Assembly: GCF_029910095.1 (NCBI RefSeq) | Contig: NZ_CP094526.1 | Coordinates: 558,001-622,000 of the forward strand | Reading direction: 5' to 3' | Length of the DNA: 64,000 nt | Source of the DNA: Bradyrhizobium sp. ISRA464 | GTDB lineage: Bacteria; Pseudomonadota; Alphaproteobacteria; Rhizobiales; Xanthobacteraceae | Made by a program: the position numbers and the translations under genes | Part shown: positions 1 to 64,000 of the stretch, one piece after another | Layout: each line of letters starts with the position of its first letter | Numbering within the stretch: the first letter of the stretch is position 1 | The notes under the pieces: generated by a model | Told to the model about the DNA's origin: nothing | Seen by the model: only the letters and a program-made list of their open reading frames with translations | Databases searched by the model: none

Positions 1-129
1 CCCATTCAGGGTAGCTGGGACTGCTTTTGAGATCATCGACGCGGCATGCATATTGGTCGCCACCGGCCCCAACACGAGTGATAGGGTCAGCAGGATCGTC
101 GAAAGTCGAACAAAAGCACCCGCTGTCAT
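1..129 (-). CDS. Small exported protein, N-terminal part (runs off left edge)
   Basis: Forty-three codons starting at an ATG at 129 read off the left edge of the window. The N-terminus (MTAGAFVRLS, then a Leu/Val-rich stretch, then a small-residue cleavage-like region NMHAAS) looks like a Sec signal peptide, so the product is probably periplasmic or secreted. It lies on the same strand as, and downstream of, the cytochrome/copper cluster, but 335 bases separate it from the cytochrome c gene, so it may have its own promoter. No Shine-Dalgarno sequence is obvious. The function cannot be told from this fragment. Confidence 0.5.
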   Translation of the reverse strand, partial: MTAGAFVRLSTILLTLSLVLGPVATNMHAASMISKAVPATLNG

Positions 130-464
130 GGCAAGACGATATCAATTGCCGGATAGGAGGGCGAGAACGGCCCAAGGTCCGGCGCGATGATGGTGGTAAA
201 CTCGGCGTGACCCACAGGACTGATGCCGAGTCCAATCAGCATCGCATTATCACTCGTCGACCACCCGGGGAAGAATGCTTACGGCCAAAGCGAAGCCCTG
301 GGGCAATGACGCTTTCGGTAAGGGGGGATGGCATGTATGGGCGTGCACGCGCGACGATCGAGCGCGTGCTGTCGCGGGTCCTGGACGTGGAGCGCGCCAA
401 CGTCGCTGTAATGATATCTTTCCTTTCGATTCGGGTGTCGCATGCTTGCCCGGCACCACAGGGC
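130..464. other. Intergenic stretch without a convincing gene
   Basis: Open frames exist on both strands, including a 69-codon minus-strand frame at 250-459. None has a good ribosome binding site, a recognisable motif or a signal peptide, so I treat the stretch as non-coding between the cytochrome c gene and the small exported gene at the left edge. Confidence 0.4.
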
Positions 465-1169
465 CTACCGACCGCTACATTCCTTCTTGATGAACCCGCT
501 GATCTCGTCGGGTGCAGCGAAGATTACGTCCGCGCGATCACCCATCATGCTCGCGCCGACCAAGGCGGGCGCGCCTTTATCCGGGCCGTCGCCGCTGCTG
601 TCCGTCTTGAGGCGCAGGTTGCGTTCCCAAAAAGCATGCATCTTGCCGTCGCCGGTCGTCACCCGATAGGTATCCCCACAGTAAGTGATCGCCTCTACGC
701 GCTGTTCGGGATCGGGCTTCTTCAGATTGGGAACGCCGCCCCCGCCGCCCATGCCCCCCATCCCGCCCATCTGCGGCGGCGCGTGTCCCGGCTGCGTTGC
801 CTGCTTGAGAAACGCCAACAAATCTGCGCGCTGCTGATCGTTCTTGATACCCTGGAACGTCATGCTGTTGCCGGGAACAAGATGCTGCGGGTCTTTGAGC
901 CAGTCGTCGAGGGTCTTGTCGTTCCAGACAATCGTCGAAGATTTCAGGGCCGACGAATAGCGTGGAAAGCTAGCGAGGTTCCCAGCCTTGCGATTCCAAA
1001 GCTCTGCCAGGCTTGGTCCGGTCATGCTCCGGTTCGGCTCCAGCGAATGGCACGCCGCGCACGCTCCAAAAACGCGCTGGCCCCGGTCAGCGTTGCCTTG
1101 TGCGGCAAGCGCTGACGAAAGCGCGCTCGATGCGAACGCCACGAGCGTCAAGAAGAAAGGCCAGCGCAT
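465..1169 (-). CDS. Periplasmic class I cytochrome c with an extra C-terminal domain
   Basis: A 234-residue protein with a signal peptide (about residues 1-23) followed by a mono-haem class I cytochrome c domain (about 25-125). The haem site CAACH is at residues 37-41 and the likely axial Met is M103 in GNSMTF. A Gly/Met-rich linker (about 130-145, MGGMGGMGGGGG) leads into a second domain of about 80 residues. That second domain is clearly related to the whole mature part of the next protein upstream (1313-1744): both have GDT-x2-VTT-xDG and an MM-x-DR near the C-terminus. The first domain should carry electrons in the periplasm; the second is unidentified. The gene sits at the distal end of the minus-strand copper/thiol cluster, 143 bases after its paralogue. 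Confidence 0.85.
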   Translation of the reverse strand: MRWPFFLTLVAFASSALSSALAAQGNADRGQRVFGACAACHSLEPNRSMTGPSLAELWNRKAGNLASFPRYSSALKSSTIVWNDKTLDDWLKDPQHLVPGNSMTFQGIKNDQQRADLLAFLKQATQPGHAPPQMGGMGGMGGGGGVPNLKKPDPEQRVEAITYCGDTYRVTTGDGKMHAFWERNLRLKTDSSGDGPDKGAPALVGASMMGDRADVIFAAPDEISGFIKKECSGR

Positions 1170-1312
1170 TGTTCTCTCCAGAATTCACGCGTCACATCCC
1201 ATCCGTATCCCGGTGCGCGCCGCTATCACAAGTGGACAGGCGGCGAACCTTGGCTCCACGTCTGTCGACAAGTCCGTCCATGGAGCAGACGGCTCGTCCG
1301 GGCCGAGCCGCT

Positions 1313-1744
1313 TCAACTCCCGTATTTGACGAGCGTACCAACCTCCGCAGGCGACGCGAAGAACAGCGTGACCCGGTCATCCATCATGCCACCCGGCATG
1401 ATCACTGGCTTACCGATGAGCGGGCCTTTTTCGCCCGTGTCGATTTTGATGCGAAGGTCGACTTCCCGGAAGGCCATCTTTCGACCGTCTGCTGTCGTGA
1501 CTTCAAAAGTGTCGCCGAGGTGTTGAATAGCAGTCACCTGGGCCTCTGGTCCGACTGCTTTCAGGTCGCACAGCTGTGCTGCCGATCCCGACCTCGCATT
1601 GGTCAAGCCAGGGACGTCGTCGCCGCTTGCCATGACCATCGGTCCGTCCTCTTGGAAGTGGGATCCGGCACGCGCTCGCCGTGACCCAGTGATCATGCTG
1701 ACCATGCCTGCGACGGCGAGCATGACGGTCTTTCGTCGATTCAT
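1313..1744 (-). CDS. Exported protein related to the C-terminal domain of the neighbouring cytochrome c
   Basis: I start this 143-residue protein at the ATG at 1744 because GAAGGAG lies about 7 bases upstream; a longer frame to 1801 has no such site. Basic residues (MNRRK) and a hydrophobic stretch form a signal peptide ending near the RARAG region. The mature part has no CXXCH and so binds no haem of its own, but it matches the C-terminal domain of the cytochrome encoded just downstream at 465-1169, both in the GDT-x2-VTT-xDG block and in the MM-x-DR block near the end. It may be a partner of that cytochrome or a free-standing copy of the same metal- or ligand-binding module. Function unknown. 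Confidence 0.75.
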   Translation of the reverse strand: MNRRKTVMLAVAGMVSMITGSRRARAGSHFQEDGPMVMASGDDVPGLTNARSGSAAQLCDLKAVGPEAQVTAIQHLGDTFEVTTADGRKMAFREVDLRIKIDTGEKGPLIGKPVIMPGGMMDDRVTLFFASPAEVGTLVKYGS

Positions 1745-1847
1745 AGCAAATCTCCTTCGTTGTGCATTTTCTCGGGTCCAATGTTGCTTTTCCGTGATCA
1801 AATGCGACTGGTAGCCACCTTAATCGCGGTCACCTTGTAGAAGGTGC

Positions 1848-2648
1848 TCACTTGACCGATCGAGGATCGTTCCTTGCCTGTGCGACGAACGCCTGCAAGC
1901 TGCTCAGGTCTCTTGCGCCGGTCGAGACCTGTTCTCCGGCCACGAAGCCGGGCGTTCCGGTGATGTGCAGGGCTTCCCCGAGCTTGACGTTCTTGTCCAG
2001 CATGCTCTCGATTGCCTTGTCTTGCATGTCCGCTTTCAGCCGCTCGACATCAAGGCCAACAGCGCGCGCCACTTCCAGCACCTTGGCTTCGGCAACCGCG
2101 CCCCGAACCTGATAAAGCGCACGATGCAAGGCCTCATACTTGCCTTGCTTGTTGGCTGCGAGTGCCGCCTTGGCGGCATACACGGAGCCCTCGCCGAGAA
2201 TCGGAAATTCCTTGTAGACGATGCGCAGCTTGGGATCGGCCTCAGCTGCTTTTTCCATCAACGGCGCCATCATTTTGCAATAAGGACAATTGTAGTCGAA
2301 GAATTCGACCAGCGTGACATCGCCGTTGGGATTTCCGCCAATGGGGCTGTCGGGGTCCTGAAATACTTCGGACGCATGGGCTTTTAGCGCAGCCTTCCCC
2401 TCGGCAGCATCCTGCTCGCCGCGCTTCGCCTCGAGCCGACTGAGCGCTTCACCGATCACCTCCGGATGTGCAAGCAGATAGTTCTTTACTCGCTGCTCGA
2501 ATTCATCCTGGGGCATCTCTGCCGCAGCTGCTCGATTTGCCAGAAGCAGTTTCACAGAGTTTGTAAAGTGCATGCCACCAACGCCAAGGACGAAGGCTGG
2601 CAATATGGCCAAAATCATGATGCGTCGAACCATGGGTCTGTCGACCAT
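1848..2648 (-). CDS. DsbA-family periplasmic thiol oxidoreductase (Com1/ScsC-like)
   Basis: A 266-residue protein of the DsbA-like thioredoxin fold. The start at 2648 (MVDRPMVRRI) is supported by a GAGGGAGAG sequence just upstream; a longer frame to 2759 is not needed. An N-terminal hydrophobic segment anchors or exports it. A helical region follows (QDEFEQRVKNYLLAHPEVI, typical of the Com1/DsbA subgroup), then the thioredoxin domain with the redox motif CPYC in FFDYNCPYC, and a cis-Pro loop region TGTPGF. It should oxidise or isomerise disulfides in exported proteins. In this cluster the likely clients are the c-type cytochromes and copper proteins, some of which carry paired cysteines. Confidence 0.88.
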   Translation of the reverse strand: MVDRPMVRRIMILAILPAFVLGVGGMHFTNSVKLLLANRAAAAEMPQDEFEQRVKNYLLAHPEVIGEALSRLEAKRGEQDAAEGKAALKAHASEVFQDPDSPIGGNPNGDVTLVEFFDYNCPYCKMMAPLMEKAAEADPKLRIVYKEFPILGEGSVYAAKAALAANKQGKYEALHRALYQVRGAVAEAKVLEVARAVGLDVERLKADMQDKAIESMLDKNVKLGEALHITGTPGFVAGEQVSTGARDLSSLQAFVAQARNDPRSVK

Positions 2649-2667
2649 AGGTCTCTCCCTCGTTCCT

Positions 2668-2781
2668 TCAAAATTGACTGCTCGCGTAGGCTTCCAGCAT
2701 CGGGCACCGGCACCTGACAGCGCTGCGGCGTGCCACGGCAAGGCCAGTTGCGGCTGCAAAGAGAATGCTGATGCTGCGCAT
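2668..2781 (-). CDS. Possible 37-residue peptide upstream of the DsbA-like gene
   Basis: A short frame starts at an ATG at 2781 with a strong AGGAGG about 8 bases upstream and ends 19 bases before the DsbA-like start. The first 17 residues (MRSISILFAAATGLAVA) look like a signal peptide, while the rest is Arg/Cys-rich and unlike a folded domain. It could be a tiny exported peptide, a leader, or a frameshifted remnant of a small lipoprotein. The ribosome binding site is the main support. Confidence 0.35.
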   Translation of the reverse strand: MRSISILFAAATGLAVARRSAVRCRCPMLEAYASSQF

Positions 2782-2829
2782 TTGCTTTGTCCTCCTGATC
2801 AAGGCCTCGGGACCGATTGGTTTCAGTCT

Positions 2830-3840
2830 CTACTGTGACACGTGACCGACTACACGGAGATCAGGCCGTACCCGTACTTCCGGAGATGTGCCCGTTTTGC
2901 GATTGCTATCGGCGGGGCTTTGCGCGACCGCCCGGGGCAGGGAGCCTTGCCTTATCGTCCGGCTCTCCTCCTGCAGATAAGCAATAATGTCTCGCCGGGC
3001 AGACGGCTCAATCACGCGAACAGGCATTTTCGTGCCCGACTTGAACTTGCTGGGATCGGTGAGCCATCGTTCGAGGTTATCGGCGCTCCAGTGCACGTCG
3101 AGATCGCTGAGTGCAGGCGAATAGCTGTATCCGGCAGCCGAGCCGGCCTTGCGGCCGAAGACCCCACCAAGCTTTGGGCCGGCCTTGTTGATGTCGAGCC
3201 CGTGGCAGGCCGCACAGCGTTGCTCAAACAGCTGCTGCCCGCGCACGGGATCAGGCTCGGCGGCCGCCGTAAACCGCGAGAGGTCCTTGGGATTGTCGGG
3301 ATGGACAGTACGAAAGAATGTATATGAGAGCGTGATCGTATCGACGTCACGAGTTTCGGGATCGTTTGCCAACGCGGGATCGACAAAGAAAACCACCGGC
3401 ATGTCGACCTTCTCATGCGCGTTGAGCCGCTCATCGTCAAAGCAGAAGCACTGGATCTTGTTGAAATAGATGCCAGTGGTTTGCGGCGTCACATTGAAAG
3501 ACGCGTGTCCGATAACTTCCTGATCGGAGAGGTTCTCGGCTGTGAAGAACACGAGCTTCTGCTCGCCAAGATGCACCTTGACCTCGCGCTGCACTGGCTC
3601 AAATCGCCACGGCAGTTCCGGAGCAACATTGGTGTCGAACTGGACGTTGATTGTATGCTCGGACACCGAGCCAGAATCGGAGTCCGCCCTCTGTGTCGTG
3701 CCGCCATATCCAGTCGCAGCGCAGAACAGTCGATACAGCGTCGGAGAATAGGCCACGAGGCCGAGCATGATGCCGATGCAGGCGATGCACGGCAGCACGA
3801 TCTTCAAGTTTCTGCGTCGCAGAGGATGCATCTTCGTCAC
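2830..3840 (-). CDS. Cox11/CtaG-like copper chaperone fused to a cytochrome c domain
   Basis: A 336-residue protein with two recognisable parts. A short cytoplasmic N-terminus and one membrane helix (about 12-32) precede a Cox11/CtaG domain (about 60-190) holding the copper-binding CFCF motif at residues 131-134 within KIQCFCF. A class I cytochrome c domain follows (about 195-292), with CAACH at 209-213 and a probable Met ligand at 272 (GTKMPV). Cox11 delivers copper to the CuB site of cytochrome oxidase on the periplasmic side; it is normally about 200 residues with no haem. The fusion would put an electron carrier on the chaperone, perhaps to keep the cysteines or copper reduced. The start may be the GTG at 3840, after a GGGGA, or the ATG at 3831. 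SCO and PCu(A)C genes lie directly upstream. Confidence 0.85.
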   Translation of the reverse strand: MTKMHPLRRRNLKIVLPCIACIGIMLGLVAYSPTLYRLFCAATGYGGTTQRADSDSGSVSEHTINVQFDTNVAPELPWRFEPVQREVKVHLGEQKLVFFTAENLSDQEVIGHASFNVTPQTTGIYFNKIQCFCFDDERLNAHEKVDMPVVFFVDPALANDPETRDVDTITLSYTFFRTVHPDNPKDLSRFTAAAEPDPVRGQQLFEQRCAACHGLDINKAGPKLGGVFGRKAGSAAGYSYSPALSDLDVHWSADNLERWLTDPSKFKSGTKMPVRVIEPSARRDIIAYLQEESRTIRQGSLPRAVAQSPADSNRKTGTSPEVRVRPDLRVVGHVSQ

Positions 3841-3857
3841 CAGATCCCCAAGCCTGC

Positions 3858-4367
3858 TTACTTCTTCATCATATCGTCGTGGCCGTGCATCATCGGAGCC
3901 ATACCGCCGGGCTGCATGGCGCCGACCTTCGCAACAGGGACCGTGACATCGACCTCGCCCGCCTTTGCAAACGTGAGAGCCAGCGGGAATGTCTGGCCTT
4001 CCTTCAGCGGCTGCTTCAGGCCGACCAGCATGATATGCATGCTGCCCGGATCAAACGTGACCTTCGCGCGCGGCGACAGGTCGACGGTGGGCATTTCGCG
4101 CATGTGGGACACGCCGTTCTCTTCGATGGTGCTGTGAAACTGAACCTTGTCGGCAACTGGCGTTGATGCGCCGAGAAGCTGATCAGCCGAGTCCTCGTTG
4201 TTGATCAAGGTCAGATACGCCGCGCCGGTCTTCGCCCCGCCCGGCGTCGCTCGTGCCCAGGCGTGCTCGACCACGATCGGGCTTGGGCCAGGTGTTTGTG
4301 CATGCACCTGAATGCCGGTCGTGAGCACGAACATGATGCTCAATATCAAGTTGATCGCTCGTTTCAT
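3858..4367 (-). CDS. PCu(A)C-type periplasmic copper(I) chaperone
   Basis: A 169-residue protein with a signal peptide (cleavage near VHAQT) and a PCu(A)C/DUF461 domain. The copper motif H-x10-M-x21-H-x-M is complete: H78, M89, H111 and M113. A Met/His-rich tail (GGMAPMMHGHDDMMKK) can bind more copper. In this family the protein carries Cu(I) in the periplasm, in cooperation with SCO, to the CuA or CuB centre of cytochrome oxidase. The start at 4367 (MKRAIN) has an AAGGAA about 7 bases upstream. Its start is 11 bases after the end of the SCO gene upstream and its end is 17 bases before the Cox11 fusion, so the three form a chaperone operon. Confidence 0.93.
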   Translation of the reverse strand: MKRAINLILSIMFVLTTGIQVHAQTPGPSPIVVEHAWARATPGGAKTGAAYLTLINNEDSADQLLGASTPVADKVQFHSTIEENGVSHMREMPTVDLSPRAKVTFDPGSMHIMLVGLKQPLKEGQTFPLALTFAKAGEVDVTVPVAKVGAMQPGGMAPMMHGHDDMMKK

Positions 4368-4378
4368 CGATGATTCCT

Positions 4379-4996
4379 TCATCCGGTCGGGTGAGCTATC
4401 TTCTTGCGCAGCCATTCCGCAATCTCTTCTCCCGATTCACTCCCCTGAGCGACGTCCACAAATCGGCCCTGCGGATTCATCAGGTAGACGTATGCGCTGT
4501 GCGAGACGAGATAGTTGCCGTCCTCGGCCTCGGATTTCTGCCGCGCGACATAGATCCGGTATTCCTTGAGGACGCTGTCGATCTGCGCTTGCGTTCCACT
4601 CAATCCAACAATTCGTGGATCGAAGGATTTCAGATATTCGGCCATGACCTGCGGAGTATCGCGCTGGGGGTCGACGGTAACAAAGAGCGGCTGGAGCTTG
4701 CCCGCATCCGGACCGAGCTTTTCCAGGGCCGCGCTGATGTTGGTGAGCGCTGTCGGGCAGGCATCTGGACAGAAGGTGTAGCCAAAGAAAATGAGCAGCC
4801 ATTTGCCGCGATAGCTTTGGTCACTGACGCTCTTCCCGTCGGTGCTGACCAGAGTGAACGGCCCGCCAATCGCTGCGGTACCTGAAGTGATGCTCTTTGG
4901 CGGTGGCGGAGCCACAAGCAAAGCTCCGACCGTTGTCAGCGCGCCGACGGCCGCGAGCACGAGGGCTAAGAGTAACAATCTTGGTCTTATCTTCAT
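4379..4996 (-). CDS. SCO1/SenC-family copper protein
   Basis: A 205-residue membrane-anchored thioredoxin-fold protein. One hydrophobic helix (about 8-30) anchors it. The SCO copper site is complete: CPDAC with C76 and C80, plus the distal H166 in YLVSHSAYV. SCO proteins help assemble the CuA site of cytochrome oxidase and act as thiol/copper switches. The start at 4996 (MKIRPRL) follows a GAGGTGAC; an upstream in-frame extension to 5071 lacks support. It lies between the Met-rich protein (5085-5357) and the PCu(A)C chaperone on the same strand, matching the usual SCO/PCu(A)C pairing. Confidence 0.93.
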   Translation of the reverse strand: MKIRPRLLLLALVLAAVGALTTVGALLVAPPPPKSITSGTAAIGGPFTLVSTDGKSVSDQSYRGKWLLIFFGYTFCPDACPTALTNISAALEKLGPDAGKLQPLFVTVDPQRDTPQVMAEYLKSFDPRIVGLSGTQAQIDSVLKEYRIYVARQKSEAEDGNYLVSHSAYVYLMNPQGRFVDVAQGSESGEEIAEWLRKKIAHPTG

Positions 4997-5084
4997 GGAA
5001 GTCACCTCGCCTGAGGCGTGGACCGGGTTCGCGGCCACGAGATCAACCGCGCGCATGGATCGATCGAGCAATTAGCTGTTTACC

Positions 5085-5357
5085 TCATTCCTTGCTGCCA
5101 TCCTCACGCGATGGCGGATTGCGCCACTGATCGTTGGGCCGGCCACTGGAATGATCGCCTCTCATCATCGTGCCGCAGTGGTCCATCATGCCGGTCATCC
5201 GACCCATCATTCCTCCGCCCATCATTCCCCTACCGGCCATCATCCCGCTTCCCATCATCGAGCTAGGCGCGTCGTCAGAGTCGCGAGCGTAGACCGCCGC
5301 AGAGAGGGCGACGACCGCAAGAGAGATAGTGGCGAGCAACAGTGTCGACTTACGCAT
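5085..5357 (-). CDS. Small Met-rich exported protein, probably copper-binding
   Basis: Ninety residues with a clean signal peptide (MRKSTLLLATISLAVVALSAAVYA). The short mature chain is dominated by MM pairs with Gly (SSMMGSGMMAGRGMMGGGMMGRMTGMMDHCGTMM), with one Cys and two His, and has a charged tail. Such Met-rich segments bind Cu(I) in exported copper-tolerance proteins; that role is inferred from composition and neighbours. A GAAGGAGAG precedes the ATG. Its start overlaps the end of the membrane protein gene upstream by 8 bases, which suggests translational coupling. Confidence 0.75.
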   Translation of the reverse strand: MRKSTLLLATISLAVVALSAAVYARDSDDAPSSMMGSGMMAGRGMMGGGMMGRMTGMMDHCGTMMRGDHSSGRPNDQWRNPPSREDGSKE

Positions 5358-5775
5358 GGGTGCTCTCCTTCACTTGAGTTCCAGGATTTTCTGCGAGCGT
5401 ATCCGCAGGAACTCCCAGACCTTCTCCGCAGCAGTTCGAGCCGTATGCAGGCGTGCTGTCGGGTGCTGGCCGAGCAGAAACCGCTGACGGATCAGCCGCT
5501 GGCGATCCGGGCGCGCGAGGCGCGCCGGAGCCGCCGATAAATTTGTGCATGCACAGGCCAAGGCCACACATAACAAGGCAAGGCAGCACGCTCAGGAGAA
5601 CCGATGCAATTCCCGCTGCAACGAGCCAACTCCAACTGGCGGCCGTAATGCCAATCAGCGCCAAGCCAGCGACCGCGAGCAGAAACCATTTGTTGGCGAC
5701 ATAGCGCCGAATTGCCATCCGGCTTACGGCGCCCGCCATCGTGTTCACCGAACTGGTTGATTGAGGTCCATTCAT
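5350..5775 (-). CDS. Two-helix membrane protein of unknown function
   Basis: A 141-residue protein starting at the ATG at 5775, which has a GGAGA 7 bases upstream. Two adjacent membrane helices lie at about residues 29-72. A cysteine-containing segment follows (CLVMCGLGLCMHK), then a Pro/Ala/Ser-rich C-terminal region with a CC pair (SNCCGEG). I do not recognise the family. The Cys and Met residues near the membrane fit a role in metal handling, but that is inferred from the cluster. The gene lies 17 bases after the TlpA-like gene and overlaps the Met-rich gene. Confidence 0.6.
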   Translation of the reverse strand: MNGPQSTSSVNTMAGAVSRMAIRRYVANKWFLLAVAGLALIGITAASWSWLVAAGIASVLLSVLPCLVMCGLGLCMHKFIGGSGAPRAPGSPAADPSAVSARPAPDSTPAYGSNCCGEGLGVPADTLAENPGTQVKESTHA

Positions 5776-5792
5776 TGTCTTTCTCCGCATTT

Positions 5793-6461
5793 TCACCAGG
5801 TCAGGAGCGCCTTCACCCAATGGACGCCACGCATGAAGGGACCTGATCCATCCGGAACATCCGACGATGATGGTGGACTGCCTCGATCGGCGTGATTGAT
5901 GGGGACGGTGTGATCCGCAATGTAGGGCTTGAGGAACTCGGCAATCTCGGGCGCGTCCCATTCGGCCGGGCCCACGATGCGGCCGATCTCCTGTCCGGCC
6001 CGACTGACGAGTAGCGTCGTCGGCAGACCGAGTGCTCGCACTTGGTGAAGCACCTGGCCGGAGGAATCGGAATACATTGCGAGATTGTGGACGCCGATTT
6101 CGTTGTAGAATTTGCCGATCGTTTCCATTCCGCCCCGGTCGATGGAAACAGGGATCACCTCGAAGCCCGCGCCGCCTAACGTCGCTTGCAGGCGATCCAG
6201 CGCCGGCATTTCCTTGCGGCACGGCACGCACCACGTTGCCCAGATGTTGACCAGCAAGACCTTACCGCTGAAATCGGCAAGGCTGCGCGTGTGCCCGCCG
6301 GCATCGTTGAAGCTGATCGTCGCGATGGGAGTCGGCTTGTCGAGGAGGACAAAGTTCTTCGGCGCTTCGGCGGCATTTGACATGTGTAAGGTCGCAACAA
6401 GCGTGGTTGCACACAGCCATGTGGCGAAACCAATAGACTTTGCGCCGGTGTTACGCGTCAT
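5793..6461 (-). CDS. TlpA/ResA-type periplasmic thioredoxin
   Basis: A 222-residue protein with a signal peptide (cleavage near SNAAEA) and a TlpA/ResA/AhpC-TSA thioredoxin domain containing the redox motif WCVPC in ATWCVPCRKEMP. The cis-Pro segment is GLPTTLL. TlpA-like proteins of rhizobia reduce the copper-site cysteines of SCO and the CuA subunit, which fits the SCO and Cox11 genes just downstream. The ATG at 6461 overlaps the stop of the preceding CcmG-like gene as ATGA, so the two are almost certainly co-translated. About 35 C-terminal residues beyond the domain, rich in Ser, Pro and Asp, are unusual. Confidence 0.88.
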   Translation of the reverse strand: MTRNTGAKSIGFATWLCATTLVATLHMSNAAEAPKNFVLLDKPTPIATISFNDAGGHTRSLADFSGKVLLVNIWATWCVPCRKEMPALDRLQATLGGAGFEVIPVSIDRGGMETIGKFYNEIGVHNLAMYSDSSGQVLHQVRALGLPTTLLVSRAGQEIGRIVGPAEWDAPEIAEFLKPYIADHTVPINHADRGSPPSSSDVPDGSGPFMRGVHWVKALLTW

Positions 6462-7039
6462 TGCTGTTGAAGCCTCCGGATCAGCGGAATGATTTCGCTT
6501 TCCAACACCTCCTGAGTGAGCGGGCCGATCTGCTTGTAGGCGATGCGCCCGTCCCTGCTGATCACAAAGGTCTCGGGCACGCCATACACGCCCCAGTCAA
6601 TGGCGGCGCGGCCGTTGAGGTCGGCGCCGGTGCGCGTGTACGGATCGCCGAATGTATCGAGCCACTTGGCAGCATCATCGGCCGGGTCCTTGTAGTTGAG
6701 GCCATGGATCGGTGCGATCGCGTCACTCCTCATCTGTAACAGCAAGGGGTGCTCGGCTCTGCATTCCGCGCACCACGACGCGAAGACATTCACCACCGAC
6801 ACTTCGCCCGTCAGATCGGTATTTGATAAGCCGAGCGTGCGGCCTTTGACAGGCGGCAGCGTGAACTGCGGCACCGGCTGTCCGATCAGAGCCGACGGAA
6901 TCCGGTGCGGATCACGATTGAGGGCCCACGCGAGCATGAGAGCCAGCGCCGTGAAGACCATGATTGGCAAACCATAGCGCAGCCGGGCAGTCGACCGCCG
7001 TTTTGGCGCGGACGAAACTACGACGGTTTCTGTATTCAT
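6458..7039 (-). CDS. CcmG/DsbE-type thiol:disulfide interchange protein
   Basis: A 193-residue membrane-anchored thioredoxin-fold protein. After a short basic N-terminus it has one membrane helix (about 25-43). The thioredoxin domain contains WCAEC (FASWCAECRAEHPLL) and GVYGVPETFVI, both signatures of the CcmG/DsbE group that reduces apocytochrome c for haem attachment. Here it probably serves the cytochromes at 465-1169 and 2830-3840; the main ccm operon is not in this window. The start at 7039 (MNTETVVV) is chosen because upstream in-frame sequence lacks domain character. It is coupled to the TlpA-like gene by an ATGA overlap. Confidence 0.88.
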   Translation of the reverse strand: MNTETVVVSSAPKRRSTARLRYGLPIMVFTALALMLAWALNRDPHRIPSALIGQPVPQFTLPPVKGRTLGLSNTDLTGEVSVVNVFASWCAECRAEHPLLLQMRSDAIAPIHGLNYKDPADDAAKWLDTFGDPYTRTGADLNGRAAIDWGVYGVPETFVISRDGRIAYKQIGPLTQEVLESEIIPLIRRLQQQ

Positions 7040-7097
7040 CTTGGCCTCGTGCTCCCTAGACCCTTCATTAGGTCTCGAACTCGTTGCATACAGGTGG

Positions 7098-7541
7098 TCA
7101 CACAGTCGCGTAGAGCGTAGGTGGTTTGCCGTCCTTGGTGACCGCGTAGATCGAGAAAGCCTGTGTTTTTTGACCGTACATCCCGGGCGATCCCGCCGGC
7201 ATGCCGGGAAGCGTGATGCCCGCAATTGCGGGTCGTTCCCTGAGGAGCTTGCGGACAATCTCCACCGGCACGTGACCGTCGACGACGTAACCATCGACAA
7301 ACATTGTGTGGCAGCCCTGATACTTCTCAGGCACGCCGGCCTTTTGACTGATCTCCGCGAGATCATTGGTCGGCTTCACTTCGACTGCGAAGCCGCTCTT
7401 CCGAAGATAAGCGGCGTAGCCTTCGCAGCAGGTGCATTGCGGGTTCTTGTACAGGGTTGCCTGGATCGGCTCGGCGATGGCCGGCATCGGGAGCACGAAC
7501 ATCGCAATCGAGGCACCGAGGCAGAAGGTCCGTCTATTCAT
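7098..7541 (-). CDS. DUF411 metal-binding exported protein
   Basis: A 147-residue protein with a signal peptide (MNRRTFCLGASIAMFVLPMPAIAEP) and the DUF411 signature: YKNPQCTCCEGYAAYLRKSGF near the mature N-terminus, then GCHTMFVDGYVVDGHVP and a late GMPAGSPGM segment. The Cys-x-Cys-Cys cluster and CH-x-M residues are the likely metal ligands. Members are usually encoded next to multicopper oxidases and copper exporters, as here: the oxidase gene ends 44 bases upstream. AAGGAGAG precedes the ATG. Confidence 0.88.
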   Translation of the reverse strand: MNRRTFCLGASIAMFVLPMPAIAEPIQATLYKNPQCTCCEGYAAYLRKSGFAVEVKPTNDLAEISQKAGVPEKYQGCHTMFVDGYVVDGHVPVEIVRKLLRERPAIAGITLPGMPAGSPGMYGQKTQAFSIYAVTKDGKPPTLYATV

Positions 7542-7585
7542 CTAGCTCTCCTTGTGAAGCGCGGGTTCCATCGAGTTCTTACGAG

Positions 7586-9010
7586 TCAAATGATACGGAG
7601 TACGGTCATCAGTCCCGACACCTGGTGGTCCGCAACATGACAATGCAGCATCCAGTCCCCGGGATTGTCGGCAACAAACGCAACTTCGACCGTCTCCCTC
7701 GGCGTCACCAGAACGGTATCGGCCCATTGACGATGCGGCTCCGGTGAGCCGTTGCGGCTCAAGATCTGAAAGCTCGAGCCATGCAGATGCATCGGATGCC
7801 ACCAAGCGGTTTCGTTGCGAAATGTCAGGACGCAGCTCCGTCCACGCAGCACAACGAGAGACGGCGGCATGTCGGGGCTTCCATTGCAGACCATCGAGGT
7901 ACCGTTGATGGCCCAGCTTGCACCCCGCCCGATGCCCTCCGTTCCGCCCAGCCCCATCATCGCACCGCCGCCCATCATGCCGCCTTGCAGCCGCAACTCA
8001 TGCCGCTCTGCGGATGCGAGGTCTGGCTCAGGCAGAGGATTGCGGGGGAGTGCAGGTACGGCACCCGGCGGATGCGAGCGGATCGGCGGCATCTCGTCGT
8101 ACGCCAAGTGCGTGAGCCAATAGGAAAGGTCCTGATCGAAGTCGTCGATCACCCGGTATCGCCGCCCGGGCTCGCCTTGCATGTCGAGCACGACGTCCAG
8201 GCGCATGGCAGGGCCAAGAAGGAGCCGGTCTCCCTTCGGTTCGTGCGGCTCGCAGGGTTGCCCGTCGATCGCGACGATGACTGGGCGATGGTCCTCGAAG
8301 CGAAGCGCCATGATGCGTGCCAGCGCGGCGTTGACAAGCCGCAGGCGGATGCGCTCGCCCGCGCGCACGGACACCTCCTCGGAGACAGTTCCGTTGATCG
8401 TCACCGTATTGCCGACACGGCCGGACATGGCGGCTTCCATCGCGTTGCCGAAACCGGCCGCTATCTGCGCGCCCGACGTGAGGCGCCAATCAGAGATCAC
8501 ACAAAGAAGGTCTCGATCGACAGCGACGGGCTCCGCCTCTTCCACGATCAATGCGCCAGCGAGCCCTCGCCCAAGTTGCTTCAGGCTGTCCGCATGCGGA
8601 TGATACCAAAAAGTCCCCGCGTCTGGCGGCGTGAACTCGTAGGTGAACTGCTCGCCCGGTTTGATCGGCGGCTGAGTGAGACCAGGCACTCCGTCCATAG
8701 CATTTGGCAGCCGGATCCCGTGCCAGTGCACAGTAGTCTCCTCTGGCAACTGGTTATGCACGACGATGCGGACGCGCTCGCCCTGCCGTACGCGAATCTC
8801 GGGTCCGGGGATGCGGTCCCCGTAACACCACACATCGGTCGCCGGGTAAGCACGGCCGACCATTCGGGCGCGGCCAGGCGCCGCGGTGAGCTCGACCTGG
8901 TTTATCGAATTTGCGACGGCGCGCACTGCAAGCGGCAGCGCAGTCCCTGCCGCGAGACTTGCGCTCCCCACAAGAAGCGAACGCCGAGTGATTGTCCGAA
9001 CCGCGGACAT
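7586..9010 (-). CDS. Tat-exported multicopper oxidase (CueO/CopA-like)
   Basis: A 474-residue three-domain multicopper oxidase. The start at 9010 gives the Tat signal MSAVRTITRRSLLVGSAS. All four copper-ligand blocks are visible: TVHWHGIRLP and FWYHPHADS in the N-terminal domain, and WHPMHLHGSSF and DWMLHCHVADHQVSGLM near the C-terminus, which supply the T1 Cys, His and Met and the trinuclear site. A Met/Gly-rich insert (GGMMGGGAMMGLGG) precedes the last domain, as in CueO-type cuprous oxidases. The likely role is periplasmic oxidation of Cu(I) to less toxic Cu(II). It follows the small Cys-rich gene at 9141-9530 and precedes DUF411. Confidence 0.93.
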   Translation of the reverse strand: MSAVRTITRRSLLVGSASLAAGTALPLAVRAVANSINQVELTAAPGRARMVGRAYPATDVWCYGDRIPGPEIRVRQGERVRIVVHNQLPEETTVHWHGIRLPNAMDGVPGLTQPPIKPGEQFTYEFTPPDAGTFWYHPHADSLKQLGRGLAGALIVEEAEPVAVDRDLLCVISDWRLTSGAQIAAGFGNAMEAAMSGRVGNTVTINGTVSEEVSVRAGERIRLRLVNAALARIMALRFEDHRPVIVAIDGQPCEPHEPKGDRLLLGPAMRLDVVLDMQGEPGRRYRVIDDFDQDLSYWLTHLAYDEMPPIRSHPPGAVPALPRNPLPEPDLASAERHELRLQGGMMGGGAMMGLGGTEGIGRGASWAINGTSMVCNGSPDMPPSLVVLRGRSCVLTFRNETAWWHPMHLHGSSFQILSRNGSPEPHRQWADTVLVTPRETVEVAFVADNPGDWMLHCHVADHQVSGLMTVLRII

Positions 9011-9140
9011 GTCGGGCCATCCTGTGCGTAGTGCACTGCACCACGACATTCGAGACGGGTGCAACGCATGCCGGAATCGCGCCTGAGACGCCGCAGCGTC
9101 GAACGCGCGTCGAGGTCCGATCGCCCAGAAGCGATCGGCC

Positions 9141-9530
9141 TCAGCTCAGGACAGTAGGCCTAGGAGGATAGGGATCGGGAGGATCGGAGCGGCCGATCAA
9201 GTCCGGCGTAGTCGTCGGAGTCAGTCTTTCGACCAGAACCGAGTAAACAGTTACTGACGCCGACGGCATCGCCATCGCGCCGCAAAAAGCGGAACATGCC
9301 GCCGCAAGGCCCTTTTCGTCGCCAGCACAGCCGTTGCACTTGCCTGGCACGGTGCCTGCGCCCGGCATATCTTTCGATACAGCCATGTCGTGGGACATCG
9401 GAATATCGCTCGCGACCATAACCGACTTGGCGAAAACGCCTGTACCATCGAAGGCGTGCAGGACCAGTCCCACAGCCAAGGCGAGGGCCATCAACAACGC
9501 TGGTATCCGTCGAATCCTCTCAAGCGACAT
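9141..9530 (-). CDS. Small exported Cys/Met-rich protein
   Basis: A 129-residue protein with an N-terminal membrane or signal segment (about 10-33). A central region has several Met and His residues (DIPMSHDMAVSKDMPGAG) and five cysteines in pairs (CNGCAGD and CSAFCGAM). The tail is Pro-rich (PPDPYPPRPTVLS). The composition suggests a periplasmic metal-binding or thiol protein; no family is recognised with confidence. It is the first gene after a GTAACC-N16-CGAC promoter-like site at 9571-9596, about 40 bases upstream of the start, and probably leads the oxidase operon. Confidence 0.65.
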   Translation of the reverse strand: MSLERIRRIPALLMALALAVGLVLHAFDGTGVFAKSVMVASDIPMSHDMAVSKDMPGAGTVPGKCNGCAGDEKGLAAACSAFCGAMAMPSASVTVYSVLVERLTPTTTPDLIGRSDPPDPYPPRPTVLS

Positions 9531-9570
9531 GTCGGCAGACTAACAACTGACAGAGGCTATTGCTAGGGTG

Positions 9571-9596
9571 GTCGGTCGTGAGAATCGGAAGGTTAC
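9571..9596 (-). promoter_or_regulatory. Candidate SigF-type ECF promoter upstream of the Cys-rich gene
   Basis: On the minus strand the sequence reads GTAACC, then exactly 16 bases, then CGAC. This is one base off the GTAACC-N16-CGAA pattern known for Caulobacter SigF-dependent promoters, and two exact matches to that pattern lie nearby, at 12501-12526 and 15227-15252. It sits about 40 bases before the start at 9530. Confidence 0.55.
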
Positions 9597-9672
9597 GGCA
9601 CTCCGCAAGAAATCCCTCCGCTGCATTCTCACGAGTTCGTGACGAGGTTTGGCTTCTTAGACCAAATTGAGG

Positions 9673-10296
9673 TCAAGCGCGATCCTTTACGGCCTCAATA
9701 GTCTTGACGACATCGAGGTAAATGTTTTCCACACGACGTAGTCGGAATCCCGCCTTCTGTACGTTGCCTACGGTATCTCGATTGAGCTCCGGCCCAATCT
9801 TACGCGTGAGCTGTGTCATCAGATCCATCATGACTCCCAAGGGACCGATGGCAGCGCTACGGACGTGCTCCAACATCAGAATTTGCCCGCCCGGCTTCAG
9901 CACGCGGTAAAGCTCCCGCAAGCCCGCAATTGGCTTGGGCACCGAGCAAAACGTGAAGACCGTTACAACCGTATCGAACGTCGCCTCAGGGTAATCCAGA
10001 TTGCAAACATCGGCTTCGCGGAGCTCGATTGATCCTTCATAGCTCGCGGCCTTCAATTTGGCGCGTTCCAGCATCTTGGGGCTGATATCGATCGAGACAA
10101 TATCCGCTCTCGGAGGAAGGAATTTGAAGTCGTTTCCGGTTCCGGCGGCCACATGCAACGTTTTGCCCCGCGCCTTACTCAGCAACTTCCGCTTTTCAGA
10201 TCCGAGGCGTCTGTCATCGACCGCAGAAAAGAAATCATAGGTGCGGCTTGCGCGATCCCATTTGCTTTGTGTCTGAACATCCATTGTCGACTCCAT
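9673..10296 (-). CDS. Class I SAM-dependent methyltransferase (PmtA/UbiE-like)
   Basis: A 207-residue methyltransferase with the Rossmann SAM site LHVAAGTGNDFKFLP (motif I), then VSIDISPKM (acidic end of strand 2), and EADVCNLDYPEATFDTVV. The motif LYRVLKPGGQILMLEH is typical of the UbiE/phospholipid-methyltransferase group. The substrate is not determined; phosphatidylethanolamine or a quinone precursor are the usual ones. The ATG at 10296 overlaps the previous stop as TGATG, while the ATG at 10284 (MDVQTQ) has a GGAG 6 bases upstream, so either may be used. It follows the small membrane protein directly. Confidence 0.8.
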   Translation of the reverse strand: MESTMDVQTQSKWDRASRTYDFFSAVDDRRLGSEKRKLLSKARGKTLHVAAGTGNDFKFLPPRADIVSIDISPKMLERAKLKAASYEGSIELREADVCNLDYPEATFDTVVTVFTFCSVPKPIAGLRELYRVLKPGGQILMLEHVRSAAIGPLGVMMDLMTQLTRKIGPELNRDTVGNVQKAGFRLRRVENIYLDVVKTIEAVKDRA

Positions 10297-10673
10297 CAAT
10301 CGCCAGCTTCAATCATCGTCCCCCTCAAGACGTAATTGTACACCTTCACCGCGATAGTCATCGCGATCCCGAAAATCGCACCGACAGTGATCACGGCGGT
10401 CATGGTTCGCGACCCCGCTGCCATTGAGTCGCGCATCGCGAACAGCATGCCGCCATACATCCCGATCAATGATCCCGGCACCATTGTCTCAACAATACCG
10501 AGCATTGGGGAAAGCATGTATCCGAGTATCAGCGATACGATCGTACCAATGCCCATGCCGATTAGCATCGCCAGCACCATATCGAATCCCGGCGAGACCA
10601 TGACGCGCACGATCACGGCTGTTGCCACGCCGATCACTGCGCCAGCCAGATAGTCTCCGATCTGGAATAGCAT
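10296..10673 (-). CDS. Small polytopic membrane protein
   Basis: A 125-residue protein of about four hydrophobic helices rich in Gly, Met and Ile (for example AGAVIGVATAVIVRVMV, MLIGMGIGTIVSLILGYML and AVITVGAIFGIAMTIAVKV). Start choice: AGGAGGAG lies directly against an ATG at 10679, so the second ATG at 10673, six bases further on, is better spaced. I do not recognise the family. The gene is translationally coupled to the methyltransferase, so the two may act on the same membrane lipid or quinone process. Confidence 0.65.
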   Translation of the reverse strand: MLFQIGDYLAGAVIGVATAVIVRVMVSPGFDMVLAMLIGMGIGTIVSLILGYMLSPMLGIVETMVPGSLIGMYGGMLFAMRDSMAAGSRTMTAVITVGAIFGIAMTIAVKVYNYVLRGTMIEAGD

Positions 10674-10772
10674 GATCATCTCCTCCTAAAGCACGTGCCG
10701 TGGCTACTCCCGCGTTCCGCTCATTGACAACCTGTCCCCGTTCCCGAGCGCGCTCGCCGCGCTTTCTGCAAA

Positions 10773-10967
10773 TCAGTGGGATTTCGGGCCGCCCTGATAA
10801 CGCCAGGCGGGCGCCGCATCGGTTCCAGTCGCAGGGGACAGCGAGGGAGATACGGCAGTGTCATACGCGAAAGCGGAACTCGTTTCGCGCGGCATTCCGA
10901 CAGTGGCGTTGCGCGCAGCTCGCCTCGCACTCGGCCAATAGCTCTTATCCGAAATCGTCGAGCCCGC
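10773..10967 (-). pseudogene. 3' half of a small exported protein gene split by an IS701-family element
   Basis: Reading on the minus strand directly after the CTAG target duplication gives 64 residues beginning AGSTISDKSYWPS and ending APAWRYQGGPKSH before a TGA. The matching 5' half, a signal peptide, lies at 12395-12463 on the far side of the insertion. Removing the element and one CTAG joins the halves in one frame, apart from a TAG codon that is part of the CTAG itself. The Ser-Tyr-Trp and YQGGPK motifs recall small exported proteins frequent in Bradyrhizobium; function unknown. Confidence 0.7.
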
Positions 10968-10971
10968 CTAG

Positions 10972-12394
10972 CATTACAGTTGTAATTTTTGCTTGAGATG
11001 CGCTTTGCGCGCGTTGGCTTGATGAGCCCTGCGCCAGGATGACCATGCGAGGATGTGGGCATGCGGGATGCGCCGCTGGGCGAGCTTCATGGCGATGCGG
11101 CGGATTTCCTGGATCGACCAGCGGATCAAGAACGATGCTTCGGTCGGGGCCGCGGTCGCGTTTTTTTAAGCAATGCTCCGGTGTTGGCCCGATGACGGAT
11201 GACGGCCATCGTGGCGAAGGCAAGCATGACCAGTGAGACATGGCGATGCCAGCCATGCCAGGAGCGGGTTTCGTTGTGATCAAGACCGAGCTCGTTCTTG
11301 GCGGTTTCGAAGCTGTCTTCGATGGCCCAGCGATGGCCTTCCACGGATACCAGCTTCTGCATGGACGTGCCCTTGGGGCACCATGTGGAGAAGAAGGCTA
11401 AGCTGTTGTCGGCAATATTGCGGCGGATCAGAAGACCTCGGGTCCATTCCCCGGCAAGGTCGTCGTTGTATTCGCCGGCGTCGAGATCGGCCAGCTCAAG
11501 ATAGGCCCAGTCGTGCCAGCGCGGACCTTTGGTTCCTTCGCCGGACGGCAGGCGGCGCCAGGCCTTCTTGGGAAGGCTCTGCGCGATCGTAGAGGCAGTG
11601 CCGGCGACAGGCTGCTGCTTGCCCCAGGAATAGAACACGTGATTGGAAGCAACCCCCAGAACATAGCCTTTGCCCGCCTTGCGCAGCAGGGTTTCGATCG
11701 CTCCCGTGCCATACACGCTGTCCGCTGCTACGAACGAGAACGGCACCTTTGCGGCGATCGCGCGAGCGATCATTTGATGCGCGATCCGGGGCTTCGTCGC
11801 AAAGCTCACATCGCTCGGGACATGTGCGGCCTTCAGGCGAGCGGGTTCGTCCGTCCATTCCTTTGGCAGGTAGAGCGCCCGATCGATGAAGGCATGGCCA
11901 TGCCGCGACACATAGGAGGCAAACACTCCGATCTGGCAATTGGTGATCTTGCCCGCCGAGCCAGTGTACTGGCGCGCGACCCCACACGAGGCCTTGCCCT
12001 GTTTCAAAAAGCCGGTCTCATCGATGACCAGAACCGCGTCCTCGTCACCCAGCGTTTCCAGCGCGTACTCACGTACAATATCGCGCAGCGCGTCGGCATC
12101 CCACTGCCCCCGACCCAGAATCGCCTGCTGGCGCCACGGGCCTGGATCGCCAGCCGCTTCCGCCCGCATCCAACCCGTCTTGCGCGGCTCGTTGCCCAAC
12201 AGTCCGTCGAGAAATTGCCCCGCCGAGGCCGCGACCCGCTCTTGCGTAAACAGCGGACGGATGCGTTGCTTGGCATCTCGCAACGACGAAGCCCACAGCG
12301 TCAGCGTATCCTCAACCGACGCGCCACCAATCATCAGATCCCGAATCATGGTCGCCCATAGATTCAGAACCTTCAGGAAGATGCAACTGTAATG
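10972..12394 (-). mobile_element. IS701-family insertion sequence, complete
   Basis: A 1423-bp element. Its ends are inverted repeats starting CATTACAGTTG, 11 bases perfect. It is flanked on both sides by CTAG (10968-10971 and 12395-12398), matching the 4-bp YTAR target duplication of the IS701 family. It contains one transposase gene and appears intact. It has inserted into a small exported-protein gene. Confidence 0.93.
11126..12349 (-). CDS. IS701-family DDE transposase
   Basis: A 407-residue transposase filling the element. The catalytic acidic residues are visible in VLVIDETGFLKQGK (first Asp), FVAADSVYG (second Asp) and AIEDSFETAKNELGLDHNETRSWHGWHRH (Glu, with the Y/W-x-x-W-H pattern typical of this family). 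A DUF4338-like N-terminal part (WASSLRDAKQRIRPLFTQ) and a basic tail (KKTRPRPRPKHRS) complete it. No frameshift is seen, so it may be active. Confidence 0.92.
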   Translation of the reverse strand: MIRDLMIGGASVEDTLTLWASSLRDAKQRIRPLFTQERVAASAGQFLDGLLGNEPRKTGWMRAEAAGDPGPWRQQAILGRGQWDADALRDIVREYALETLGDEDAVLVIDETGFLKQGKASCGVARQYTGSAGKITNCQIGVFASYVSRHGHAFIDRALYLPKEWTDEPARLKAAHVPSDVSFATKPRIAHQMIARAIAAKVPFSFVAADSVYGTGAIETLLRKAGKGYVLGVASNHVFYSWGKQQPVAGTASTIAQSLPKKAWRRLPSGEGTKGPRWHDWAYLELADLDAGEYNDDLAGEWTRGLLIRRNIADNSLAFFSTWCPKGTSMQKLVSVEGHRWAIEDSFETAKNELGLDHNETRSWHGWHRHVSLVMLAFATMAVIRHRANTGALLKKTRPRPRPKHRS

Positions 12395-12463
12395 CTAGGC
12401 GCTTGCAGATACAGCCGTCAGCGGCAATACGAGCGAAATCGTAAGAAGGCGTCTTAAGAACAT
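12395..12463 (-). pseudogene. 5' half (signal peptide) of the IS701-split exported protein gene
   Basis: The ATG at 12463 starts MFLRRLLTISLVLPLTAVSASA, a textbook signal peptide, then a TAG formed inside the CTAG target duplication. The mature part continues at 10967 downwards. A perfect GTAACC-N16-CGAA promoter-like site lies 38 bases upstream. The in-frame TAG would have been present before insertion unless the target base changed, so the gene may already have been broken. Confidence 0.7.
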
Positions 12464-12500
12464 GGTCCGGCTAAGCGCGTGATGCACTTCTGATGATGAG

Positions 12501-12526
12501 TTCGGAGAAAATCGCTGGCCGGTTAC
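12501..12526 (-). promoter_or_regulatory. Candidate SigF-type ECF promoter, exact consensus
   Basis: The minus strand carries GTAACC, 16 bases, CGAA: the exact pattern described for Caulobacter SigF targets. It reads toward the split exported-protein gene (start at 12463), with CGAA 38 bases before the ATG. Confidence 0.7.
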
Positions 12527-12675
12527 CTCACGCTCACGTGAGGCGCGGTTCCGAAATCGCTTACCAACACAGTAGTCGCAGTCCCAACGCACCGCCCGCG
12601 AGCTGTACAAAACTATCGCGCCGTACCAGACCGCAGGAAGGCCAAGGAAAGAGCACGTGCAGCAGCGCTAAAAGG

Positions 12676-12774
12676 CGGCCCGCAATCATGCCGTTCGTCA
12701 TGATGGGTGATCGAGCTTCGGTGACCGTTGCCGCACCTGACGAACTCAAAGAGATTGTCGAAGCGAAGTGCTAA
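12676..12774 (+). pseudogene. Remnant of the cytochrome-associated C-terminal domain
   Basis: The last 32 codons of this frame read RPAIMPFVMMGDRASVTVAAPDELKEIVEAKC. This matches the end of the C-terminal domain of the cytochrome at 465-1169 (MMGDRADVIFAAPDEI) and of the protein at 1313-1744 (MMDDRVTLFFASPAEV). Upstream the similarity continues in another frame (KGG) and then fades, so it is a frameshifted, truncated third copy. It ends at a TAA overlapping the region before the permease. Confidence 0.65.
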
Positions 12775-12836
12775 TCACCGAACCCCTTGGCTCGATGGCC
12801 GTTGTAACGCACGTGAAGCAGGGGAAATCGCCGACG

Positions 12837-13997
12837 ATGGAATCGACCTTTCGCGCGCTCAGTATGGCGTTTGCCATGGGATGGGAAATCCTTTGGCCGC
12901 TGATCCTTGGCTTCACGCTGTCGGGGGTCGTGCAGGCGGTTGTCTCTCATCGGGAAATGGCTCGGCTACTGCCGGATGATCGGCCTCGTTCGACCGCAAC
13001 AGCGCTTGCGCTCGGCGCGGCCTCTTCGTCGTGCTCCTACGCAGCGGTGGCGCTGGCCCGCTCGGTCTTTCGCAAGGGCGCCGATTTCACGGCCGCAATG
13101 GCGTTCGAAATGGCTTCGACTAACCTGGTCCTCGAGCTCAGCATCATCATGCTGGTGTTCCTCGGCTGGCAGTTCATGGCGGCCGAGCTGATCGGCGCGC
13201 CGATCATGGTCGCGCTCTTGGTTCTTCTGTTTCGACGGTTTCTCGGCCGCGATCTTCGCGCGCAGGCAAAGGAGCAGGCGGACAGAGGCATAGCCGGGCG
13301 TATGGAAGGCCATGCTGAGATGGACATGTCGGTCACTGAAGGCGGAAGCCTTTGGCAGCGCATAACCTCGGACCGGGGGCTTACGGCTATCAGCCATTAT
13401 TTTGTGATGGACTGGGTCTCGGTCTGGATGGATATCGTCGGCGGCCTTCTGATCGCTGGAGCGCTCGCTGCCTGGGTTCCGAACGGGTTCTGGCAGTCGT
13501 TCTTCCTGGTGGATCACCCGACGATTGCGAAGATCTGGGGACCGATCATTGGGCCGCTGGTCGCGGTGATCGCGTTCGTTTGCTCCGTTGGAAACATTCC
13601 GCTCGCCGCCGTGCTCTGGAACGGCGGCATCAGCTTCGGCGGCGTGATCGCATTCATCTTCGCCGACCTAATCGTTCTTCCCGTCCTTAACATCTATCGC
13701 AAGTACTACGGATTGAAGATGACGGGATTTCTTTTCGTCACGTTCTATGCAGCCATGGCGATCGCAGCGCTGATTGTAGAAGTAATTTTCGGAGGACTTG
13801 GTCTCGTCCCGCAACAGCACAACGCGCGGGTGGTTGAGGCTTCCCTTAGCTGGAACTACGCGACCTGGCTGAACATCATATTCCTTGCATTTGCAGCCGC
13901 ACTGGTGTGGCGCTTCCTGAAAACAGGTGGGCCCGAGATGCTGCGAATGATGAATGCCCCACCCCGGGATCATCCCCAGAGCCATGCTCACGTGTGA
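12837..13997 (+). CDS. ArsP/DUF318-type permease
   Basis: A polytopic membrane protein of 386 residues from the ATG at 12837 (MESTFRALSMAFAMGWEIL); in-frame codons back to 12768 exist but are unlike the family start. It carries the hallmark ALGAASSSCSYAAVALARSVFRKGADF and FEMASTNLVLEL of permease family PF03773, with about eight to ten helices in two halves and a cytoplasmic loop around residues 150-190. Family members include ArsP, an exporter of trivalent organoarsenicals, and many uncharacterised permeases. The substrate here is not known; its place beside copper and SigF genes suggests a metal or metalloid. A CXC-like Cys pair is absent, but SSCSY is conserved. Confidence 0.85.
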   Translation: MESTFRALSMAFAMGWEILWPLILGFTLSGVVQAVVSHREMARLLPDDRPRSTATALALGAASSSCSYAAVALARSVFRKGADFTAAMAFEMASTNLVLELSIIMLVFLGWQFMAAELIGAPIMVALLVLLFRRFLGRDLRAQAKEQADRGIAGRMEGHAEMDMSVTEGGSLWQRITSDRGLTAISHYFVMDWVSVWMDIVGGLLIAGALAAWVPNGFWQSFFLVDHPTIAKIWGPIIGPLVAVIAFVCSVGNIPLAAVLWNGGISFGGVIAFIFADLIVLPVLNIYRKYYGLKMTGFLFVTFYAAMAIAALIVEVIFGGLGLVPQQHNARVVEASLSWNYATWLNIIFLAFAAALVWRFLKTGGPEMLRMMNAPPRDHPQSHAHV

Positions 13998-14006
13998 TTC
14001 GGGAGC

Positions 14007-14651
14007 TCACCAGCGCAGCAGCTTCGGCCCCAGGAGGGCGCCGATCACAGTGCAAAGCGCGATGGTGAGACCGTACCAGAGCGCGATGAAGGCGAGCGAG
14101 TCGTCAGTGCAATGCAGCGCGTAGACGACCGCGCTGATGCTGCCGGCGGCGAGCCCCGCAAGAGCACCGGCGCGTGTCAAATTTGTCGGCAACGCAAACT
14201 CGCGCATCGCGAAAATGATGGCCGCGAATGGGAAAATTGCGTTTAGCGGGATGCACGAGATACAGAGCAGCCAATGCTCGCCGAAGATCATGGCCTGCCA
14301 TGCGGACGGTGGCGCCAGGACAAGCGTCACCACGAGTACGACAAGCGCGGCAGCAAACGGAAGAACAACCAAAGCCAGCGATACCCGCTGCTCGCCGCCG
14401 GGGTGCGCGACCCTAACCAGATATGCAAGCGAAATGGCAACAAGGGCGCCTGCGAACGCAAACTTCACCGCGAGGAAGATCCAGGCGCGAAGGTCAGATA
14501 TGTCCGTGCGCGGGCCGAACAGCAGCATCATCCCGGCAAGTGCTGCGATGGCGCCAAGGGCGGCGGCGCTCAAGAGCCTACGGGAGACGCCGCGCCAATC
14601 GACCGCGTCAAGGTTCGTGCTCAGCATATCCACGAGATCATCAGTCTTCAT
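14007..14651 (-). CDS. nrsF: NrsF-type membrane anti-sigma factor (DUF1109)
   Basis: A 214-residue protein with a short N-terminal cytoplasmic part (MKTDDLVDMLSTNL, typical of DUF1109/NrsF) and six predicted membrane helices. Cysteines lie in LLCISCIP and ALHCTDDS; in Caulobacter NrsF two conserved cysteines are needed for the response to metals, so these may be the sensors. The ATG overlaps the sigma-factor stop as ATGA, giving one transcript and coupled translation. The expected role is to hold SigF at the membrane until heavy-metal or oxidative stress releases it. Confidence 0.9.
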   Translation of the reverse strand: MKTDDLVDMLSTNLDAVDWRGVSRRLLSAAALGAIAALAGMMLLFGPRTDISDLRAWIFLAVKFAFAGALVAISLAYLVRVAHPGGEQRVSLALVVLPFAAALVVLVVTLVLAPPSAWQAMIFGEHWLLCISCIPLNAIFPFAAIIFAMREFALPTNLTRAGALAGLAAGSISAVVYALHCTDDSLAFIALWYGLTIALCTVIGALLGPKLLRW

Positions 14652-15205
14652 GACCTTCGTCCCTTGGCGACCAAAGCAGCGAGCGCCTTCATTCCCCGGT
14701 GTACGTTCACCTTAACGGCGGGTTCGGATAGTCCCTCGCGCGCTGCGGTTTCCGCCACGCTCAGCCCTTCCAGTTTTACGTGCCGAATTGCCGTCTGGAG
14801 TTTGGACGGCAGCCCGTCCAGCAGTCGGTCGAGATCGAGCGAACTCTCGCTCGCAGTCTGGTCATCGTGAGCAACGATTTCCTTGACATCGTCAATCGAT
14901 ACGTTTCCAGCGGAATTGCGCGTCCTCCTATAGTGATCGATGAGCTTGTAACGCGCGATAGCATACAGCCACGGCGTGAAAGGTTGTGCTGGATCATACG
15001 TGTCTCGACGCGCATGCAACGCCATCAGCGTCTCCTGGACCAGATCCTCGGCATCTGCAGCTCCGCGGGCCGCCTGCGCCAGTTTGGCTTTGTAATAGCC
15101 ACGCAGCAACCGGCTCATTCGCCCAAGTAGCTCGCGGTACGCGCGCTCGTCGCCCCCGAGCGCAGCGATCATGAGACCCTTTAGTTCGGCCTCGACGGAG
15201 CTCAT
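14648..15205 (-). CDS. sigF: ECF sigma factor of the SigF group
   Basis: A 185-residue ECF sigma factor. Region 2 is seen in AEDLVQETLMALHARRDTYDPAQPFTPWLYAIARYKLIDHYRR, and region 4 in LSVAETAAREGLSEPAVKVNVHRGMKAL, a helix-turn-helix that reads the -35 element. It is encoded with its NrsF anti-sigma factor by an ATGA overlap. A GTAACC-N16-CGAA site at 15227-15252 lies 22 bases before its start, so it is probably autoregulated. In Caulobacter the homologous pair responds to chromate, dichromate and cadmium; here the regulon seems to include the copper/thiol cluster. Confidence 0.93.
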   Translation of the reverse strand: MSSVEAELKGLMIAALGGDERAYRELLGRMSRLLRGYYKAKLAQAARGAADAEDLVQETLMALHARRDTYDPAQPFTPWLYAIARYKLIDHYRRTRNSAGNVSIDDVKEIVAHDDQTASESSLDLDRLLDGLPSKLQTAIRHVKLEGLSVAETAAREGLSEPAVKVNVHRGMKALAALVAKGRRS

Positions 15206-15226
15206 ATGGGGTTCCTGTTCTACGCA

Positions 15227-15252
15227 TTCGTAGCCGGGGACGTGCCGGTTAC
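15227..15252 (-). promoter_or_regulatory. sigF: Candidate autoregulatory SigF promoter, exact consensus
   Basis: The minus strand reads GTAACC, 16 bases, CGAA, directly upstream of the sigma factor start at 15205. An exact match to the known SigF pattern at this position is what autoregulation predicts. Confidence 0.75.
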
Positions 15253-15347
15253 AGCAGCAACGAAATTTGTTCTGCGCGCACCCGAAGCGCAGGTGGGGTC
15301 AAAGGCTTTTACCACGACTGCCGGTGCGGTCACGCTGTCGTGAGGGT

Positions 15348-15373
15348 GTAACCGCAAGGCGCTGGCATGCGGA
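15348..15373 (+). promoter_or_regulatory. Candidate SigF-type promoter, one mismatch
   Basis: The plus strand reads GTAACC, 16 bases, CGGA, one base off the consensus -10 CGAA. It points at the small exported gene starting at 15452, about 78 bases away. The pair at 15227-15252 and this site give divergent promoters in the gap between the two genes. Confidence 0.5.
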
Positions 15374-15451
15374 GTCCCCAAGAGTCGCGCACTTTGGAGC
15401 ACACCGGAACGCGCGACGGGAACGCAAAACGCAGGTAAATGGAGCTGTAAA

Positions 15452-15652
15452 ATGACGTGGAGTAATCGAGTAATCGGCGCAGGCATCGGGGCCACTTTGT
15501 TGCTAGCAGGCTCGTTGGCCGCCGCGGAAACCACTTCGCAGCCAACGCCGGAAACCAGCCAACAGCGCTCGGAAGCCCATCCTCAAAGCTCCGGCCAAAC
15601 CAACCGTATGGTCGAGCACTGCACGCAAATGATGGCGAACTGGTCGCAATAG
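15452..15652 (+). CDS. Small exported protein with a C-terminal Cys/Met motif
   Basis: Sixty-six residues. The start has GGAG upstream (GGAGCTGTAAAATG). A signal peptide (about 1-25, ending AGSLAAAE) leads to a short Ser/Thr/Gln/Pro-rich mature region and a C-terminal HCTQMMANW. The His-Cys and paired Met at the end are plausible metal ligands; no family is recognised. It lies divergent from sigF, behind a SigF-like promoter with one mismatch, so it is a likely regulon member. Confidence 0.6.
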   Translation: MTWSNRVIGAGIGATLLLAGSLAAAETTSQPTPETSQQRSEAHPQSSGQTNRMVEHCTQMMANWSQ

Positions 15653-15762
15653 GGCGGCGGCGAAGTTGCGACCTAAGCCGCGGCGCCCTTGCACTCAACC
15701 AAATCACCAGGGCGCAGCCGTCGCATATTCTGCGACCAAAGGACAACGGACGGAGCGAACTA

Positions 15763-15885
15763 ATGATGATGGATATGAGCGGAATGTCGATCGGGATGAT
15801 GGCGGGGATGGGCGTGATCTGGCTGTTGCTTCTCGCGTTTGTCGTGTTGGGCATAGCCGCATTCATCAAATATCTGCGCTCCTGA
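15763..15885 (+). CDS. 40-residue Met-rich single-helix membrane peptide
   Basis: The frame starts ATGATGATG with a CGGAG about 7 bases upstream and encodes MMMDMSGMSIGMMAGMGVIW, then a hydrophobic helix (LLLLAFVVLGIAAFI) and the end KYLRS. The Met-rich N-terminus before a single helix resembles small membrane peptides found in copper and cytochrome clusters. The strong compositional pattern and the following gene on the same strand support it despite its size. Confidence 0.6.
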   Translation: MMMDMSGMSIGMMAGMGVIWLLLLAFVVLGIAAFIKYLRS

Positions 15886-15917
15886 CCTCGAATCGACAAG
15901 TATGAAGGAGAGGAAGA

Positions 15918-16175
15918 ATGGGCATTTACGCTGACTGGCTGTTTCCACGCATCCTCGACCTCTTGATGCGGCAGAAGCAGATCGCGCCATATAGAAGGCG
16001 GATCGGGCAGGCCGCGAAAGTGCGTGTGCTCGACATCGGAATCGGGTCGGGCGTCAATTTGATGTTCTATGGCACAGGTGCCGAACGCATTTGTGGCGTC
16101 GATCCGTCACCAGAGTTGTTGCGGTTCGCCGGTGAGCGGGCTCATGATAACTCCGCGCCCGTTCAAGGCGGCTAA
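15918..16175 (+). pseudogene. Truncated class I methyltransferase
   Basis: Eighty-five residues with a good start (AGGAGAGGAAG upstream). They contain the first part of a methyltransferase: MGIYADWLFPRILDLLMRQKQ, then the SAM motif VLDIGIGSGVNLMFYG and ICGVDPSPELL. The frame ends shortly after at HDNSAPVQGG, far short of the roughly 200 residues usual for this UbiE-like group; the remaining motifs are missing. It is not a copy of the intact methyltransferase at 9673-10296, which has a different N-terminus. Confidence 0.7.
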
Positions 16176-16176
16176 A

Positions 16177-16341
16177 ATGACGCGCGCTAAGCCAAAGCCA
16201 GATTGATCGAGAACAATCCAAAGCCTTCATATTGAGAAGGCGCGCGCGAGATCGAAGCGGACGAGGACAAGTCAGCGGCTGACCTGATGAAGCGCCTAGC
16301 AGGCAGGAAGCCAGAGCCGAGGAAGGCTGCTAAAAGCTAGG
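16177..16341 (+). pseudogene. Decayed small charged protein gene
   Basis: The ATG at 16177 begins MTRAKPKPD, then a TGA. Resuming in shifted frames gives REQSKAF and then IEADEDKSAADLMKRLAGRKPEPRKAAKS before a TAG at 16341. The pieces fit a small highly charged rhizobial protein (pattern KPKPD-x-EQSKAFIE-x-AREIEADED) broken by a stop and small indels. Function unknown. Confidence 0.45.
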
Positions 16342-16382
16342 GCGCCTCGGGAACCGACTTAACTTAAGTTAGTTAGATCTGT

Positions 16383-16589
16383 ATGGCGGATGCTTTGGAA
16401 TCTTCCGAAGAGCTGTTCGACCGCGCTGCCGCAGCTATCGCAGAAGGGAAGCGGCTCACCGAGGAAAACCTCGCATTGCAGCACGAAATACTCTCGGGCC
16501 TAAGGCGAATGCGCATCATCAGTTTCCATCCGCACAGCCTTAAGCTTTTCTCACCGCTGGATTTTTCGGAGCTGCGGCAGCGAAAGTGA
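16383..16589 (+). CDS. Small hypothetical protein
   Basis: Sixty-eight residues: an acidic, probably helical N-terminal half (MADALESSEELFDRAAAAIAEGKRLTEENLALQHEI) and a C-terminal half ending SLKLFSPLDFSELRQRK. No membrane segment or catalytic motif is visible, and no ribosome binding site is clear. The heptad-like pattern suggests a short coiled coil. It stands alone between decayed genes, so it may be the survivor of a larger locus. Confidence 0.45.
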   Translation: MADALESSEELFDRAAAAIAEGKRLTEENLALQHEILSGLRRMRIISFHPHSLKLFSPLDFSELRQRK

Positions 16590-17146
16590 GTTGGATCGCT
16601 CGCGGCCCGTACTTGTCAAGTATTATGACTCCCCAAAATTGACCCGCCCTGCCGGCGGCCCAAAGGGTGAGCGGCCACTTCTTGGCTGATGTCTGAGTTG
16701 TTGATCTGCTCCGATGCGGCGGCATGACGAAACCGTCCGCAACGAGCGATAAAGCCCTCTCCACCGGATCGGGTCGGCGGAGCAATCCGCTGTGGTTCGA
16801 CCGCACTGCTGGTGTGGTGTGGCGGTCGCGGCGGTTGATGGGATGCCTTCGAGCCGATGCCCTCCTGCCAGGCTGCTTGGCCCACGTCCATATCGGCCTT
16901 TTGCTGGCGGATCACGCGCCACAATACGCTCGCTATGCTCGCCAACCTTTGCCCGCAATGGCTTCTTCGCGATCTTCTTCCCCTGCCGCCCAGCGGCGGC
17001 ATTCCTCGCGAGACAACAAGATCGCTCAATCCGCCATCCTCCGCTTCGCTACGGGCCATGGCTGCGGAACGGTCGTTGTGGCGCTCAAAGATCGCCATCA
17101 AGGCCGCGGTAGTCGCGGACTTGGAAAACAGCAACAGGAGATCACG
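16590..17146. other. Gap without a recognised gene
   Basis: Long frames run through this stretch on both strands because of high GC content, but none shows a motif, signal peptide or ribosome binding site. It separates the metal cluster from the DUF736 gene and may be mobile-element debris. Confidence 0.4.
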
Positions 17147-17443
17147 ATGGCTCAAATTGGCACCTTCACCCGCGCCGAAGATGGCTCGTACACCGGCACC
17201 ATCAAGACGCTCTCGCTCAATATCAAGGCGCGCTTCCTTCCCGCCGAACCTTCGGGCAATGAGAAGGCTCCGAGTCTGCGCATCATGGCGGGCAACGTCG
17301 AAATAGGTGCCGCATGGCAGCGGACCTCGAAGGACAACACCGTGTATCACTCGGTGAAGCTCGACGACCCCTCCTTCCCGGCGCCAATCTATGCCAACCT
17401 CGTCACCATCGATGACGGCTACGCGCTGGTCTGGTCGCGCTGA
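17147..17443 (+). CDS. DUF736-family protein of a conjugative element
   Basis: A 98-residue protein starting at the ATG at 17147 with AGGAG 6 bases upstream. It matches the DUF736 pattern: [25 protein letters not shown] at the start, [21 protein letters not shown] in the middle and APIYANLV near the end. DUF736 genes are almost always found among conjugative transfer genes of alphaproteobacterial plasmids and ICEs, near RlxS-type relaxases, and one such relaxase lies at 22019-24139. Biochemical function is unknown. Confidence 0.85.
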
Positions 17444-17454
17444 GCGTCAGCTTA

Positions 17455-17481
17455 CGGCGTCTCGCCTCGCGCGAGACGCCG
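17455..17481 (+). terminator. Hairpin downstream of the DUF736 gene
   Basis: A GC-rich inverted repeat, GGCGTCTCG and CGAGACGCC separated by a short loop, starts 12 bases after the DUF736 stop. There is no T-run, so it is a hairpin or attenuator rather than a classical terminator. Confidence 0.45.
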
Positions 17482-17904
17482 CGGTTGCGCACTTGGTCCT
17501 GTGTCGTGCAGGTGTAAATCAAGATTACACAATGGCCGCAGCGGCAGAGCCACGCGAGGGCAGTAGCGCGCTGTGGCGTGCAATTTGGCCGTTCTGCCGC
17601 CGCTTAGCATATGCCACCCTCGGCCGAACGATGGTGATGGCTCGCGCCCGTGGAATCGGCCTAGCTCTGCCAGCGTCGATTAGAACGTTTCGTGGATTGA
17701 GTGACATCGTGCCTGAGCACTCTGCGATCGCCTGTCATCCCAAAAAGGGATCAGCCTAGCGAACTTTGTTCGGCGCGGGATTAGTTTCTGCCGTCCCGAA
17801 CGCGCGGAGGGTAAGCTTTGTGGCTGCTCGGGATCGCCATGGTGCCGCCAATCGTAAACCCAGGTTTGGCGTCGGCCGGTACTCCGAGGAGCAGCGTCTT
17901 TTTA

Positions 17905-18921
17905 ATGACTGAAACCCCTCCGAGCCGCCCGTTCGACGAAACCGAAGCGCTGGCTTGGCTACGCTCCCAGCCGGATGGGCGGGTGACGGCCAGCGCGGCG
18001 GAGCTCGGGCGTCAATGGGGCTGGAACCGTATGCGAGCCGGTCGGCGGCTGAGGGCGTGGCAGAAAGCTGGTCATATCCTGCGTAACGCTGAGGAGATCG
18101 TCGTAACAGCGTCCGTCGCACCGGCTGTTACAGAAGCTGCAGGCGTCGCGCCCGAAGCAACTGCCACGCGGCGTTCGATGACACCTGTCAAGCGCGCCGC
18201 GTTCATCGTTGCCCTGGTGCTCGCATGCGTATCGGCGGCCTTCTCTATTGATGGTCTTACCGCCATCTTTGCCGGCGCATTCTGGCCCGTGATTATTATG
18301 GGTGCTGCGCTAGAAGCCGGAAAGCTGGTCGCCGCGGCATGGCTGACCGAGAACTGGCGCTCGGCACCGCCCCTTCTGTGTCTGGTTCTCGTCGTGATGA
18401 TTGGTATCTTGATGGGCCTGAACGCAATCGGAGTGTTCGGCTTTCTCACGCGTGCTCACCTCGACCATATGGTGACCGTCGATCTGGCGCTCGCGGATAG
18501 GACCGCCGACACTGAGGCGCGCCTGGCGATCCAGAGTCAGAGCGTCGCCGACCTCGATCGACGCATTGCCCAGATCGATGCAGCGATCGAGGAATCGACG
18601 CGGCTCGGCCGTCCCATTGGAGCGATGAGGATTGCCGACCAGAAGCGCCGCGATCGCGCCGATATCGTCGCCGCGCGTCAACACGAGGCACAGGCCCTTG
18701 CAAACCTCCGGGTCGAGAAAGCCAAGATTGACGCCGAACGTCGCCGCGCCGAAGCCGACGTTGGCCCCGTGCGGTATCTCGCCGAACTGATTGGCATGCC
18801 AGCTACCGACCTCGAGCGATCCGTTCGGATGCTGACCTTGGCGCTTGTCGCCGTGCTCGATCCGATGGCGGTGGCCCTCCTGCTCGCCGCCGGCGCGCAC
18901 ACCGGGCGTGCGCTGCGCTGA
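17905..18921 (+). CDS. Membrane protein with an N-terminal winged-helix-like segment and a coiled coil
   Basis: A 338-residue protein from the ATG at 17905 (MTETPPSRPF); an in-frame extension to 17818 lacks support. Residues about 15-70 (ALAWLRSQPDGRVTASAAELGRQWGWNRMRAGRRLRAWQKAG) look like a small helix-turn-helix. Three or four membrane helices follow (about 100-185), then a long charged helical region (about 200-290, with DLDRRIAQIDAAIEEST and RVEKAKIDAERRRAEADVG), and a last hydrophobic segment near the C-terminus (LTLALVAVLDPMAVALLLAAGA). I do not recognise the family. Proteins of this shape occur in mobile elements and phages of Rhizobiales. Its place between DUF736 and the relaxase suggests a role in the element. 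Confidence 0.6.
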   Translation: MTETPPSRPFDETEALAWLRSQPDGRVTASAAELGRQWGWNRMRAGRRLRAWQKAGHILRNAEEIVVTASVAPAVTEAAGVAPEATATRRSMTPVKRAAFIVALVLACVSAAFSIDGLTAIFAGAFWPVIIMGAALEAGKLVAAAWLTENWRSAPPLLCLVLVVMIGILMGLNAIGVFGFLTRAHLDHMVTVDLALADRTADTEARLAIQSQSVADLDRRIAQIDAAIEESTRLGRPIGAMRIADQKRRDRADIVAARQHEAQALANLRVEKAKIDAERRRAEADVGPVRYLAELIGMPATDLERSVRMLTLALVAVLDPMAVALLLAAGAHTGRALR

Positions 18922-19480
18922 CCATTGTTGGGATCCGTTATTTGAGACAAGCTGTTGCTGACACTCTGCCGAGATGGTGCGGAAACTACTGCCCGTCACA
19001 TGATTGGAAATCTCGGACCAATATCGCGCCAGATGCGAATGTGGCGAGAGACAGCTCTGCGGTGCATTTCGGATGCTCCGTGCCGCCGAAGTTCATCATT
19101 CCACATGCATGCCCCATGCCCCAGAACGCCCAAAAGAGCAATCGGAGCGTTATTCGTGCGCGCGCTGTAACGATAGCGGCGAGGCTTCTTTAGCGCTTCG
19201 ACGGTCGCTGTTTGTGCTGCCGCTTCGACGTTTTCCGGGGTAAATTTCCGCAGATATTCTGCACATTTGGGCTGATAGCAAATGTTGCGCTCACCGCATC
19301 AAACCTGTCGTCGAGAGACCATGTTTCCGGCAGTAGTGCTCCGCTTCCAATGCGCTTCGATAGCAGGCCACATGCGCCGACCAGAACGAGTTGTTGGTCT
19401 TTCCCAGCAACGACGCGGTGCCATCGGCTTTTGGGTTTGCTACTGAATGACCCTCGCTCACGCGGCAAGAGTTCGCGGAG
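18922..19480. other. Gap before the group II intron
   Basis: No convincing gene. A 92-codon minus-strand frame (19190-19468) lacks a ribosome binding site and any motif. The sequence may be the 5' flank of the intron and remains of the gene into which it jumped. Confidence 0.35.
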
Positions 19481-20140
19481 GAGTGCGCAATTAACGTGCT
19501 GATGGCATACGGGCGATGCCTTCGGCCCGCGCTCTACTCGTCGCTTCGCTCCTCACCGAGCCACCCTACGGGTGTCTCGGCCCTTCGGGGTGTGTTGCAG
19601 AGATACGAAAGGAGAAAGGAGTGCATATGGAGTAATCACGTATCGTAACGCTGCGTGAATGATGGAGGAAGGCCCTCCGGAGCCGGCTTTCAGGAGCAGG
19701 CTTCAAACCAGTCCGAGCTGCTGCGGTAAAGAGCCGTGGTGGTGAGCGTCGGATGAAAAGTTCGGACGTGATCCGAGCAGGTGGGTGTCCGAAAGACGAA
19801 CGAAAGTGAACCCTTCGAAGAAGCGTCGTCAGCCGTAGAAGCGTCGTCGAAACCAGGATCTCCCGAAGGTTCTGGGACAAGTCTGCCAGGTGCCTGATGA
19901 CTGGGCAGGTGGCGACCGGCGTAAAGGGGGCGTGAGTCGGACACAGGCGTTCGCGCGGAACTGCAAGAACCAGGCTCTTGATGTGAAGGGAGAAGCCCAA
20001 GCGGAGCAACCGTGAGGCGAGAGTACCGATGCAAGAGGTTGGGACGGACCGTCCCGTAGTAGCGTTGAAAACCCTGTAATGGGGTTGGAGCAAAGGGGGC
20101 GGGTCAGGCCGTCGTATCGTTTGAAACAACTGGAAACAGG

Positions 20141-21403
20141 ATGACTTCGGAAAGTACGACAAACAAGCCGTTTCGAATTGAGAAACGACAGGTATTTGAA
20201 GCCTACAAGGCGGTCAAGGCCAACCACGGCGCGGCCGGGGTGGATGGGCAATCTTTGGAAATGTTCGAGAAGAATCTTGCGAGAAATCTCTACAAGATTT
20301 GGAATCGAATGTCTTCGGGGACCTACTTTCCACCACCAGTTCGCGCCGTCTCGATCCCGAAGAAGTCGGGAGGCGAGAGGATTTTAGGTGTGCCCACTGT
20401 TGGCGACAGGATTGCGCAGATGGTGGTCAAACAGATGATTGAACCGGACTTGGAAGCTATCTTTCTTCCTGACTCCTATGGATACAGGCCGAGGAAATCG
20501 GCCTTGGATGCCGTCGGTGTCACACGCCAGAGGTGCTGGAAGTTTGATTGGGTTCTGGAGTTCGACATCAAGGGGCTGTTTGATAATCTTCCGCATGAAC
20601 TTTTGCTGAGAGCAGTCAGAAAGCATGTCAAGTGCAAATGGGCGCTGTTGTATATCGAAAGATGGCTGACAGCTCCGATGGAGAAGAATGGCGAAGTTTT
20701 AGAGCGGACACGCGGCACGCCACAAGGCGGTGTCGTTAGCCCCTGCCTCGCCAACCTCTTCATGCATTATACGTTTGATCTGTGGATGACGCGGACACAT
20801 CCTGATCTTCCATGGTGTCGGTACGCCGACGATGGACTTGTCCACTGTCGGAGCGAACAGCAAGCCGAGGCCCTCAAGGCGGAGCTTGGTGCTCGACTGG
20901 CAGAATGTGGACTTCAGATGCATCCGACCAAGACCAAGATCGTTTATTGCAAAGACAATAGGCGCGAAGGGAAATACTCGAATGTTGTGTTTGACTTCCT
21001 TGGGTATTAATTCCGCCCTCGGGAGGTTCGTAACACGCGAGACAGTACGTTCTTTTGTGGCTACACGCCGGCGGTTAGCCCAACGGCGATGAAGTCGATG
21101 CGAAAAGCGATCCGGAGCTTGAACACGTTGCGACTGACGTCGGTGACGCTGGCTGACATCGCTAAGGAGATCAATCCGCTCCTTCGTGGGTGGATTGCCT
21201 ACTATGGGCGATTCAGTCGTTCGTCCCTGGACATTCTGGTTACCTACGTTAACCGGAAGCTCAGGGATTGGACCATGCGCAAGTTCAAGCGCTTTCAGCA
21301 CAGCAAGGCACAGGCCAGCCTCTTTCTGAGAAAGCTGGCCCGTGGAAACCCCGGGCTGTTTGAGCATTGGAAGGCGTTCGGAACGGCCACCGTTTCGGCC
21401 TGA
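20141..21403 (+). pseudogene. ltrA: Group II intron reverse transcriptase/maturase with an in-frame TAA
   Basis: A single frame of 420 codons interrupted at codon 290 by TAA (21008-21010). The N-terminal part has the RT palm: AVSIPKKSGGERILGVPTVGDRIAQ, YGYRPRKSALDAV, EFDIKGLFDNL, and the catalytic YADD in WCRYADDGLVHC. TPQGGVVSP is also present. The frame stops at DFLGY and resumes at once with FRPREVRN, then the maturase X domain (LRGWIAYYGRF). In relatives the residue at the stop is often Gln, Thr or Glu, so one base change (CAA or GAA to TAA) would explain it. The truncated protein would lack the maturase domain. Confidence 0.88.
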
Positions 21404-21406
21404 TGG

Positions 21407-21440
21407 GAGCTGTATGACGCGAGAGTGTCACGTACAGTTC
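21407..21440 (+). ncRNA. Group II intron domain V
   Basis: A 34-nucleotide hairpin, beginning GAGCTGTATGACGCGAGAG and ending CACGTACAGTTC, matches the catalytic domain V in length, GNRA-type loop and paired stems. It starts 4 bases after the RT stop, as expected. The stem pairs look intact, so the RNA core may still splice if a maturase is supplied. Confidence 0.85.
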
Positions 21441-21487
21441 TGCGAGCGCCCGGAGGTGAAATTCCTCCGGGCGACTCTCCTAACGAT

Positions 21488-22018
21488 CGCTATCGCAAAC
21501 GCTCGCTTCGCTCGCAAACAGTGGGGGCTTGGCAAGTCAACTGCCAAGTCGCGGCGGCTCTTTCGCAATGAATCGGCCACCGGCCGACGTGTTCGGGCAG
21601 GGGCTATTGGAGGATCCACCGCAATGACCCGAACTGCATTTTGTCGCAAATCGCCGCGAGTACCGAGAGTCTATTGGCTTGGAAGTTGGGCCCTGGGAAC
21701 CAGCGACCGAGGAGGGCGAGGAGCGAGGAGGGCAAGATAAAGCGAACTGACGTTCGCTGGCTCCCTCCGGTCGCAAAGGGTTGTCTGCACATTGGTTTTT
21801 GCACCTTGCGACGCCGTCTGAACGGCACCGCGCGAGGTGGCGCGGCGCCGCTTTCAGAGATTTTCTTTTTGATTTCAATTCATCAAGCGATGGCGCCCGC
21901 AATGTGTGTCGATGAGAGAACCCGCTGTTTGTTCGCTATACTACGCGTTGACGCGATTTGATGCGATCGATGTTCGGCAGCTCTTGTGTGGGCTCATTTC
22001 GACGTCAATCGTCTCGTC
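21488..22018. other. Gap between the intron and the relaxase gene
   Basis: No gene with support. The stretch is less GC-rich near 21850-21980. An origin of transfer would be expected somewhere near the relaxase gene, but I could not identify a nick-region motif with confidence. Confidence 0.35.
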
Positions 22019-24139
22019 ATGGCGAGGGATGAGAGCGAAAATTTTCGGGTCAGGCCGGGGCGGTCGCGCAGCGATGGAGCGCGCATCAATCCACGCAATC
22101 AGCCGTTCTTCAAGCAGGTCCAAATCGCAGTCCGGAAGGCAGGTGGTGATCCCCGCCGCATCGGTGCGGGAGCGCGATCGGGCGGGAGCCGGGAAGGAGG
22201 AAGCACAGGCCGGTTCAATGCCCGCGGCCGGGGCGCGAAGGTCGTTGCCTCGTTTCCCCGAGAGGGTGGAAGTGGAGGCTGGCAACGAGATTCCGCGGGC
22301 CGCTTCCGCGCGCGTCGGGTAGTGGTCAAGGCGAGGGTGGTCCGGTTCAATCCGCAAGGGAAGGGTGTGCGGGGGCCCAAGATGCGGACGACGATGACCC
22401 GGGCGGTCGACGCCCATCTCCGCTACCTCGAACGGGACGGGGTGATGCGGGACGGTGAACGAGGCAGGGCCTATTCCGCTTTCGAGAACGAGGCCGACGG
22501 CAAGGCGTTTGTGGAGCGCGGCCGGAAAGATCGCCATCAGTTTCGCTTCATCGTCGCGCCTGAGGATTCCACCGAAATGGCTGATCTTCGCGGCTTCACC
22601 CGCGACCTCATGCGCCGGGTGGAATTGGATCTGGACACCCGCCTCGACTGGATCGCGGTCGATCATCACAACACGGGCCATCCTCACACCCACATCATTG
22701 TCCGGGGCGTCCTCGACGATGGCCGCATCCTCAACATCGCCGGAGACTACATCGCCCATGGCGTTCGCCACCGGGCAAGCGAACTGGTCACCCGGGAACT
22801 GGGCCACCAGAGCGAGATCGAGCTCCAGACAAAGCTGCAGAACGAGGTCGAGGCTGAGCGTGTGACCCGGCTCGACAAGATGCTCTTGAGCGAGCAACAG
22901 GAGCAGGGCGAAATCGACCTGCGCCCCGGGGAGGGCGCGACCTTCCTCGTCCGGGAGAACCGCAAACTCATGATCGGCCGCGTGCGGCACCTGGAGCGCT
23001 ATGGAATAGCAACTGAGCTGGAGCCGGGGCGATGGGCCCTTTCCGACCGCGCGGAGCAAGTCTTGAAGGATCTGGACCACCGCAATGAGGCTATCAACTC
23101 GATCCATCGGGCGCTCACCAGGAATGGTCTCGCCGAGGAGCGTGGTGTCGGCCAATTCGCCCTTCACGGCGAAGGCGCAGGCGAGAAGATCGTCGGTCGC
23201 GTCCTGGCTAAGGGCCTGGCCGGAGACGAGATGGGCGAGCGGGTTTACCTGGTCGTCGACGGTATCGATGGCCGGGTCCATCGCATGGAGTTCAAGGACC
23301 TGAGCCGGATCGAGGAGGTCGCGCGGGACATGATCGTCGAAGCCGCCCCAGTCGTTTCCGGTCCAAGACCAGCCGACCGCAACATTGCCGGCAATGTCGG
23401 AGAGGACAACGGCATCTACCGGCCGAGCCGGCACCTGGAGCGAATTCGCGATAGCTTTGAGCGGCAGGGCAAGGACCCCGAAGCTTTCGTGCGTTCTCAC
23501 GTCCGCCGTCTGGAAGCGCTGCGCCGGGCGGGCCTTGTCGAACGGATCGATGCCGACAATTGGAAAGTCCCGAAGGACATCGTCGCGCGCGGGCAGACTT
23601 ACGACCTGAGCCAGGGCGGCGACGGGCTGAGAATACGGACGCTCTCGGCCATCGGCCTCGACCGGCAGATTGCCAGCGATGGTGCGACGTGGCTCGACCG
23701 ACAGATTATTGCCGAGGACCGCTCGGAAATCAGGGACAGCGGTTTTGGCAGCGAAGCCAACAGAGCTATCAGCCGTCGTGCCCGGCGGCTTGTGGACATG
23801 GGCCTTGCGACCGCCAAGGATGGCAACGTTCGCGTCCCCGTGGACACGTTGGCGACTCTTGAGCGACGGGAGGTTGAGCGTGTCGGCCATCAGATGGCGA
23901 GAGAGCGCGGCCTAACCTACATGCCAGCAAACGCTGGCGAGCATGTCAGCGGCCGCCTCGCTGGCGTCGCCAGCCTCGTCAGCGGCCGCTTCGCCATGAT
24001 CGACAACGGGCTCGGCTTTCAGTTGGTGCCTTGGCTACCGATGCTTGAGAGGCACATCGGCCGGCACATCAGCGGCCTTCAACGCGACGACGGCGGAATC
24101 GAGTGGACTTTTGGAAGAAACCGGGGGCTAGGCCTGTAA
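22019..24139 (+). CDS. rlxS: RlxS-type relaxase (VirD2-like, DUF3363)
   Basis: A 706-residue relaxase that starts MARDESENFRVRPGRSR, typical of RlxS proteins. A low-complexity Gly/Arg-rich stretch (about 50-100) precedes the nuclease domain (about 120-260). It has HQFRFIVAPEDSTEMADLRGFTRDLM, then WIAVDHHNTGHPHTHIIVRGV with the metal-binding histidine cluster, and AHGVRHRASELVTRELG. The long DUF3363 region follows to the C-terminus, which ends VPWLPMLERHIGRHI and WTFGRNRGLGL, the family's usual end. It should nick oriT and pilot DNA transfer. It is full length with no break seen. No mating-pair (trb/virB) genes are in the window, so the element may be mobilisable only or decayed. Confidence 0.92.
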   Translation: MARDESENFRVRPGRSRSDGARINPRNQPFFKQVQIAVRKAGGDPRRIGAGARSGGSREGGSTGRFNARGRGAKVVASFPREGGSGGWQRDSAGRFRARRVVVKARVVRFNPQGKGVRGPKMRTTMTRAVDAHLRYLERDGVMRDGERGRAYSAFENEADGKAFVERGRKDRHQFRFIVAPEDSTEMADLRGFTRDLMRRVELDLDTRLDWIAVDHHNTGHPHTHIIVRGVLDDGRILNIAGDYIAHGVRHRASELVTRELGHQSEIELQTKLQNEVEAERVTRLDKMLLSEQQEQGEIDLRPGEGATFLVRENRKLMIGRVRHLERYGIATELEPGRWALSDRAEQVLKDLDHRNEAINSIHRALTRNGLAEERGVGQFALHGEGAGEKIVGRVLAKGLAGDEMGERVYLVVDGIDGRVHRMEFKDLSRIEEVARDMIVEAAPVVSGPRPADRNIAGNVGEDNGIYRPSRHLERIRDSFERQGKDPEAFVRSHVRRLEALRRAGLVERIDADNWKVPKDIVARGQTYDLSQGGDGLRIRTLSAIGLDRQIASDGATWLDRQIIAEDRSEIRDSGFGSEANRAISRRARRLVDMGLATAKDGNVRVPVDTLATLERREVERVGHQMARERGLTYMPANAGEHVSGRLAGVASLVSGRFAMIDNGLGFQLVPWLPMLERHIGRHISGLQRDDGGIEWTFGRNRGLGL

Positions 24140-24353
24140 TACAGTCGCCGAGCGGGGCAACGTCCCGAACGCTATGTCACCAAGGTGGCGGTGTCTTAAT
24201 CCACGGGTACGATTGGCCTACTCAGCAGCGCTGCGTCTTCATCTGATGGATTCAATAAGATCAAATGGATAGGCAACAAGTTCGGAACAAAATAAGAACA
24301 TTTACCTCTGGTTAACCGTGACGTGTCAGTTTATCATGCAACCGGAGCGAGAC

Positions 24354-25220
24354 ATGGGCCAGACTTCGAAAATTGAATGGACGGATTCAACATTCAACCC
24401 ATGGGTCGGCTGCACCAAGATCGATCGGCCGGGCGGCGCTCCTTCGGCTTGCGATTTTTGCTACGCGGAGGGCTGGTCAAAGCGAAGCGGTCACGTCAAA
24501 TGGGGCAACAATCCCCGCCGGAGAACAACGGAATCGTATTGGCGATCTCCGGTGAAGTGGAATGCTTCCGCGCAAGGGTTTCAGCGGCGACACGGACGTC
24601 GCCAGCGCGTCTTCTGCGCGTCCTTGGCTGACGTCTTTGACAATCAGGTCGACCCGAACTGGCGCACCGACCTTTGGCGGTTGATCCGCGAATGCGATCA
24701 TCTCGATTGGCAGCTGCTCACCAAGCGTCCCCAGAATATTAAAAAAATGCTGCCCGAAGATTGGGGGCGCGGATATACAAATGTCTGGCTTGGCACGACT
24801 GCCGAAGATGCCGCGGCCTATCAACAGCGAGGAAAGCATCTCCTGGCTGTCCCGGCCGCAGTACATTTCGTGAGCTACGAGCCGGCAATGGGCCCCCTCG
24901 GATCCCTATCGATAGCTGGCAAAGTGCCTGATTGGGTAATCATCGGGGGTGAAAGCGGCGTGGCTCTGGAAAAGACCAGACCTACTCATCCACAGTGGGC
25001 GCGAGACGCGATTGCCGAATGTCATCGCATCGGGTCTGCGCCGTTCCTCAAACAGTGGGGTCGCTATGCAAATAACCCGCTGGTGGTGGAACAGGGCATG
25101 ACAGAGCGCGAAGCCGCTGCGGTCGACCCGGGCGAGAACGGGAAGGGCGGTGGCCTGTTAGACGGCAGGCTTCACCGTGATTTCCCAAAAAGTGTGGGAT
25201 TCGAAGTAGCTGCGGCTTGA
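24354..25220 (+). CDS. DUF5131 / phage Gp37-Gp68-like three-cysteine protein
   Basis: A 288-residue protein starting at the ATG at 24354 with GGAG 6 bases upstream. It opens MGQTSKIEWTDSTFNPWVGCTKI and has CDFCYAE: three cysteines (C20, C33, C36), the three-Cys motif of the DUF5131/Gp37/Gp68 family, a radical-SAM-like group related to spore photoproduct lyase. Later blocks RVFCASLADVFD, WQLLTKRPQNI, NVWLGTTAED, FVSYEPAMGPL and WVIIGGESG are all standard for the family. The gene is followed 32 bases later by its usual partner, TcmP. The biochemical role is not established. GC content looks lower than in the flanking metal cluster, which fits acquired DNA. Confidence 0.88.
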   Translation: MGQTSKIEWTDSTFNPWVGCTKIDRPGGAPSACDFCYAEGWSKRSGHVKWGNNPRRRTTESYWRSPVKWNASAQGFQRRHGRRQRVFCASLADVFDNQVDPNWRTDLWRLIRECDHLDWQLLTKRPQNIKKMLPEDWGRGYTNVWLGTTAEDAAAYQQRGKHLLAVPAAVHFVSYEPAMGPLGSLSIAGKVPDWVIIGGESGVALEKTRPTHPQWARDAIAECHRIGSAPFLKQWGRYANNPLVVEQGMTEREAAAVDPGENGKGGGLLDGRLHRDFPKSVGFEVAAA

Positions 25221-25252
25221 GATTGACCAGCTGATGCTCCAGCATCGGTTGC

Positions 25253-26122
25253 ATGAACAAACAAGGCGTCCTTTTCGGCGATCTTCCGCCCACCGACCGG
25301 CCACTTCGCTTTCGGTCGCCGGACCGTCCTATTTGGACGGAAAACAAAGCGAAGTTGATCGAGCGGTACCTCTACTACTTCGTGATGATCACCAAGCACG
25401 GCGCTTACATCGATGGCTTTGCAGGACCTCAGTACCCAGGCAAAGAGGATGCATGGGCCGCGAAACTCGTGATCGAATCCAAGCCGCCCTTTCTAAGAAA
25501 ATTCTGGTTGTGTGAGCAGGCCAAAGAAAAGCTGCCTGCGTTGTACGAGCTTGCAGCGTCCAACAAGATGAAAAATAGAACGATTAAAGTCCTGCCTGGC
25601 GATTTCAATGCGAACCTTGCTGGGATTCTTAGCAGTGGCGCAATCACAGACAAGATGGCGACGTTTTGCTTGCTTGATCAGCACACTTTCGAGTGCGAAT
25701 GGAGTTCGTTGCAGGCGCTGGCAACTCACAAGTCAGGCAATAAGATTGAACTGTTTTATTTTTTGGCCACTGGATGGCTTGATCGAGCCATGGCCGCAAC
25801 CACGCGCAACCAAGATATTCTTTCCAAGTGGTGGGGTGGTAGTGATTGGAAAAAACTACAAGGCATGAAATCGTTCGACCGCGCTTTGCTTTTCGCGAGC
25901 CGATTTAAAGGCGAGTTCAACTACAAACATGCGCATGCGTGGCCCATTTACGATAAAGAGGGCGGCGCGCGCCGCGTCATGTACCATATGATCCATGCAT
26001 CGGATCACGATGAAGCACCCAAGCTAATGAGTCGCGCTTACCGCAAGGCCAATGAGCCAAAAGAGGACTTGGCGGAGATACAGCGAGAACTCTTCGGCCT
26101 TGAGAGTTTTCAGAAGCGATGA
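25253..26122 (+). CDS. tcmP: Three-Cys-motif partner protein TcmP
   Basis: A 289-residue protein of the TcmP family. Signature parts are KLIERYLYYFVMITKHGAYIDGFAGPQ (the DGFAGP block), then FWLCEQAKEKLPALYELA, IKVLPGDFNANLAGIL, TFCLLDQHTFECEW and IELFYFLATGWLDRA. It ends with MSRAYRKANEPKEDLAEIQRELFG. TcmP is defined by its pairing with DUF5131 proteins, as here; it resembles a Rossmann-fold methyltransferase, but its activity is unproven. The third gene (26256) follows on the same strand, so an operon of three is likely. Confidence 0.88.
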   Translation: MNKQGVLFGDLPPTDRPLRFRSPDRPIWTENKAKLIERYLYYFVMITKHGAYIDGFAGPQYPGKEDAWAAKLVIESKPPFLRKFWLCEQAKEKLPALYELAASNKMKNRTIKVLPGDFNANLAGILSSGAITDKMATFCLLDQHTFECEWSSLQALATHKSGNKIELFYFLATGWLDRAMAATTRNQDILSKWWGGSDWKKLQGMKSFDRALLFASRFKGEFNYKHAHAWPIYDKEGGARRVMYHMIHASDHDEAPKLMSRAYRKANEPKEDLAEIQRELFGLESFQKR

Positions 26123-26255
26123 AACTGTGCCGACATAGAAAGCTTTCAGACAAAACAGCGGCTTGACTCTCATTGACACGATATCAAAAAACTCCAGCGC
26201 GCCCTTTCCAAGATGTGAGGCAATTTCGGCAGCGGTAAGAAAACCGATTTGTTAA

Positions 26256-26678
26256 ATGGCCCTAAGAGTCGAGCGATATGGTGGCGACGGAACGACCGTT
26301 CCTTACGGCGAACTATTCGACGACATTCGGAATAACTCTGGCTTTGTCGACACGCGCGGGCGTCCAGATGTCGCCGCGAATATCCCTGAGGGAGCTGCGT
26401 CCCCAGCCCTAAAAGGGCTGCTTGTGCGGATCGCATCAGAGGGGAAATATTTCTCACTTGGATGTGACCTTGGAGGCCATGAGGAACCTGAAAGCCACTC
26501 GACAAAACGGTTTGTTGCTGGCGGCTATGTTCAGTTGACGTGCTTCCAGTATCAATTCGCTACCACTTATCAGCATGATGCCTTCGCGAGCGCGATCGAG
26601 AAGAACATGCGCAAGCGCTCGCGCGGCAGAAATTGGCGAATGTGGCTGGAAGGCCGCTGGGTGAATTTTGAGCTCGAA
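26256..26678 (+). pseudogene. N-terminal part of the third gene of the TcmP locus, split by an IS21-family element
   Basis: The frame runs from the ATG at 26256 for 141 codons up to the edge of the IS21-family element, where it would continue into the element and stop after E-C. Without the element and one copy of the CTCGAA duplication, it reads straight on into the frame at 29442-29585 and gives a 188-residue protein. Visible segments are VPYGELFDDIRNNSGFVDTRGRPD, GKYFSLGCDLGGHEE and NMRKRSRGRNWRMWLEGRWVNFELE. I recognise no family. Its place after tcmP makes it a candidate third component of the system. Confidence 0.75.
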
Positions 26679-26860
26679 TGCTGATTCCGCTCGATGTCGC
26701 CCAGGATTCCGGAATGATCTCGCCCACCGTTCCGATTTGATGTCGCCCACCATTCCGAGATGATCTCGCCCACCATTCCGGGATGATGTCGCCCCGGGGT
26801 GACGAGGCCTCTTCTGGCTCCGCTACGGTCCTGCCTTTCGGCTTTGCGAAGGGGACCTGG

Positions 26861-28420
26861 ATGCCGACGGAGAGGTTTGCGATGCGCCATGTGCGCGATG
26901 TGATCAGATTGAAGTCGGCCGGGATGCCGACCCGCGAGATTGCGCGGCGGGTCGGAACGGCACCTTCGACGGTGCGGTTGACGATCCGCCGGTTCGAGGC
27001 GGCGGGGCTGACCTGGCCGTTGCCAGACGACGTCACCGACACGGTGCTGGAGGCCCGGCTGTTCGCCAGCGCCGGAGCCGGTCCGGGCACCCGGCGGGGC
27101 CATCGGCGGCAGCCCGAGCCGGACTGGGCGGCGGTGCATCGCGAGCTCAAGCGCAAGCACGTGACGCTGTCGGTCCTGTGGGAGGAGTACATCGCGGGCG
27201 AACCCGGCGGGTATCGCTATTCGCGGTTCTGCGAGCTGTACCGGGCCTGGGAAGGCCGGCTGTCGGTGACGATGCGCCAGTCGCATGCAGCCGGCGACAA
27301 GCTGTTCGTCGACTATGCCGGCGACGGCGTGCCGGTGGTGATCGACCGGTTCACCGGCGAGCGGCGCGCCGCGCAGATCTTCGTCGCGGTGCTCGGCGCA
27401 TCGAGCTTCACCTACGCGCAGGCGACCTGGACGCAGGGGCTCACCGACTGGATCAGCGGCCACGTCGGCGCCTTCGAGGCGATCGGCGGCGTGCCGGCGC
27501 TCTTGGTGCCGGACAACACCAAGGTCGCGGTGATCAAAGCCTGCCTCTACGATCCGCAGATCAACCGCAGCTACGCCGACATGGCGGCGCATTACGGCAC
27601 CGCCATTCTGCCGGCCAGGCCACGGCGGCCACGCGACAAGGCGAAGGTCGAGCAGGCGGTCCTCATGGTCGAGCGCTGGCTGCTTGGACGGCTGCGCCAC
27701 CGGACCTTCCACAGCCTCGCCGAGGTCAACGCGGCGATCGCCGAGTTAATGACCCGGCTCAACGAGGAGCGACCGATCCGGCGGCTCGGCGTGACCCGCC
27801 GCAAGCTATTGGAGGAGATCGACCGGCCGGCACTCAAGGCCTTGCCGGAAAGCCCTTACGTGTTTGCCGAGTGGCGGATCTGCCGGGTCAGCATCGACTA
27901 TCACGTCGAGGTCGAGGCGCATTACTACAGCGTCCCGCATCGCTTCGTCCGCGCCGAAGTTGAGGTACGCGTCACCGCCCGCACCGTCGAGATTTTCCAC
28001 AAGGGTGAGCGGATCGCCGCGCATCAGCGCATGAGCGGCAACCACAAGCACACGACCGTGCCGGAGCACATGGCCTCCAGTCATCGGCGCTACGCCGGCT
28101 GGACCATCGAGCGCATCCGCAAGGAGGCCGCCATCATCGGACCGGCCACCGCGGCGCTGTGCGATCTGATCCTCGATGAGCGTTCGCATCCGGAACAGGG
28201 CTTCCGCGCTTGCCTCGGCATCATCCGGCTCGCCCGATCCTACGGGCAACAGCGGCTCGATGCCGCCGCCATGCGGGCGATCGATATCGGCGCGCGCACT
28301 TACGGTTCGGTCAAATCGATCCTCGCCAACAACCTTGATCGGCGTCCTTCACCCAAGCGCTCCGCGGACGACGCGCCGATCCTTCATCCCAACATCCGCG
28401 GGCCGCGCTACTACAACTAG
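26861..28420 (+). CDS. istA: IS21-family transposase IstA
   Basis: A 519-residue transposase starting MPTERFAMRHVRDVIRLK. An N-terminal helix-turn-helix (AGMPTREIARRVGTAPSTVRLTIRRFEAAG) binds the ends. The DDE core is seen in KLFVDYAGDGVPVV, ALLVPDNTKVAVI and KAKVEQAVLMVERWLL, and the C-terminal part has the VEAHYYSVPHRF motif common to IstA. The frame is intact. An in-frame ATG at 26783 upstream is possible but unlikely. istB follows after 12 bases. Confidence 0.93.
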   Translation: MPTERFAMRHVRDVIRLKSAGMPTREIARRVGTAPSTVRLTIRRFEAAGLTWPLPDDVTDTVLEARLFASAGAGPGTRRGHRRQPEPDWAAVHRELKRKHVTLSVLWEEYIAGEPGGYRYSRFCELYRAWEGRLSVTMRQSHAAGDKLFVDYAGDGVPVVIDRFTGERRAAQIFVAVLGASSFTYAQATWTQGLTDWISGHVGAFEAIGGVPALLVPDNTKVAVIKACLYDPQINRSYADMAAHYGTAILPARPRRPRDKAKVEQAVLMVERWLLGRLRHRTFHSLAEVNAAIAELMTRLNEERPIRRLGVTRRKLLEEIDRPALKALPESPYVFAEWRICRVSIDYHVEVEAHYYSVPHRFVRAEVEVRVTARTVEIFHKGERIAAHQRMSGNHKHTTVPEHMASSHRRYAGWTIERIRKEAAIIGPATAALCDLILDERSHPEQGFRACLGIIRLARSYGQQRLDAAAMRAIDIGARTYGSVKSILANNLDRRPSPKRSADDAPILHPNIRGPRYYN

Positions 28421-28432
28421 GGAGATCACGCC

Positions 28433-29176
28433 TTGCTCACCCATCCGACCCTCGATCAGCTTCACGCGCTCGGCCTTCATGGCATGGCCAAGGCTTTCGC
28501 CGACATCGAAGCCGGCGGCGAGGCCGCCAGCCTCGGCCACGCCGAATGGCTTGCGCTGCTGCTCGAACGTGAAGCGTCGCTGCGGCGCGACAAGCGACTG
28601 TCGAAGCGGCTGCAATACGCCAAGCTGCGCCAGCAGGCCTGCGTCGAGGACATCGACTATCGCACCCCGCGCGGCCTCGACCGCAGCCTCTTGACGATGC
28701 TGGTCGAAGGCCAATGGATCGACGACCACACCAATCTTTTGATCTGTGGCCCGTCCGGCGTCGGCAAGAGCTGGCTCGCTTCGGCGCTCGGCAACAAAGC
28801 CTGCCGCGACAATCGCTCCGTGCTCTATCAGCGCGTCCCGCGACTGTTCAGTGATCTCGCCTTGGCGCGCGGCGACGGCCGCCACCCGCGTCTGCTGCGC
28901 GCACTGGGCCGTGTCGATCTGCTCATCCTCGACGACTGGGGCCTCGAGCCGCTCGACGCCGCGGCCCGGCACGACCTCCTGGAGATCCTCGAGGACCGCT
29001 ACGGCCACCGCTCCACCATCGTCACCAGCCAGCTCCCCGTCGATCAATGGCACGCGCTGATCGGCGACCCCACCTACGCCGATGCCGTCCTCGACCGCCT
29101 GGTCCACAATGCTCACCGGATCGATCTCAACGGCGAGAGCCTGCGGCGAACCCGCAAGCCCGGCCGAACGGCCTGA
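28433..29176 (+). CDS. istB: IS21-family transposition helper ATPase IstB
   Basis: A 247-residue AAA+ ATPase starting from a TTG with GGAGATCACGCC before it. The N-terminal helical part (THPTLDQLHALGLHGMAKAF) precedes Walker A in LLICGPSGVGKSWLASALG and Walker B in VDLLILDDWGLEPL, and the sensor region has STIVTSQLPVDQWH. IstB assembles on target DNA and loads IstA. The frame is complete, so the element may still transpose. Confidence 0.93.
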   Translation: MLTHPTLDQLHALGLHGMAKAFADIEAGGEAASLGHAEWLALLLEREASLRRDKRLSKRLQYAKLRQQACVEDIDYRTPRGLDRSLLTMLVEGQWIDDHTNLLICGPSGVGKSWLASALGNKACRDNRSVLYQRVPRLFSDLALARGDGRHPRLLRALGRVDLLILDDWGLEPLDAAARHDLLEILEDRYGHRSTIVTSQLPVDQWHALIGDPTYADAVLDRLVHNAHRIDLNGESLRRTRKPGRTA

Positions 29177-29441
29177 GCCAGTGGCGCTGTGGACATGCCG
29201 CTGCGCGTGGACAACGCGAAGGGCGTTGCCCACATGCCCACAGCAGGAGCAGCAAAAAAACAAGTCCTTCGAGCCGCGATTCAAGATTGACCACGCGGCT
29301 TCGCCGATGCCAGAAACCAAACAGCCAGAACGCCTCGCGCCCGGGCGATATCAAATCGGAATGGTGGGCGAGATCATCTCGGAATCCTGGGCGAGATCAA
29401 ATCGGTACACCCGGGCGAGATCATCGGAATCCGCACTCGAA

Positions 29442-29585
29442 CCCAAAATCAAGGCTCCGACCACTTGGGTTTGGTTTTTTACACTGGAAAGATCGGATCA
29501 CCGCGCACGAGAGGAGCGGGAGACTATGATTAACGAACTTTCGGATGCCCTTCATGACGGCGAAGTAATTGGGGTCTTTCGGTAA
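29442..29585 (+). pseudogene. C-terminal part of the IS21-split third gene of the TcmP locus
   Basis: Following CTCGAA, 47 codons read PKIKAPTTWVWFFTLERSDHRAREERETMINELSDALHDGEVIGVFR, then TAA. They continue the reading frame of 26256-26678 exactly when the element and one CTCGAA copy are removed. The exact frame match across the 6-bp duplication is strong evidence that this is the lost 3' end. Confidence 0.75.
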
Positions 29586-29639
29586 GCTGCGCCGCACCGG
29601 CTGAAGAAGACAACGTTGTCCACTCCATCGCCTCTTTAG

Positions 29640-30569
29640 CTAGACTTGGGCGGCGGCTCCTTGGGCAGTTCGCATTAGCATACGGCTGTCCGAGATTGTC
29701 TCGTCGTATCGCTCCACGAACTTCACAAACTTCGAACGGTCCTGGTTATAGCTCTCGATCCATCGGCTAAGCGCTCCCTGGAAGGCTCTCACGAGCTCCA
29801 TGAACCCGAAGAAGTAGGTGCCATCGGCATCTGTTTCCGGCTTACCGCCAACACGGATCGAGATCCTCCGCACCTTCTTCTCATTGACCTTTCGCGAGCT
29901 CAAATTTGTCATGTGGAGAAGACTGTTGCGGAGCTCCCAAAGCTCCTCCGGTGTGACCCCGACAATTGATAGGTCGGCGTAGGTGGACAGCCATCGCACG
30001 AAAGGTTGGAAGTCGCGCGCGTCGCCAAACTCGATATAGGCGACGCTATCAATGCATGAGACCAGCAGCTTGGCAGCAGAGACGTGAAGGCCCGCGTTAA
30101 AGGTGAGCTTGATCGCCAGAAAAAAGTCGTCGTGGATCAGCTGGGGAAGGTCGATGCCCTCCTCTCTCGTGTACTTGATCAGCCAGTCGTCCATCGTCGC
30201 ATCGCCGATCGTCTGGGGCGTGAGGTAAAAGTGGGTGTCATGGTGATGCACAGTCGCATTGACCATGACGCGCCCGTTACAAACCAGACTGGTCACGAAC
30301 AGGGGCGCTTTGCCAGCGCCTTCCTTCTGGAATATTTGGTCGTAGAGCTCGTGGCCCCGGCCTAATCGGCAATGCGAGTAGTATTCGGAGCGCGTGAAAG
30401 TACGCGGCAGATCGATTCGCGTAGCGACCTTCAAATCGTCGTCAATGCAGTTCTGAAGGAAGCGTACTCCCGCTTCATCGTCGCCGGCGAACTCGTGAGC
30501 CACATAGAGCGCGTGGCCGCATCGCTCGTCTTTGAATGGCAGGAAAATGTTGAAGATGGTTTCGCTCAT
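29640..30569 (-). CDS. HEPN-like protein of unknown function (first of three)
   Basis: A 309-residue protein starting at the ATG at 30569 (MSETIFNIFLPFKDE) after a GGGGGG-rich site. An in-frame stretch back to 30761 has no support. The C-terminal half is helical and contains R214-N-S-L-L-H219 in ELWELRNSLLHMTNLS, the R-N-x3-H motif of HEPN ribonucleases. It follows a helical stretch (LHVSAAKLLVSCIDSVAYIEFG) that resembles the first HEPN helix. No N-terminal domain is recognised. It is divergent from the two other HEPN-like genes, with about 266 bases between, so they may share a control region. HEPN proteins often act as toxins or RNases in anti-phage and toxin-antitoxin systems; that role is inferred. 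Confidence 0.65.
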   Translation of the reverse strand: MSETIFNIFLPFKDERCGHALYVAHEFAGDDEAGVRFLQNCIDDDLKVATRIDLPRTFTRSEYYSHCRLGRGHELYDQIFQKEGAGKAPLFVTSLVCNGRVMVNATVHHHDTHFYLTPQTIGDATMDDWLIKYTREEGIDLPQLIHDDFFLAIKLTFNAGLHVSAAKLLVSCIDSVAYIEFGDARDFQPFVRWLSTYADLSIVGVTPEELWELRNSLLHMTNLSSRKVNEKKVRRISIRVGGKPETDADGTYFFGFMELVRAFQGALSRWIESYNQDRSKFVKFVERYDETISDSRMLMRTAQGAAAQV

Positions 30570-30835
30570 AACCCCCCGGAGCGGGTCTAACTCGCAATGG
30601 GTCCCAAATCCAGCGATGCTGCTGCCCCGCAGCGTCGAAAGGCTCGAACAGATGTGCGTGAAGGATATCGCCGGCATGTCGCCTTCAAGCACGTTAGGGC
30701 CTCGCCAACAAAAAAGCCGAGACTCAGTCCGGACTGCCGAAAATACCAACGATCCCACCACGTTTCCATATTCGCACGATTGTTATTCACTCCAGAAAGG
30801 TGATATTCGCAAGGTTTTCAACTCACGGTCATACG

Positions 30836-32017
30836 ATGTCCCAGCCCGACGAATGGATTCAGATGTTCACCTTGCCGAACATCCTGATCGAGGAGCCCGT
30901 TGAGATCGATGGCGTCGCGATGGTCCCCGCACACGATCCTCGCGCGCTGGAGCTGGCGAAGCGCCATAAGCAGTTCGAGATGTACCTCAACCGCTTCACC
31001 TCAGAATTCGGTCAGCAGGTCAGCCCGAGCATCATTCTGGTGAAGACAGAAAAGTTCGAGCAATACCGATCAGCAGAAGCTCTTGCAGGATTTCGAGACG
31101 CGGTGGCGATGTCCACAATTCCCTACGCTTGGGCGCACGTCCTCAGGTTCGAGAACAATCACAATATCAAATACGCCAATTGGTTTTCGTTTTACCCGTG
31201 GTTGGTCGATTCCAAGTACGGAGGACTTGTCATGCAGAGTATGGTTCAGACCGGCTGGCATGAAGTCCGGGCGATAAAGGGCCAGACGAGCCCCGGTATC
31301 CCCCATATGGCCCTCCCGGCCAACATGGTCGACAAAGCACTTCTCCCGGCACTCCTAGAGCGATGGGTGGCACGGTTCGGTTCAGCCAATCCGTCCAAGA
31401 AGGACACTTCCTTATTCCGCTCGCTCAACATGGCGCTATCAGCGGCGATGTTGCCCGGCAACGTCGAGGTGACGATTTACGACCTTGGGCGGTCGATCGC
31501 ACTGTGGGTCAGTGCCTTCGAGATTCTGACTCCTAACGGGACCTGTGAGGAGGTCTACAAGCTGTTAGAAAGTACGAAGTGGAATCTGTCCGATAATGCC
31601 GATGCGATCTATGAACCTCACAAATACAAGCCCGGCCAACCCAAGCGACCGCTACCTGTCTGGCTCTACGGCGCGATGAACCACGCGCGGAATGACTTTC
31701 TACATGGCAATCCCATTGACCCTATGCGGTTGATCGTTGCGCCGGGCAAACGACCGCTCCACCTCTACAGCGCCCTTCTCTACCGCATGGCGCTGACCGC
31801 ATTCCTTGACCTCAAGCCTCCTCCGCAGGTCAAAAAGGACGGAGAATCCGACTACGACACTCACTGGCGGCATATGCACGAGTTCGGCTGGTACCAGAGC
31901 AACATCGAAGCCGCGATAGCCACGGTCATTTTCACCCAGGATGAATACCGGGCTATGAGACAGGGGAAAGTCGGCCAGGCAATGATGCGCAGCCGGCACA
32001 AACCAGTGAGCCAGTGA
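30836..32017 (+). CDS. HEPN-like protein of unknown function (second of three)
   Basis: A 393-residue protein from the ATG at 30836 (MSQPDEWIQMFTLP). It has mixed alpha/beta character in the first half and a helical second half with R285-N-D-F-L-H290 in GAMNHARNDFLHGNPIDP, again an R-N-x3-H HEPN motif, after LGRSIALWVSAFEIL. It is about twice the size of a minimal HEPN protein, so a further domain is present but not recognised. Its stop overlaps the next start as TGATG, so the two proteins are made together. Confidence 0.65.
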   Translation: MSQPDEWIQMFTLPNILIEEPVEIDGVAMVPAHDPRALELAKRHKQFEMYLNRFTSEFGQQVSPSIILVKTEKFEQYRSAEALAGFRDAVAMSTIPYAWAHVLRFENNHNIKYANWFSFYPWLVDSKYGGLVMQSMVQTGWHEVRAIKGQTSPGIPHMALPANMVDKALLPALLERWVARFGSANPSKKDTSLFRSLNMALSAAMLPGNVEVTIYDLGRSIALWVSAFEILTPNGTCEEVYKLLESTKWNLSDNADAIYEPHKYKPGQPKRPLPVWLYGAMNHARNDFLHGNPIDPMRLIVAPGKRPLHLYSALLYRMALTAFLDLKPPPQVKKDGESDYDTHWRHMHEFGWYQSNIEAAIATVIFTQDEYRAMRQGKVGQAMMRSRHKPVSQ

Positions 32018-32586
32018 TGTTCCCGATCCACTCTCGTTTCCCGAAGGAAATGGCGGTCATCGGCCGGTTGCTGGTCGATTACGGCGACCTTGAGCTAGAT
32101 CTCATGAATTGCGTGCAGGTCATGCGGGGTTATGACCTCAATAGCACCCTAAAGACGATGTTCAGGGTCAGAGGTGAGACAAGCAGGATCGATATCGCCG
32201 ATGGGCTTGGACGTGTGCCCTACACCGCAGTCAATATGGCTTCTGAGTTCGATGCCGTTATCGCAGCGATGCGGCAGTGCTTGAAAATCAGAAATCGGTA
32301 CGCCCACGCCTTCTGGCATGACCCCAACCAAGGCAGAGCGCTTTGCTACGTTTCGCTTGAGGAACTGGCCAAGGAGGTCGACGAGGTTCGCGACCTCACC
32401 TCACTGACCTTCTTCTATATCGACGAGGCGCTGTTGCTCAAACAGGAGCAGTTTTTTGAGTACACCCGCGCGCTCATCAACCACGTGAACCATCAGGGGC
32501 AGTTCAAGAGCGGGAAATCCTTGCAACAGCCTTTCCCATTACCCAAGGCCGTACCCAACCCTCCAGCCTATACCCGAAAAGCTTAG
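32017..32586 (+). CDS. Small HEPN-like protein (third of three)
   Basis: A 189-residue protein starting at the ATG that overlaps the previous stop. It is mostly helical, with LLVDYGDLELDLMNCVQ as the first helix and R92-N-R-Y-A-H97 in LKIRNRYAHAFW, a strong R-N-x3-H motif. A hydrophobic/acidic helix follows (EELAKEVDEVRDLTSLTFFYIDEALLLKQ) and a Pro-rich tail. Its size fits a minimal HEPN domain. Co-translation with the larger HEPN gene suggests a complex or a toxin/partner pair. Confidence 0.65.
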   Translation: MFPIHSRFPKEMAVIGRLLVDYGDLELDLMNCVQVMRGYDLNSTLKTMFRVRGETSRIDIADGLGRVPYTAVNMASEFDAVIAAMRQCLKIRNRYAHAFWHDPNQGRALCYVSLEELAKEVDEVRDLTSLTFFYIDEALLLKQEQFFEYTRALINHVNHQGQFKSGKSLQQPFPLPKAVPNPPAYTRKA

Positions 32587-32681
32587 CTAAAAAGTCCCGC
32601 CAGGTAGCGTACGGGCTCAAACGCCAAGAGGTCGAAAACGCGCCGAACATCGAAGTGATTGTCTAACCAAGCCTGCTAAGC

Positions 32682-33302
32682 CCCCGCCTATGGCGGGGCG
32701 AAAACCGGCAGTTCTACAGCTGCGGGAATGAAGTCATGGAGTCTCCTTGGGGAACCGCCAAGAACCCTCAAGGAGACCATGATGGAAGCAGAGTACAATC
32801 ATCTTAATCACGCGACTTGGGAGTGCAAGTACCACGTCGTGTTTACGCCGAAGTACCGCAAGAAGCTGCTGTTCGGGAAGATCAAGCGACATCTGGGCCA
32901 GGTATTTCACGATCTGGCACGACGGAAGGAGTGCCGGATCGAGGAAGGTCACCTGATGCCGGATCATGTCCACATGCTGATATCGATACCTCCGAAATAT
33001 TCGGTGGCGCAGATCATCGGGTATATGAAGGGGAAGAGTTCGATCTGGATCGCGCAGAACGTCGAACGGAAGATGCGAAATTTCCTGGGCCACAAATTCT
33101 GGGCACGCGGATATTTTGTCACGACCGTCGGCCGCGATGAGGAAATGATCCGGGCCTACATCAAGAATCAGGAAATGGCCGACCAGCAACTGGATCAGTT
33201 TGAGCTAAAGATTTCAGCTGCCCCAAAATCCAAGCAATCGTCCTAACATCCCTTAAAACCGCCTTTGGCGGTTCCCAATCAAACCTCCAGCTTTGCTGGA
33301 GG
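32682..33302 (+). mobile_element. IS200-like element (boundaries approximate)
   Basis: A single tnpA gene is flanked by imperfect hairpins: CCCCGCC-TAT-GGCGGGG at 32682-32698 and CCTCCAG-CTTTG-CTGGAGG at about 33284-33302, as in IS200/IS605 elements, which lack inverted repeats and target duplications. No tnpB is present. The outer ends are uncertain by a few tens of bases. Confidence 0.75.
32782..33246 (+). CDS. tnpA: IS200-family HUH transposase TnpA
   Basis: A 154-residue Y1 HUH transposase from MEAEYNHLNHATWECKYHVVFTPKYRKKLLFG. The HUH motif is in MPDHVHMLISIPPKYSVAQIIGYMKGKSS, and the catalytic Tyr is likely in the AYIKNQE helix (IRAYIKNQEMADQQ). The length matches intact IS200 TnpA. 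Two ATGs are adjacent (32779 and 32782); a GGAG lies upstream. Confidence 0.93.
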   Translation: MEAEYNHLNHATWECKYHVVFTPKYRKKLLFGKIKRHLGQVFHDLARRKECRIEEGHLMPDHVHMLISIPPKYSVAQIIGYMKGKSSIWIAQNVERKMRNFLGHKFWARGYFVTTVGRDEEMIRAYIKNQEMADQQLDQFELKISAAPKSKQSS

Positions 33303-33783
33303 TTATTGGCTGGCTTTGGCGGCTAGCTGCCTCAACTTGGCGACACCATTGGCGATAGTCTCGGCTTCCGGGGCTCTGAGAGAATTCGCTGCGTGAAGTG
33401 TAGCGGGACTTGTGGAGCTGACGGTGACTGACGGCCAGCGCCGCGACCCTTACGTTCGCGAATAGTGGGGATGCCGGCACGGCTCTTCGCAGAAAGCCAG
33501 ACGCGAACTAATCAATCCAGGGGCGTTACGCCGAAGGTAAATCGCGACGCATCATCTTCAAGTCGACGGACGTTTACATCGAGCGCTGAGTGGCAACTGC
33601 GACGGTTTGCAATCATCGAGGCTTGACTAAGAAATTTGGCGCGCCATTCAGAATAAAACTGCGAACTCATATGTAATTGAAATTGCTATATAATTTTTTT
33701 GATCGATTCCATTGGGGCGCCACCTCAAGTGCCATGTTCCCCAATTCGGCGAATAGGCGGCGCAAAACGCGCCACCGGCTCTC
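33303..33783. other. Gap without a recognised gene
   Basis: The stretch is visibly AT-richer near 33600-33720. A 75-codon minus-strand frame (33253-33480) has no support. The AT-rich part could hold the downstream region of the gene ending at 33784. Confidence 0.35.
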
Positions 33784-35382
33784 TCACATCCGCCCAGCGT
33801 CCCTGAGGACTGCGATCGTCCGCAATGCGATATCGCGCATCAATCCGATCTCCGTCACATCCTGTCCGTCGACGAGCGCTTTTGCAACGATCGCGAGCTC
33901 GCGCCAGCATAGGTCGGCCTCCGGTGGAGCCTCGCGCATCCACAGGGCCGTGCGCAAAACAATATCAGCCCATCTGTCACGATGTCGCGCAATGACGCTC
34001 TGCAATAGATACGTAACAAGTTTAGCACGATCACGGCCGCGGGCGCGCGCCACCGCTTGAGCGACCTGCGGGTCGTCCTCGAACCAGGATTGTGCGACGG
34101 CCTCCAGCTCGGCAAGTTCGTTGCACTTCCGCAGCACCGATGCGAGCGTGGCGGGCTCACACATCGCCTTGGGGACCTCGGCGATTAGCCCGGCGAGCGT
34201 TTCACCAAAGGCCATGCGCGCGGGTTGCCAATCGGCACCGCCGATAGTTTCGGCGACCTGGAGCAGGCCGAACGGCGGCGCTTCCCGTTTCTCGATACTG
34301 AGCGCCAGTTCGTGCGCCACGATGCGATCGAGATATGATCGGGATACGGCAAGCGTAGGGGTATCCATCCCGGCGGCGGCGAGACTCGTCTCGATCTGGC
34401 GGCGCGATTCCGGCTCGCCGCTCCAGGCATCCGCTATCCCGCCTTTGGTCAGGACCGATGATATCCGCTTTTTCCGTCCGGCCGGGGATATCAGCAGGAA
34501 TCCCTGCGCTGTGGCGCCGTCGACGGCAGTGGCGACGATTGCCTCGATGCTGCCAGCCTCCCATGGCGCGCAATCGATCCCAGCCGCCCGCGCCTTGCGT
34601 ATGACCGCGTCGACTTCGGCTCGCTCGTTCTCGGGTCGCCAATTGCGCATTGCGATCAGCCGCCGGACATCTGTCGGCGTCAGCGAGGCGGCGACCTGCG
34701 CAAGCGCGCCGGCAACCGCCCGGCGCACAGTCGAATTTGGGTCGAGCAGGAACAGAACCGCGGCGCCACGCGCTTCGGGGATGCCAGCAAGCGCCAGGCC
34801 CACGGCCAAGGCGCTGCGGGTTTCCGCCGGCATGGCATGACCGCTTTCGATCAGCGAGCCCACGGCCAGGAACGGATCGCCGTCGCAGGCTTCGAGGATG
34901 CCGGCGAGAGCGGCGTGGACGTCGGTCGGAAGCGGTCCGTCCTCGTCCGGGTCGACGGGCTGCCTTGCCGACGCCGCGGCAAGCTCAGGCGATGCCGGGA
35001 TTTTCGACTGGTGCAGGGCTCCTCCCACAAAGGGAAGCATGCGGCCGTCGACGTTTCCGGCCTCGACCTGCGCGACGACGTCGGCCTGAAAATCCGCGAT
35101 CAGTTTGGCTGCGTCTGCGTAGCCGCGATCGGTGCGATAACGTAGATGCTCGAGCAGCCGCTGCAGCAGAAACAGATAACCGATCGCAAGCGGCTCATCC
35201 TGGCCAGCCGGAGGCATGTGGCGAGCCGCGCCCGTGAAGGCGGCAAAGATTTCGCGTGGGGAGCTTTCGCAGTACCGATCGAAGGCATCATTGAATGGGG
35301 GCGGTCGACCCTTGGCGATCGCCTGCGCGATCCGTCTCGCATGCTCATCCGTCGGCGAGGATTTTGGCTGGGTTCGGCTCAT
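33784..35382 (-). CDS. Ala-rich helical-repeat protein of unknown function
   Basis: A 532-residue protein starting at the ATG at 35382 (MSRTQPKSSPTDEHARRIAQAIAKG) after a GGAGG about 9 bases upstream; a longer frame to 35460 is possible. The sequence is mostly amphipathic helices with many Ala and Leu, including ETRSALAVGLALAGIPEARGAAVLFLLDPNSTVRRAVAGALAQVAASLTPTDVRRL, which looks like HEAT-type repeats. The C-terminal third is of similar composition. No catalytic motif is seen. It lies 179 bases downstream of the primase-helicase on the same strand, so the two may form one system. Confidence 0.65.
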   Translation of the reverse strand: MSRTQPKSSPTDEHARRIAQAIAKGRPPPFNDAFDRYCESSPREIFAAFTGAARHMPPAGQDEPLAIGYLFLLQRLLEHLRYRTDRGYADAAKLIADFQADVVAQVEAGNVDGRMLPFVGGALHQSKIPASPELAAASARQPVDPDEDGPLPTDVHAALAGILEACDGDPFLAVGSLIESGHAMPAETRSALAVGLALAGIPEARGAAVLFLLDPNSTVRRAVAGALAQVAASLTPTDVRRLIAMRNWRPENERAEVDAVIRKARAAGIDCAPWEAGSIEAIVATAVDGATAQGFLLISPAGRKKRISSVLTKGGIADAWSGEPESRRQIETSLAAAGMDTPTLAVSRSYLDRIVAHELALSIEKREAPPFGLLQVAETIGGADWQPARMAFGETLAGLIAEVPKAMCEPATLASVLRKCNELAELEAVAQSWFEDDPQVAQAVARARGRDRAKLVTYLLQSVIARHRDRWADIVLRTALWMREAPPEADLCWRELAIVAKALVDGQDVTEIGLMRDIALRTIAVLRDAGRM

Positions 35383-35561
35383 CGAGGCGCCTCCGCGAAT
35401 CATTGCAATGATAGCCGGGAGTTGGTCTCGTTCCTTTCGGAGCTGGCGATATCCACTCACAAAATCCGCGCCCTTGGCGCCGGACAGGCTGAAAAGGAAT
35501 TATTCGGCTTGGCGGCCTCTTGTAGTTCCGCCCGCGCTCTTCTAACTATTTGGCCGCTTGA

Positions 35562-38042
35562 CTATCGCGCAGCGAGTGCGCTCGATGTGACTATCTGGCC
35601 GGAAAACAAATCGCGACCCAATATCTTGTAACCAATTGACTGATAGCCAAGGCGGCGTTTCGCAGCCATGCGGGCCAGAACCGGCACTCTCATGTCGACA
35701 TAATCATATATGATCACCTCGCGCTTGGCGTCGTTGAGACGATGCAACCGTCCGGCATACTGGGCAAGCGTGCCTTTCCAAGCGATCGGCATGGTAAGAA
35801 AAAGGGTATCGAGGCGAGAATCATCGAAACCCTCGCCGAGGTAGCGTCCCGTCGCGACTATGACACGTTCCTCGCCTTCGGGAATTGCTGCGAGCCGTGC
35901 GGCGCTGTCGCGCCGCTGCTTCTCGCTTTGCCCACCGCGCAATACGATCACATGCCTCGCGAAACGCTCAAGACGCTTTGCGATGATCTCTAAGTGGGCG
36001 GTACGCTCCGTTATCACGACGGGTGAACGACCCGCTTCCAGCGCACGCAAGACGTCATCGAATATAAGATCATTGCGCGCTTCATCAACGACCATTTCCT
36101 TGAAAACATCCTGGATGGAAGGAGAAGAGGTGCCCAATGTGGCTTGGAGTTGGAAGCTGGTATCCCTGATCCGCACCACGTGATCGAATGGGCGCTTGGC
36201 GGCCTCGGATCGCGCATCTACACGATGGCGGATGGGGCCACATTGCATAACGATGATCGGGTGATGCCCGTCTTTTCGGGTCACCGTTGCCGACAGGCCT
36301 AGGATGTAACGTGGCTTGCTGCGGCGCGCGACGAGTTCAAAGCTCACCGCCGACAAATGGTGGCATTCATCGACTACGAGATGCCCATAATTGCCGACGA
36401 TATCATTGACCTCTCCTTTGCGAACAAGGCTCTGGATCAGTGCGACATCAACCTGACCCTTTGGTTCGCGACGACCACCGCCTATCATGCCTATCGCATC
36501 GCGCGGCAGGCTTGAGAACGCGGTAAGCCGCTCAATCCATTGATCCATTAGTTGACGGCGATGAACGAGGATCAACGTATTCAATCCGCGTTCGGCCATC
36601 ATGCGGATAGCTAAGACCGTTTTGCCGAACGCCGTCGATGCCGCAAGCACGCCGGTATCGTGCGGCAACAGGGCTGCGATCGCGCGCTCCTGGTTTGGGC
36701 GCAGTGCCCCGGTGAATGCGAATGGGATCGGCGCACCGGTAGTGCGGCAATCTTCGATTGTTACTGCAATTCCAACTGACGCAAGGAGATCGCGAACGGC
36801 GTCGAAGCACCCGCGAGGCAGAGCAACGTGATGGCTAGTCAACTCCGCGCAAGAGATGATCCGAGGCTTGTCATGGGTCGATCGGCGCATCGCTTGTGCA
36901 GCGTAGAATTCGGGGTTCTGGAACGCAGCGAGACGAATAAGGCGAGCGATCAAGGGCGGCGGTAGCGCGTGACGCGGGATGTAAACCTGGTCAGCCTGCA
37001 CGATGGTGATCGCGCTTGGCAGTGGCCCGCTTATTGTTGGCGGTGGCTGTCGGCGCGATGGCGGGGCAAGCCACGGTTCTTCGTCTTCGTCGACAAGAGG
37101 AATGCGTACGCCGAGAATTTTTCCAGATGCACTCGCTTCCTCGACCAGATGATCCACCCCCGATCGCGCCATAGGTTCAATCGCTGACAGGAAGGCCCAT
37201 TGATCCAGATATGGCGAACAAGACTCATCGATGAACACGCTGTTGCCAGAACTTCGCGCGAGTCCCTGAAGCGGCAAGGCAATCAAATTACCGAAGCCAC
37301 CCACCGGCATTGTATCCTGGCTCGGAAAAAACCGATCGTAGGATCCGAATCCGATATCGGGGACACGTTCCATCGTGTCGGTGATTAGGAAGGCCCCGAG
37401 ACGGCGCGCCGACGCCGCCGGTATCGGTTCCTCGAAAAAAATCCAAGCGTGAGCACCGTTTCCGGATCGCGACCGCTCAATGGCAACAGGAATTTTGTGG
37501 CGCTGGCAGGTCTCCCTGAAAGCGAAGACATCTCTTCGCCATTCCCCTTCGTCGAAATCCGCGGCCAGGAACGAACAGGTATTATCCGCAAGCATCGGAT
37601 AAACGCCCATAACGAACGGGGCGCCATTCGTGTCGGTCCCGCGTAGATGGCGTTCGATCGACACTTCATCTACGGCCTGGAATGCCTGATTTGGACATGC
37701 CGAACATTTGACTTTTGGTTTTTCGCAAATCCCACGCTGCCACTCATTCGTACAGGCAGGTGCATACCCGCTGCGCCCTGTCGTGCGATTCTCCCAACGG
37801 ATGGGGAAGACATCTGAGCGGCCGCGGAAAAGCCGGCGAAACAGAGCAATCTTCTTTTCGATTGTCGAATTCCGGTCGATGGGATCGCCGGCTTTTGCCG
37901 AAGGGACCGCTTTGACAGCCGCGGCCTCTTCACTCCGCACCGATCGCAGGGTGTTGATCTCGGCTAAGATCTCCGCGCGCTCTCCTTCCAGCGCCGTGAG
38001 CCGCGCCACGAGTTCGGTAATTCTGGCGTCCATTTGCGTCAT
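35562..38042 (-). CDS. TOTE-type archaeo-eukaryotic primase fused to a superfamily II helicase
   Basis: An 826-residue protein. An N-terminal coiled coil (about 1-45) is followed by a primase-like (AEP) domain (about 60-300) with the acidic pair D162 and D164 in FLAADFDE and the SGNGAHAWIFFE motif at 193-203. A Cys cluster (C97, C106, C113, C116) may bind zinc. A superfamily II helicase occupies about 440-800: GKT at 473-475 (STAFGKTVLAI), DECH at 558-561, SAT at 584-586 and the motif VI segment YAGRLHRLN. This AEP-helicase layout is that of TOTE conflict systems, proposed to act against invading nucleic acid; here no nuclease domain is visible at the C-terminus. It lies beside tRNA-Arg at the island edge. 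Confidence 0.8.
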   Translation of the reverse strand: MTQMDARITELVARLTALEGERAEILAEINTLRSVRSEEAAAVKAVPSAKAGDPIDRNSTIEKKIALFRRLFRGRSDVFPIRWENRTTGRSGYAPACTNEWQRGICEKPKVKCSACPNQAFQAVDEVSIERHLRGTDTNGAPFVMGVYPMLADNTCSFLAADFDEGEWRRDVFAFRETCQRHKIPVAIERSRSGNGAHAWIFFEEPIPAASARRLGAFLITDTMERVPDIGFGSYDRFFPSQDTMPVGGFGNLIALPLQGLARSSGNSVFIDESCSPYLDQWAFLSAIEPMARSGVDHLVEEASASGKILGVRIPLVDEDEEPWLAPPSRRQPPPTISGPLPSAITIVQADQVYIPRHALPPPLIARLIRLAAFQNPEFYAAQAMRRSTHDKPRIISCAELTSHHVALPRGCFDAVRDLLASVGIAVTIEDCRTTGAPIPFAFTGALRPNQERAIAALLPHDTGVLAASTAFGKTVLAIRMMAERGLNTLILVHRRQLMDQWIERLTAFSSLPRDAIGMIGGGRREPKGQVDVALIQSLVRKGEVNDIVGNYGHLVVDECHHLSAVSFELVARRSKPRYILGLSATVTRKDGHHPIIVMQCGPIRHRVDARSEAAKRPFDHVVRIRDTSFQLQATLGTSSPSIQDVFKEMVVDEARNDLIFDDVLRALEAGRSPVVITERTAHLEIIAKRLERFARHVIVLRGGQSEKQRRDSAARLAAIPEGEERVIVATGRYLGEGFDDSRLDTLFLTMPIAWKGTLAQYAGRLHRLNDAKREVIIYDYVDMRVPVLARMAAKRRLGYQSIGYKILGRDLFSGQIVTSSALAAR

Positions 38043-38185
38043 CGTGAAGATTGGCTTGCGCCAATATTATCCAATATCAGCTTCGCGCAATTTTGCTTCG
38101 CCCGATAGCTGCGCAAGAAGGGGGCCGATCACAAACGGCCGATCCAAGCCCTGAGTTCGCGGTTCTATTCTGAATGGCGGCAAAA

Positions 38186-38262
38186 TGGTGCACCCGACAC
38201 GATTCGAACGTGTGGCCTTCGCCTTCGGAGGGCGACGCTCTATCCAGCTGAGCTACGGGTGC
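38186..38262 (-). tRNA. tRNA-Arg (anticodon CCG)
   Basis: Seventy-seven bases on the minus strand fold as a tRNA. The acceptor stem GCACCCG pairs with CGGGTGC before the encoded ACCA. The D arm is GCTC-AGCTGGAT-AGAGC, the anticodon loop CTCCGAA has anticodon CCG, and the T arm contains GTTCGAATC. It reads the CGG codon. It lies at the right edge of the mobile and defence region, a common integration site for ICEs. Confidence 0.95.
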
Positions 38263-38386
38263 TTACTGCTTACGCAGTGCTTACGCGGATTTCGCAGATG
38301 AGTTAACCCCAACGCACGGCCCTCGCAAGCCTTTGTACTTCAATATGCTTTCTTCCTCGCTTTTCGCACCAGCAGACTTGACACCT

Positions 38387-38428
38387 GCCTTCGGAGGGCA
38401 ACGCTCTATCCAGCTGAGCTACGGGTGC
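38387..38428 (-). repeat. 42-bp partial duplicate of the tRNA-Arg 5' half
   Basis: This segment matches 38221-38262 at 41 of 42 bases: the acceptor strand, D arm and anticodon arm of tRNA-Arg. Beyond the anticodon stem the T arm and 3' acceptor are missing, so it is not a working tRNA. The direct repeat spacing is 166 bases. It may be a remnant of an attachment site or of a duplicated tRNA gene. Confidence 0.75.
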
Positions 38429-38558
38429 GTGCAGGGCTTCATTTAGCTGATTGGCCCATGAACGGCAACGACGTTGTCCGGTCCCGCGTGGACTGTAAAA
38501 TGGCCCTGCCAATATGACGGTCCGCTGGAAAAAGGGCTGTATTTCGAGGGAGATCGGC

Positions 38559-39624
38559 ATGCGTCCGCTGGAATTCGGCTGGTATTTGCCCACGCATGGC
38601 GACACGACGGCCTATGGGCTGATGGAGGCGCAGGTCGCGGGCTCGCCGGAACTCTGCGAGCGGGTGGTCAAGGCGGCCGAGGACGCGGGCTTCGAATATC
38701 TGCTGATTCCGGTCGGCTCGGTGTGCTGGGAGGCCTGGATCACGGGCGCGTTCATGGCGGCGCGCTCGGCCCGGATCAAGCCGCTGATCGCGGCGCGGCC
38801 CGGTTACATCAACCCGGTGCTGCTGGCCAAGATGATCTCGACCTTCGACCAGATGTCGGGCGGGCGGATCTGCATCAATCTGATCGCCGGCCAGAACGAG
38901 AGCGAGGTCGAGGCCGAAGGCGTGCGCTACGCAAAAGAGGAGCGTTACGCGCTGATGGAGGAGGAGGTCTCGATCCTCAAGGCGCTGTGGACCACGCGCG
39001 GCCCGGTGCATGTCGAGGGCAAGTTCCACACGATTGCGGGCGCCCACATCCGGCCGCGGCCAAAGCAGCAGCCGTTCCCGAGATTCTATCTCGGCGGCGG
39101 CTCGCGGCAGGCCTGGGAATTGTCGGCGAAGCATTCCGACGTGCATCTGTTCTGGGGCGACCTGCCCGAGCGCATTGCGCAGAACATCGCCGAGATCAGG
39201 CGGATGGCGCGTGCCCATGACCGGCTTCGGCATGCGGCTGCAGGTGATCTGCCGCGAGAACGAGGCGGACGCCTGGGAGGCGGCCGACCAGCTCGTGCGT
39301 CACGCCACCGAGCGGCAGAAACAGGAGATGAAGACGCTTTACAACCGCTCGGAGGCCAACCAGCGCGTGCAGCAGCTCGCGCGCGAGTATGGCGATCTCC
39401 TGATGCCGCATCTGTGGACCGGCATCACCAAGGTGCGGCCCGGCGCCGGCATCGCCGTGGTTGGAAATCCCGAGCAATGCGCCGCCACGCTGCAGCAGTT
39501 CATCGACGCGGGTTGCCACTCCTTCTGCCTGTCCGGCTATCTGCACGACGAGGAAGCGGAGCGGTTCGGCCGGCTGATCCGCCCGATCCTTGCCGCGAAC
39601 AACCGCGGGCGGCTCACCGCCTGA
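38559..39624 (+). pseudogene. LLM-class flavin-dependent oxidoreductase with a frameshift
   Basis: The ATG at 38559 (MRPLEFGWYLPTHGDTT) has GAGGGAG upstream and opens a luciferase-like monooxygenase of the SsuD group, with SGGRICINLIAGQNESE and YLGGGSRQAWELS. At about 39224 the coding frame moves by one base: an extra C in CCGGCTTCGG shifts ARAHDR to the frame giving FGMRLQVICRENEADAW, which continues to the TGA at 39624. The rest of the domain (GITKVRPGAGIAVVGNPEQCAATLQQFI) is intact. The change is a true frameshift or a sequencing error; the conserved second half suggests recent loss or an error. Confidence 0.8.
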
Positions 39625-39746
39625 CGCCTGATCCGGAAGATGTGAAGCAGGTTTTCCGAAAGTTCATGCGCGGGTCGCAGTCGGCACGGCGACAGTGTTC
39701 GATATTCCCGGCTGCGCGGCCGCGCACTGGTCGCGAGATCGGCGCG

Positions 39747-40151
39747 TTACGCCGGCACGATCGCCTTGCCGATCGGCCACAGCGCGATGCCGGCGAGCTT
39801 GAGATGCGCCCAGGCGAAGGGGATGCCGATGATGGTCACCGCCAGCAGCAGCGCGGTGATCAGGTGCCCGATCGCGAGCCACCAGCCGGCCAGGACGAAC
39901 CAGATTACATTGCCGATCAGGCCGAGCGGCCCGGTTCCGACATCGCTCTGGCCGGTCAGTTCGTCGCGGCGCACCGCGCGCGAGCCGAACGGCAGCAGCG
40001 TATAGACCGCGATGTTGAAGGCGGCGCGTGCCCAGGGCAGGCCGATGATGGTGATCGCCATGATCACGGCGGCGACCAGCCAGCCGAACGCCATCCATGC
40101 GCCGCCGATCAGAATCCAGAGAATGTTCAGGAGGATAGACACAGGCTGCAT
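39747..40151 (-). CDS. yccF: YccF-domain inner membrane protein
   Basis: A 134-residue protein from the ATG at 40151 (MQPVSILLNILWILIGG). It has two copies of the YccF half (ITIIGLPWARAAFNIAVYTLLPFG and VTIIGIPFAWAHLKLAGIALWPIG) and about four membrane helices. The YccF family is widespread and of unknown role. An in-frame extension to 40232 is not typical. Confidence 0.88.
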   Translation of the reverse strand: MQPVSILLNILWILIGGAWMAFGWLVAAVIMAITIIGLPWARAAFNIAVYTLLPFGSRAVRRDELTGQSDVGTGPLGLIGNVIWFVLAGWWLAIGHLITALLLAVTIIGIPFAWAHLKLAGIALWPIGKAIVPA

Positions 40152-40276
40152 GGCTGACACCTTCGCGCCACGTGGGATCGGCCCCAATATAGGCTGGCGG
40201 CCGGCGCTACGGTAGAGTGCGGCTGAGGTCATGACGCGATTAGAATGAATCGCATCATGATCTCATCTTTTCGTTT

Positions 40277-40325
40277 GAGCATGATCCTTTCGGAAAACCG
40301 GTTTCCACTTTTCCGGATCATGCTC
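40277..40325. repeat. Palindromic intergenic repeat
   Basis: The segment starts GAGCATGATCC and ends GGATCATGCTC, with an internal GGAAAACCGGTTTCC palindrome. It resembles the interspersed palindromes of Bradyrhizobium. A related piece lies near 39633-39670. It immediately follows the GGDEF-EAL stop on the minus strand and could act as its terminator. Confidence 0.6.
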
Positions 40326-43300
40326 TAAGCGTGCGCGAGCGCAGGCGCGGTGGACGCAGCGAGCAGGCGTTTGAGCTCGGTGGCCGGCTTCGGGGCGCTG
40401 AACAGATAGCCCTGCATCTCGGTGCAGCCGAGCTCGCGTAGCAAATCGCGCTGCTGTTCGGTTTCGACGCCCTCCGCCGTCGTGGTCATGTTGCGCGAGG
40501 TGGCGATGTTCACCACCGATTGCACGATCGTCGCCGAGCCGTCGACGGCGATGTCGCTGACGAAGCTGCGGTCGATCTTGATCTTGTCGAACGGGAAGCG
40601 CTTCAAATAGCTCAGCGACGAATAGCCGGTGCCGAAATCGTCGAGTGCGATCCTGACGCCGAGGGCGCGCAACTGGTGCAGGATCGCGAGCGCCACCTCG
40701 TCGTCGCCGATCAGCACGGCTTCCGTGATCTCGAGCTCGAGCCGGCTCGGCTTCAGGCCGGAGGCGTCGAGCGCAGTTGCAACCTTCAGCGCAAGACTGA
40801 TGTTCTTGAACTGGATCGGGGACACGTTGACGGCAAGGCGGATGTGATCCGGCCAGGTCGCGGCCTCCATGCAGGCCGTCCGGAGCACCCATTCGCCGAG
40901 CTCGCCGATCAGGCCGGTGTCCTCCGCAACCGGGATGAACTCGGCTGGCGAGACCGTGCCGCGCTCGGCGTGCCGCCAGCGCAGCAGCGCCTCGCAGCCA
41001 GTCACCTCGTTGCTGTTGAGGTCGAGCAGCGGCTGATAGTGGATCTCGAAGCCGCCGTCGGTCATCGCCTGCCGCAGATCCTGTTCCATCGTCAGCCGCG
41101 CGCGGGCCATCGCGCCCATCTCCGGCTCGAAGAAGCGGTGGGTGCGGCGGCCCTCGGCCTTGGCGCCGTACATCGCGATGTCGGCATTCCGGATCAGCTG
41201 GTCTAGGTCGGTGCCGTCGCGCGGCGCCAGCGCGACGCCGATGCTGGCGTCGGTCGACAGATGATGGCCGAGGCAATCGCAGGGCTGCCGGATCGCGCGA
41301 TGCACGCTGGCGACGAAATCCTCGACATCGCCGATGCCGCGAATCGCGGTCTGGATCACCGCGAACTCGTCGCCGCCGAGCCGCGCGATCAGGTCGCCTT
41401 CGCTCAGGCAGGCCTTGATGCGGCCGGCGATGGTCTTGAGCAGCTCGTCGCCGACATGGTGACCGAGCGAATCGTTGATGCCCTTGAACTCGTCGATGTC
41501 GATGTAGAGCAGGGCGAACTGCTGGCCCTGCCGGGCCCGTTCCAGCTCCCGCTCGATCTGCTCGCGGAACAGCACGCGGTTCGGCAGGTCCGTCAGCGCG
41601 TCGTAATGGGCGAGATGGGCGATCCTCTCGTTGGCGCGCCGCCGCTCGGTGACGTCGTCCACGACGGTGATGACGTAGCGCGGCATGCCGGCCTCATCGC
41701 GGATGCCGATCCGGTGCGACGTGATGTAGTGCTCGCCGGTGATATGGCTGAGCCAGCGGTGCTCGTCCTTGAAGAAGCCGTCGGCCGATTGAAGCGCGGT
41801 GTTGTCGTCTTCGGCGATGACCGCCGCGAGCGCCGGCGGGAAGATGTCGCGCGCCGTCTTGCCGATGATGTTCTCGCGCGTGGTGCCGAAATGGGTCTCG
41901 GCAACGCGGTTGACCAGCAGATAGCGGCGGGTGTGCGCGTCCTTCACCGTGATCTGCGAGGGAATATGGTCGACGATTTCGCGCAGGAAGGCGTTGTTGC
42001 GGTCGCGCTCCTGCTCCAGGTTGCGCCGTTCGGTGATGTCCTCGAGCGTCGCGACCCAGCCGCCATGGGCCAGCGGCTGGTTGACGATCGAGAAGCTGCG
42101 CCCATCGGCGGTCGTGGTGACGACCTCGGTCACCTGTCCGTTGGCGATATTGGTCCGCACCGTGTTGCAGAACTCGTCGACGTCGCCGACGAACGACCCG
42201 GTCACCTTGCGATGCCGCATCACCTGCTCGACGGTGCAGCCGGGCTTGATGAGCTCGGCCGAGAGCCCGCACATGTCGAGATAGCGCTGGTTGCAGACAA
42301 CCACGCGCGCTGACGCGTCGAACAGCACGAGGCCCTGGATCATGTTGTTGAGCGCGGTGTCGAGCCGCTGCCGCTCCGCCACCAGCCGCTGCTGCGCCTC
42401 GTGATTCTGCCGCAGGATCTGCCTGATCAGGACATACAGAACCATCGCGACGACGATGGCTGCGAGCGTCGCGGCGGAGATCAGAAAGCGGGTCTGCGCC
42501 TGCCAATCGGCGAGCGCGGCCTCAACCGTGTTGGTCGCGATGACGACGACGGGAAAATGGTGGAGCTTCGCGGCCGAGCCGAGCCGCGCGGTGCCGTCGA
42601 CCGGGCTGATGGTGCGCATCGTATGCTGGCCGCCCTTGCGCATCACGAGATTGATCAGCGACGCGTTGGAGAGCTTGCGGCCGATCACCGCGTCGACATG
42701 CGGATAGCGCGCGAGCAGGGTCCCGTCGGTGTGGACCATGGTGATCGCCGCGCTCGCCCCCGGTGCGACCGAGGCAAAGAACTTCTCGTAGTTCAAGGGA
42801 TCGATGCGCCGCGTCATGACGCCGAGAAAGCTGCCGTCCGGCCGGCTCAGGCGATGGGCGATGATGGTGCTGAAGCCGTCGACCAGCAGGCTGCGCAAGG
42901 TGTCCGTGCGCACCGGTTCGGGGTGCGCATCGAACTTGAAGCTCTTGAAATAGTCGCGCCCGGAGATGTCGAGCCTGGCCGGCGGCGGCAGATCGCCCGA
43001 CCAGGTGATGATCTTGCCGTCGGCATCGAACAGCGAGATCTTGCCCAGGAAAGAGACGCCTCTGGCCTTGAGCATCTGATGCGTTTCCGGCGCCGCCATC
43101 TTTGCCCTGAAGAGCTCCGGCGAGCTGATCTCGGAGATCCGCAGCTCGTCGATCACGGTCTCGGCGATGATGTCGGAGTCCTCGAACTGCTGATCGAAGT
43201 GGCGGGCGAGCAGCAGGACGGTGTTTTCCAGCTCGCGCTCGCTGTTGACGAGCGCGCGTTCGCGGAATTCGCCGATCATCATGATGGTGCCGGCGAAGAT

Positions 43301-43429
43301 CGCGGCCACCAGCAGGGCGCCGCACACGGTCAGCCACAGCACCGGCCCGCGGAGGGCCGCCGCGACCCGCCACCTTCTCGCACCCTGTTCTGACGGGACG
43401 TCCGCCTGCCCTTGTATCGATCCACGCAT
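40325..43429 (-). CDS. Membrane-bound GGDEF-EAL protein with dCache and PAS domains
   Basis: A 1034-residue protein from the ATG at 43429 (ATG at 43441 and GTG at 43471 are alternatives). Two membrane helices (about 28-52 and 316-336) enclose a periplasmic dCache-like sensor. Two PAS domains follow (about 350-470 and 485-600), then GGDEF (RLGGDEF, about 684-689) and EAL (CEALLRW, about 812-815, with LDDFGTGYSSLSYL). The active-site GGDEF is intact, and no RxxD inhibitory site precedes it. It can make or degrade cyclic di-GMP in response to an extracytoplasmic signal. It heads a cluster with a second GGDEF-EAL protein and a histidine kinase. Confidence 0.92.
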   Translation of the reverse strand: MRGSIQGQADVPSEQGARRWRVAAALRGPVLWLTVCGALLVAAIFAGTIMMIGEFRERALVNSERELENTVLLLARHFDQQFEDSDIIAETVIDELRISEISSPELFRAKMAAPETHQMLKARGVSFLGKISLFDADGKIITWSGDLPPPARLDISGRDYFKSFKFDAHPEPVRTDTLRSLLVDGFSTIIAHRLSRPDGSFLGVMTRRIDPLNYEKFFASVAPGASAAITMVHTDGTLLARYPHVDAVIGRKLSNASLINLVMRKGGQHTMRTISPVDGTARLGSAAKLHHFPVVVIATNTVEAALADWQAQTRFLISAATLAAIVVAMVLYVLIRQILRQNHEAQQRLVAERQRLDTALNNMIQGLVLFDASARVVVCNQRYLDMCGLSAELIKPGCTVEQVMRHRKVTGSFVGDVDEFCNTVRTNIANGQVTEVVTTTADGRSFSIVNQPLAHGGWVATLEDITERRNLEQERDRNNAFLREIVDHIPSQITVKDAHTRRYLLVNRVAETHFGTTRENIIGKTARDIFPPALAAVIAEDDNTALQSADGFFKDEHRWLSHITGEHYITSHRIGIRDEAGMPRYVITVVDDVTERRRANERIAHLAHYDALTDLPNRVLFREQIERELERARQGQQFALLYIDIDEFKGINDSLGHHVGDELLKTIAGRIKACLSEGDLIARLGGDEFAVIQTAIRGIGDVEDFVASVHRAIRQPCDCLGHHLSTDASIGVALAPRDGTDLDQLIRNADIAMYGAKAEGRRTHRFFEPEMGAMARARLTMEQDLRQAMTDGGFEIHYQPLLDLNSNEVTGCEALLRWRHAERGTVSPAEFIPVAEDTGLIGELGEWVLRTACMEAATWPDHIRLAVNVSPIQFKNISLALKVATALDASGLKPSRLELEITEAVLIGDDEVALAILHQLRALGVRIALDDFGTGYSSLSYLKRFPFDKIKIDRSFVSDIAVDGSATIVQSVVNIATSRNMTTTAEGVETEQQRDLLRELGCTEMQGYLFSAPKPATELKRLLAASTAPALAHA

Positions 43430-43602
43430 GCCATACCCCATGCCGGCATGGATAAGCCGCAGAGTTCGCACAAGCCGTTAGCAAAACCGGTTACTCAACG
43501 CTTAATCGGCGAGTTGTCGCGCCAAGCGCACTGGTTGTAGAGCGATTGGCGGTATCCTGTTGCGTCCGCATCGACCGCCGTTCGGCTGAAGTCAATCCGA
43601 CC

Positions 43603-45378
43603 CTAGCGGTGGAAGCCGTTGGCGCGCGAATAGGTGGCGCGGGTTTCCTGGGCCGGACGCGGGGCAAGGCTCGCGCGGCTTTCGCTGGCGAGCGGGGTTG
43701 CGGGCTTCAGATCCTCAAGGAAGATCGGCTTGGCGAAGTAATAGCCCTGCGCATAGCGGATCCGCGTCGCCGCCTGCAGATAGGTGAGCTCCTCGTAGGA
43801 TTCGATGCCCTCGGCGATCACGGTCATGCCGAGCGCCTCGCTCAGCGATTCGATTGCGCGCAGGATGCCCTGGCTGCGCGGCCGCTTATGGATGTCGGTG
43901 ATGAAGGAGCGGTCGATCTTGATCTCGTCGGCGGTGATGTCGGCAAGCGCCGACAGTGACGAGTAGCCGATGCCGAAATCGTCGATCGAGATGCCGACGC
44001 CGATCTTGCGCAGGATCGGCAGGATCTGGTCCTGGAAATGCGATCGGGTGACGAACGCATCTTCGGTCACCTCGATCATGAAGCGCTTCGGAAAGCCGGT
44101 TTCCTCGAGCGCGCGGGCGAACGAGCGCATGAATTCGGGATTGGTGGCCTGCTTGGCGGCGACGTTGATGCTGATCGTCGTGGTCGGACCGAATGTGTCG
44201 TTGATCAGGTCGATCGACTTGACGATCTCCGCCAGCACCAGAAGCGTCAGATCGTCGATCAGCCCGAGCTCGACGGCGAGGTTGATGAAGGTGCCGGGCG
44301 CCTGGATCACGCCCTCATCGTCGCGCAGCCGCACCAGCGCCTCGATGCCCTTGATCTCCTGGGTGCGGATATCGACCTTGGCCTGAAACGCGCAGCAGAA
44401 GCGCTTGTCCAGGATCGCCAGCCGCAGCGACTGCTCGATCTTCATCCGCGCCAGCGCCTCTCGCTCCATGCTGGTGTCGAAGAACGCGGTCGAGCCCTTG
44501 CCGTTGTTCTTGACGCGGTACATCGCGATGTCGGCGTTCTGCCGCAGGGCCTCGTAGCTCCTGCCATGCATGGGATAAAGGCTGACGCCGATCGAGGTCG
44601 AGGCGAAGATCTCGGATTGATCAATGAAGAACGGCGCCTTCAGCCGCTCCTGCATGGTGCGGATGAACTCCGCGACCTCCTGGCCGCCGCTGATCGGGTT
44701 GAGCAGCAGCAGGAATTCGTCGCCGGAGATGCGCGACAGGATGTCGGTCTCGCGCAAGGCGAGTCCGAGCCGCTTGGACAGCTCGATCAGCAGCGCATCG
44801 CCGATCGCATGCCCGTAATAGTCGTTGATATGCTTGAAATTGTCGACGTCGAGGAAGGCGAGCGCGAACTGGCCCTGTGATCCGTCGCCCCGGATCAGGC
44901 TGTTGACCCGATGCTCGATCACCCGTCGCGTCGGCAGGCCGGTCAGCTCGTCGTAATACGCCGAGCGGAACAGCTGGTCTTCGAATGCCTTCTGCTCGCT
45001 GATGTCGGTCGAGCTCGAGATCAGGAGGTTGCGTCCGGCGATCTGCACCAGCCGGTGCGAGGTGAGAAACACGTGTTTGGAGGCGCCGCAGCTGAGCGTC
45101 TCCTCGAGCACCACCGCCCGGCCGCTGCGCAGCTTGTCGAGAGAGGCTTCATGGCGGCCGTCCCCCGACGACGGTCGGTCGGCGTTGGCGGCGAGCTGCA
45201 ATTGCGCCGCGGCGGCTTCGTTCACGATGATGAATTCGCCGTGCTCGTCCTGGACTGTCACGCCCGCAGGCAGCAGGCGGAGAAGGTGGCGCAAGATGTG
45301 CAATTCATTGCTGGAAATGTTTTCATTGCCGGTCGCAGACAAACCGGGCTGAAAGTCGTGTTTGGTGAAATTATGCAT
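43603..45378 (-). CDS. PAS-GGDEF-EAL cyclic di-GMP protein
   Basis: A 591-residue cytoplasmic protein starting MHNFTKHDFQPGL at 45378; a longer frame to 45513 is unlikely. It has a PAS-like N-terminal region (GVTVQDEHGEFIIVNEAAAAQL), a GGDEF domain with a variant signature ILSRISGDEFLLLL (SGDEF in place of GGDEF), and an EAL domain with IEALVRLR and IDDFGIGYSSLSAL. The SGDEF variant may be weak or inactive, so the net activity could be phosphodiesterase; this cannot be decided from sequence. It lies on the same strand as the large GGDEF-EAL protein. Confidence 0.9.
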   Translation of the reverse strand: MHNFTKHDFQPGLSATGNENISSNELHILRHLLRLLPAGVTVQDEHGEFIIVNEAAAAQLQLAANADRPSSGDGRHEASLDKLRSGRAVVLEETLSCGASKHVFLTSHRLVQIAGRNLLISSSTDISEQKAFEDQLFRSAYYDELTGLPTRRVIEHRVNSLIRGDGSQGQFALAFLDVDNFKHINDYYGHAIGDALLIELSKRLGLALRETDILSRISGDEFLLLLNPISGGQEVAEFIRTMQERLKAPFFIDQSEIFASTSIGVSLYPMHGRSYEALRQNADIAMYRVKNNGKGSTAFFDTSMEREALARMKIEQSLRLAILDKRFCCAFQAKVDIRTQEIKGIEALVRLRDDEGVIQAPGTFINLAVELGLIDDLTLLVLAEIVKSIDLINDTFGPTTTISINVAAKQATNPEFMRSFARALEETGFPKRFMIEVTEDAFVTRSHFQDQILPILRKIGVGISIDDFGIGYSSLSALADITADEIKIDRSFITDIHKRPRSQGILRAIESLSEALGMTVIAEGIESYEELTYLQAATRIRYAQGYYFAKPIFLEDLKPATPLASESRASLAPRPAQETRATYSRANGFHR

Positions 45379-45588
45379 GGGCCGAGCTTGGCAAAGTCCC
45401 TTGTAGTTTTGGTTAAGCGGAACTGTGAAAAGCCGTGACAAAATGAGCCCACGACGGCTTTCGCAAGCGGTCGCGGCGATCGTCATTAACAGAGTATCAA
45501 TGCTAGGCAGCACCGCTTGCGAAAGTGATTGTGGCTCGCGCGGTTGCTGCTCGCATGCGAAACGCGGCGTCGTCGCGCGGTTGTCGCG

Positions 45589-46551
45589 TCAGCTGCTGGG
45601 AAGCCGGCACTGCATGGTGCAGTGGACGCCGGTCTTCAGATAACTGATCTCGGTCTTGCCGTCGAACGGACGCAGCGCCGATTTCAGGAGTCTTGTGCCG
45701 AAGCCGGCTTCGCCGACGGTCTCGACCGCGGGTCCTTCGGTTTCGTCCCAGATCACGTTGAGACGGTCGTCGTCCACCGTCCATGACACCTGCAGGAACC
45801 CGCGTGGCGACGAGAAGGCGCCGTACTTGCCGGCGTTGGTGGCGAGTTCATGGAAGATCAGCGCCAGCGACACCGCGAGCTTGGCGGGCAGGAACAGCTG
45901 CTCGCCATTGAGGTTGAACCGCACATGGCCGTAGGGCCCGAGCTCCGAGCGCAGCAAATCCTTGATGTCGCAGCCGTAGCCGTCGACCCGCGCGATCAGA
46001 TCGTCGGTCGCCGAGAGCGCGCGGATGCGGTGGTCGATGCGCTCCCAGACCTCGGGCCGGTCCTGCAGCGCCTGGTGCAGCACGGCATGAATGGTCGAGG
46101 ACTTGTTCTTCAGCCGATGCTGCAGCTCCTCGACCACCAGCTTGCGGTATTGCTCCTCCTCGATCAGCCTCTTGGAGACCTCGCGCTGCTGCATGACCAG
46201 GGAGCGATAGTGTTCCACGCCCCAGATCGCGATGCCGCACACCGCCCAGAAGATCATCAGAAGCGCAAAGCGCGCGGGATCGACGGCCGCGCTGTTGAAA
46301 TTGAGGACGACGCCGAGCAGCCCGCTCGCCAGCGCCGTCGCGATTCCCACCCTGAACCCGCCAAAGGCGGTCGCGAAGAACACGGCCGGAAAATACGGCG
46401 TAAAAAACACATCCGGCCTGATCTGGGCCAGCCCGTAGCGGGCGGCCGTCGCCAGAACGAGACAGAGCAGCGCAAAGGCGATCGCAACCGGCTGCGAGGG
46501 CTGGGAATTGCCCTGCCAACCTTGCCTGAACTCGTCGATCCATTTCGTCAT
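45589..46551 (-). CDS. HWE-family membrane histidine kinase
   Basis: A 320-residue kinase starting MTKWIDEF at 46551. About four membrane helices occupy residues 20-118 (DUF4118-like, with FFTPYFPAVFFATAFGGFRVGIATALASG). The kinase part has the HWE signature: VVEELQHRLKNKSSTIHAVLHQAL (phospho-acceptor His in ELQHRLKN), DLIARVDG, and FHELATNAGKYGAFS (N box) with FGTRLLKSA (G box). HWE kinases are frequent in Rhizobiales. No response regulator is adjacent, so its partner is elsewhere. It neighbours two cyclic di-GMP genes and may share a signal with them. Confidence 0.9.
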   Translation of the reverse strand: MTKWIDEFRQGWQGNSQPSQPVAIAFALLCLVLATAARYGLAQIRPDVFFTPYFPAVFFATAFGGFRVGIATALASGLLGVVLNFNSAAVDPARFALLMIFWAVCGIAIWGVEHYRSLVMQQREVSKRLIEEEQYRKLVVEELQHRLKNKSSTIHAVLHQALQDRPEVWERIDHRIRALSATDDLIARVDGYGCDIKDLLRSELGPYGHVRFNLNGEQLFLPAKLAVSLALIFHELATNAGKYGAFSSPRGFLQVSWTVDDDRLNVIWDETEGPAVETVGEAGFGTRLLKSALRPFDGKTEISYLKTGVHCTMQCRLPSS

Positions 46552-46800
46552 GTGTCGTTTCACTTCACGTGATTACACGACCCAAAATAAGGCCGTTGCG
46601 ACCGAAAAACCGCAGTTGTGTCCTTCCGGCCACAGGCGGACCTCGTGCAGTGTTGACGCCAGCGCGCGCTTGCGTTGGCCCCGGGGGGCGCAGGGACAAT
46701 CGACGCCATCGAGCGCGGACGGCGCCGTCACGAGCGAAGCGAAACAGCGTAGCAATGAATCGCTGCATCGCCGTGCGATGACGAGGGGAGGAACACGGCA

Positions 46801-47064
46801 ATGGTCGACATCGCAGGCACCCCCCGACCGCTGCCGCGCGTGAACGCCAGGCTCGAACGGAAGCTGCAACGTTTCGCTGCCGTGATCGTGGTCGCTACCC
46901 TGTCCGGTGTCGCCGTCGGCCTGACCCGCAGCGGCAGCGGAGCTGCGTCGCTGATGGCCGGCGCCACCTACGGCTTCCTGCTCGGCTTCCTCATTGGGGC
47001 GGTCGAGCTGTTCGTGCTCGAGGATTGGGACTGGCTCAACCGCGGGCTTAATAGCTCTATATGA
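46801..47064 (+). CDS. Small two-helix membrane protein, possibly truncated
   Basis: Eighty-seven residues with GAGG upstream of the ATG. Two hydrophobic helices (about 26-44 and 50-70, GFLLGFLIGAVELFVLE) are followed by WDWLNRGLNSSI and a stop. The helical pair resembles the N-terminal membrane part of rhizobial adenylate cyclases and related enzymes, where the chain goes on, so this may be a cut-off remnant. No catalytic domain follows. Confidence 0.45.
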   Translation: MVDIAGTPRPLPRVNARLERKLQRFAAVIVVATLSGVAVGLTRSGSGAASLMAGATYGFLLGFLIGAVELFVLEDWDWLNRGLNSSI

Positions 47065-47108
47065 AGTTCGGGCTCGCGGAACGACGGCGGGGCCGCAAGC
47101 CCGGCAGA

Positions 47109-48017
47109 TCATGTGACAAACCGTAACCAGGTCGAGAAGGCTTCGATGCTGGGCTGCTCGGGATGATGGGCGACGTGAACAGCGTAATAGCCGTAGCCCG
47201 GCAGCGACAGATCGTGAGCCTTGACGAGAACTCCACTCTTGAGCTCGCGTCCAACGACAACGTCGCTAAAGATCGCGATTCCTTCACCCGCGGCCACAGC
47301 ATCAATTGCGTGCAGTTCTTCCCTGAAACTCAAGTGCCACGCCTTGTTGGTCTCTTGAATAGCAGGATCAATTGATCGCGCGGTCGCGAGCCAGCGGGAC
47401 CACGTCGGCGCATCACGGTCGCGATTCATCCAGTCGAAGTGGATTAATGGATAGTGCAGAAGATCGGCGGCGCGTTCGATTCGTCGTCCTCCCCTCGCCA
47501 ACAATGCGGGACTGCACACTGGAAAAAACGAGTCGCGAAAGATCTCCTTGCCGCTCAGATCAAGCGGCATGTGCCGCGCGTAGCGAATTGCGATGTCGGC
47601 TTCTCCAGTGCGCAAATCGAGCACCGCGTCGGTCCCGATGATCTCCAATGGAATCTTCGGATGGGCCTCGCGCCACTTTGGCAGTCGCGGCACCAGCCAT
47701 CGGCTGGCAAAGGCATTTGGACTCGTCACTCGCAACCGGCCGTGACTGACGCGCGGGGACGCAGAGGCGATCGCGCTGGCGAATGTATCGAAACCGCTCC
47801 TGATCACCGGAAACAGTCGTTCGCCGGCACTTGTCAGTTCAAGGGGACGCGGGCGACGACGAAAAAGCGGCTGACCACAAATATCCTCAAGGATCCGGAT
47901 CTGGTGGCTGATCGCGGTCGGCGTCACGCCGAGTTCGTTGGCCGCCTCGCGGAAGCTCATATGCCTCGCGGCAGCCTCGAAGGCGCGAAGAGAACCCAAT
48001 GGCGGAAGCTTTCGCAT
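47109..48017 (-). CDS. LysR-family regulator (GcvA-like)
   Basis: A 302-residue regulator from the ATG at 48017 (MRKLPPLGSLRAFEAAARHMS). The helix-turn-helix is SFREAANELGVTPTAISHQIRILEDICG, and the effector domain continues to the end. The GcvA-type pattern FEAAARHMSFREAANEL is clear. It is divergent from the BBE-type flavoprotein gene at 48142, with a 124-base shared promoter region, so it is likely to control that gene. Confidence 0.92.
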   Translation of the reverse strand: MRKLPPLGSLRAFEAAARHMSFREAANELGVTPTAISHQIRILEDICGQPLFRRRPRPLELTSAGERLFPVIRSGFDTFASAIASASPRVSHGRLRVTSPNAFASRWLVPRLPKWREAHPKIPLEIIGTDAVLDLRTGEADIAIRYARHMPLDLSGKEIFRDSFFPVCSPALLARGGRRIERAADLLHYPLIHFDWMNRDRDAPTWSRWLATARSIDPAIQETNKAWHLSFREELHAIDAVAAGEGIAIFSDVVVGRELKSGVLVKAHDLSLPGYGYYAVHVAHHPEQPSIEAFSTWLRFVT

Positions 48018-48141
48018 TGCGCAAGCGTAGGTGAATTCCACTCATGTGGCGACTGAGAAATTCGATTTTGCCGGTGATTAAGCGCCGTGAGACGCTTCGG
48101 ACCGTCAACGCCGCGTTGCAGCGGCGGATCGGGAGGCCGCC

Positions 48142-49548
48142 ATGGACGCAACCAGGCTCACGGAGAGACGCAACGGTCAAGCTTCTGACGTCGCCATTCT
48201 GAGGCGGGCGGTCCGTGGCGAAGTCGTCGTACCGGGCGATGTAGCCTACGATCAGGCCCGAAAAGTCTGGAACGGCATGGTCGACCGGCACCCGGCCGCG
48301 GTCGTCTATTGCGCCGGCTCCGACGACGTCATTGCGGCCGTCGATTTCGCGCGGTCGCAATCCTTGGCGGTTGCCGTGCGCGCCGGCGGCCACAACATCG
48401 GCGGCGCTTCGGTGTGCGACGATGGGCTCGTCATCGATCTCTCGCGCATGAAGCAAATCGAGGTCGATCCAATCAGACGGACGGCGCGAGCGCAGGCGGG
48501 TCTGAATCTCGGCGAGTTTGATGCCGCAACACAGGCGCACGGCCTCGCGACCACGATGGGAGTTAACGCCGACACTGGGATCGCCGGACTGACGCTGGGC
48601 GGCGGCTTCGGCAAGCTCGGCCGCAAACATGGCCTCTCTTGCGACAACCTCATTTCAGCCGAGATCGTGACGGCGGACGGCCGATTGTTGCGGGCAAGCG
48701 CTACCGAACATCCGGACTTGTTCTGGGCCATCCGCGGGGGCGGCGGTAATTTCGGCATTGTCACGAACTTTGAGTACCGGTTGTTTCCGGTCGGTCCAAT
48801 CTTGTTGGCTGGCTCGGTCTTGTACCCGCACGATCGCGCACGCGATGCGATGCGCTTCTATCATGCGTTTGCGAAGGCCGCTCCGGACGAGCTGAGCCTG
48901 GATGCGGCGCTGGCGACCACGCCCTCAGGCGAGCGGGTCTTTAGTGTTTCGGCCTGCTATGTCGGTCCGATCGATGAAGGCGAGCGGGTCGTCAGGCCGC
49001 TGCGCGGATACGGAGCACCAATTCAGGATGAGATCGCACCGCGTCCCTACGTGGAAATCCAGGCCGCCGGAGATCCTGTTTTTCCGCGCGGCCGTCGGTA
49101 CTACTGGAAGGCACAGTTCCTGCGCGAACTGTCCGACGCTGCGATCGATACGCTCTTGGCGTCGTATGCGACAGCCACGGCGGAATCGCTGCTTGTGTTG
49201 CAGCATGTCGGCGGCGCGATCGCGCGCATACCGGCCAACGCCACGCCCTATGCCAACCGTGATGCGCTGTACGATTGCTTCCCCATTTCCATCTGGGACG
49301 ATCCGGCAGAGGATACGGCCCGCATCCGCTGGGCGCGCGAGTTGTGGGACGCCATGCGGCCGTTCTCGACTGGCGGCGTCTATGCCAACAATCTCGGCGA
49401 GGAAGGAACCGAGCGCATTGCAGCGGCCTACGGCGAGAATCTTGCGCGACTGGTTGCGCTCAAGAACAAGTATGATCCGACCAATTTCTTCCGGTTGAAC
49501 CAGAACATCAAACCGACAGCAGGAACGACGCGCGGACGTGCCGATTGA
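48142..49548 (+). CDS. BBE-type FAD-linked oxidoreductase
   Basis: A 468-residue flavoprotein of the berberine-bridge group. The FAD domain has AVAVRAGGHNIGGASVCDDGLVIDLSRM, with the His expected to link FAD, and GKLGRKHGLSCDNL, with a Cys that may form the second bond. A BBE C-terminal block (YDPTNFFRLNQNI) is complete. The substrate cannot be told. It lies divergent from a LysR regulator. Confidence 0.9.
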   Translation: MDATRLTERRNGQASDVAILRRAVRGEVVVPGDVAYDQARKVWNGMVDRHPAAVVYCAGSDDVIAAVDFARSQSLAVAVRAGGHNIGGASVCDDGLVIDLSRMKQIEVDPIRRTARAQAGLNLGEFDAATQAHGLATTMGVNADTGIAGLTLGGGFGKLGRKHGLSCDNLISAEIVTADGRLLRASATEHPDLFWAIRGGGGNFGIVTNFEYRLFPVGPILLAGSVLYPHDRARDAMRFYHAFAKAAPDELSLDAALATTPSGERVFSVSACYVGPIDEGERVVRPLRGYGAPIQDEIAPRPYVEIQAAGDPVFPRGRRYYWKAQFLRELSDAAIDTLLASYATATAESLLVLQHVGGAIARIPANATPYANRDALYDCFPISIWDDPAEDTARIRWARELWDAMRPFSTGGVYANNLGEEGTERIAAAYGENLARLVALKNKYDPTNFFRLNQNIKPTAGTTRGRAD

Positions 49549-49600
49549 TCCTGGCAGATCGAACCCGGCGTTGAGCGAACGCGCTTTCTCTGGCCCGCTC

Positions 49601-49700
49601 GGGGTCAAAAGCCGCCGATCGCGGCCGGGCCCGGCGATGTCCGCTTCATCCTCGAAAGGCGGCGGAGGGGCCGGCATGAACGCGTGTCGGCCTTGGGCCA
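49601..49700 (+). repeat. Dispersed ~100-bp repeat, copy A
   Basis: The copy begins GGGGTCAAAAGCCGCCGAT and ends GTCGGCCTTGGGCCA. Four relatives are at 51036-51134, 51770-51868, 55619-55707 and 58851-58920. The sequence has no coding frame of note. The rest of the gap 49549-49868 holds nothing else recognised. Confidence 0.75.
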
Positions 49701-49868
49701 ATTCCGGAAGTGAATAACCAAATTTTCCGCCTCCGTCAGGAAGCGGCCGACTATCCGGCGACGCGGCCGTGGCGGCGTGATTCGCTCATTCCTGTGCTGC
49801 TTCGAGCTTCCTCGTGTCTACCGTGAGCTTCGGCCGGCCTGCGCAGGCGCCGACGGGCGCTCGTTGCA

Positions 49869-50684
49869 TTATGCGGCGAGTTCCTCAGCACGCGCTGCGA
49901 ACTGCTCATAGGCTTCTTGAAGGGGATCACGCACGTCAATGAAGTACGACGCTCCGATCCCGAGCAAAGCGCGCAAGTGCGCTGGCCCTGTACCCAGGTT
50001 CGGCGCGACCAGTGGAATCGTCGAACAAGGATCATTCGGGTAGAGGCGCTTGTACTCGGAAAAGTTGTCGAACAGCTCAAGACCGTTCCCACCGAAGGTC
50101 TCGGCGGGAGCCCCCTCGGCCCAGACTACTTCATGTGTGTTGAGCACAATCTGGAAGTACTCGATGGTCTCCATGTCCGGCGGCAAGGCCGGCGCGATGG
50201 AAGTTTCGTTTACGAGATCCCTCACCGGCATAAGGAAGCCGTCGATAAAGAGTGCGTGTAGGGGCGAGAGATAAAGGTCGGTGTGAGGTGTCTTATCGTC
50301 GATGGCGAAGCGCGACACGCGGATCGGCATGACGCGCTTATTCCAAGAAGCCCCATTCCGTCTAAAGGTGTGTCGCCCGATCCATCTTATCGGCAAATCC
50401 TCGCCGCGCATCGTTTTGACGAGATCGCCAATTCCAAGGTCCTCAATCTGTGCCTCGCCACGCGAAGTCAGGACCCGCGTGCCTTTGAGGAAGCAGTGAC
50501 CGCGACCGCCGCCGTGCCCGCCGCCGTAACCGCCACCGTTACCGGGTGTGGCCTGAGAGCTCGGCGGCAGGGCTATCGATGCGAGAGCTGCGATACTAGC
50601 CAATTTGCCAGCAAACGCGACCGATGCACGCATGAAGTGGCGGCGTGCGGGGTTAAGTGTGTGTTGGTTATTGGAAGCAGGCAT
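49869..50684 (-). CDS. Tat-exported Hint-domain protein
   Basis: A 271-residue protein from the ATG at 50684 with AGGAGG 6 bases upstream. A twin-Arg-like signal (ARRHFMRASVAFAGKLASIAALASIALP) precedes a Gly-rich linker (GGGYGGGHGGGRGH). The Hint_2 domain then begins HCFLKGTRVLTSRGEAQIEDLGIGDLVKTM; its first Cys would be the nucleophile, and LSPLHALFIDG carries a conserved His. Hint domains self-cleave or process partners; what this one processes is unknown. The C-terminus extends past the domain. Confidence 0.85.
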   Translation of the reverse strand: MPASNNQHTLNPARRHFMRASVAFAGKLASIAALASIALPPSSQATPGNGGGYGGGHGGGRGHCFLKGTRVLTSRGEAQIEDLGIGDLVKTMRGEDLPIRWIGRHTFRRNGASWNKRVMPIRVSRFAIDDKTPHTDLYLSPLHALFIDGFLMPVRDLVNETSIAPALPPDMETIEYFQIVLNTHEVVWAEGAPAETFGGNGLELFDNFSEYKRLYPNDPCSTIPLVAPNLGTGPAHLRALLGIGASYFIDVRDPLQEAYEQFAARAEELAA

Positions 50685-50963
50685 GGCAGCCTCCTGCATG
50701 ATTACACTTCGGCATTTTAGCTTCATCCAAGCCGGCCGTTTCGGTCAATTGGGTTGACGCGAGTTCACCTTGTTCTTGCGAAGTACCTCTTCGGAGGGAC
50801 GCGGAGCAATGCGGCCAGCATACAACCGCCCACAGACCTGAACGCCTGAGGCTTCTGATGCGCACGGTAAAGACGTATGCATGCGGCACCGCCTTGCAGG
50901 CGAAGGTGAAGGCCTCCTAGCGCGTGATGAGATTAGGTTGAGCTGGAGCGGCAACGGAGGTTC

Positions 50964-50986
50964 ACCTCTCCCCGTCGGGGAGAGGT
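50964..50986. repeat. Perfect palindrome in the gap between the Hint and lipocalin-like genes
   Basis: ACCTCTCCCC, a short spacer, then its reverse complement form a strong hairpin. It is typical of interspersed palindromes in this genus. It sits about 170 bases past the lipocalin-like stop on its transcribed strand and could terminate that gene. Nothing else is seen at 50685-51035. Confidence 0.6.
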
Positions 50987-51035
50987 CAAGCGAATACGCG
51001 GCCGGACCGTATCGATCCAAACTCATCTTGCTCTA

Positions 51036-51134
51036 GGGTCAAAAGCCGTCGATTGCGGCTAAGCCGGGCGATGTCCGCTTTGCCCTCGAAGGGCGATGGA
51101 GAGGCCGGCATGAACGCATGTCGGCCTTGGGCCA
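51036..51134 (+). repeat. Dispersed ~100-bp repeat, copy B
   Basis: The copy begins GGGTCAAAAGCCGTCGAT and ends GTCGGCCTTGGGCCA. It is the closest to copy A in layout. No insertion element adjoins this copy. Confidence 0.75.
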
Positions 51135-51157
51135 ACAGCTGACCTGACCGACTCAAA

Positions 51158-51667
51158 CTAATTCGCTCGCTTCCAAATCACATCGACGACATCTCCGGTC
51201 GGAGGACGAACTGTCAGCGTCAGTTGGTCCCCTGTTATCGACACAAAGCGCCTCTGATCTGTGCCATTCCAGTTCGGAAAGGAACTGCCTTCGACGTGAA
51301 TGGCGATGCTGCTATCCGCCTCGTTTGTCGAATACGTTCCGAAGTAGGTTATCGTGCCATCCGCCGTTTCTTTGTTTTCCTGAGGCGTGCCCTGCCACAA
51401 CGCATTGCTCGCGTATTTGGCGCGATCTGATCGCATCACCGTAATGATGTATCGACCGCCGGCATCAAAGAAGGCGATACCCTTCGGGTTGTCACCATAG
51501 CGTTCAACCTTGGTGCCGTCACTTCTCCTCTGCTCCCACGAGAGCAGCGTCCAAGTACCAACCAGTTGGTCTTTAAGCGATTGTTTCTGGCCGAGCGCGT
51601 CGAATGTCATGATGGACGATCCAAAAATCGCGACAGTGCATGCGGCAAAGATCACTCGCAATCTCAT
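51158..51667 (-). CDS. Lipocalin-like exported protein
   Basis: A 169-residue protein starting at the ATG at 51667 after GGGAGAGG. A signal peptide (MRLRVIFAACTVAIFGSSIMTFDALG) leads to a lipocalin-like domain of the Lipocalin_5 type: LKDQLVGTWTLLSWEQRRSDGTKVERYGDNPKGIAFFDAGGRYIITVMRSDR, then ending GDQLTLTVRPPTGDVVDVIWKRAN. Such proteins bind small hydrophobic ligands or are of unknown role. A frame to 51973 upstream runs through a repeat and the IS end and is not part of the gene. Confidence 0.85.
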   Translation of the reverse strand: MRLRVIFAACTVAIFGSSIMTFDALGQKQSLKDQLVGTWTLLSWEQRRSDGTKVERYGDNPKGIAFFDAGGRYIITVMRSDRAKYASNALWQGTPQENKETADGTITYFGTYSTNEADSSIAIHVEGSSFPNWNGTDQRRFVSITGDQLTLTVRPPTGDVVDVIWKRAN

Positions 51668-51769
51668 TGGCCTCTCCCAAAGAGAAGACTGCATGGCGCT
51701 GATCCGGCAATACCGCACGTACCACGCCGGTAAGAAACGAGTAAGACTTGCATCGGCATGCCCGCCTCG

Positions 51770-51868
51770 GATCAAAAAGCCGCCGATCGCGGCCGAGCCC
51801 GGCAATGTCCACTTCACCCTCGAAGCGCGACGTGGAGGCAGACATGGATGCATGTCGGCCTTGGGCCA
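51770..51868 (+). repeat. Dispersed ~100-bp repeat, copy C, adjoining the first IS91-family element
   Basis: The copy begins ATCAAAAAGCCGCCGAT and ends CTTGGGCCA. The IS91-family element starts at or within the last few bases of this copy, at a CTTG, a known IS91 target tetranucleotide. Confidence 0.7.
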
Positions 51869-51993
51869 TAGGACTAAACCGCTCGCGCGGTAGGGCGCTG
51901 GGGCTGGCGACGCAGCCAAGACGATAGCGCGACGGGGCGTCCTGTTTTGAGATGAGGGGTTCGCAACCTTCACTCAAAACAGGAGCATCCCCA

Positions 51994-52872
51994 ATGACCA
52001 AGCAGGCCATCAGTCCGTTGCGCCAGCGCATGATCGAAGACATGGCGATCCGCAAGTTCGCGCCCAAGACCCAACACGACTACGTGCAAAGGGTCAAGGA
52101 CTTCGCGGTATTCCTCGGCCGCTCGCCCGACCTGGCCCAGTCGGAGGACGTGCGCGGCTTTCGGCTGCATCTGGCGTCGAACGGCGCCGGCGCGCCAAAG
52201 ATCAACGCCACCGTCTCGGCGCTGCGGTTCTTCTTCAATGTGACGCTCGATCGGCCCGAGCTTGCCAAGCACCTGTCGTTCATGCACGAGCCACGCAAGG
52301 TTCCGGTTGTTCTCAGCCCGGAAGAGGTTGCGCGCTTTCTGGAGGCGGCGCCGAGCATCAAATACAAGGCGGCGCTCAGTGTCGCTTACGGTGCAGGGTT
52401 GCGTGTCTCTGAGGTCGTCGCGTTGAAGGTATCCGACATCGATTCCGAACGCATGATGCTGCGCGTCGAGCAGGGCAAAGGCCGCAAGGATCGCCACGCG
52501 ATGCTTTCCCCTGTGCTGCTCGAACTTCTGCGCGATTGGTACCGCATTTCCCGCCCGCAGGGCTGGCTGTTTCCGGGACTGAAGCCGGCCAGCCCGATGA
52601 CGACGCGCCAGCTCACGCGCGCCTGCCACGCGGCGGCCCACATGGCCGAGATCGCCAAGCGGGTGACGCCGCACACCCTGCGCCACAGCTTCGCGACCCA
52701 CCTGCTCGAGCAGAACATTGATATTCGGGTGATCCAGGTCCTGTTGGGCCACGCCAAGCTCGAGACCACGGCGCTCTATACCCGCGTCGCCACCAACACC
52801 ATCCGCGAGGTCATGAGCCCGCTGGATCACCTCACCCCGCTCCGCGCCAAGCGAGACGAGCCGCCTGCCTGA
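51994..52872 (+). CDS. Tyrosine recombinase of the IS91-family element (copy 1)
   Basis: A 292-residue integrase from MTKQAISPLRQRMIEDM at 51994 after AGGAG. It has the catalytic Arg in AGLRVSEVVALK, the HxxR box HTLRHSFATHLLEQ, the later His in LLGHAKLETTALYTRV and its Tyr. The core-binding domain (YVQRVKDFAVFLGRSPDLA) is complete. It accompanies the HUH transposase, as in many IS91-like elements of Proteobacteria. Its start lies inside the shared element. Confidence 0.9.
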   Translation: MTKQAISPLRQRMIEDMAIRKFAPKTQHDYVQRVKDFAVFLGRSPDLAQSEDVRGFRLHLASNGAGAPKINATVSALRFFFNVTLDRPELAKHLSFMHEPRKVPVVLSPEEVARFLEAAPSIKYKAALSVAYGAGLRVSEVVALKVSDIDSERMMLRVEQGKGRKDRHAMLSPVLLELLRDWYRISRPQGWLFPGLKPASPMTTRQLTRACHAAAHMAEIAKRVTPHTLRHSFATHLLEQNIDIRVIQVLLGHAKLETTALYTRVATNTIREVMSPLDHLTPLRAKRDEPPA

Positions 52873-52886
52873 CGCGCAGGCCGCGC

Positions 52887-54077
52887 ATGTCGCGCCCGGC
52901 TTTGGAGGTTGCGGATATCTTCCGCAGCCATGGCCTAGCATGGCGTCAAGCCCATGCCGGTCATATCAGCCTCGACCAGATGAAGGTGATGTCGGCGATC
53001 GAGCGCTGCCGCACGGCGGCCCTCGGGGGCCACGTCGCGCGCTGCGCGGACTGCGCTTATACCACGATCGCCTACAACTCCTGCCGCAACCGGCACTGCC
53101 CGAAGTGCCAGGGCGCCGCCGCGAAGGACTGGCTTGCCGACCGCGAGGCCGAGCTGTTGCCGGTGCCGTACTATCACGTCGTGTTCACGCTGCCGGCGGC
53201 CATCGCCGACATCGCCTACCAGAACAAGGCCGTGGTCTACGATCTGCTGTTCAAGGTCTCGGCCGAGACCATGCTGACGATCGCCGCCGATCCGAAGCAT
53301 CTGGGTGGGCGGATCGGCGTCACCTCCGTGCTGCACACCTGGGGTTCGGCGCTGACCCATCACCCCCACGTGCACATGATCGTGCCGGGCGGCGGCATCT
53401 CGTCCGACGGCCAGCGCTGGGTGTCGTGCCGGCCGGGCTTCTTCCTGTCCGTGCGCGTGCTCTCCCGCCTGTTCCGGCGACTGTTCCTGGAGAAGCTTGT
53501 CGCCGCCCACCAAGCCGGCCGCCTCAGCTTCTTCGGCGACCACGCCCATCTCGCCGAGGCGCAATCCTTCGCGACTCATCTCGCCCCGCTGCGCACGGCC
53601 GAGTGGGTCGTCTATTCAAAGCGGCCGTTCGGCGGCCCTGAGGCGGTGCCGGCCTATCTGTCGCGCTACACCCATCGCGTGGCCATCGCCAACAGCCGAT
53701 TGATCGCCTGCGACGAGGGCGGCGTCACCTTCAAGTGGAAGGACTACCGCATCGAGGGCCGCGATCGATACAAGCAGATGACGCTCGCCACAGATGAGTT
53801 CATCCGCCGCTTCCTCATCCACGTGCTGCCAAAAGGCTTGCATCGCATCCGCCACTACGGCCTGTTCGCCAAAGGCGCTTGTGCCGCCAACGTCGCACGC
53901 GCCCGTGAGCTGCTCGCCGCTGCAAAACCTGAAGGCCAGCCTACCGCCGATCCCAGCAAGCCGAGCTGTCCATGCTGTGGCGGCTGCATGATCGTCATCG
54001 AGGTTTTCGCGCGCGGTGCAACGCCGCGGCATCGGCCGACAGCTCCAATGAACCGCATCAGGATCGACACCTCATGA
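52887..54077 (+). CDS. tnpA: IS91-family HUH transposase (copy 1)
   Basis: A 396-residue Y2-type HUH transposase. An N-terminal zinc-ribbon (CADC and CRNRHCPKCQG) is followed by the HUH motif HHPHVHMIVPGGG and the tyrosine region YLSRYTHRVAIANSRL. It ends with a second Cys cluster (PSCPCCGGCM). It lies 14 bases after the recombinase. IS91 elements move by rolling-circle transposition and can carry adjacent DNA. Confidence 0.93.
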   Translation: MSRPALEVADIFRSHGLAWRQAHAGHISLDQMKVMSAIERCRTAALGGHVARCADCAYTTIAYNSCRNRHCPKCQGAAAKDWLADREAELLPVPYYHVVFTLPAAIADIAYQNKAVVYDLLFKVSAETMLTIAADPKHLGGRIGVTSVLHTWGSALTHHPHVHMIVPGGGISSDGQRWVSCRPGFFLSVRVLSRLFRRLFLEKLVAAHQAGRLSFFGDHAHLAEAQSFATHLAPLRTAEWVVYSKRPFGGPEAVPAYLSRYTHRVAIANSRLIACDEGGVTFKWKDYRIEGRDRYKQMTLATDEFIRRFLIHVLPKGLHRIRHYGLFAKGACAANVARARELLAAAKPEGQPTADPSKPSCPCCGGCMIVIEVFARGATPRHRPTAPMNRIRIDTS

Positions 54078-54569
54078 TCACGTCTCAATCCTGCAAATCT
54101 GCTCGTCGTGCCCGCTGGCTCTCGACCGGCCACGGCAGAGCGCGCTCAGATTTCCCCCAGCCGTCGCAAATCGACGGACAAATTATGGAGTTCGATGCCA
54201 CCCGTGGCCCGTTCGTCAGCCGCTCAACCGTCGAACAACCCGCTGCATCGGCTCGATTCAAATCAGCCATCTCGCCCGCGGCGCTCAAATCCCCATAGTC
54301 CCGGCCGCACAGCCTTACGTTCCCTTACCCGCGGTTTCCTCCCTTGGAGGCTTTCGGACGCCGGCCGCCGAATGCGCGGCGCTGTCCCTCAAACGGCCGG
54401 CATCCGAAACCCTTCACATAAGCGGACATCAGCGAACTTCCCGAAAGCGGACGCGTTGTCGATTGCGGGGGACGTGAATCTAGCTTTGCCAAAGGGACAT
54501 AGCGCCCCGACAGTTGGTGTCACGGTTGCGCGCAGACGCATTCAATCTTGCTGGAAGGAGGATAGCGAG

Positions 54570-55481
54570 ATGACAGAACGAATTTCGTTGGAGGGAAAGG
54601 TCGCGGTTGTGACTGGCGCAGGTCGCGGGCTTGGGCGGGCCTACGTCGAACTTCTCGCCGAACGCGGCGCCCGGGTCGTTGTGAACGACCTGGGGACCGA
54701 GGTATCGGGGTTCGGGAAGGATTCCACGATCGCGGAACAGGTGGCCGATTGCATTCGATCCCGTGGAGGCGAGGCAATCGCGAATGACAGCAATGTTTCC
54801 ACCCCTGAAGGTGGCAGTGACCTGATCGCGACGACCATCGAGCATTTCGGGAGAATAGACCTCCTCGTGAACAACGCTGGTATTTGCGGAAGCCAGCTAT
54901 TCGAGGACGCCACCCTTGACGATTTCGATCACTATTGGCGGGTGCACCTCGGCGGGCCGGTTAACACGGTGAAGGCTGCCTGGCCGTATATGGTCGCACA
55001 GCGCTACGGGAAGATCATCTTCACGACGTCAGTCAGCGGCCTGTTTGGGTTACGTGGCCAAGCCACCTACGCTGCGGCCAAGTGCGCAGTAGTTGGATTG
55101 ATGCGCATTCTTGCAATTGAAGGCGCTGAGCATGGGATTCTCGTGAACACCATTTCGCCAGCCGGGTACACGAGGATGCACCCAGCGGCGGTTGCGGATC
55201 CCGCTTGGCTGAAGCAGAGCGAAGCCACAATGCCGGTTGAGGCTGTTGCGCCAGCGATCGTCTGGCTGGCAAGCGATAGTTGTTCGGAGACGAACAGGAT
55301 CTACAACGTGGAAGCCGGAGTAATCCAACGTATCGCTATCGTCATGGGACCTGGCTTCAACGATCCACATCTGACACCCGAGAGCATCGCCGAGAACTAC
55401 GCAAGGGTCGAATCGATCGAGGGCTTCTTCGAGCCGGGTCCGTTCGAGCCCGGTCAGATACCCGCAACGGCGAAGTCTTGA
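54570..55481 (+). CDS. SDR-family oxidoreductase carried between two IS91 copies
   Basis: A 303-residue short-chain dehydrogenase from the ATG at 54570, with AAGGAGG upstream. It has TGAGRGLG at 15-22, NNAG at 101-104, catalytic Ser about 154, Y167 and K171 (YAAAK). The N-terminal half resembles 3-hydroxyacyl-CoA dehydrogenases of the MFE-2 type (GRAYVELLAERGARVVVNDLG). A C-terminal extension of about 50 residues (GPGFNDPHLTPESIAENYARV) follows the core. Neither substrate nor cofactor preference is fixed by the sequence. It sits alone between the two IS91-family elements. Confidence 0.9.
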   Translation: MTERISLEGKVAVVTGAGRGLGRAYVELLAERGARVVVNDLGTEVSGFGKDSTIAEQVADCIRSRGGEAIANDSNVSTPEGGSDLIATTIEHFGRIDLLVNNAGICGSQLFEDATLDDFDHYWRVHLGGPVNTVKAAWPYMVAQRYGKIIFTTSVSGLFGLRGQATYAAAKCAVVGLMRILAIEGAEHGILVNTISPAGYTRMHPAAVADPAWLKQSEATMPVEAVAPAIVWLASDSCSETNRIYNVEAGVIQRIAIVMGPGFNDPHLTPESIAENYARVESIEGFFEPGPFEPGQIPATAKS

Positions 55482-55618
55482 GGAACGAGGTTACGTCATG
55501 GCGACGTTCGACTCTGGCAGACAGCGTTACTCTAGGAACTTCTACGCAAGTCATCAGCGGCCGCTCCAGCGGCGGAGCTACACTGGCCGCCCAAGCAGAC
55601 CTGCTGAAGGTCAGCTAA

Positions 55619-55707
55619 GGGGTCAAAGGCCGTCGATTGCGGCTAAGCCCTGCGATGTCCGCTTTACCCTCGAAGGGCGACGTGGAGGGCATGTCGGTCT
55701 TGGGCCA
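55619..55707 (+). repeat. Dispersed ~100-bp repeat, copy D, adjoining the second IS91-family element
   Basis: The copy begins GGGGTCAAAGGCCGTCGAT and ends CTTGGGCCA. The IS91-family copy 2 begins at the same place in this copy as copy 1 does in repeat C. Confidence 0.7.
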
Positions 55708-55832
55708 TAGGACTAAACCGCTCGCGCGGTAGGGCGCTGGGGCTGGCGACGCAGCCAAGACGATAGCGCGACGGGGCGTCCTGTTTTGAGATGAGGGGTT
55801 CGCAACCTTCACTCAAAACAGGAGCATCCCCA

Positions 55833-56711
55833 ATGACCAAGCAGGCCATCAGTCCGTTGCGCCAGCGCATGATCGAAGACATGGCGATCCGCAAGTTCGC
55901 GCCCAAGACCCAACACGACTACGTGCAAAGGGTCAAGGACTTCGCGGTATTCCTCGGCCGCTCGCCCGACCTGGCCCAGTCGGAGGACGTGCGCGGCTTT
56001 CGGCTGCATCTGGCGTCGAACGGCGCCGGCGCGCCAAAGATCAACGCCACCGTCTCGGCGCTGCGGTTCTTCTTCAATGTGACGCTCGATCGGCCCGAGC
56101 TTGCCAAGCACCTGTCGTTCATGCACGAGCCACGCAAGGTTCCGGTTGTTCTCAGCCCGGAAGAGGTTGCGCGCTTTCTGGAGGCGGCGCCGAGCATCAA
56201 ATACAAGGCGGCGCTCAGTGTCGCTTACGGTGCAGGGTTGCGTGTCTCTGAGGTCGTCGCGTTGAAGGTATCCGACATCGATTCCGAACGCATGATGCTG
56301 CGCGTCGAGCAGGGCAAAGGCCGCAAGGATCGCCACGCGATGCTTTCCCCTGTGCTGCTCGAACTTCTGCGCGATTGGTACCGCATTTCCCGCCCGCAGG
56401 GCTGGCTGTTTCCGGGACTGAAGCCGGCCAGCCCGATGACGACGCGCCAGCTCACGCGCGCCTGCCACGCGGCGGCCCACATGGCCGAGATCGCCAAGCG
56501 GGTGACGCCGCACACCCTGCGCCACAGCTTCGCGACCCACCTGCTCGAGCAGAACATTGATATTCGGGTGATCCAGGTCCTGTTGGGCCACGCCAAGCTC
56601 GAGACCACGGCGCTCTATACCCGCGTCGCCACCAACACCATCCGCGAGGTCATGAGCCCGCTGGATCACCTCACCCCGCTCCGCGCCAAGCGAGACGAGC
56701 CGCCTGCCTGA
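55833..56711 (+). CDS. Tyrosine recombinase of the IS91-family element (copy 2)
   Basis: It has the same sequence as the recombinase at 51994-52872, with the same start after AGGAG and the same catalytic blocks. A complete second copy, also in frame. Confidence 0.9.
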   Translation: MTKQAISPLRQRMIEDMAIRKFAPKTQHDYVQRVKDFAVFLGRSPDLAQSEDVRGFRLHLASNGAGAPKINATVSALRFFFNVTLDRPELAKHLSFMHEPRKVPVVLSPEEVARFLEAAPSIKYKAALSVAYGAGLRVSEVVALKVSDIDSERMMLRVEQGKGRKDRHAMLSPVLLELLRDWYRISRPQGWLFPGLKPASPMTTRQLTRACHAAAHMAEIAKRVTPHTLRHSFATHLLEQNIDIRVIQVLLGHAKLETTALYTRVATNTIREVMSPLDHLTPLRAKRDEPPA

Positions 56712-56725
56712 CGCGCAGGCCGCGC

Positions 56726-57916
56726 ATGTCGCGCCCGGCTTTGGAGGTTGCGGATATCTTCCGCAGCCATGGCCTAGCATGGCGTCAAGCCCATGCCGGT
56801 CATATCAGCCTCGACCAGATGAAGGTGATGTCGGCGATCGAGCGCTGCCGCACGGCGGCCCTCGGGGGCCACGTCGCGCGCTGCGCGGACTGCGCTTATA
56901 CCACGATCGCCTACAACTCCTGCCGCAACCGGCACTGCCCGAAGTGCCAGGGCGCCGCCGCGAAGGACTGGCTTGCCGACCGCGAGGCCGAGCTGTTGCC
57001 GGTGCCGTACTATCACGTCGTGTTCACGCTGCCGGCGGCCATCGCCGACATCGCCTACCAGAACAAGGCCGTGGTCTACGATCTGCTGTTCAAGGTCTCG
57101 GCCGAGACCATGCTGACGATCGCCGCCGATCCGAAGCATCTGGGTGGGCGGATCGGCGTCACCTCCGTGCTGCACACCTGGGGTTCGGCGCTGACCCATC
57201 ACCCCCACGTGCACATGATCGTGCCGGGCGGCGGCATCTCGTCCGACGGCCAGCGCTGGGTGTCGTGCCGGCCGGGCTTCTTCCTGTCCGTGCGCGTGCT
57301 CTCCCGCCTGTTCCGGCGACTGTTCCTGGAGAAGCTTGTCGCCGCCCACCAAGCCGGCCGCCTCAGCTTCTTCGGCGACCACGCCCATCTCGCCGAGGCG
57401 CAATCCTTCGCGACTCATCTCGCCCCGCTGCGCACGGCCGAGTGGGTCGTCTATTCAAAGCGGCCGTTCGGCGGCCCTGAGGCGGTGCCGGCCTATCTGT
57501 CGCGCTACACCCATCGCGTGGCCATCGCCAACAGCCGATTGATCGCCTGCGACGAGGGCGGCGTCACCTTCAAGTGGAAGGACTACCGCATCGAGGGCCG
57601 CGATCGATACAAGCAGATGACGCTCGCCACAGATGAGTTCATCCGCCGCTTCCTCATCCACGTGCTGCCAAAAGGCTTGCATCGCATCCGCCACTACGGC
57701 CTGTTCGCCAAAGGCGCTTGTGCCGCCAACGTCGCACGCGCCCGTGAGCTGCTCGCCGCTGCAAAACCTGAAGGCCAGCCTACCGCCGATCCCAGCAAGC
57801 CGAGCTGTCCATGCTGTGGCGGCTGCATGATCGTCATCGAGGTTTTCGCGCGCGGTGCAACGCCGCGGCATCGGCCGACAGCTCCAATGAACCGCATCAG
57901 GATCGACACCTCATGA
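56726..57916 (+). CDS. tnpA: IS91-family HUH transposase (copy 2)
   Basis: It has the same sequence as the transposase at 52887-54077. The HUH and Tyr motifs are intact, so either copy may drive movement of the pair. Confidence 0.92.
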   Translation: MSRPALEVADIFRSHGLAWRQAHAGHISLDQMKVMSAIERCRTAALGGHVARCADCAYTTIAYNSCRNRHCPKCQGAAAKDWLADREAELLPVPYYHVVFTLPAAIADIAYQNKAVVYDLLFKVSAETMLTIAADPKHLGGRIGVTSVLHTWGSALTHHPHVHMIVPGGGISSDGQRWVSCRPGFFLSVRVLSRLFRRLFLEKLVAAHQAGRLSFFGDHAHLAEAQSFATHLAPLRTAEWVVYSKRPFGGPEAVPAYLSRYTHRVAIANSRLIACDEGGVTFKWKDYRIEGRDRYKQMTLATDEFIRRFLIHVLPKGLHRIRHYGLFAKGACAANVARARELLAAAKPEGQPTADPSKPSCPCCGGCMIVIEVFARGATPRHRPTAPMNRIRIDTS

Positions 57917-58257
57917 TCACGTCTCAATCCTGCAAATCTGCTCGTCGTGCCCGCTGGCTCTCGACCGGCCACGGCAGAGCGCGCTCAGATTTCCCCCAGC
58001 CGTCGCAAATCGACGGACAAATTATGGAGTTCGATGCCACCCGTGGCCCGTTCGTCAGCCGCTCAACCGTCGAACAACCCGCTGCATCGGCTCGATTCAA
58101 ATCAGCCATCTCGCCCGCGGCGCTCAAATCCCCATAGTCCCGGCCGCACAGCCTTACGTTCCCTTACCCGCGGTTTCCTCCCTTGGAGGCTTTCGGACGC
58201 CGGCCGCCGAATGCGCGGCGCTGTCCCTCAAACGGCCGGCATCCGAAACCCTTCACA

Positions 58258-58738
58258 AAAGCGGGCAATGACGTAGCAGATTACACCACCTGAAAAACCT
58301 CCAGTCTTCGCGCGTTTTGCGGCGAGCGAGCCGCTGGCAATCGCGCAGATGCGGTTCAACCAGCCATATTTTTCCGAGCTCGTCTCGAAATAGGGTGTGG
58401 CCCGGAAATAGTCCGTCCCCGGGTCAACGGTTTCGTTGCGATGCAAGCGGTCCAAGACATCTTTCGGAACGTGGCGAAGGCCCTTCCAGTGCATATAAAT
58501 TTGATGCTTGTCGTCGGTCTCGAGCATCAGCCGCACTTCGATATCCAACACGTCGTCGCAGCGCAGAAGCGTCCATGCGCCACCCCCCCGGCAATACCAC
58601 GCCCTTGAGCTTTGGGCCTTCGAAGCTGCCGGTATTGAGCCTTGCGATGCGCCGGATGCCATAAGGCGTGTCACCTAGAATCGAGATTTCAAAATCCAGG
58701 TCGATGGTGAAAAGAAACTCGGTCTTGATCTCGGGCAT
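58258..58738 (-). pseudogene. DUF3237-family protein, frameshifted and cut at its 3' end
   Basis: The minus strand starts MPEIKTEFLFTIDLDFEISILGDTPYGIRRIARLNTGSFEGPKL, a DUF3237 N-terminus. After LPGG the frame is lost in a run of seven G bases near 58585; six would keep the frame. The rest (GAWTLLRCDDVLDIEVRLML through TDYFRATPYFETSSEKYGWLNRICAIASG) continues one frame over. The C-terminus runs into the IS91-family element at 58257. The substrate of DUF3237 proteins is unknown. Confidence 0.75.
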
Positions 58739-58850
58739 GGGTTCCGTTCCCAGGACGTGCCACTATGGACCATATAGACTATTGCAGCGAAGAAGCCGGC
58801 CATTGTCGGATGTCGCTGCGCTCATTCATTTTGAGTCAAACGTCCGCTGA

Positions 58851-58920
58851 GTATCAAAAGCCGTCGATGACGGCCGAGCCCAGCAATTTCCGCTTGTCCT
58901 CTGGCCGCGACGTTCATGAA
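58851..58920 (+). repeat. Dispersed ~100-bp repeat, copy E, shortened
   Basis: The copy begins ATCAAAAGCCGTCGATGACG. It lacks the GTCGGCCTTGGGCCA end and stops near the P450 stop codon. Confidence 0.6.
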
Positions 58921-58928
58921 TGCTCGCC

Positions 58929-60311
58929 CTACGCCGGCTTCACGATCACCTTCAACCCGTCGCGCGGCTTCGGAATCGGCCACATCTGCCAATCGGCCTT
59001 GTAGCCCGCCGGCAGCGACACATCGAGATTCTGCACGAAGTGGCGGGCAAAGCACTTCGCCTGCATGTTGGCGAAGTGCAGGCCGAGGCACATATGCGCG
59101 CCGCCGCCGAACGGCACCCAGGCGAAGCGGTGGCGGCCGCGCTGCGCCTCCTCGGTGAAGCGCAGCGGGTCGAATCTTTCTGGCTCCGGCCAGATGTCCT
59201 TCATGTGATGCGTGAACAGCGGATTGACGCCGACCATGGTGCCGGCGGGGATCGCATATCCCCTGAAGGAGAAATCGCGCACCGCGCGTCGCGGCATCGA
59301 CGGCACCGGCGGCTTCAGCCGCAGCGCTTCCTTGAACGCCATCTCCGACAGCGGCATCGCGTTGAGATGCTCGAGGCTGGTCGGCTGATCCGCCGCGATT
59401 CCGAGCGCGGCGACCTCGTCGCGCAGCTTCTGCTGCCATTGCGGATGCGCGGCGAGTTCGCCGACGAACGAGGTCAATGACGAGGTCAGCGTGTCGTGCG
59501 CCGCCATCATCAGGAAGCTCATGTGGTCGATGATGTCCTGCTCGGAGAGCAGCGCGCCGTCGTCATGCTTCAGTTGGCACAGTTGCGAGAACAGGTCGTT
59601 GCCGCCGCCGCGGGCGCGCCGGATCGGAATCTGCTCGGCGAAATAGGCGACGATGCGCCTGCGGCCTTTGACCCCGCGCGCCATTTGCGTGCCCGGCAAG
59701 GGCTTGCGGATCGGCGCCACTGCCGCAGCCACCATGTCGACGAAGGCGCGGTTGATCTCGTCGACCTCGGGGCCGATGTCGGCGCCGAGGAACGAGGTCG
59801 CTGCGAGGTCGAGCGTCAGCTGCTTCATCGCCGGATAGATCAGCATCTCCCCTCGTTTCGTCTTCCACTGCGCCACGCGCGCAGCGATCCCCTTGTCGAG
59901 CTCGGTGAAATACGATTTCATCGGCTCGCTTTTGAAGGCGACCGACAGCGCGCGGCGATGCAAGCGGTGCTCCTCGAAATCGCGCAGCATCAGCCCGCGC
60001 GGAAACAGCAGGCCGAGGATGCGGCCCCAGCCATGTTCGGATGAGAACTGCTTGGCCTGGTCGAACATCACGAGCTCATTGGCCTCGGGTCCGAGCAGCA
60101 CGATGCTGGTCTCGCCGAACAGATGGCTGCGGTAGCACAGGCCGTATTTCGCGGCGTTCTTTTCGATATGACCCTTCGGGTCGGCGAGCACTTCCAGCGT
60201 CTTGCCGATGATGGGCCAGCCCTCGTCGCCCGGGATATGCCTCAGCGAGTTACGCTTCGGCGGTGTGAGCGCGTAGGGGGTAGGTGCCACATTCTGCATC
60301 GACATGGCCAT
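58929..60311 (-). CDS. Cytochrome P450 (CYP120-like)
   Basis: A 460-residue P450. The I-helix has AAHDTLTSS at 270-278, the K-helix ExxR is E328-A-L-R331, and the haem loop FAWVPFGGGAHMCLG gives the Cys ligand at 408. The N-terminus is soluble (no membrane helix). The closest group by eye is CYP120-type bacterial P450s that oxidise retinoids or lipids, but the substrate is not fixed. No redox partner gene is adjacent. Confidence 0.92.
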   Translation of the reverse strand: MAMSMQNVAPTPYALTPPKRNSLRHIPGDEGWPIIGKTLEVLADPKGHIEKNAAKYGLCYRSHLFGETSIVLLGPEANELVMFDQAKQFSSEHGWGRILGLLFPRGLMLRDFEEHRLHRRALSVAFKSEPMKSYFTELDKGIAARVAQWKTKRGEMLIYPAMKQLTLDLAATSFLGADIGPEVDEINRAFVDMVAAAVAPIRKPLPGTQMARGVKGRRRIVAYFAEQIPIRRARGGGNDLFSQLCQLKHDDGALLSEQDIIDHMSFLMMAAHDTLTSSLTSFVGELAAHPQWQQKLRDEVAALGIAADQPTSLEHLNAMPLSEMAFKEALRLKPPVPSMPRRAVRDFSFRGYAIPAGTMVGVNPLFTHHMKDIWPEPERFDPLRFTEEAQRGRHRFAWVPFGGGAHMCLGLHFANMQAKCFARHFVQNLDVSLPAGYKADWQMWPIPKPRDGLKVIVKPA

Positions 60312-61432
60312 TGCTCCGATTGGGACGCCATCGTCTGGAAACGGTCGGACAAGGTGGAAACCCGTCGTCCGAAAATCATCATGCTCGAGAAATAGGTTTG
60401 GTCAGTAAATAACCCTTTGCCTCTCCCGCATCAGCTTCCGCCTCGTGCGGGAGGCCGCGCAGGGCTGTGCCAGTCTAGCCGAAAACGACGCCTGCGCGGG
60501 GAGAAAACAGCGACGCCGGCGGCATTCCTGCGGATTTGTGATCGCACAGTCATTGGCTCTTACCTCTGCTGGGTCCGCCGCGATCCAGGCGCGCAGATCA
60601 GACCGACGATCACGATGCCCGGTCCGGACGAGCCGAAGAATGTGCTCTTCGTCACAACAGTCTCTAGTCTCTTCGTCGTCTGGGAATGGGGACGAGGGGT
60701 GCGACAAATTAACCCGACGGGCAATTTTCCGCTTCGCGATTGACCCAACTCAGATGTTCAATCCCCCCGTCTCACCCGATTGAGGGGCGCGTCGCGATCG
60801 TCACGAGTGTTGCGGTGAGATGCGGTGGACGCGGATGTCACGACCGACGAGCGTGGCTGAAGCGGACGGTGAAGTCGTGTGGTCTCGACGCCCCAGTGGC
60901 AGGTGTCTCCTCGCAAGATGCGAAGCATCTTTGTGAAGACGGTGACAAAAAAGCCAAGTCTCGCCGGGGAGAGCACGAAGTAAGCCGTAAACCATCGCGC
61001 AGGGAAAGCCGGAGTGTTTTCCGGTTTCACCTGTGGTCCTACCCCTGTGCTTTTTCACCGCACAGGGCCCATGGGTGCGATCGGCACCCGGCTTTCCCTG
61101 CGCCCTCTGTTCGATAGACGGGCGAAGATCGATGAAAACCTCGGACACGTCGTGCCGCGAGAATGCGGATGTATGACCCACAGGCCGTGCAACACATTCA
61201 GTGTCGTCCTGGCGAAAGCCAGGACCCATTACCACAGATGTCAGTTGTCGCGCGACGCTGGGCCAAGATCGCGTTCATCACCAAGTGCGGTGGTTATAGG
61301 TCCTGGCTTTCGCCAGGACGACGAACGAGGAGCCCCGCTCACAACGCAGGCCACGGCGTATGTGTCCCGGCCTTCGCCGGAACGACAGTCGTGGATGCGG
61401 CGCGACGCTCATGCGTCAACGAACGCCTGGCC
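60312..61432. repeat. Long gene-free gap filled with Bradyrhizobium-type repeats
   Basis: Over 1 kb with no supported gene. A complex repeat of about 370 bases lies at about 60760-61130; it contains a section that reads like the end of over-annotated short proteins in this genus. Two inverted copies of GTCCTGGCGAAAGCCAGGAC follow at 61206-61225 and 61310-61329, and a CCGGCCTTCGCCGG palindrome lies near 61369. These resemble dispersed intergenic palindromes of Bradyrhizobium. Confidence 0.55.
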
Positions 61433-62674
61433 TCACGCCTTCTGCTTGGCGGCCGCCTTCTGCAGGTCCGGCGCATTCACCGCGGGGATGGCGACGCGGC
61501 CGGGGCCGGTCTGTTGAAGAGCGGCGGCGGCCTTGTCGTTCTCCATGATCTTGGCCATCACCGCTTGCCCTGCACGCTCGAACACCGCGCGATTGTCGAT
61601 CAGGAACTGGCGCGACTTGCGCAGGCCATCGATATAGCCGTTGATCTCCGGAATCACGTAGCGCGCGACCAGGTCCCAGCTGCGGCGCGTGTTCTCGGGG
61701 TTGGCCCAGTCATGGGCGAAGCCCACGATGGTGCCGACGCCGCCGGACACCTGCACGAGATTCTTGATCATCCTCACGAGATCATCCGGTGTGCCGATGG
61801 TGGAGGCGGCGCCGTCGACAAAGGCGGTCTTGTCGACGGCTTCGTCCGGCGAGGAGAACGCGGTCAGGCCCGGCCGCATCAACGTGCCGACATTGTACTC
61901 ATTGTGCCAGCGCATCAGGCCGGCGCCAGCCTCGCGCCGCGCCTGCTCGCGGGTCTCGGCGATGTGCCACGACAGCAGCACGCGCCAGTTCGAACGGCTC
62001 ACGGTGGTACCGGCCTTCTTGGCGGCGTCCTCGGCGAACTGCCATTGCTGCGGCAGCGCCATCAGGCCCTGAGTCGACATCGAGCCAAGCGAAATGATGC
62101 CGATGCCGTATTTGCCGGCGAGCGTCATGCCCGACGGAGAGATCTGCGAGGCCACCACGAACGGCATGTCCTCCTGCAGCGGCAGGATCTGCAGCGCGGC
62201 GTCGTGCATCTCGAACCAGTCGCTCTTCGCCGTGACGCGCTCGCCGTTGAACAGGCGGCGGATCACCGCGATCGCCTCGTCCTGGCGGTCGCGCTGCGTC
62301 ATCGGGTCGATGCCGAGCGTGTGGGCGTCGGAGGCGAGCGCGCCGGGGCCGGAGCCGAAGATGGCGCGGCCGCCGGTCATGTGGTCGAGCTGCACCATGC
62401 GCTGCGCGACGTTGAATGGGTGGTGATAGGGCAGCGAGATCACGCCGGTGCCGAGCTTGATGCGCTTGGTCCGCTCGCCGGCGGCGGCCAGGAACATCTC
62501 CGGCGACGCGATCGTCTCCCAGCCCGAGGAATGGTGCTCGCCGCACCAGAACTCGTCATAGCCGAGGTCGTCGAGCTGCTCGACAAAATCGAGGTCGCGG
62601 CGGAATTGCAGCATCGGATGCTCGCCGATCGGGTGATGCGGGGCGAGGAAGGCTCCGAACTTGAGGCGCGCCAT
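61433..62674 (-). CDS. LLM-class flavin-dependent oxidoreductase
   Basis: A 413-residue luciferase-like monooxygenase starting MARLKFGAFLAPHHPIGEHP. It has GYDEFWCGEHHSSGWE (a pocket His/Glu region), TGVISLPYHHPFNVAQRMVQLDHMTGGRAIFGSGPGAL, and VASQISPSGMTLAGKYGIG. The N-terminal pattern is close to limonene-monooxygenase-type LLM proteins. It uses FMNH2 or F420; the substrate is not known. The gene is divergent from an MFS transporter at 62911. Confidence 0.9.
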   Translation of the reverse strand: MARLKFGAFLAPHHPIGEHPMLQFRRDLDFVEQLDDLGYDEFWCGEHHSSGWETIASPEMFLAAAGERTKRIKLGTGVISLPYHHPFNVAQRMVQLDHMTGGRAIFGSGPGALASDAHTLGIDPMTQRDRQDEAIAVIRRLFNGERVTAKSDWFEMHDAALQILPLQEDMPFVVASQISPSGMTLAGKYGIGIISLGSMSTQGLMALPQQWQFAEDAAKKAGTTVSRSNWRVLLSWHIAETREQARREAGAGLMRWHNEYNVGTLMRPGLTAFSSPDEAVDKTAFVDGAASTIGTPDDLVRMIKNLVQVSGGVGTIVGFAHDWANPENTRRSWDLVARYVIPEINGYIDGLRKSRQFLIDNRAVFERAGQAVMAKIMENDKAAAALQQTGPGRVAIPAVNAPDLQKAAAKQKA

Positions 62675-62910
62675 AGGTCGTTCTCTCCGGCTTATTTGTT
62701 ATCGGGGGCTTTCGGTCAACCTACGGGGTGGGCCGGGGCATGGCAATGCTTGGGGGCTGCAGCGCCCGCATGGTTGTTGCGCAAATCGGCGGCGCTTGCC
62801 GCCGTCCGGAATGTTTCCCAGCGCGTCAACACAAGTTGGCCCCCGAGGCCGAACTCCCGTGATCCGTTTCTTACCTCGGAGGTAATCGAACGGATGACCG
62901 GAATCTGCTG

Positions 62911-64000
62911 ATGTCAGGCGTCTCATTGTTTCGGGCAGGGCCACAGCGCATGCATCAGATCGTTTCGGCGCGAGCGGACACATCCCGCCGCTGGTGGGTG
63001 CTTGCGATCGTCGTCGCCGCGCAGTTCATGTTCGGCGTCGATGCCTTCATCGTGAACGTGGCGATCCCGACGATTGCAACGGAGCTGAAGGCGACGCCGG
63101 CGCAGATCGAGGCCGTGATCGCGATCTACCTGATCGCCTATGCGACGCTGGTGGTGACCGGCGGCCGGCTCGGCGATATCTACGGCACGAGGAACGTGTT
63201 CATCGCCGGCGTCGCCGGCTTTTCGCTGACCTCGCTGTGGTGCGGCCTCGCGCAATCCGGCCCCGAGCTGATCGCAGCAAGGCTGGCGCAGGGGGCGACC
63301 GCGGCGCTGATGGTGCCGCAGGTGCTGGCGACACTGCATCTGTTGTTCTCGGATGCCGCCCGCGCGCGGGCCTTCGGCATCTACGGCGTCGTGCTCGGGC
63401 TCGCGGGTGCCGCGGGCTTCATGCTCGGCGGCGTGCTGGTGACGCTCGATCTCGCCGGCCTCGGCTGGCGCGCGGTGTTCTTCGTCAACGTGCCCTGCGG
63501 CGTCATCATCATCGCCGCGGCGCTGAAGATCATGCCGACCGTGCCGCGCCGCGTCGGCACGCGGCTCGATATAGCAGGCGCGCTCGTGCTGTTCGCGGGC
63601 CTGCTGTGCCTGATCGGCCCGCTGCTGTTCGGCCACGATCTCGACTGGTCGGGTGAGGTGTGGCTGGTGATGGCGGCGGGCGTTGCGATCGTGGCCGGCT
63701 TCGTGCGGCTGGAGCGCATCGCGGCACGCCGTGGCGGCATGCCGCTGATCGATCTGGCGCTGCTGTCGGACGTCGCCTTCATGCGCGGATTGGTCGCCGT
63801 GTTCTTCTTCTTTTTCGCCAATCTGTCCTTCTACCTCGTCATGACCATCTTCATGCAGAAGGGCTTGCAGATACCGCCGCTGCAGGCGGGACTGGTGTTC
63901 GTGCCGCTGGCGTTGACCTTCGTGGCCGCCTCGCGCCACAGCGGCGTGCGCGCCCGGCATCGCGGCACGCTGGTGCTGATCGAGGGCTGCGCCTTGCAGA
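62911..64000 (+). CDS. MFS drug-efflux-type transporter (partial, runs off right edge)
   Basis: The ATG at 62911 (MSGVSLFRAGPQRMHQ; the ATG at 62950 is an alternative) opens an MFS transporter that is still open at the window end after 363 codons. It has the motif A-like GGRLGDIYGTRNVF and several helices, such as WWVLAIVVAAQFMFGVDAFIVNVAIPTI, with the DHA2-type pattern IVNVAIPTI. The C-terminal half is outside the window. It probably exports drugs or metabolites by proton antiport. Its neighbour, the LLM oxidoreductase, is divergent. Confidence 0.88.
   Translation, partial: MSGVSLFRAGPQRMHQIVSARADTSRRWWVLAIVVAAQFMFGVDAFIVNVAIPTIATELKATPAQIEAVIAIYLIAYATLVVTGGRLGDIYGTRNVFIAGVAGFSLTSLWCGLAQSGPELIAARLAQGATAALMVPQVLATLHLLFSDAARARAFGIYGVVLGLAGAAGFMLGGVLVTLDLAGLGWRAVFFVNVPCGVIIIAAALKIMPTVPRRVGTRLDIAGALVLFAGLLCLIGPLLFGHDLDWSGEVWLVMAAGVAIVAGFVRLERIAARRGGMPLIDLALLSDVAFMRGLVAVFFFFFANLSFYLVMTIFMQKGLQIPPLQAGLVFVPLALTFVAASRHSGVRARHRGTLVLIEGCALQ

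Follow-up and report, generated by a model that had tools for sequence, protein, structure and literature searches.

Three adjacent genes of Bradyrhizobium sp. ISRA464, here called A, B and C, each encode a protein with a conserved R-N-x3-H motif, and together they are best seen as HEPN-like defence genes caught while being reshuffled one by one. We consider it probable that the locus serves phage defence, lies on a mobile region and arose by exchange of single genes; in it B would be a stand-alone abortive-infection RNase, C a portable, co-translated second effector or regulator, and A an independent defence gene that replaced a different gene, D.

Layout and identity of the three families

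The three genes lie in a window of 64,000 nucleotides, positions 558001-622000 of the 8.46 Mb single-contig genome; coordinates below are those of the window. Gene A (30569-29640, minus strand) encodes 309 residues with the motif RNSLLH and fills the divergent slot (HEPN-like family 1). Gene B (30836-32017, plus strand) encodes 393 residues with RNDFLH (family 2), and the exchangeable downstream gene C (32017-32586, plus strand) encodes 189 residues with RNRYAH (family 3). A and B are divergent with start codons 266 bp apart, and the stop codon of B overlaps the start codon of C in a TGATG at 32015-32019 (plus strand). The trio is flanked by an IS21-type element (istA-like 26783-28420, istB 28433-29176) and, on the other side, by a Y1/IS200-type transposase (32728-33246). 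The first-pass annotation had described three proteins of these lengths and motifs, different in sequence, with B and C joined by the overlap, A divergent and mobile elements on both sides; the ORF calls, the coordinates and a profile-profile comparison, which detected no similarity among A, B and C, all agree with it.

Other features of the surroundings were recorded. Just upstream of the IS21-type element, 24318-26122 holds a gene pair, first DUF5131 and then TcmP (three-Cys-motif partner), that matches the PADLOC candidate models PDC-M41B and PDC-M41A. At 35562-38042 lies a conflict-system-type gene for an 826-aa AEP-TOTE primase-helicase (Pfam AEP-TOTE, E 5e-95), adjoining a gene for a 558-aa protein with weak HEAT-repeat matches; a tRNA-Arg is found at 38186. 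Two ORF pairs of the same size, 51970-54077 and 55809-57916, whose shown starts are identical, lie about 3.8 kb apart and look like a duplicated mobile element.

On the motif alone, three R-N-x3-H genes in a row are suggestive only. The motif is present in 30 of 890 ORFs outside the three families (3.4%; mechanical calls of at least 150 aa in the fetched loci) and also in the Y1 transposase beside the trio (RNFLGH), so by itself it is weak evidence. It is the conservation of R, N and H across homologues that lifts the motifs above chance. At E <= 0.001, A has 285 family relatives, B 899 and C 126. We aligned 121 sequences per family (the query and its best 120 matches), from which gaps removed 1 for A, 2 for B and 1 for C. 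Among the homologues covering the columns, all three residues were retained in 118/120 for A (R214-N215-x3-H219, 29913..29930, minus strand), 118/119 for B (R285-N286-x3-H290, 31688..31705, plus strand) and 116/120 for C (R92-N93-x3-H97, 32290..32307, plus strand). In the available part of PMC3710099 the HEPN superfamily is recognized by a conserved R-x4-6-H with a polar residue after R, and both features are found in the A, B and C families.

The HEPN profile search suggested in the first-pass annotation gave neither a significant HEPN match nor a named family for A, B or C among the Pfam, NCBIfam and PADLOC profiles. Twenty-seven members of each family produced weak matches only against Pfam and PADLOC, and the profiles of the three families had no significant match to the sequences of solved structures. 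The B family gave weak Csx3 matches (Pfam 7/27, best E 0.0058; PADLOC 3/27 and 2/27); in B itself they are positioned after the motif, and they were set aside. In the literature covered, which is partial, no title or abstract start names the families or the locus.

AlphaFold models were made for B and C only (pLDDT 84 and 93, respectively). The motif closes a helix in both, at the end of predicted helix 273-289 in B and of predicted helix 75-96 in C, and the models support a HEPN-type position of the motif in B and C; the helical context claimed earlier for all three proteins holds for these two, which are the ones that the models cover. B is predicted to consist of an N-terminal alpha/beta part (about 1-180) and a C-terminal helical part (about 188-365). 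The conserved acidic residue in helix 2 that is a HEPN feature is present in both proteins: E54 of C starts helix 54-71 and is kept in 116/116 covering homologues, and E229 of B lies in helix 214-230 and is invariant in 27 family members. The spacing in C is E-x2-R, which departs from the usual HEPN Ex3[KR]. Likeness of the predicted models to solved HEPN proteins is moderate for C and weak for B. Foldseek returned no significant match for either model against the PDB, nor for the B model against viral models; the best natural structural match of C with an rmsd under 4 was HepS (PDB 9oij), which we take to be a prophage HEPN defence protein.

The motifs could also be look-alikes, A and perhaps B being no HEPN proteins and R-N-x3-H serving structure or some other chemistry. 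The absent profile matches, the weak fold matches of B (fold models covering B and C only) and the motif in the neighbouring transposase would fit such a reading, but R, N and H are jointly near-invariant in each family and the motif sits at a helix end in the B and C models, and we regard it as unlikely.

Linkage of the three genes across genomes

A was beside B in none of 73 other B loci, and C followed B in two; flanks of 2 kb or more upstream and 0.8 kb or more downstream are present in 56 of the 73. When 50 of the 73 B genomes were searched in full, none was found to contain A, and C was detected in no others than the two in which it follows B. Among 297 genomes of the order, searched at E <= 1e-10, A was present in 2, B in 2 and C in 5, and more than one of the three occurred only in the window's own genome. 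The 10 A loci examined outside the own genome (L085-L091, L118, L121 and L139 in our numbering) showed neither B nor C. The divergent slot beside B is elsewhere filled by D, AbiV or other genes, AbiV being found there in four other loci (L025 by Pfam; L028, L034 and L064 by cluster).

These counts bear on the proposal that A, B and C form one three-gene system, as subunits or as a cascade of cooperating HEPN RNases. In the window the three genes adjoin, B and C are co-translated, and A and B have a common intergenic control region, but the absence of A from all 73 loci and all 50 genomes, the absence of B and C from the A loci and the other occupants of the divergent slot make this proposal highly improbable. 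The first-pass annotation had taken the trio for a multi-part RNase or toxin system and proposed a survey for conserved co-occurrence. That survey found no recurrent three-gene linkage, and a conserved three-part system is not supported; the earlier interpretation is borne out in part.

A has its own distribution. It is present in seven IMG/VR viral contigs, which form only three groups (L085/L086/L089, L087/L088 and L090/L091), and in three conjugative plasmids. A sits among phage structural genes in two of the four viral contigs examined: in L085 it is flanked by genes for head morphogenesis and head protease, and in L087 it follows a portal gene; in L090 a terminase gene is near A, and L091 was the fourth. 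The records matched by B or C include none of these three plasmids. C was found neither in viral contigs nor in plasmids, and searches of phage records for A and B gave none. The own genome contains, at 5.71 Mb (G000:C1:5707995-5708261; L011, L140), a C-terminal fragment of a second A with 94% identity over 273 bp; the fragment adjoins a gene reading like a transposase. In L139, another small motif-bearing gene (5601-6080; 159 aa, RNNFFH) precedes an A gene at a distance of 4 bp; it had no match in Pfam or PADLOC.

Around B, R-N-x3-H occurs in 9 of 103 neighbouring genes versus the background of 30/890 (p 0.014), after exclusion of six loci (the window itself, duplicates and truncated ones). 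As p rises to 0.07 without the two C genes, we do not claim an enrichment. In seven loci (L024, L025, L028, L030, L034, L040 and L064) an unnamed gene of 191-229 aa converges on B, the two 3' ends overlapping by 4 bases; it is a candidate for a neighbour that some of the B family have kept.

Apparent exchange of genes on both sides of the leader

The same slot before C is filled by B, by a SIR2-like gene or by a broken Schlafen/AlbA gene. B stands upstream of C in the window, L012 and L013. In L124 a Pfam SIR2_2 gene (E 3.6e-8) ends about 10 bp upstream of C, and in L123 the slot holds broken SLFN_AlbA_2 pieces, the last of which overlaps C by a TGATG. These pieces are homologous to a protein of L014, encoded there by an intact SLFN_AlbA_2 gene (E 9.1e-16) that lies 11 bp behind B. 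DNA homology between C and its differently partnered copies starts at the start codon of C or within about ten bases of it. The B-linked C of L013 shares 82% identity with its SIR2-linked counterpart in L124 and 58% with the C of the window, although the B proteins of L013 and the window are 83% identical, which indicates partner exchange.

Locus L012 (NZ_JTIY01000013.1) is labelled Streptomyces sp. AcH 505, and its B and C share 90.6% DNA identity with the window over 1.9 kb; the record may be mislabelled, or the contig may be a rhizobial contaminant. Compared between the window and L012, both genes are under purifying selection (dN/dS 0.082 for B and 0.089 for C).

Purifying selection on both genes, the TGATG overlap, which might balance their synthesis, and the small size of the second gene would also suit a toxin-antitoxin pair in which one of B and C neutralises the other. 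However, C was not found with B in 71/73 loci (some of them cut short), C also occurs alone or behind unrelated genes, the full R-N-H motif is retained in C, and no nucleotidyltransferase antitoxin was found among the ten window proteins scanned. Since B is mostly without C, and C stands alone or behind unrelated genes, neither looks like an obligate antidote, and we judge a toxin-antitoxin pair to be distinctly unlikely. B-C is best read as a genuine but exchangeable unit.

Across the genus, C was matched in 23 of 265 genomes. Several of these copies, among the matches listed and with neighbours judged by eye, are truncated or alone in chromosomes, which leaves room for a non-defence role. 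In L006, L097-L099, L105 and L142, truncated remnants of C lie behind genes that we read as HipA-like; these genes were not counted as partners because C is cut, and in L142 the gap is 185 bp.

On the other side of the intergenic region, the divergent slot of L014, L124 and L048 is occupied by gene D (291-313 aa); the three D genes are mutually related, and D appears from its sequence to have a membrane segment. The leader that precedes D in L048 and L124 is found here upstream of A, up to the old ATG of D (30675..30730, minus strand). Similarity to the L048 leader (86%) runs through the old D start codon, beyond which the window sequence changes over to A. The stretch holds a 33-bp element of the L124/L048 D leader, which lies between A and B although D itself is gone. 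Of 265 genomes of the genus, 3 contain the pattern of this element, all of them at such a locus, with no control match among the matches listed; it was not found in L014 (a D locus) or in the fetched A loci outside the own genome. The rightward operon leader (30795..30832, plus strand; GAAAGGTGATATTCGCAAGGTTTTCAACTCACGG) has matches in L048, where it precedes B, and in L123, where the AlbA remnant comes after it; in L014 and L124 its match is partial only, below the scan threshold. The A/B leader folds no better than shuffled sequences and has no Rfam family at gathering score.

A broader reading can be offered tentatively. C might be a general portable HEPN partner, translationally coupled to defence effectors of unrelated structure (HEPN-type B, SIR2 and Schlafen/AlbA). 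With a two-way leader common to both sides and swaps precise to the gene on each of them, the locus might serve Bradyrhizobium as a platform on which phage-defence cassettes are exchanged. We hold this to be possible but doubtful.

Proposed function and known systems

The conserved HEPN-type residues, the defence-type neighbours and the mobile setting make an abortive-infection RNase role the most likely one for these HEPN-like genes. The N-terminal alpha/beta part of B may sense a phage cue, whereupon its C-terminal HEPN-like domain, probably dimeric, would cut host RNA, and phage growth would stop. C, made from the same message as B, would be a small HEPN-like RNase serving as second effector or regulator, and a portable partner, found in this slot also where a different defence-type gene precedes it. 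A would be an independent HEPN-like defence gene, carried also by prophages and plasmids, which probably replaced D in the divergent slot and would now stand behind D's old leader.

Several known systems offer partial likenesses. PD-T4-2 is tabulated in PMC10952713 as a DUF262 NTPase with a HEPN protein (source Vassallo 2022, PMC9519451). As far as that table goes, the likeness lies in a defence system with a HEPN component, and 8 of 27 C-family proteins weakly match PD-T4-2_B (best E 0.0047). In contrast, that model did not match C itself, either directly or in the own-genome search, a Pfam scan of ten window proteins (A, B, C and seven around) found no DUF262 gene, and the partners observed for C are B, SIR2 and AlbA. 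ApeA-type proteins appear in a table of PMC3710099 as HEPN proteins with a long beta-rich N-terminal part. To the extent of that entry, B is similar in joining an alpha/beta N-terminal part to a C-terminal helical domain with R-x4-H and in usually having neither C nor A alongside, whereas no ApeA-named model was among the matches listed for B or its 27 members. Tha is a prophage HEPN defence in the available part of PMC11087260. The likeness to Tha and HepS, as far as these are described, lies for A in its place among phage structural genes in two of the four viral contigs and for C in the structural match to HepS, but the A, B and C profiles have no significant sequence match to solved structures. 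AbiV (Pfam HEPN_AbiV) is likewise a HEPN-family abortive-infection gene, divergent beside B in the four loci named above, but the Pfam AbiV model had no match to the three proteins or to the 27 members examined per family. The trio differs from HEPN/MNT toxin-antitoxin systems in that no adjacent MNT nucleotidyltransferase antitoxin was found in the same ten proteins.

Three HEPN-like genes side by side are not necessarily one system. Three unnamed families, one of them also prophage-borne, join the likely HEPN RNase repertoire, and defence genes have apparently been caught being swapped singly around a shared two-way leader. If C truly works with unrelated effectors, a small HEPN RNase can serve as a module common to them.
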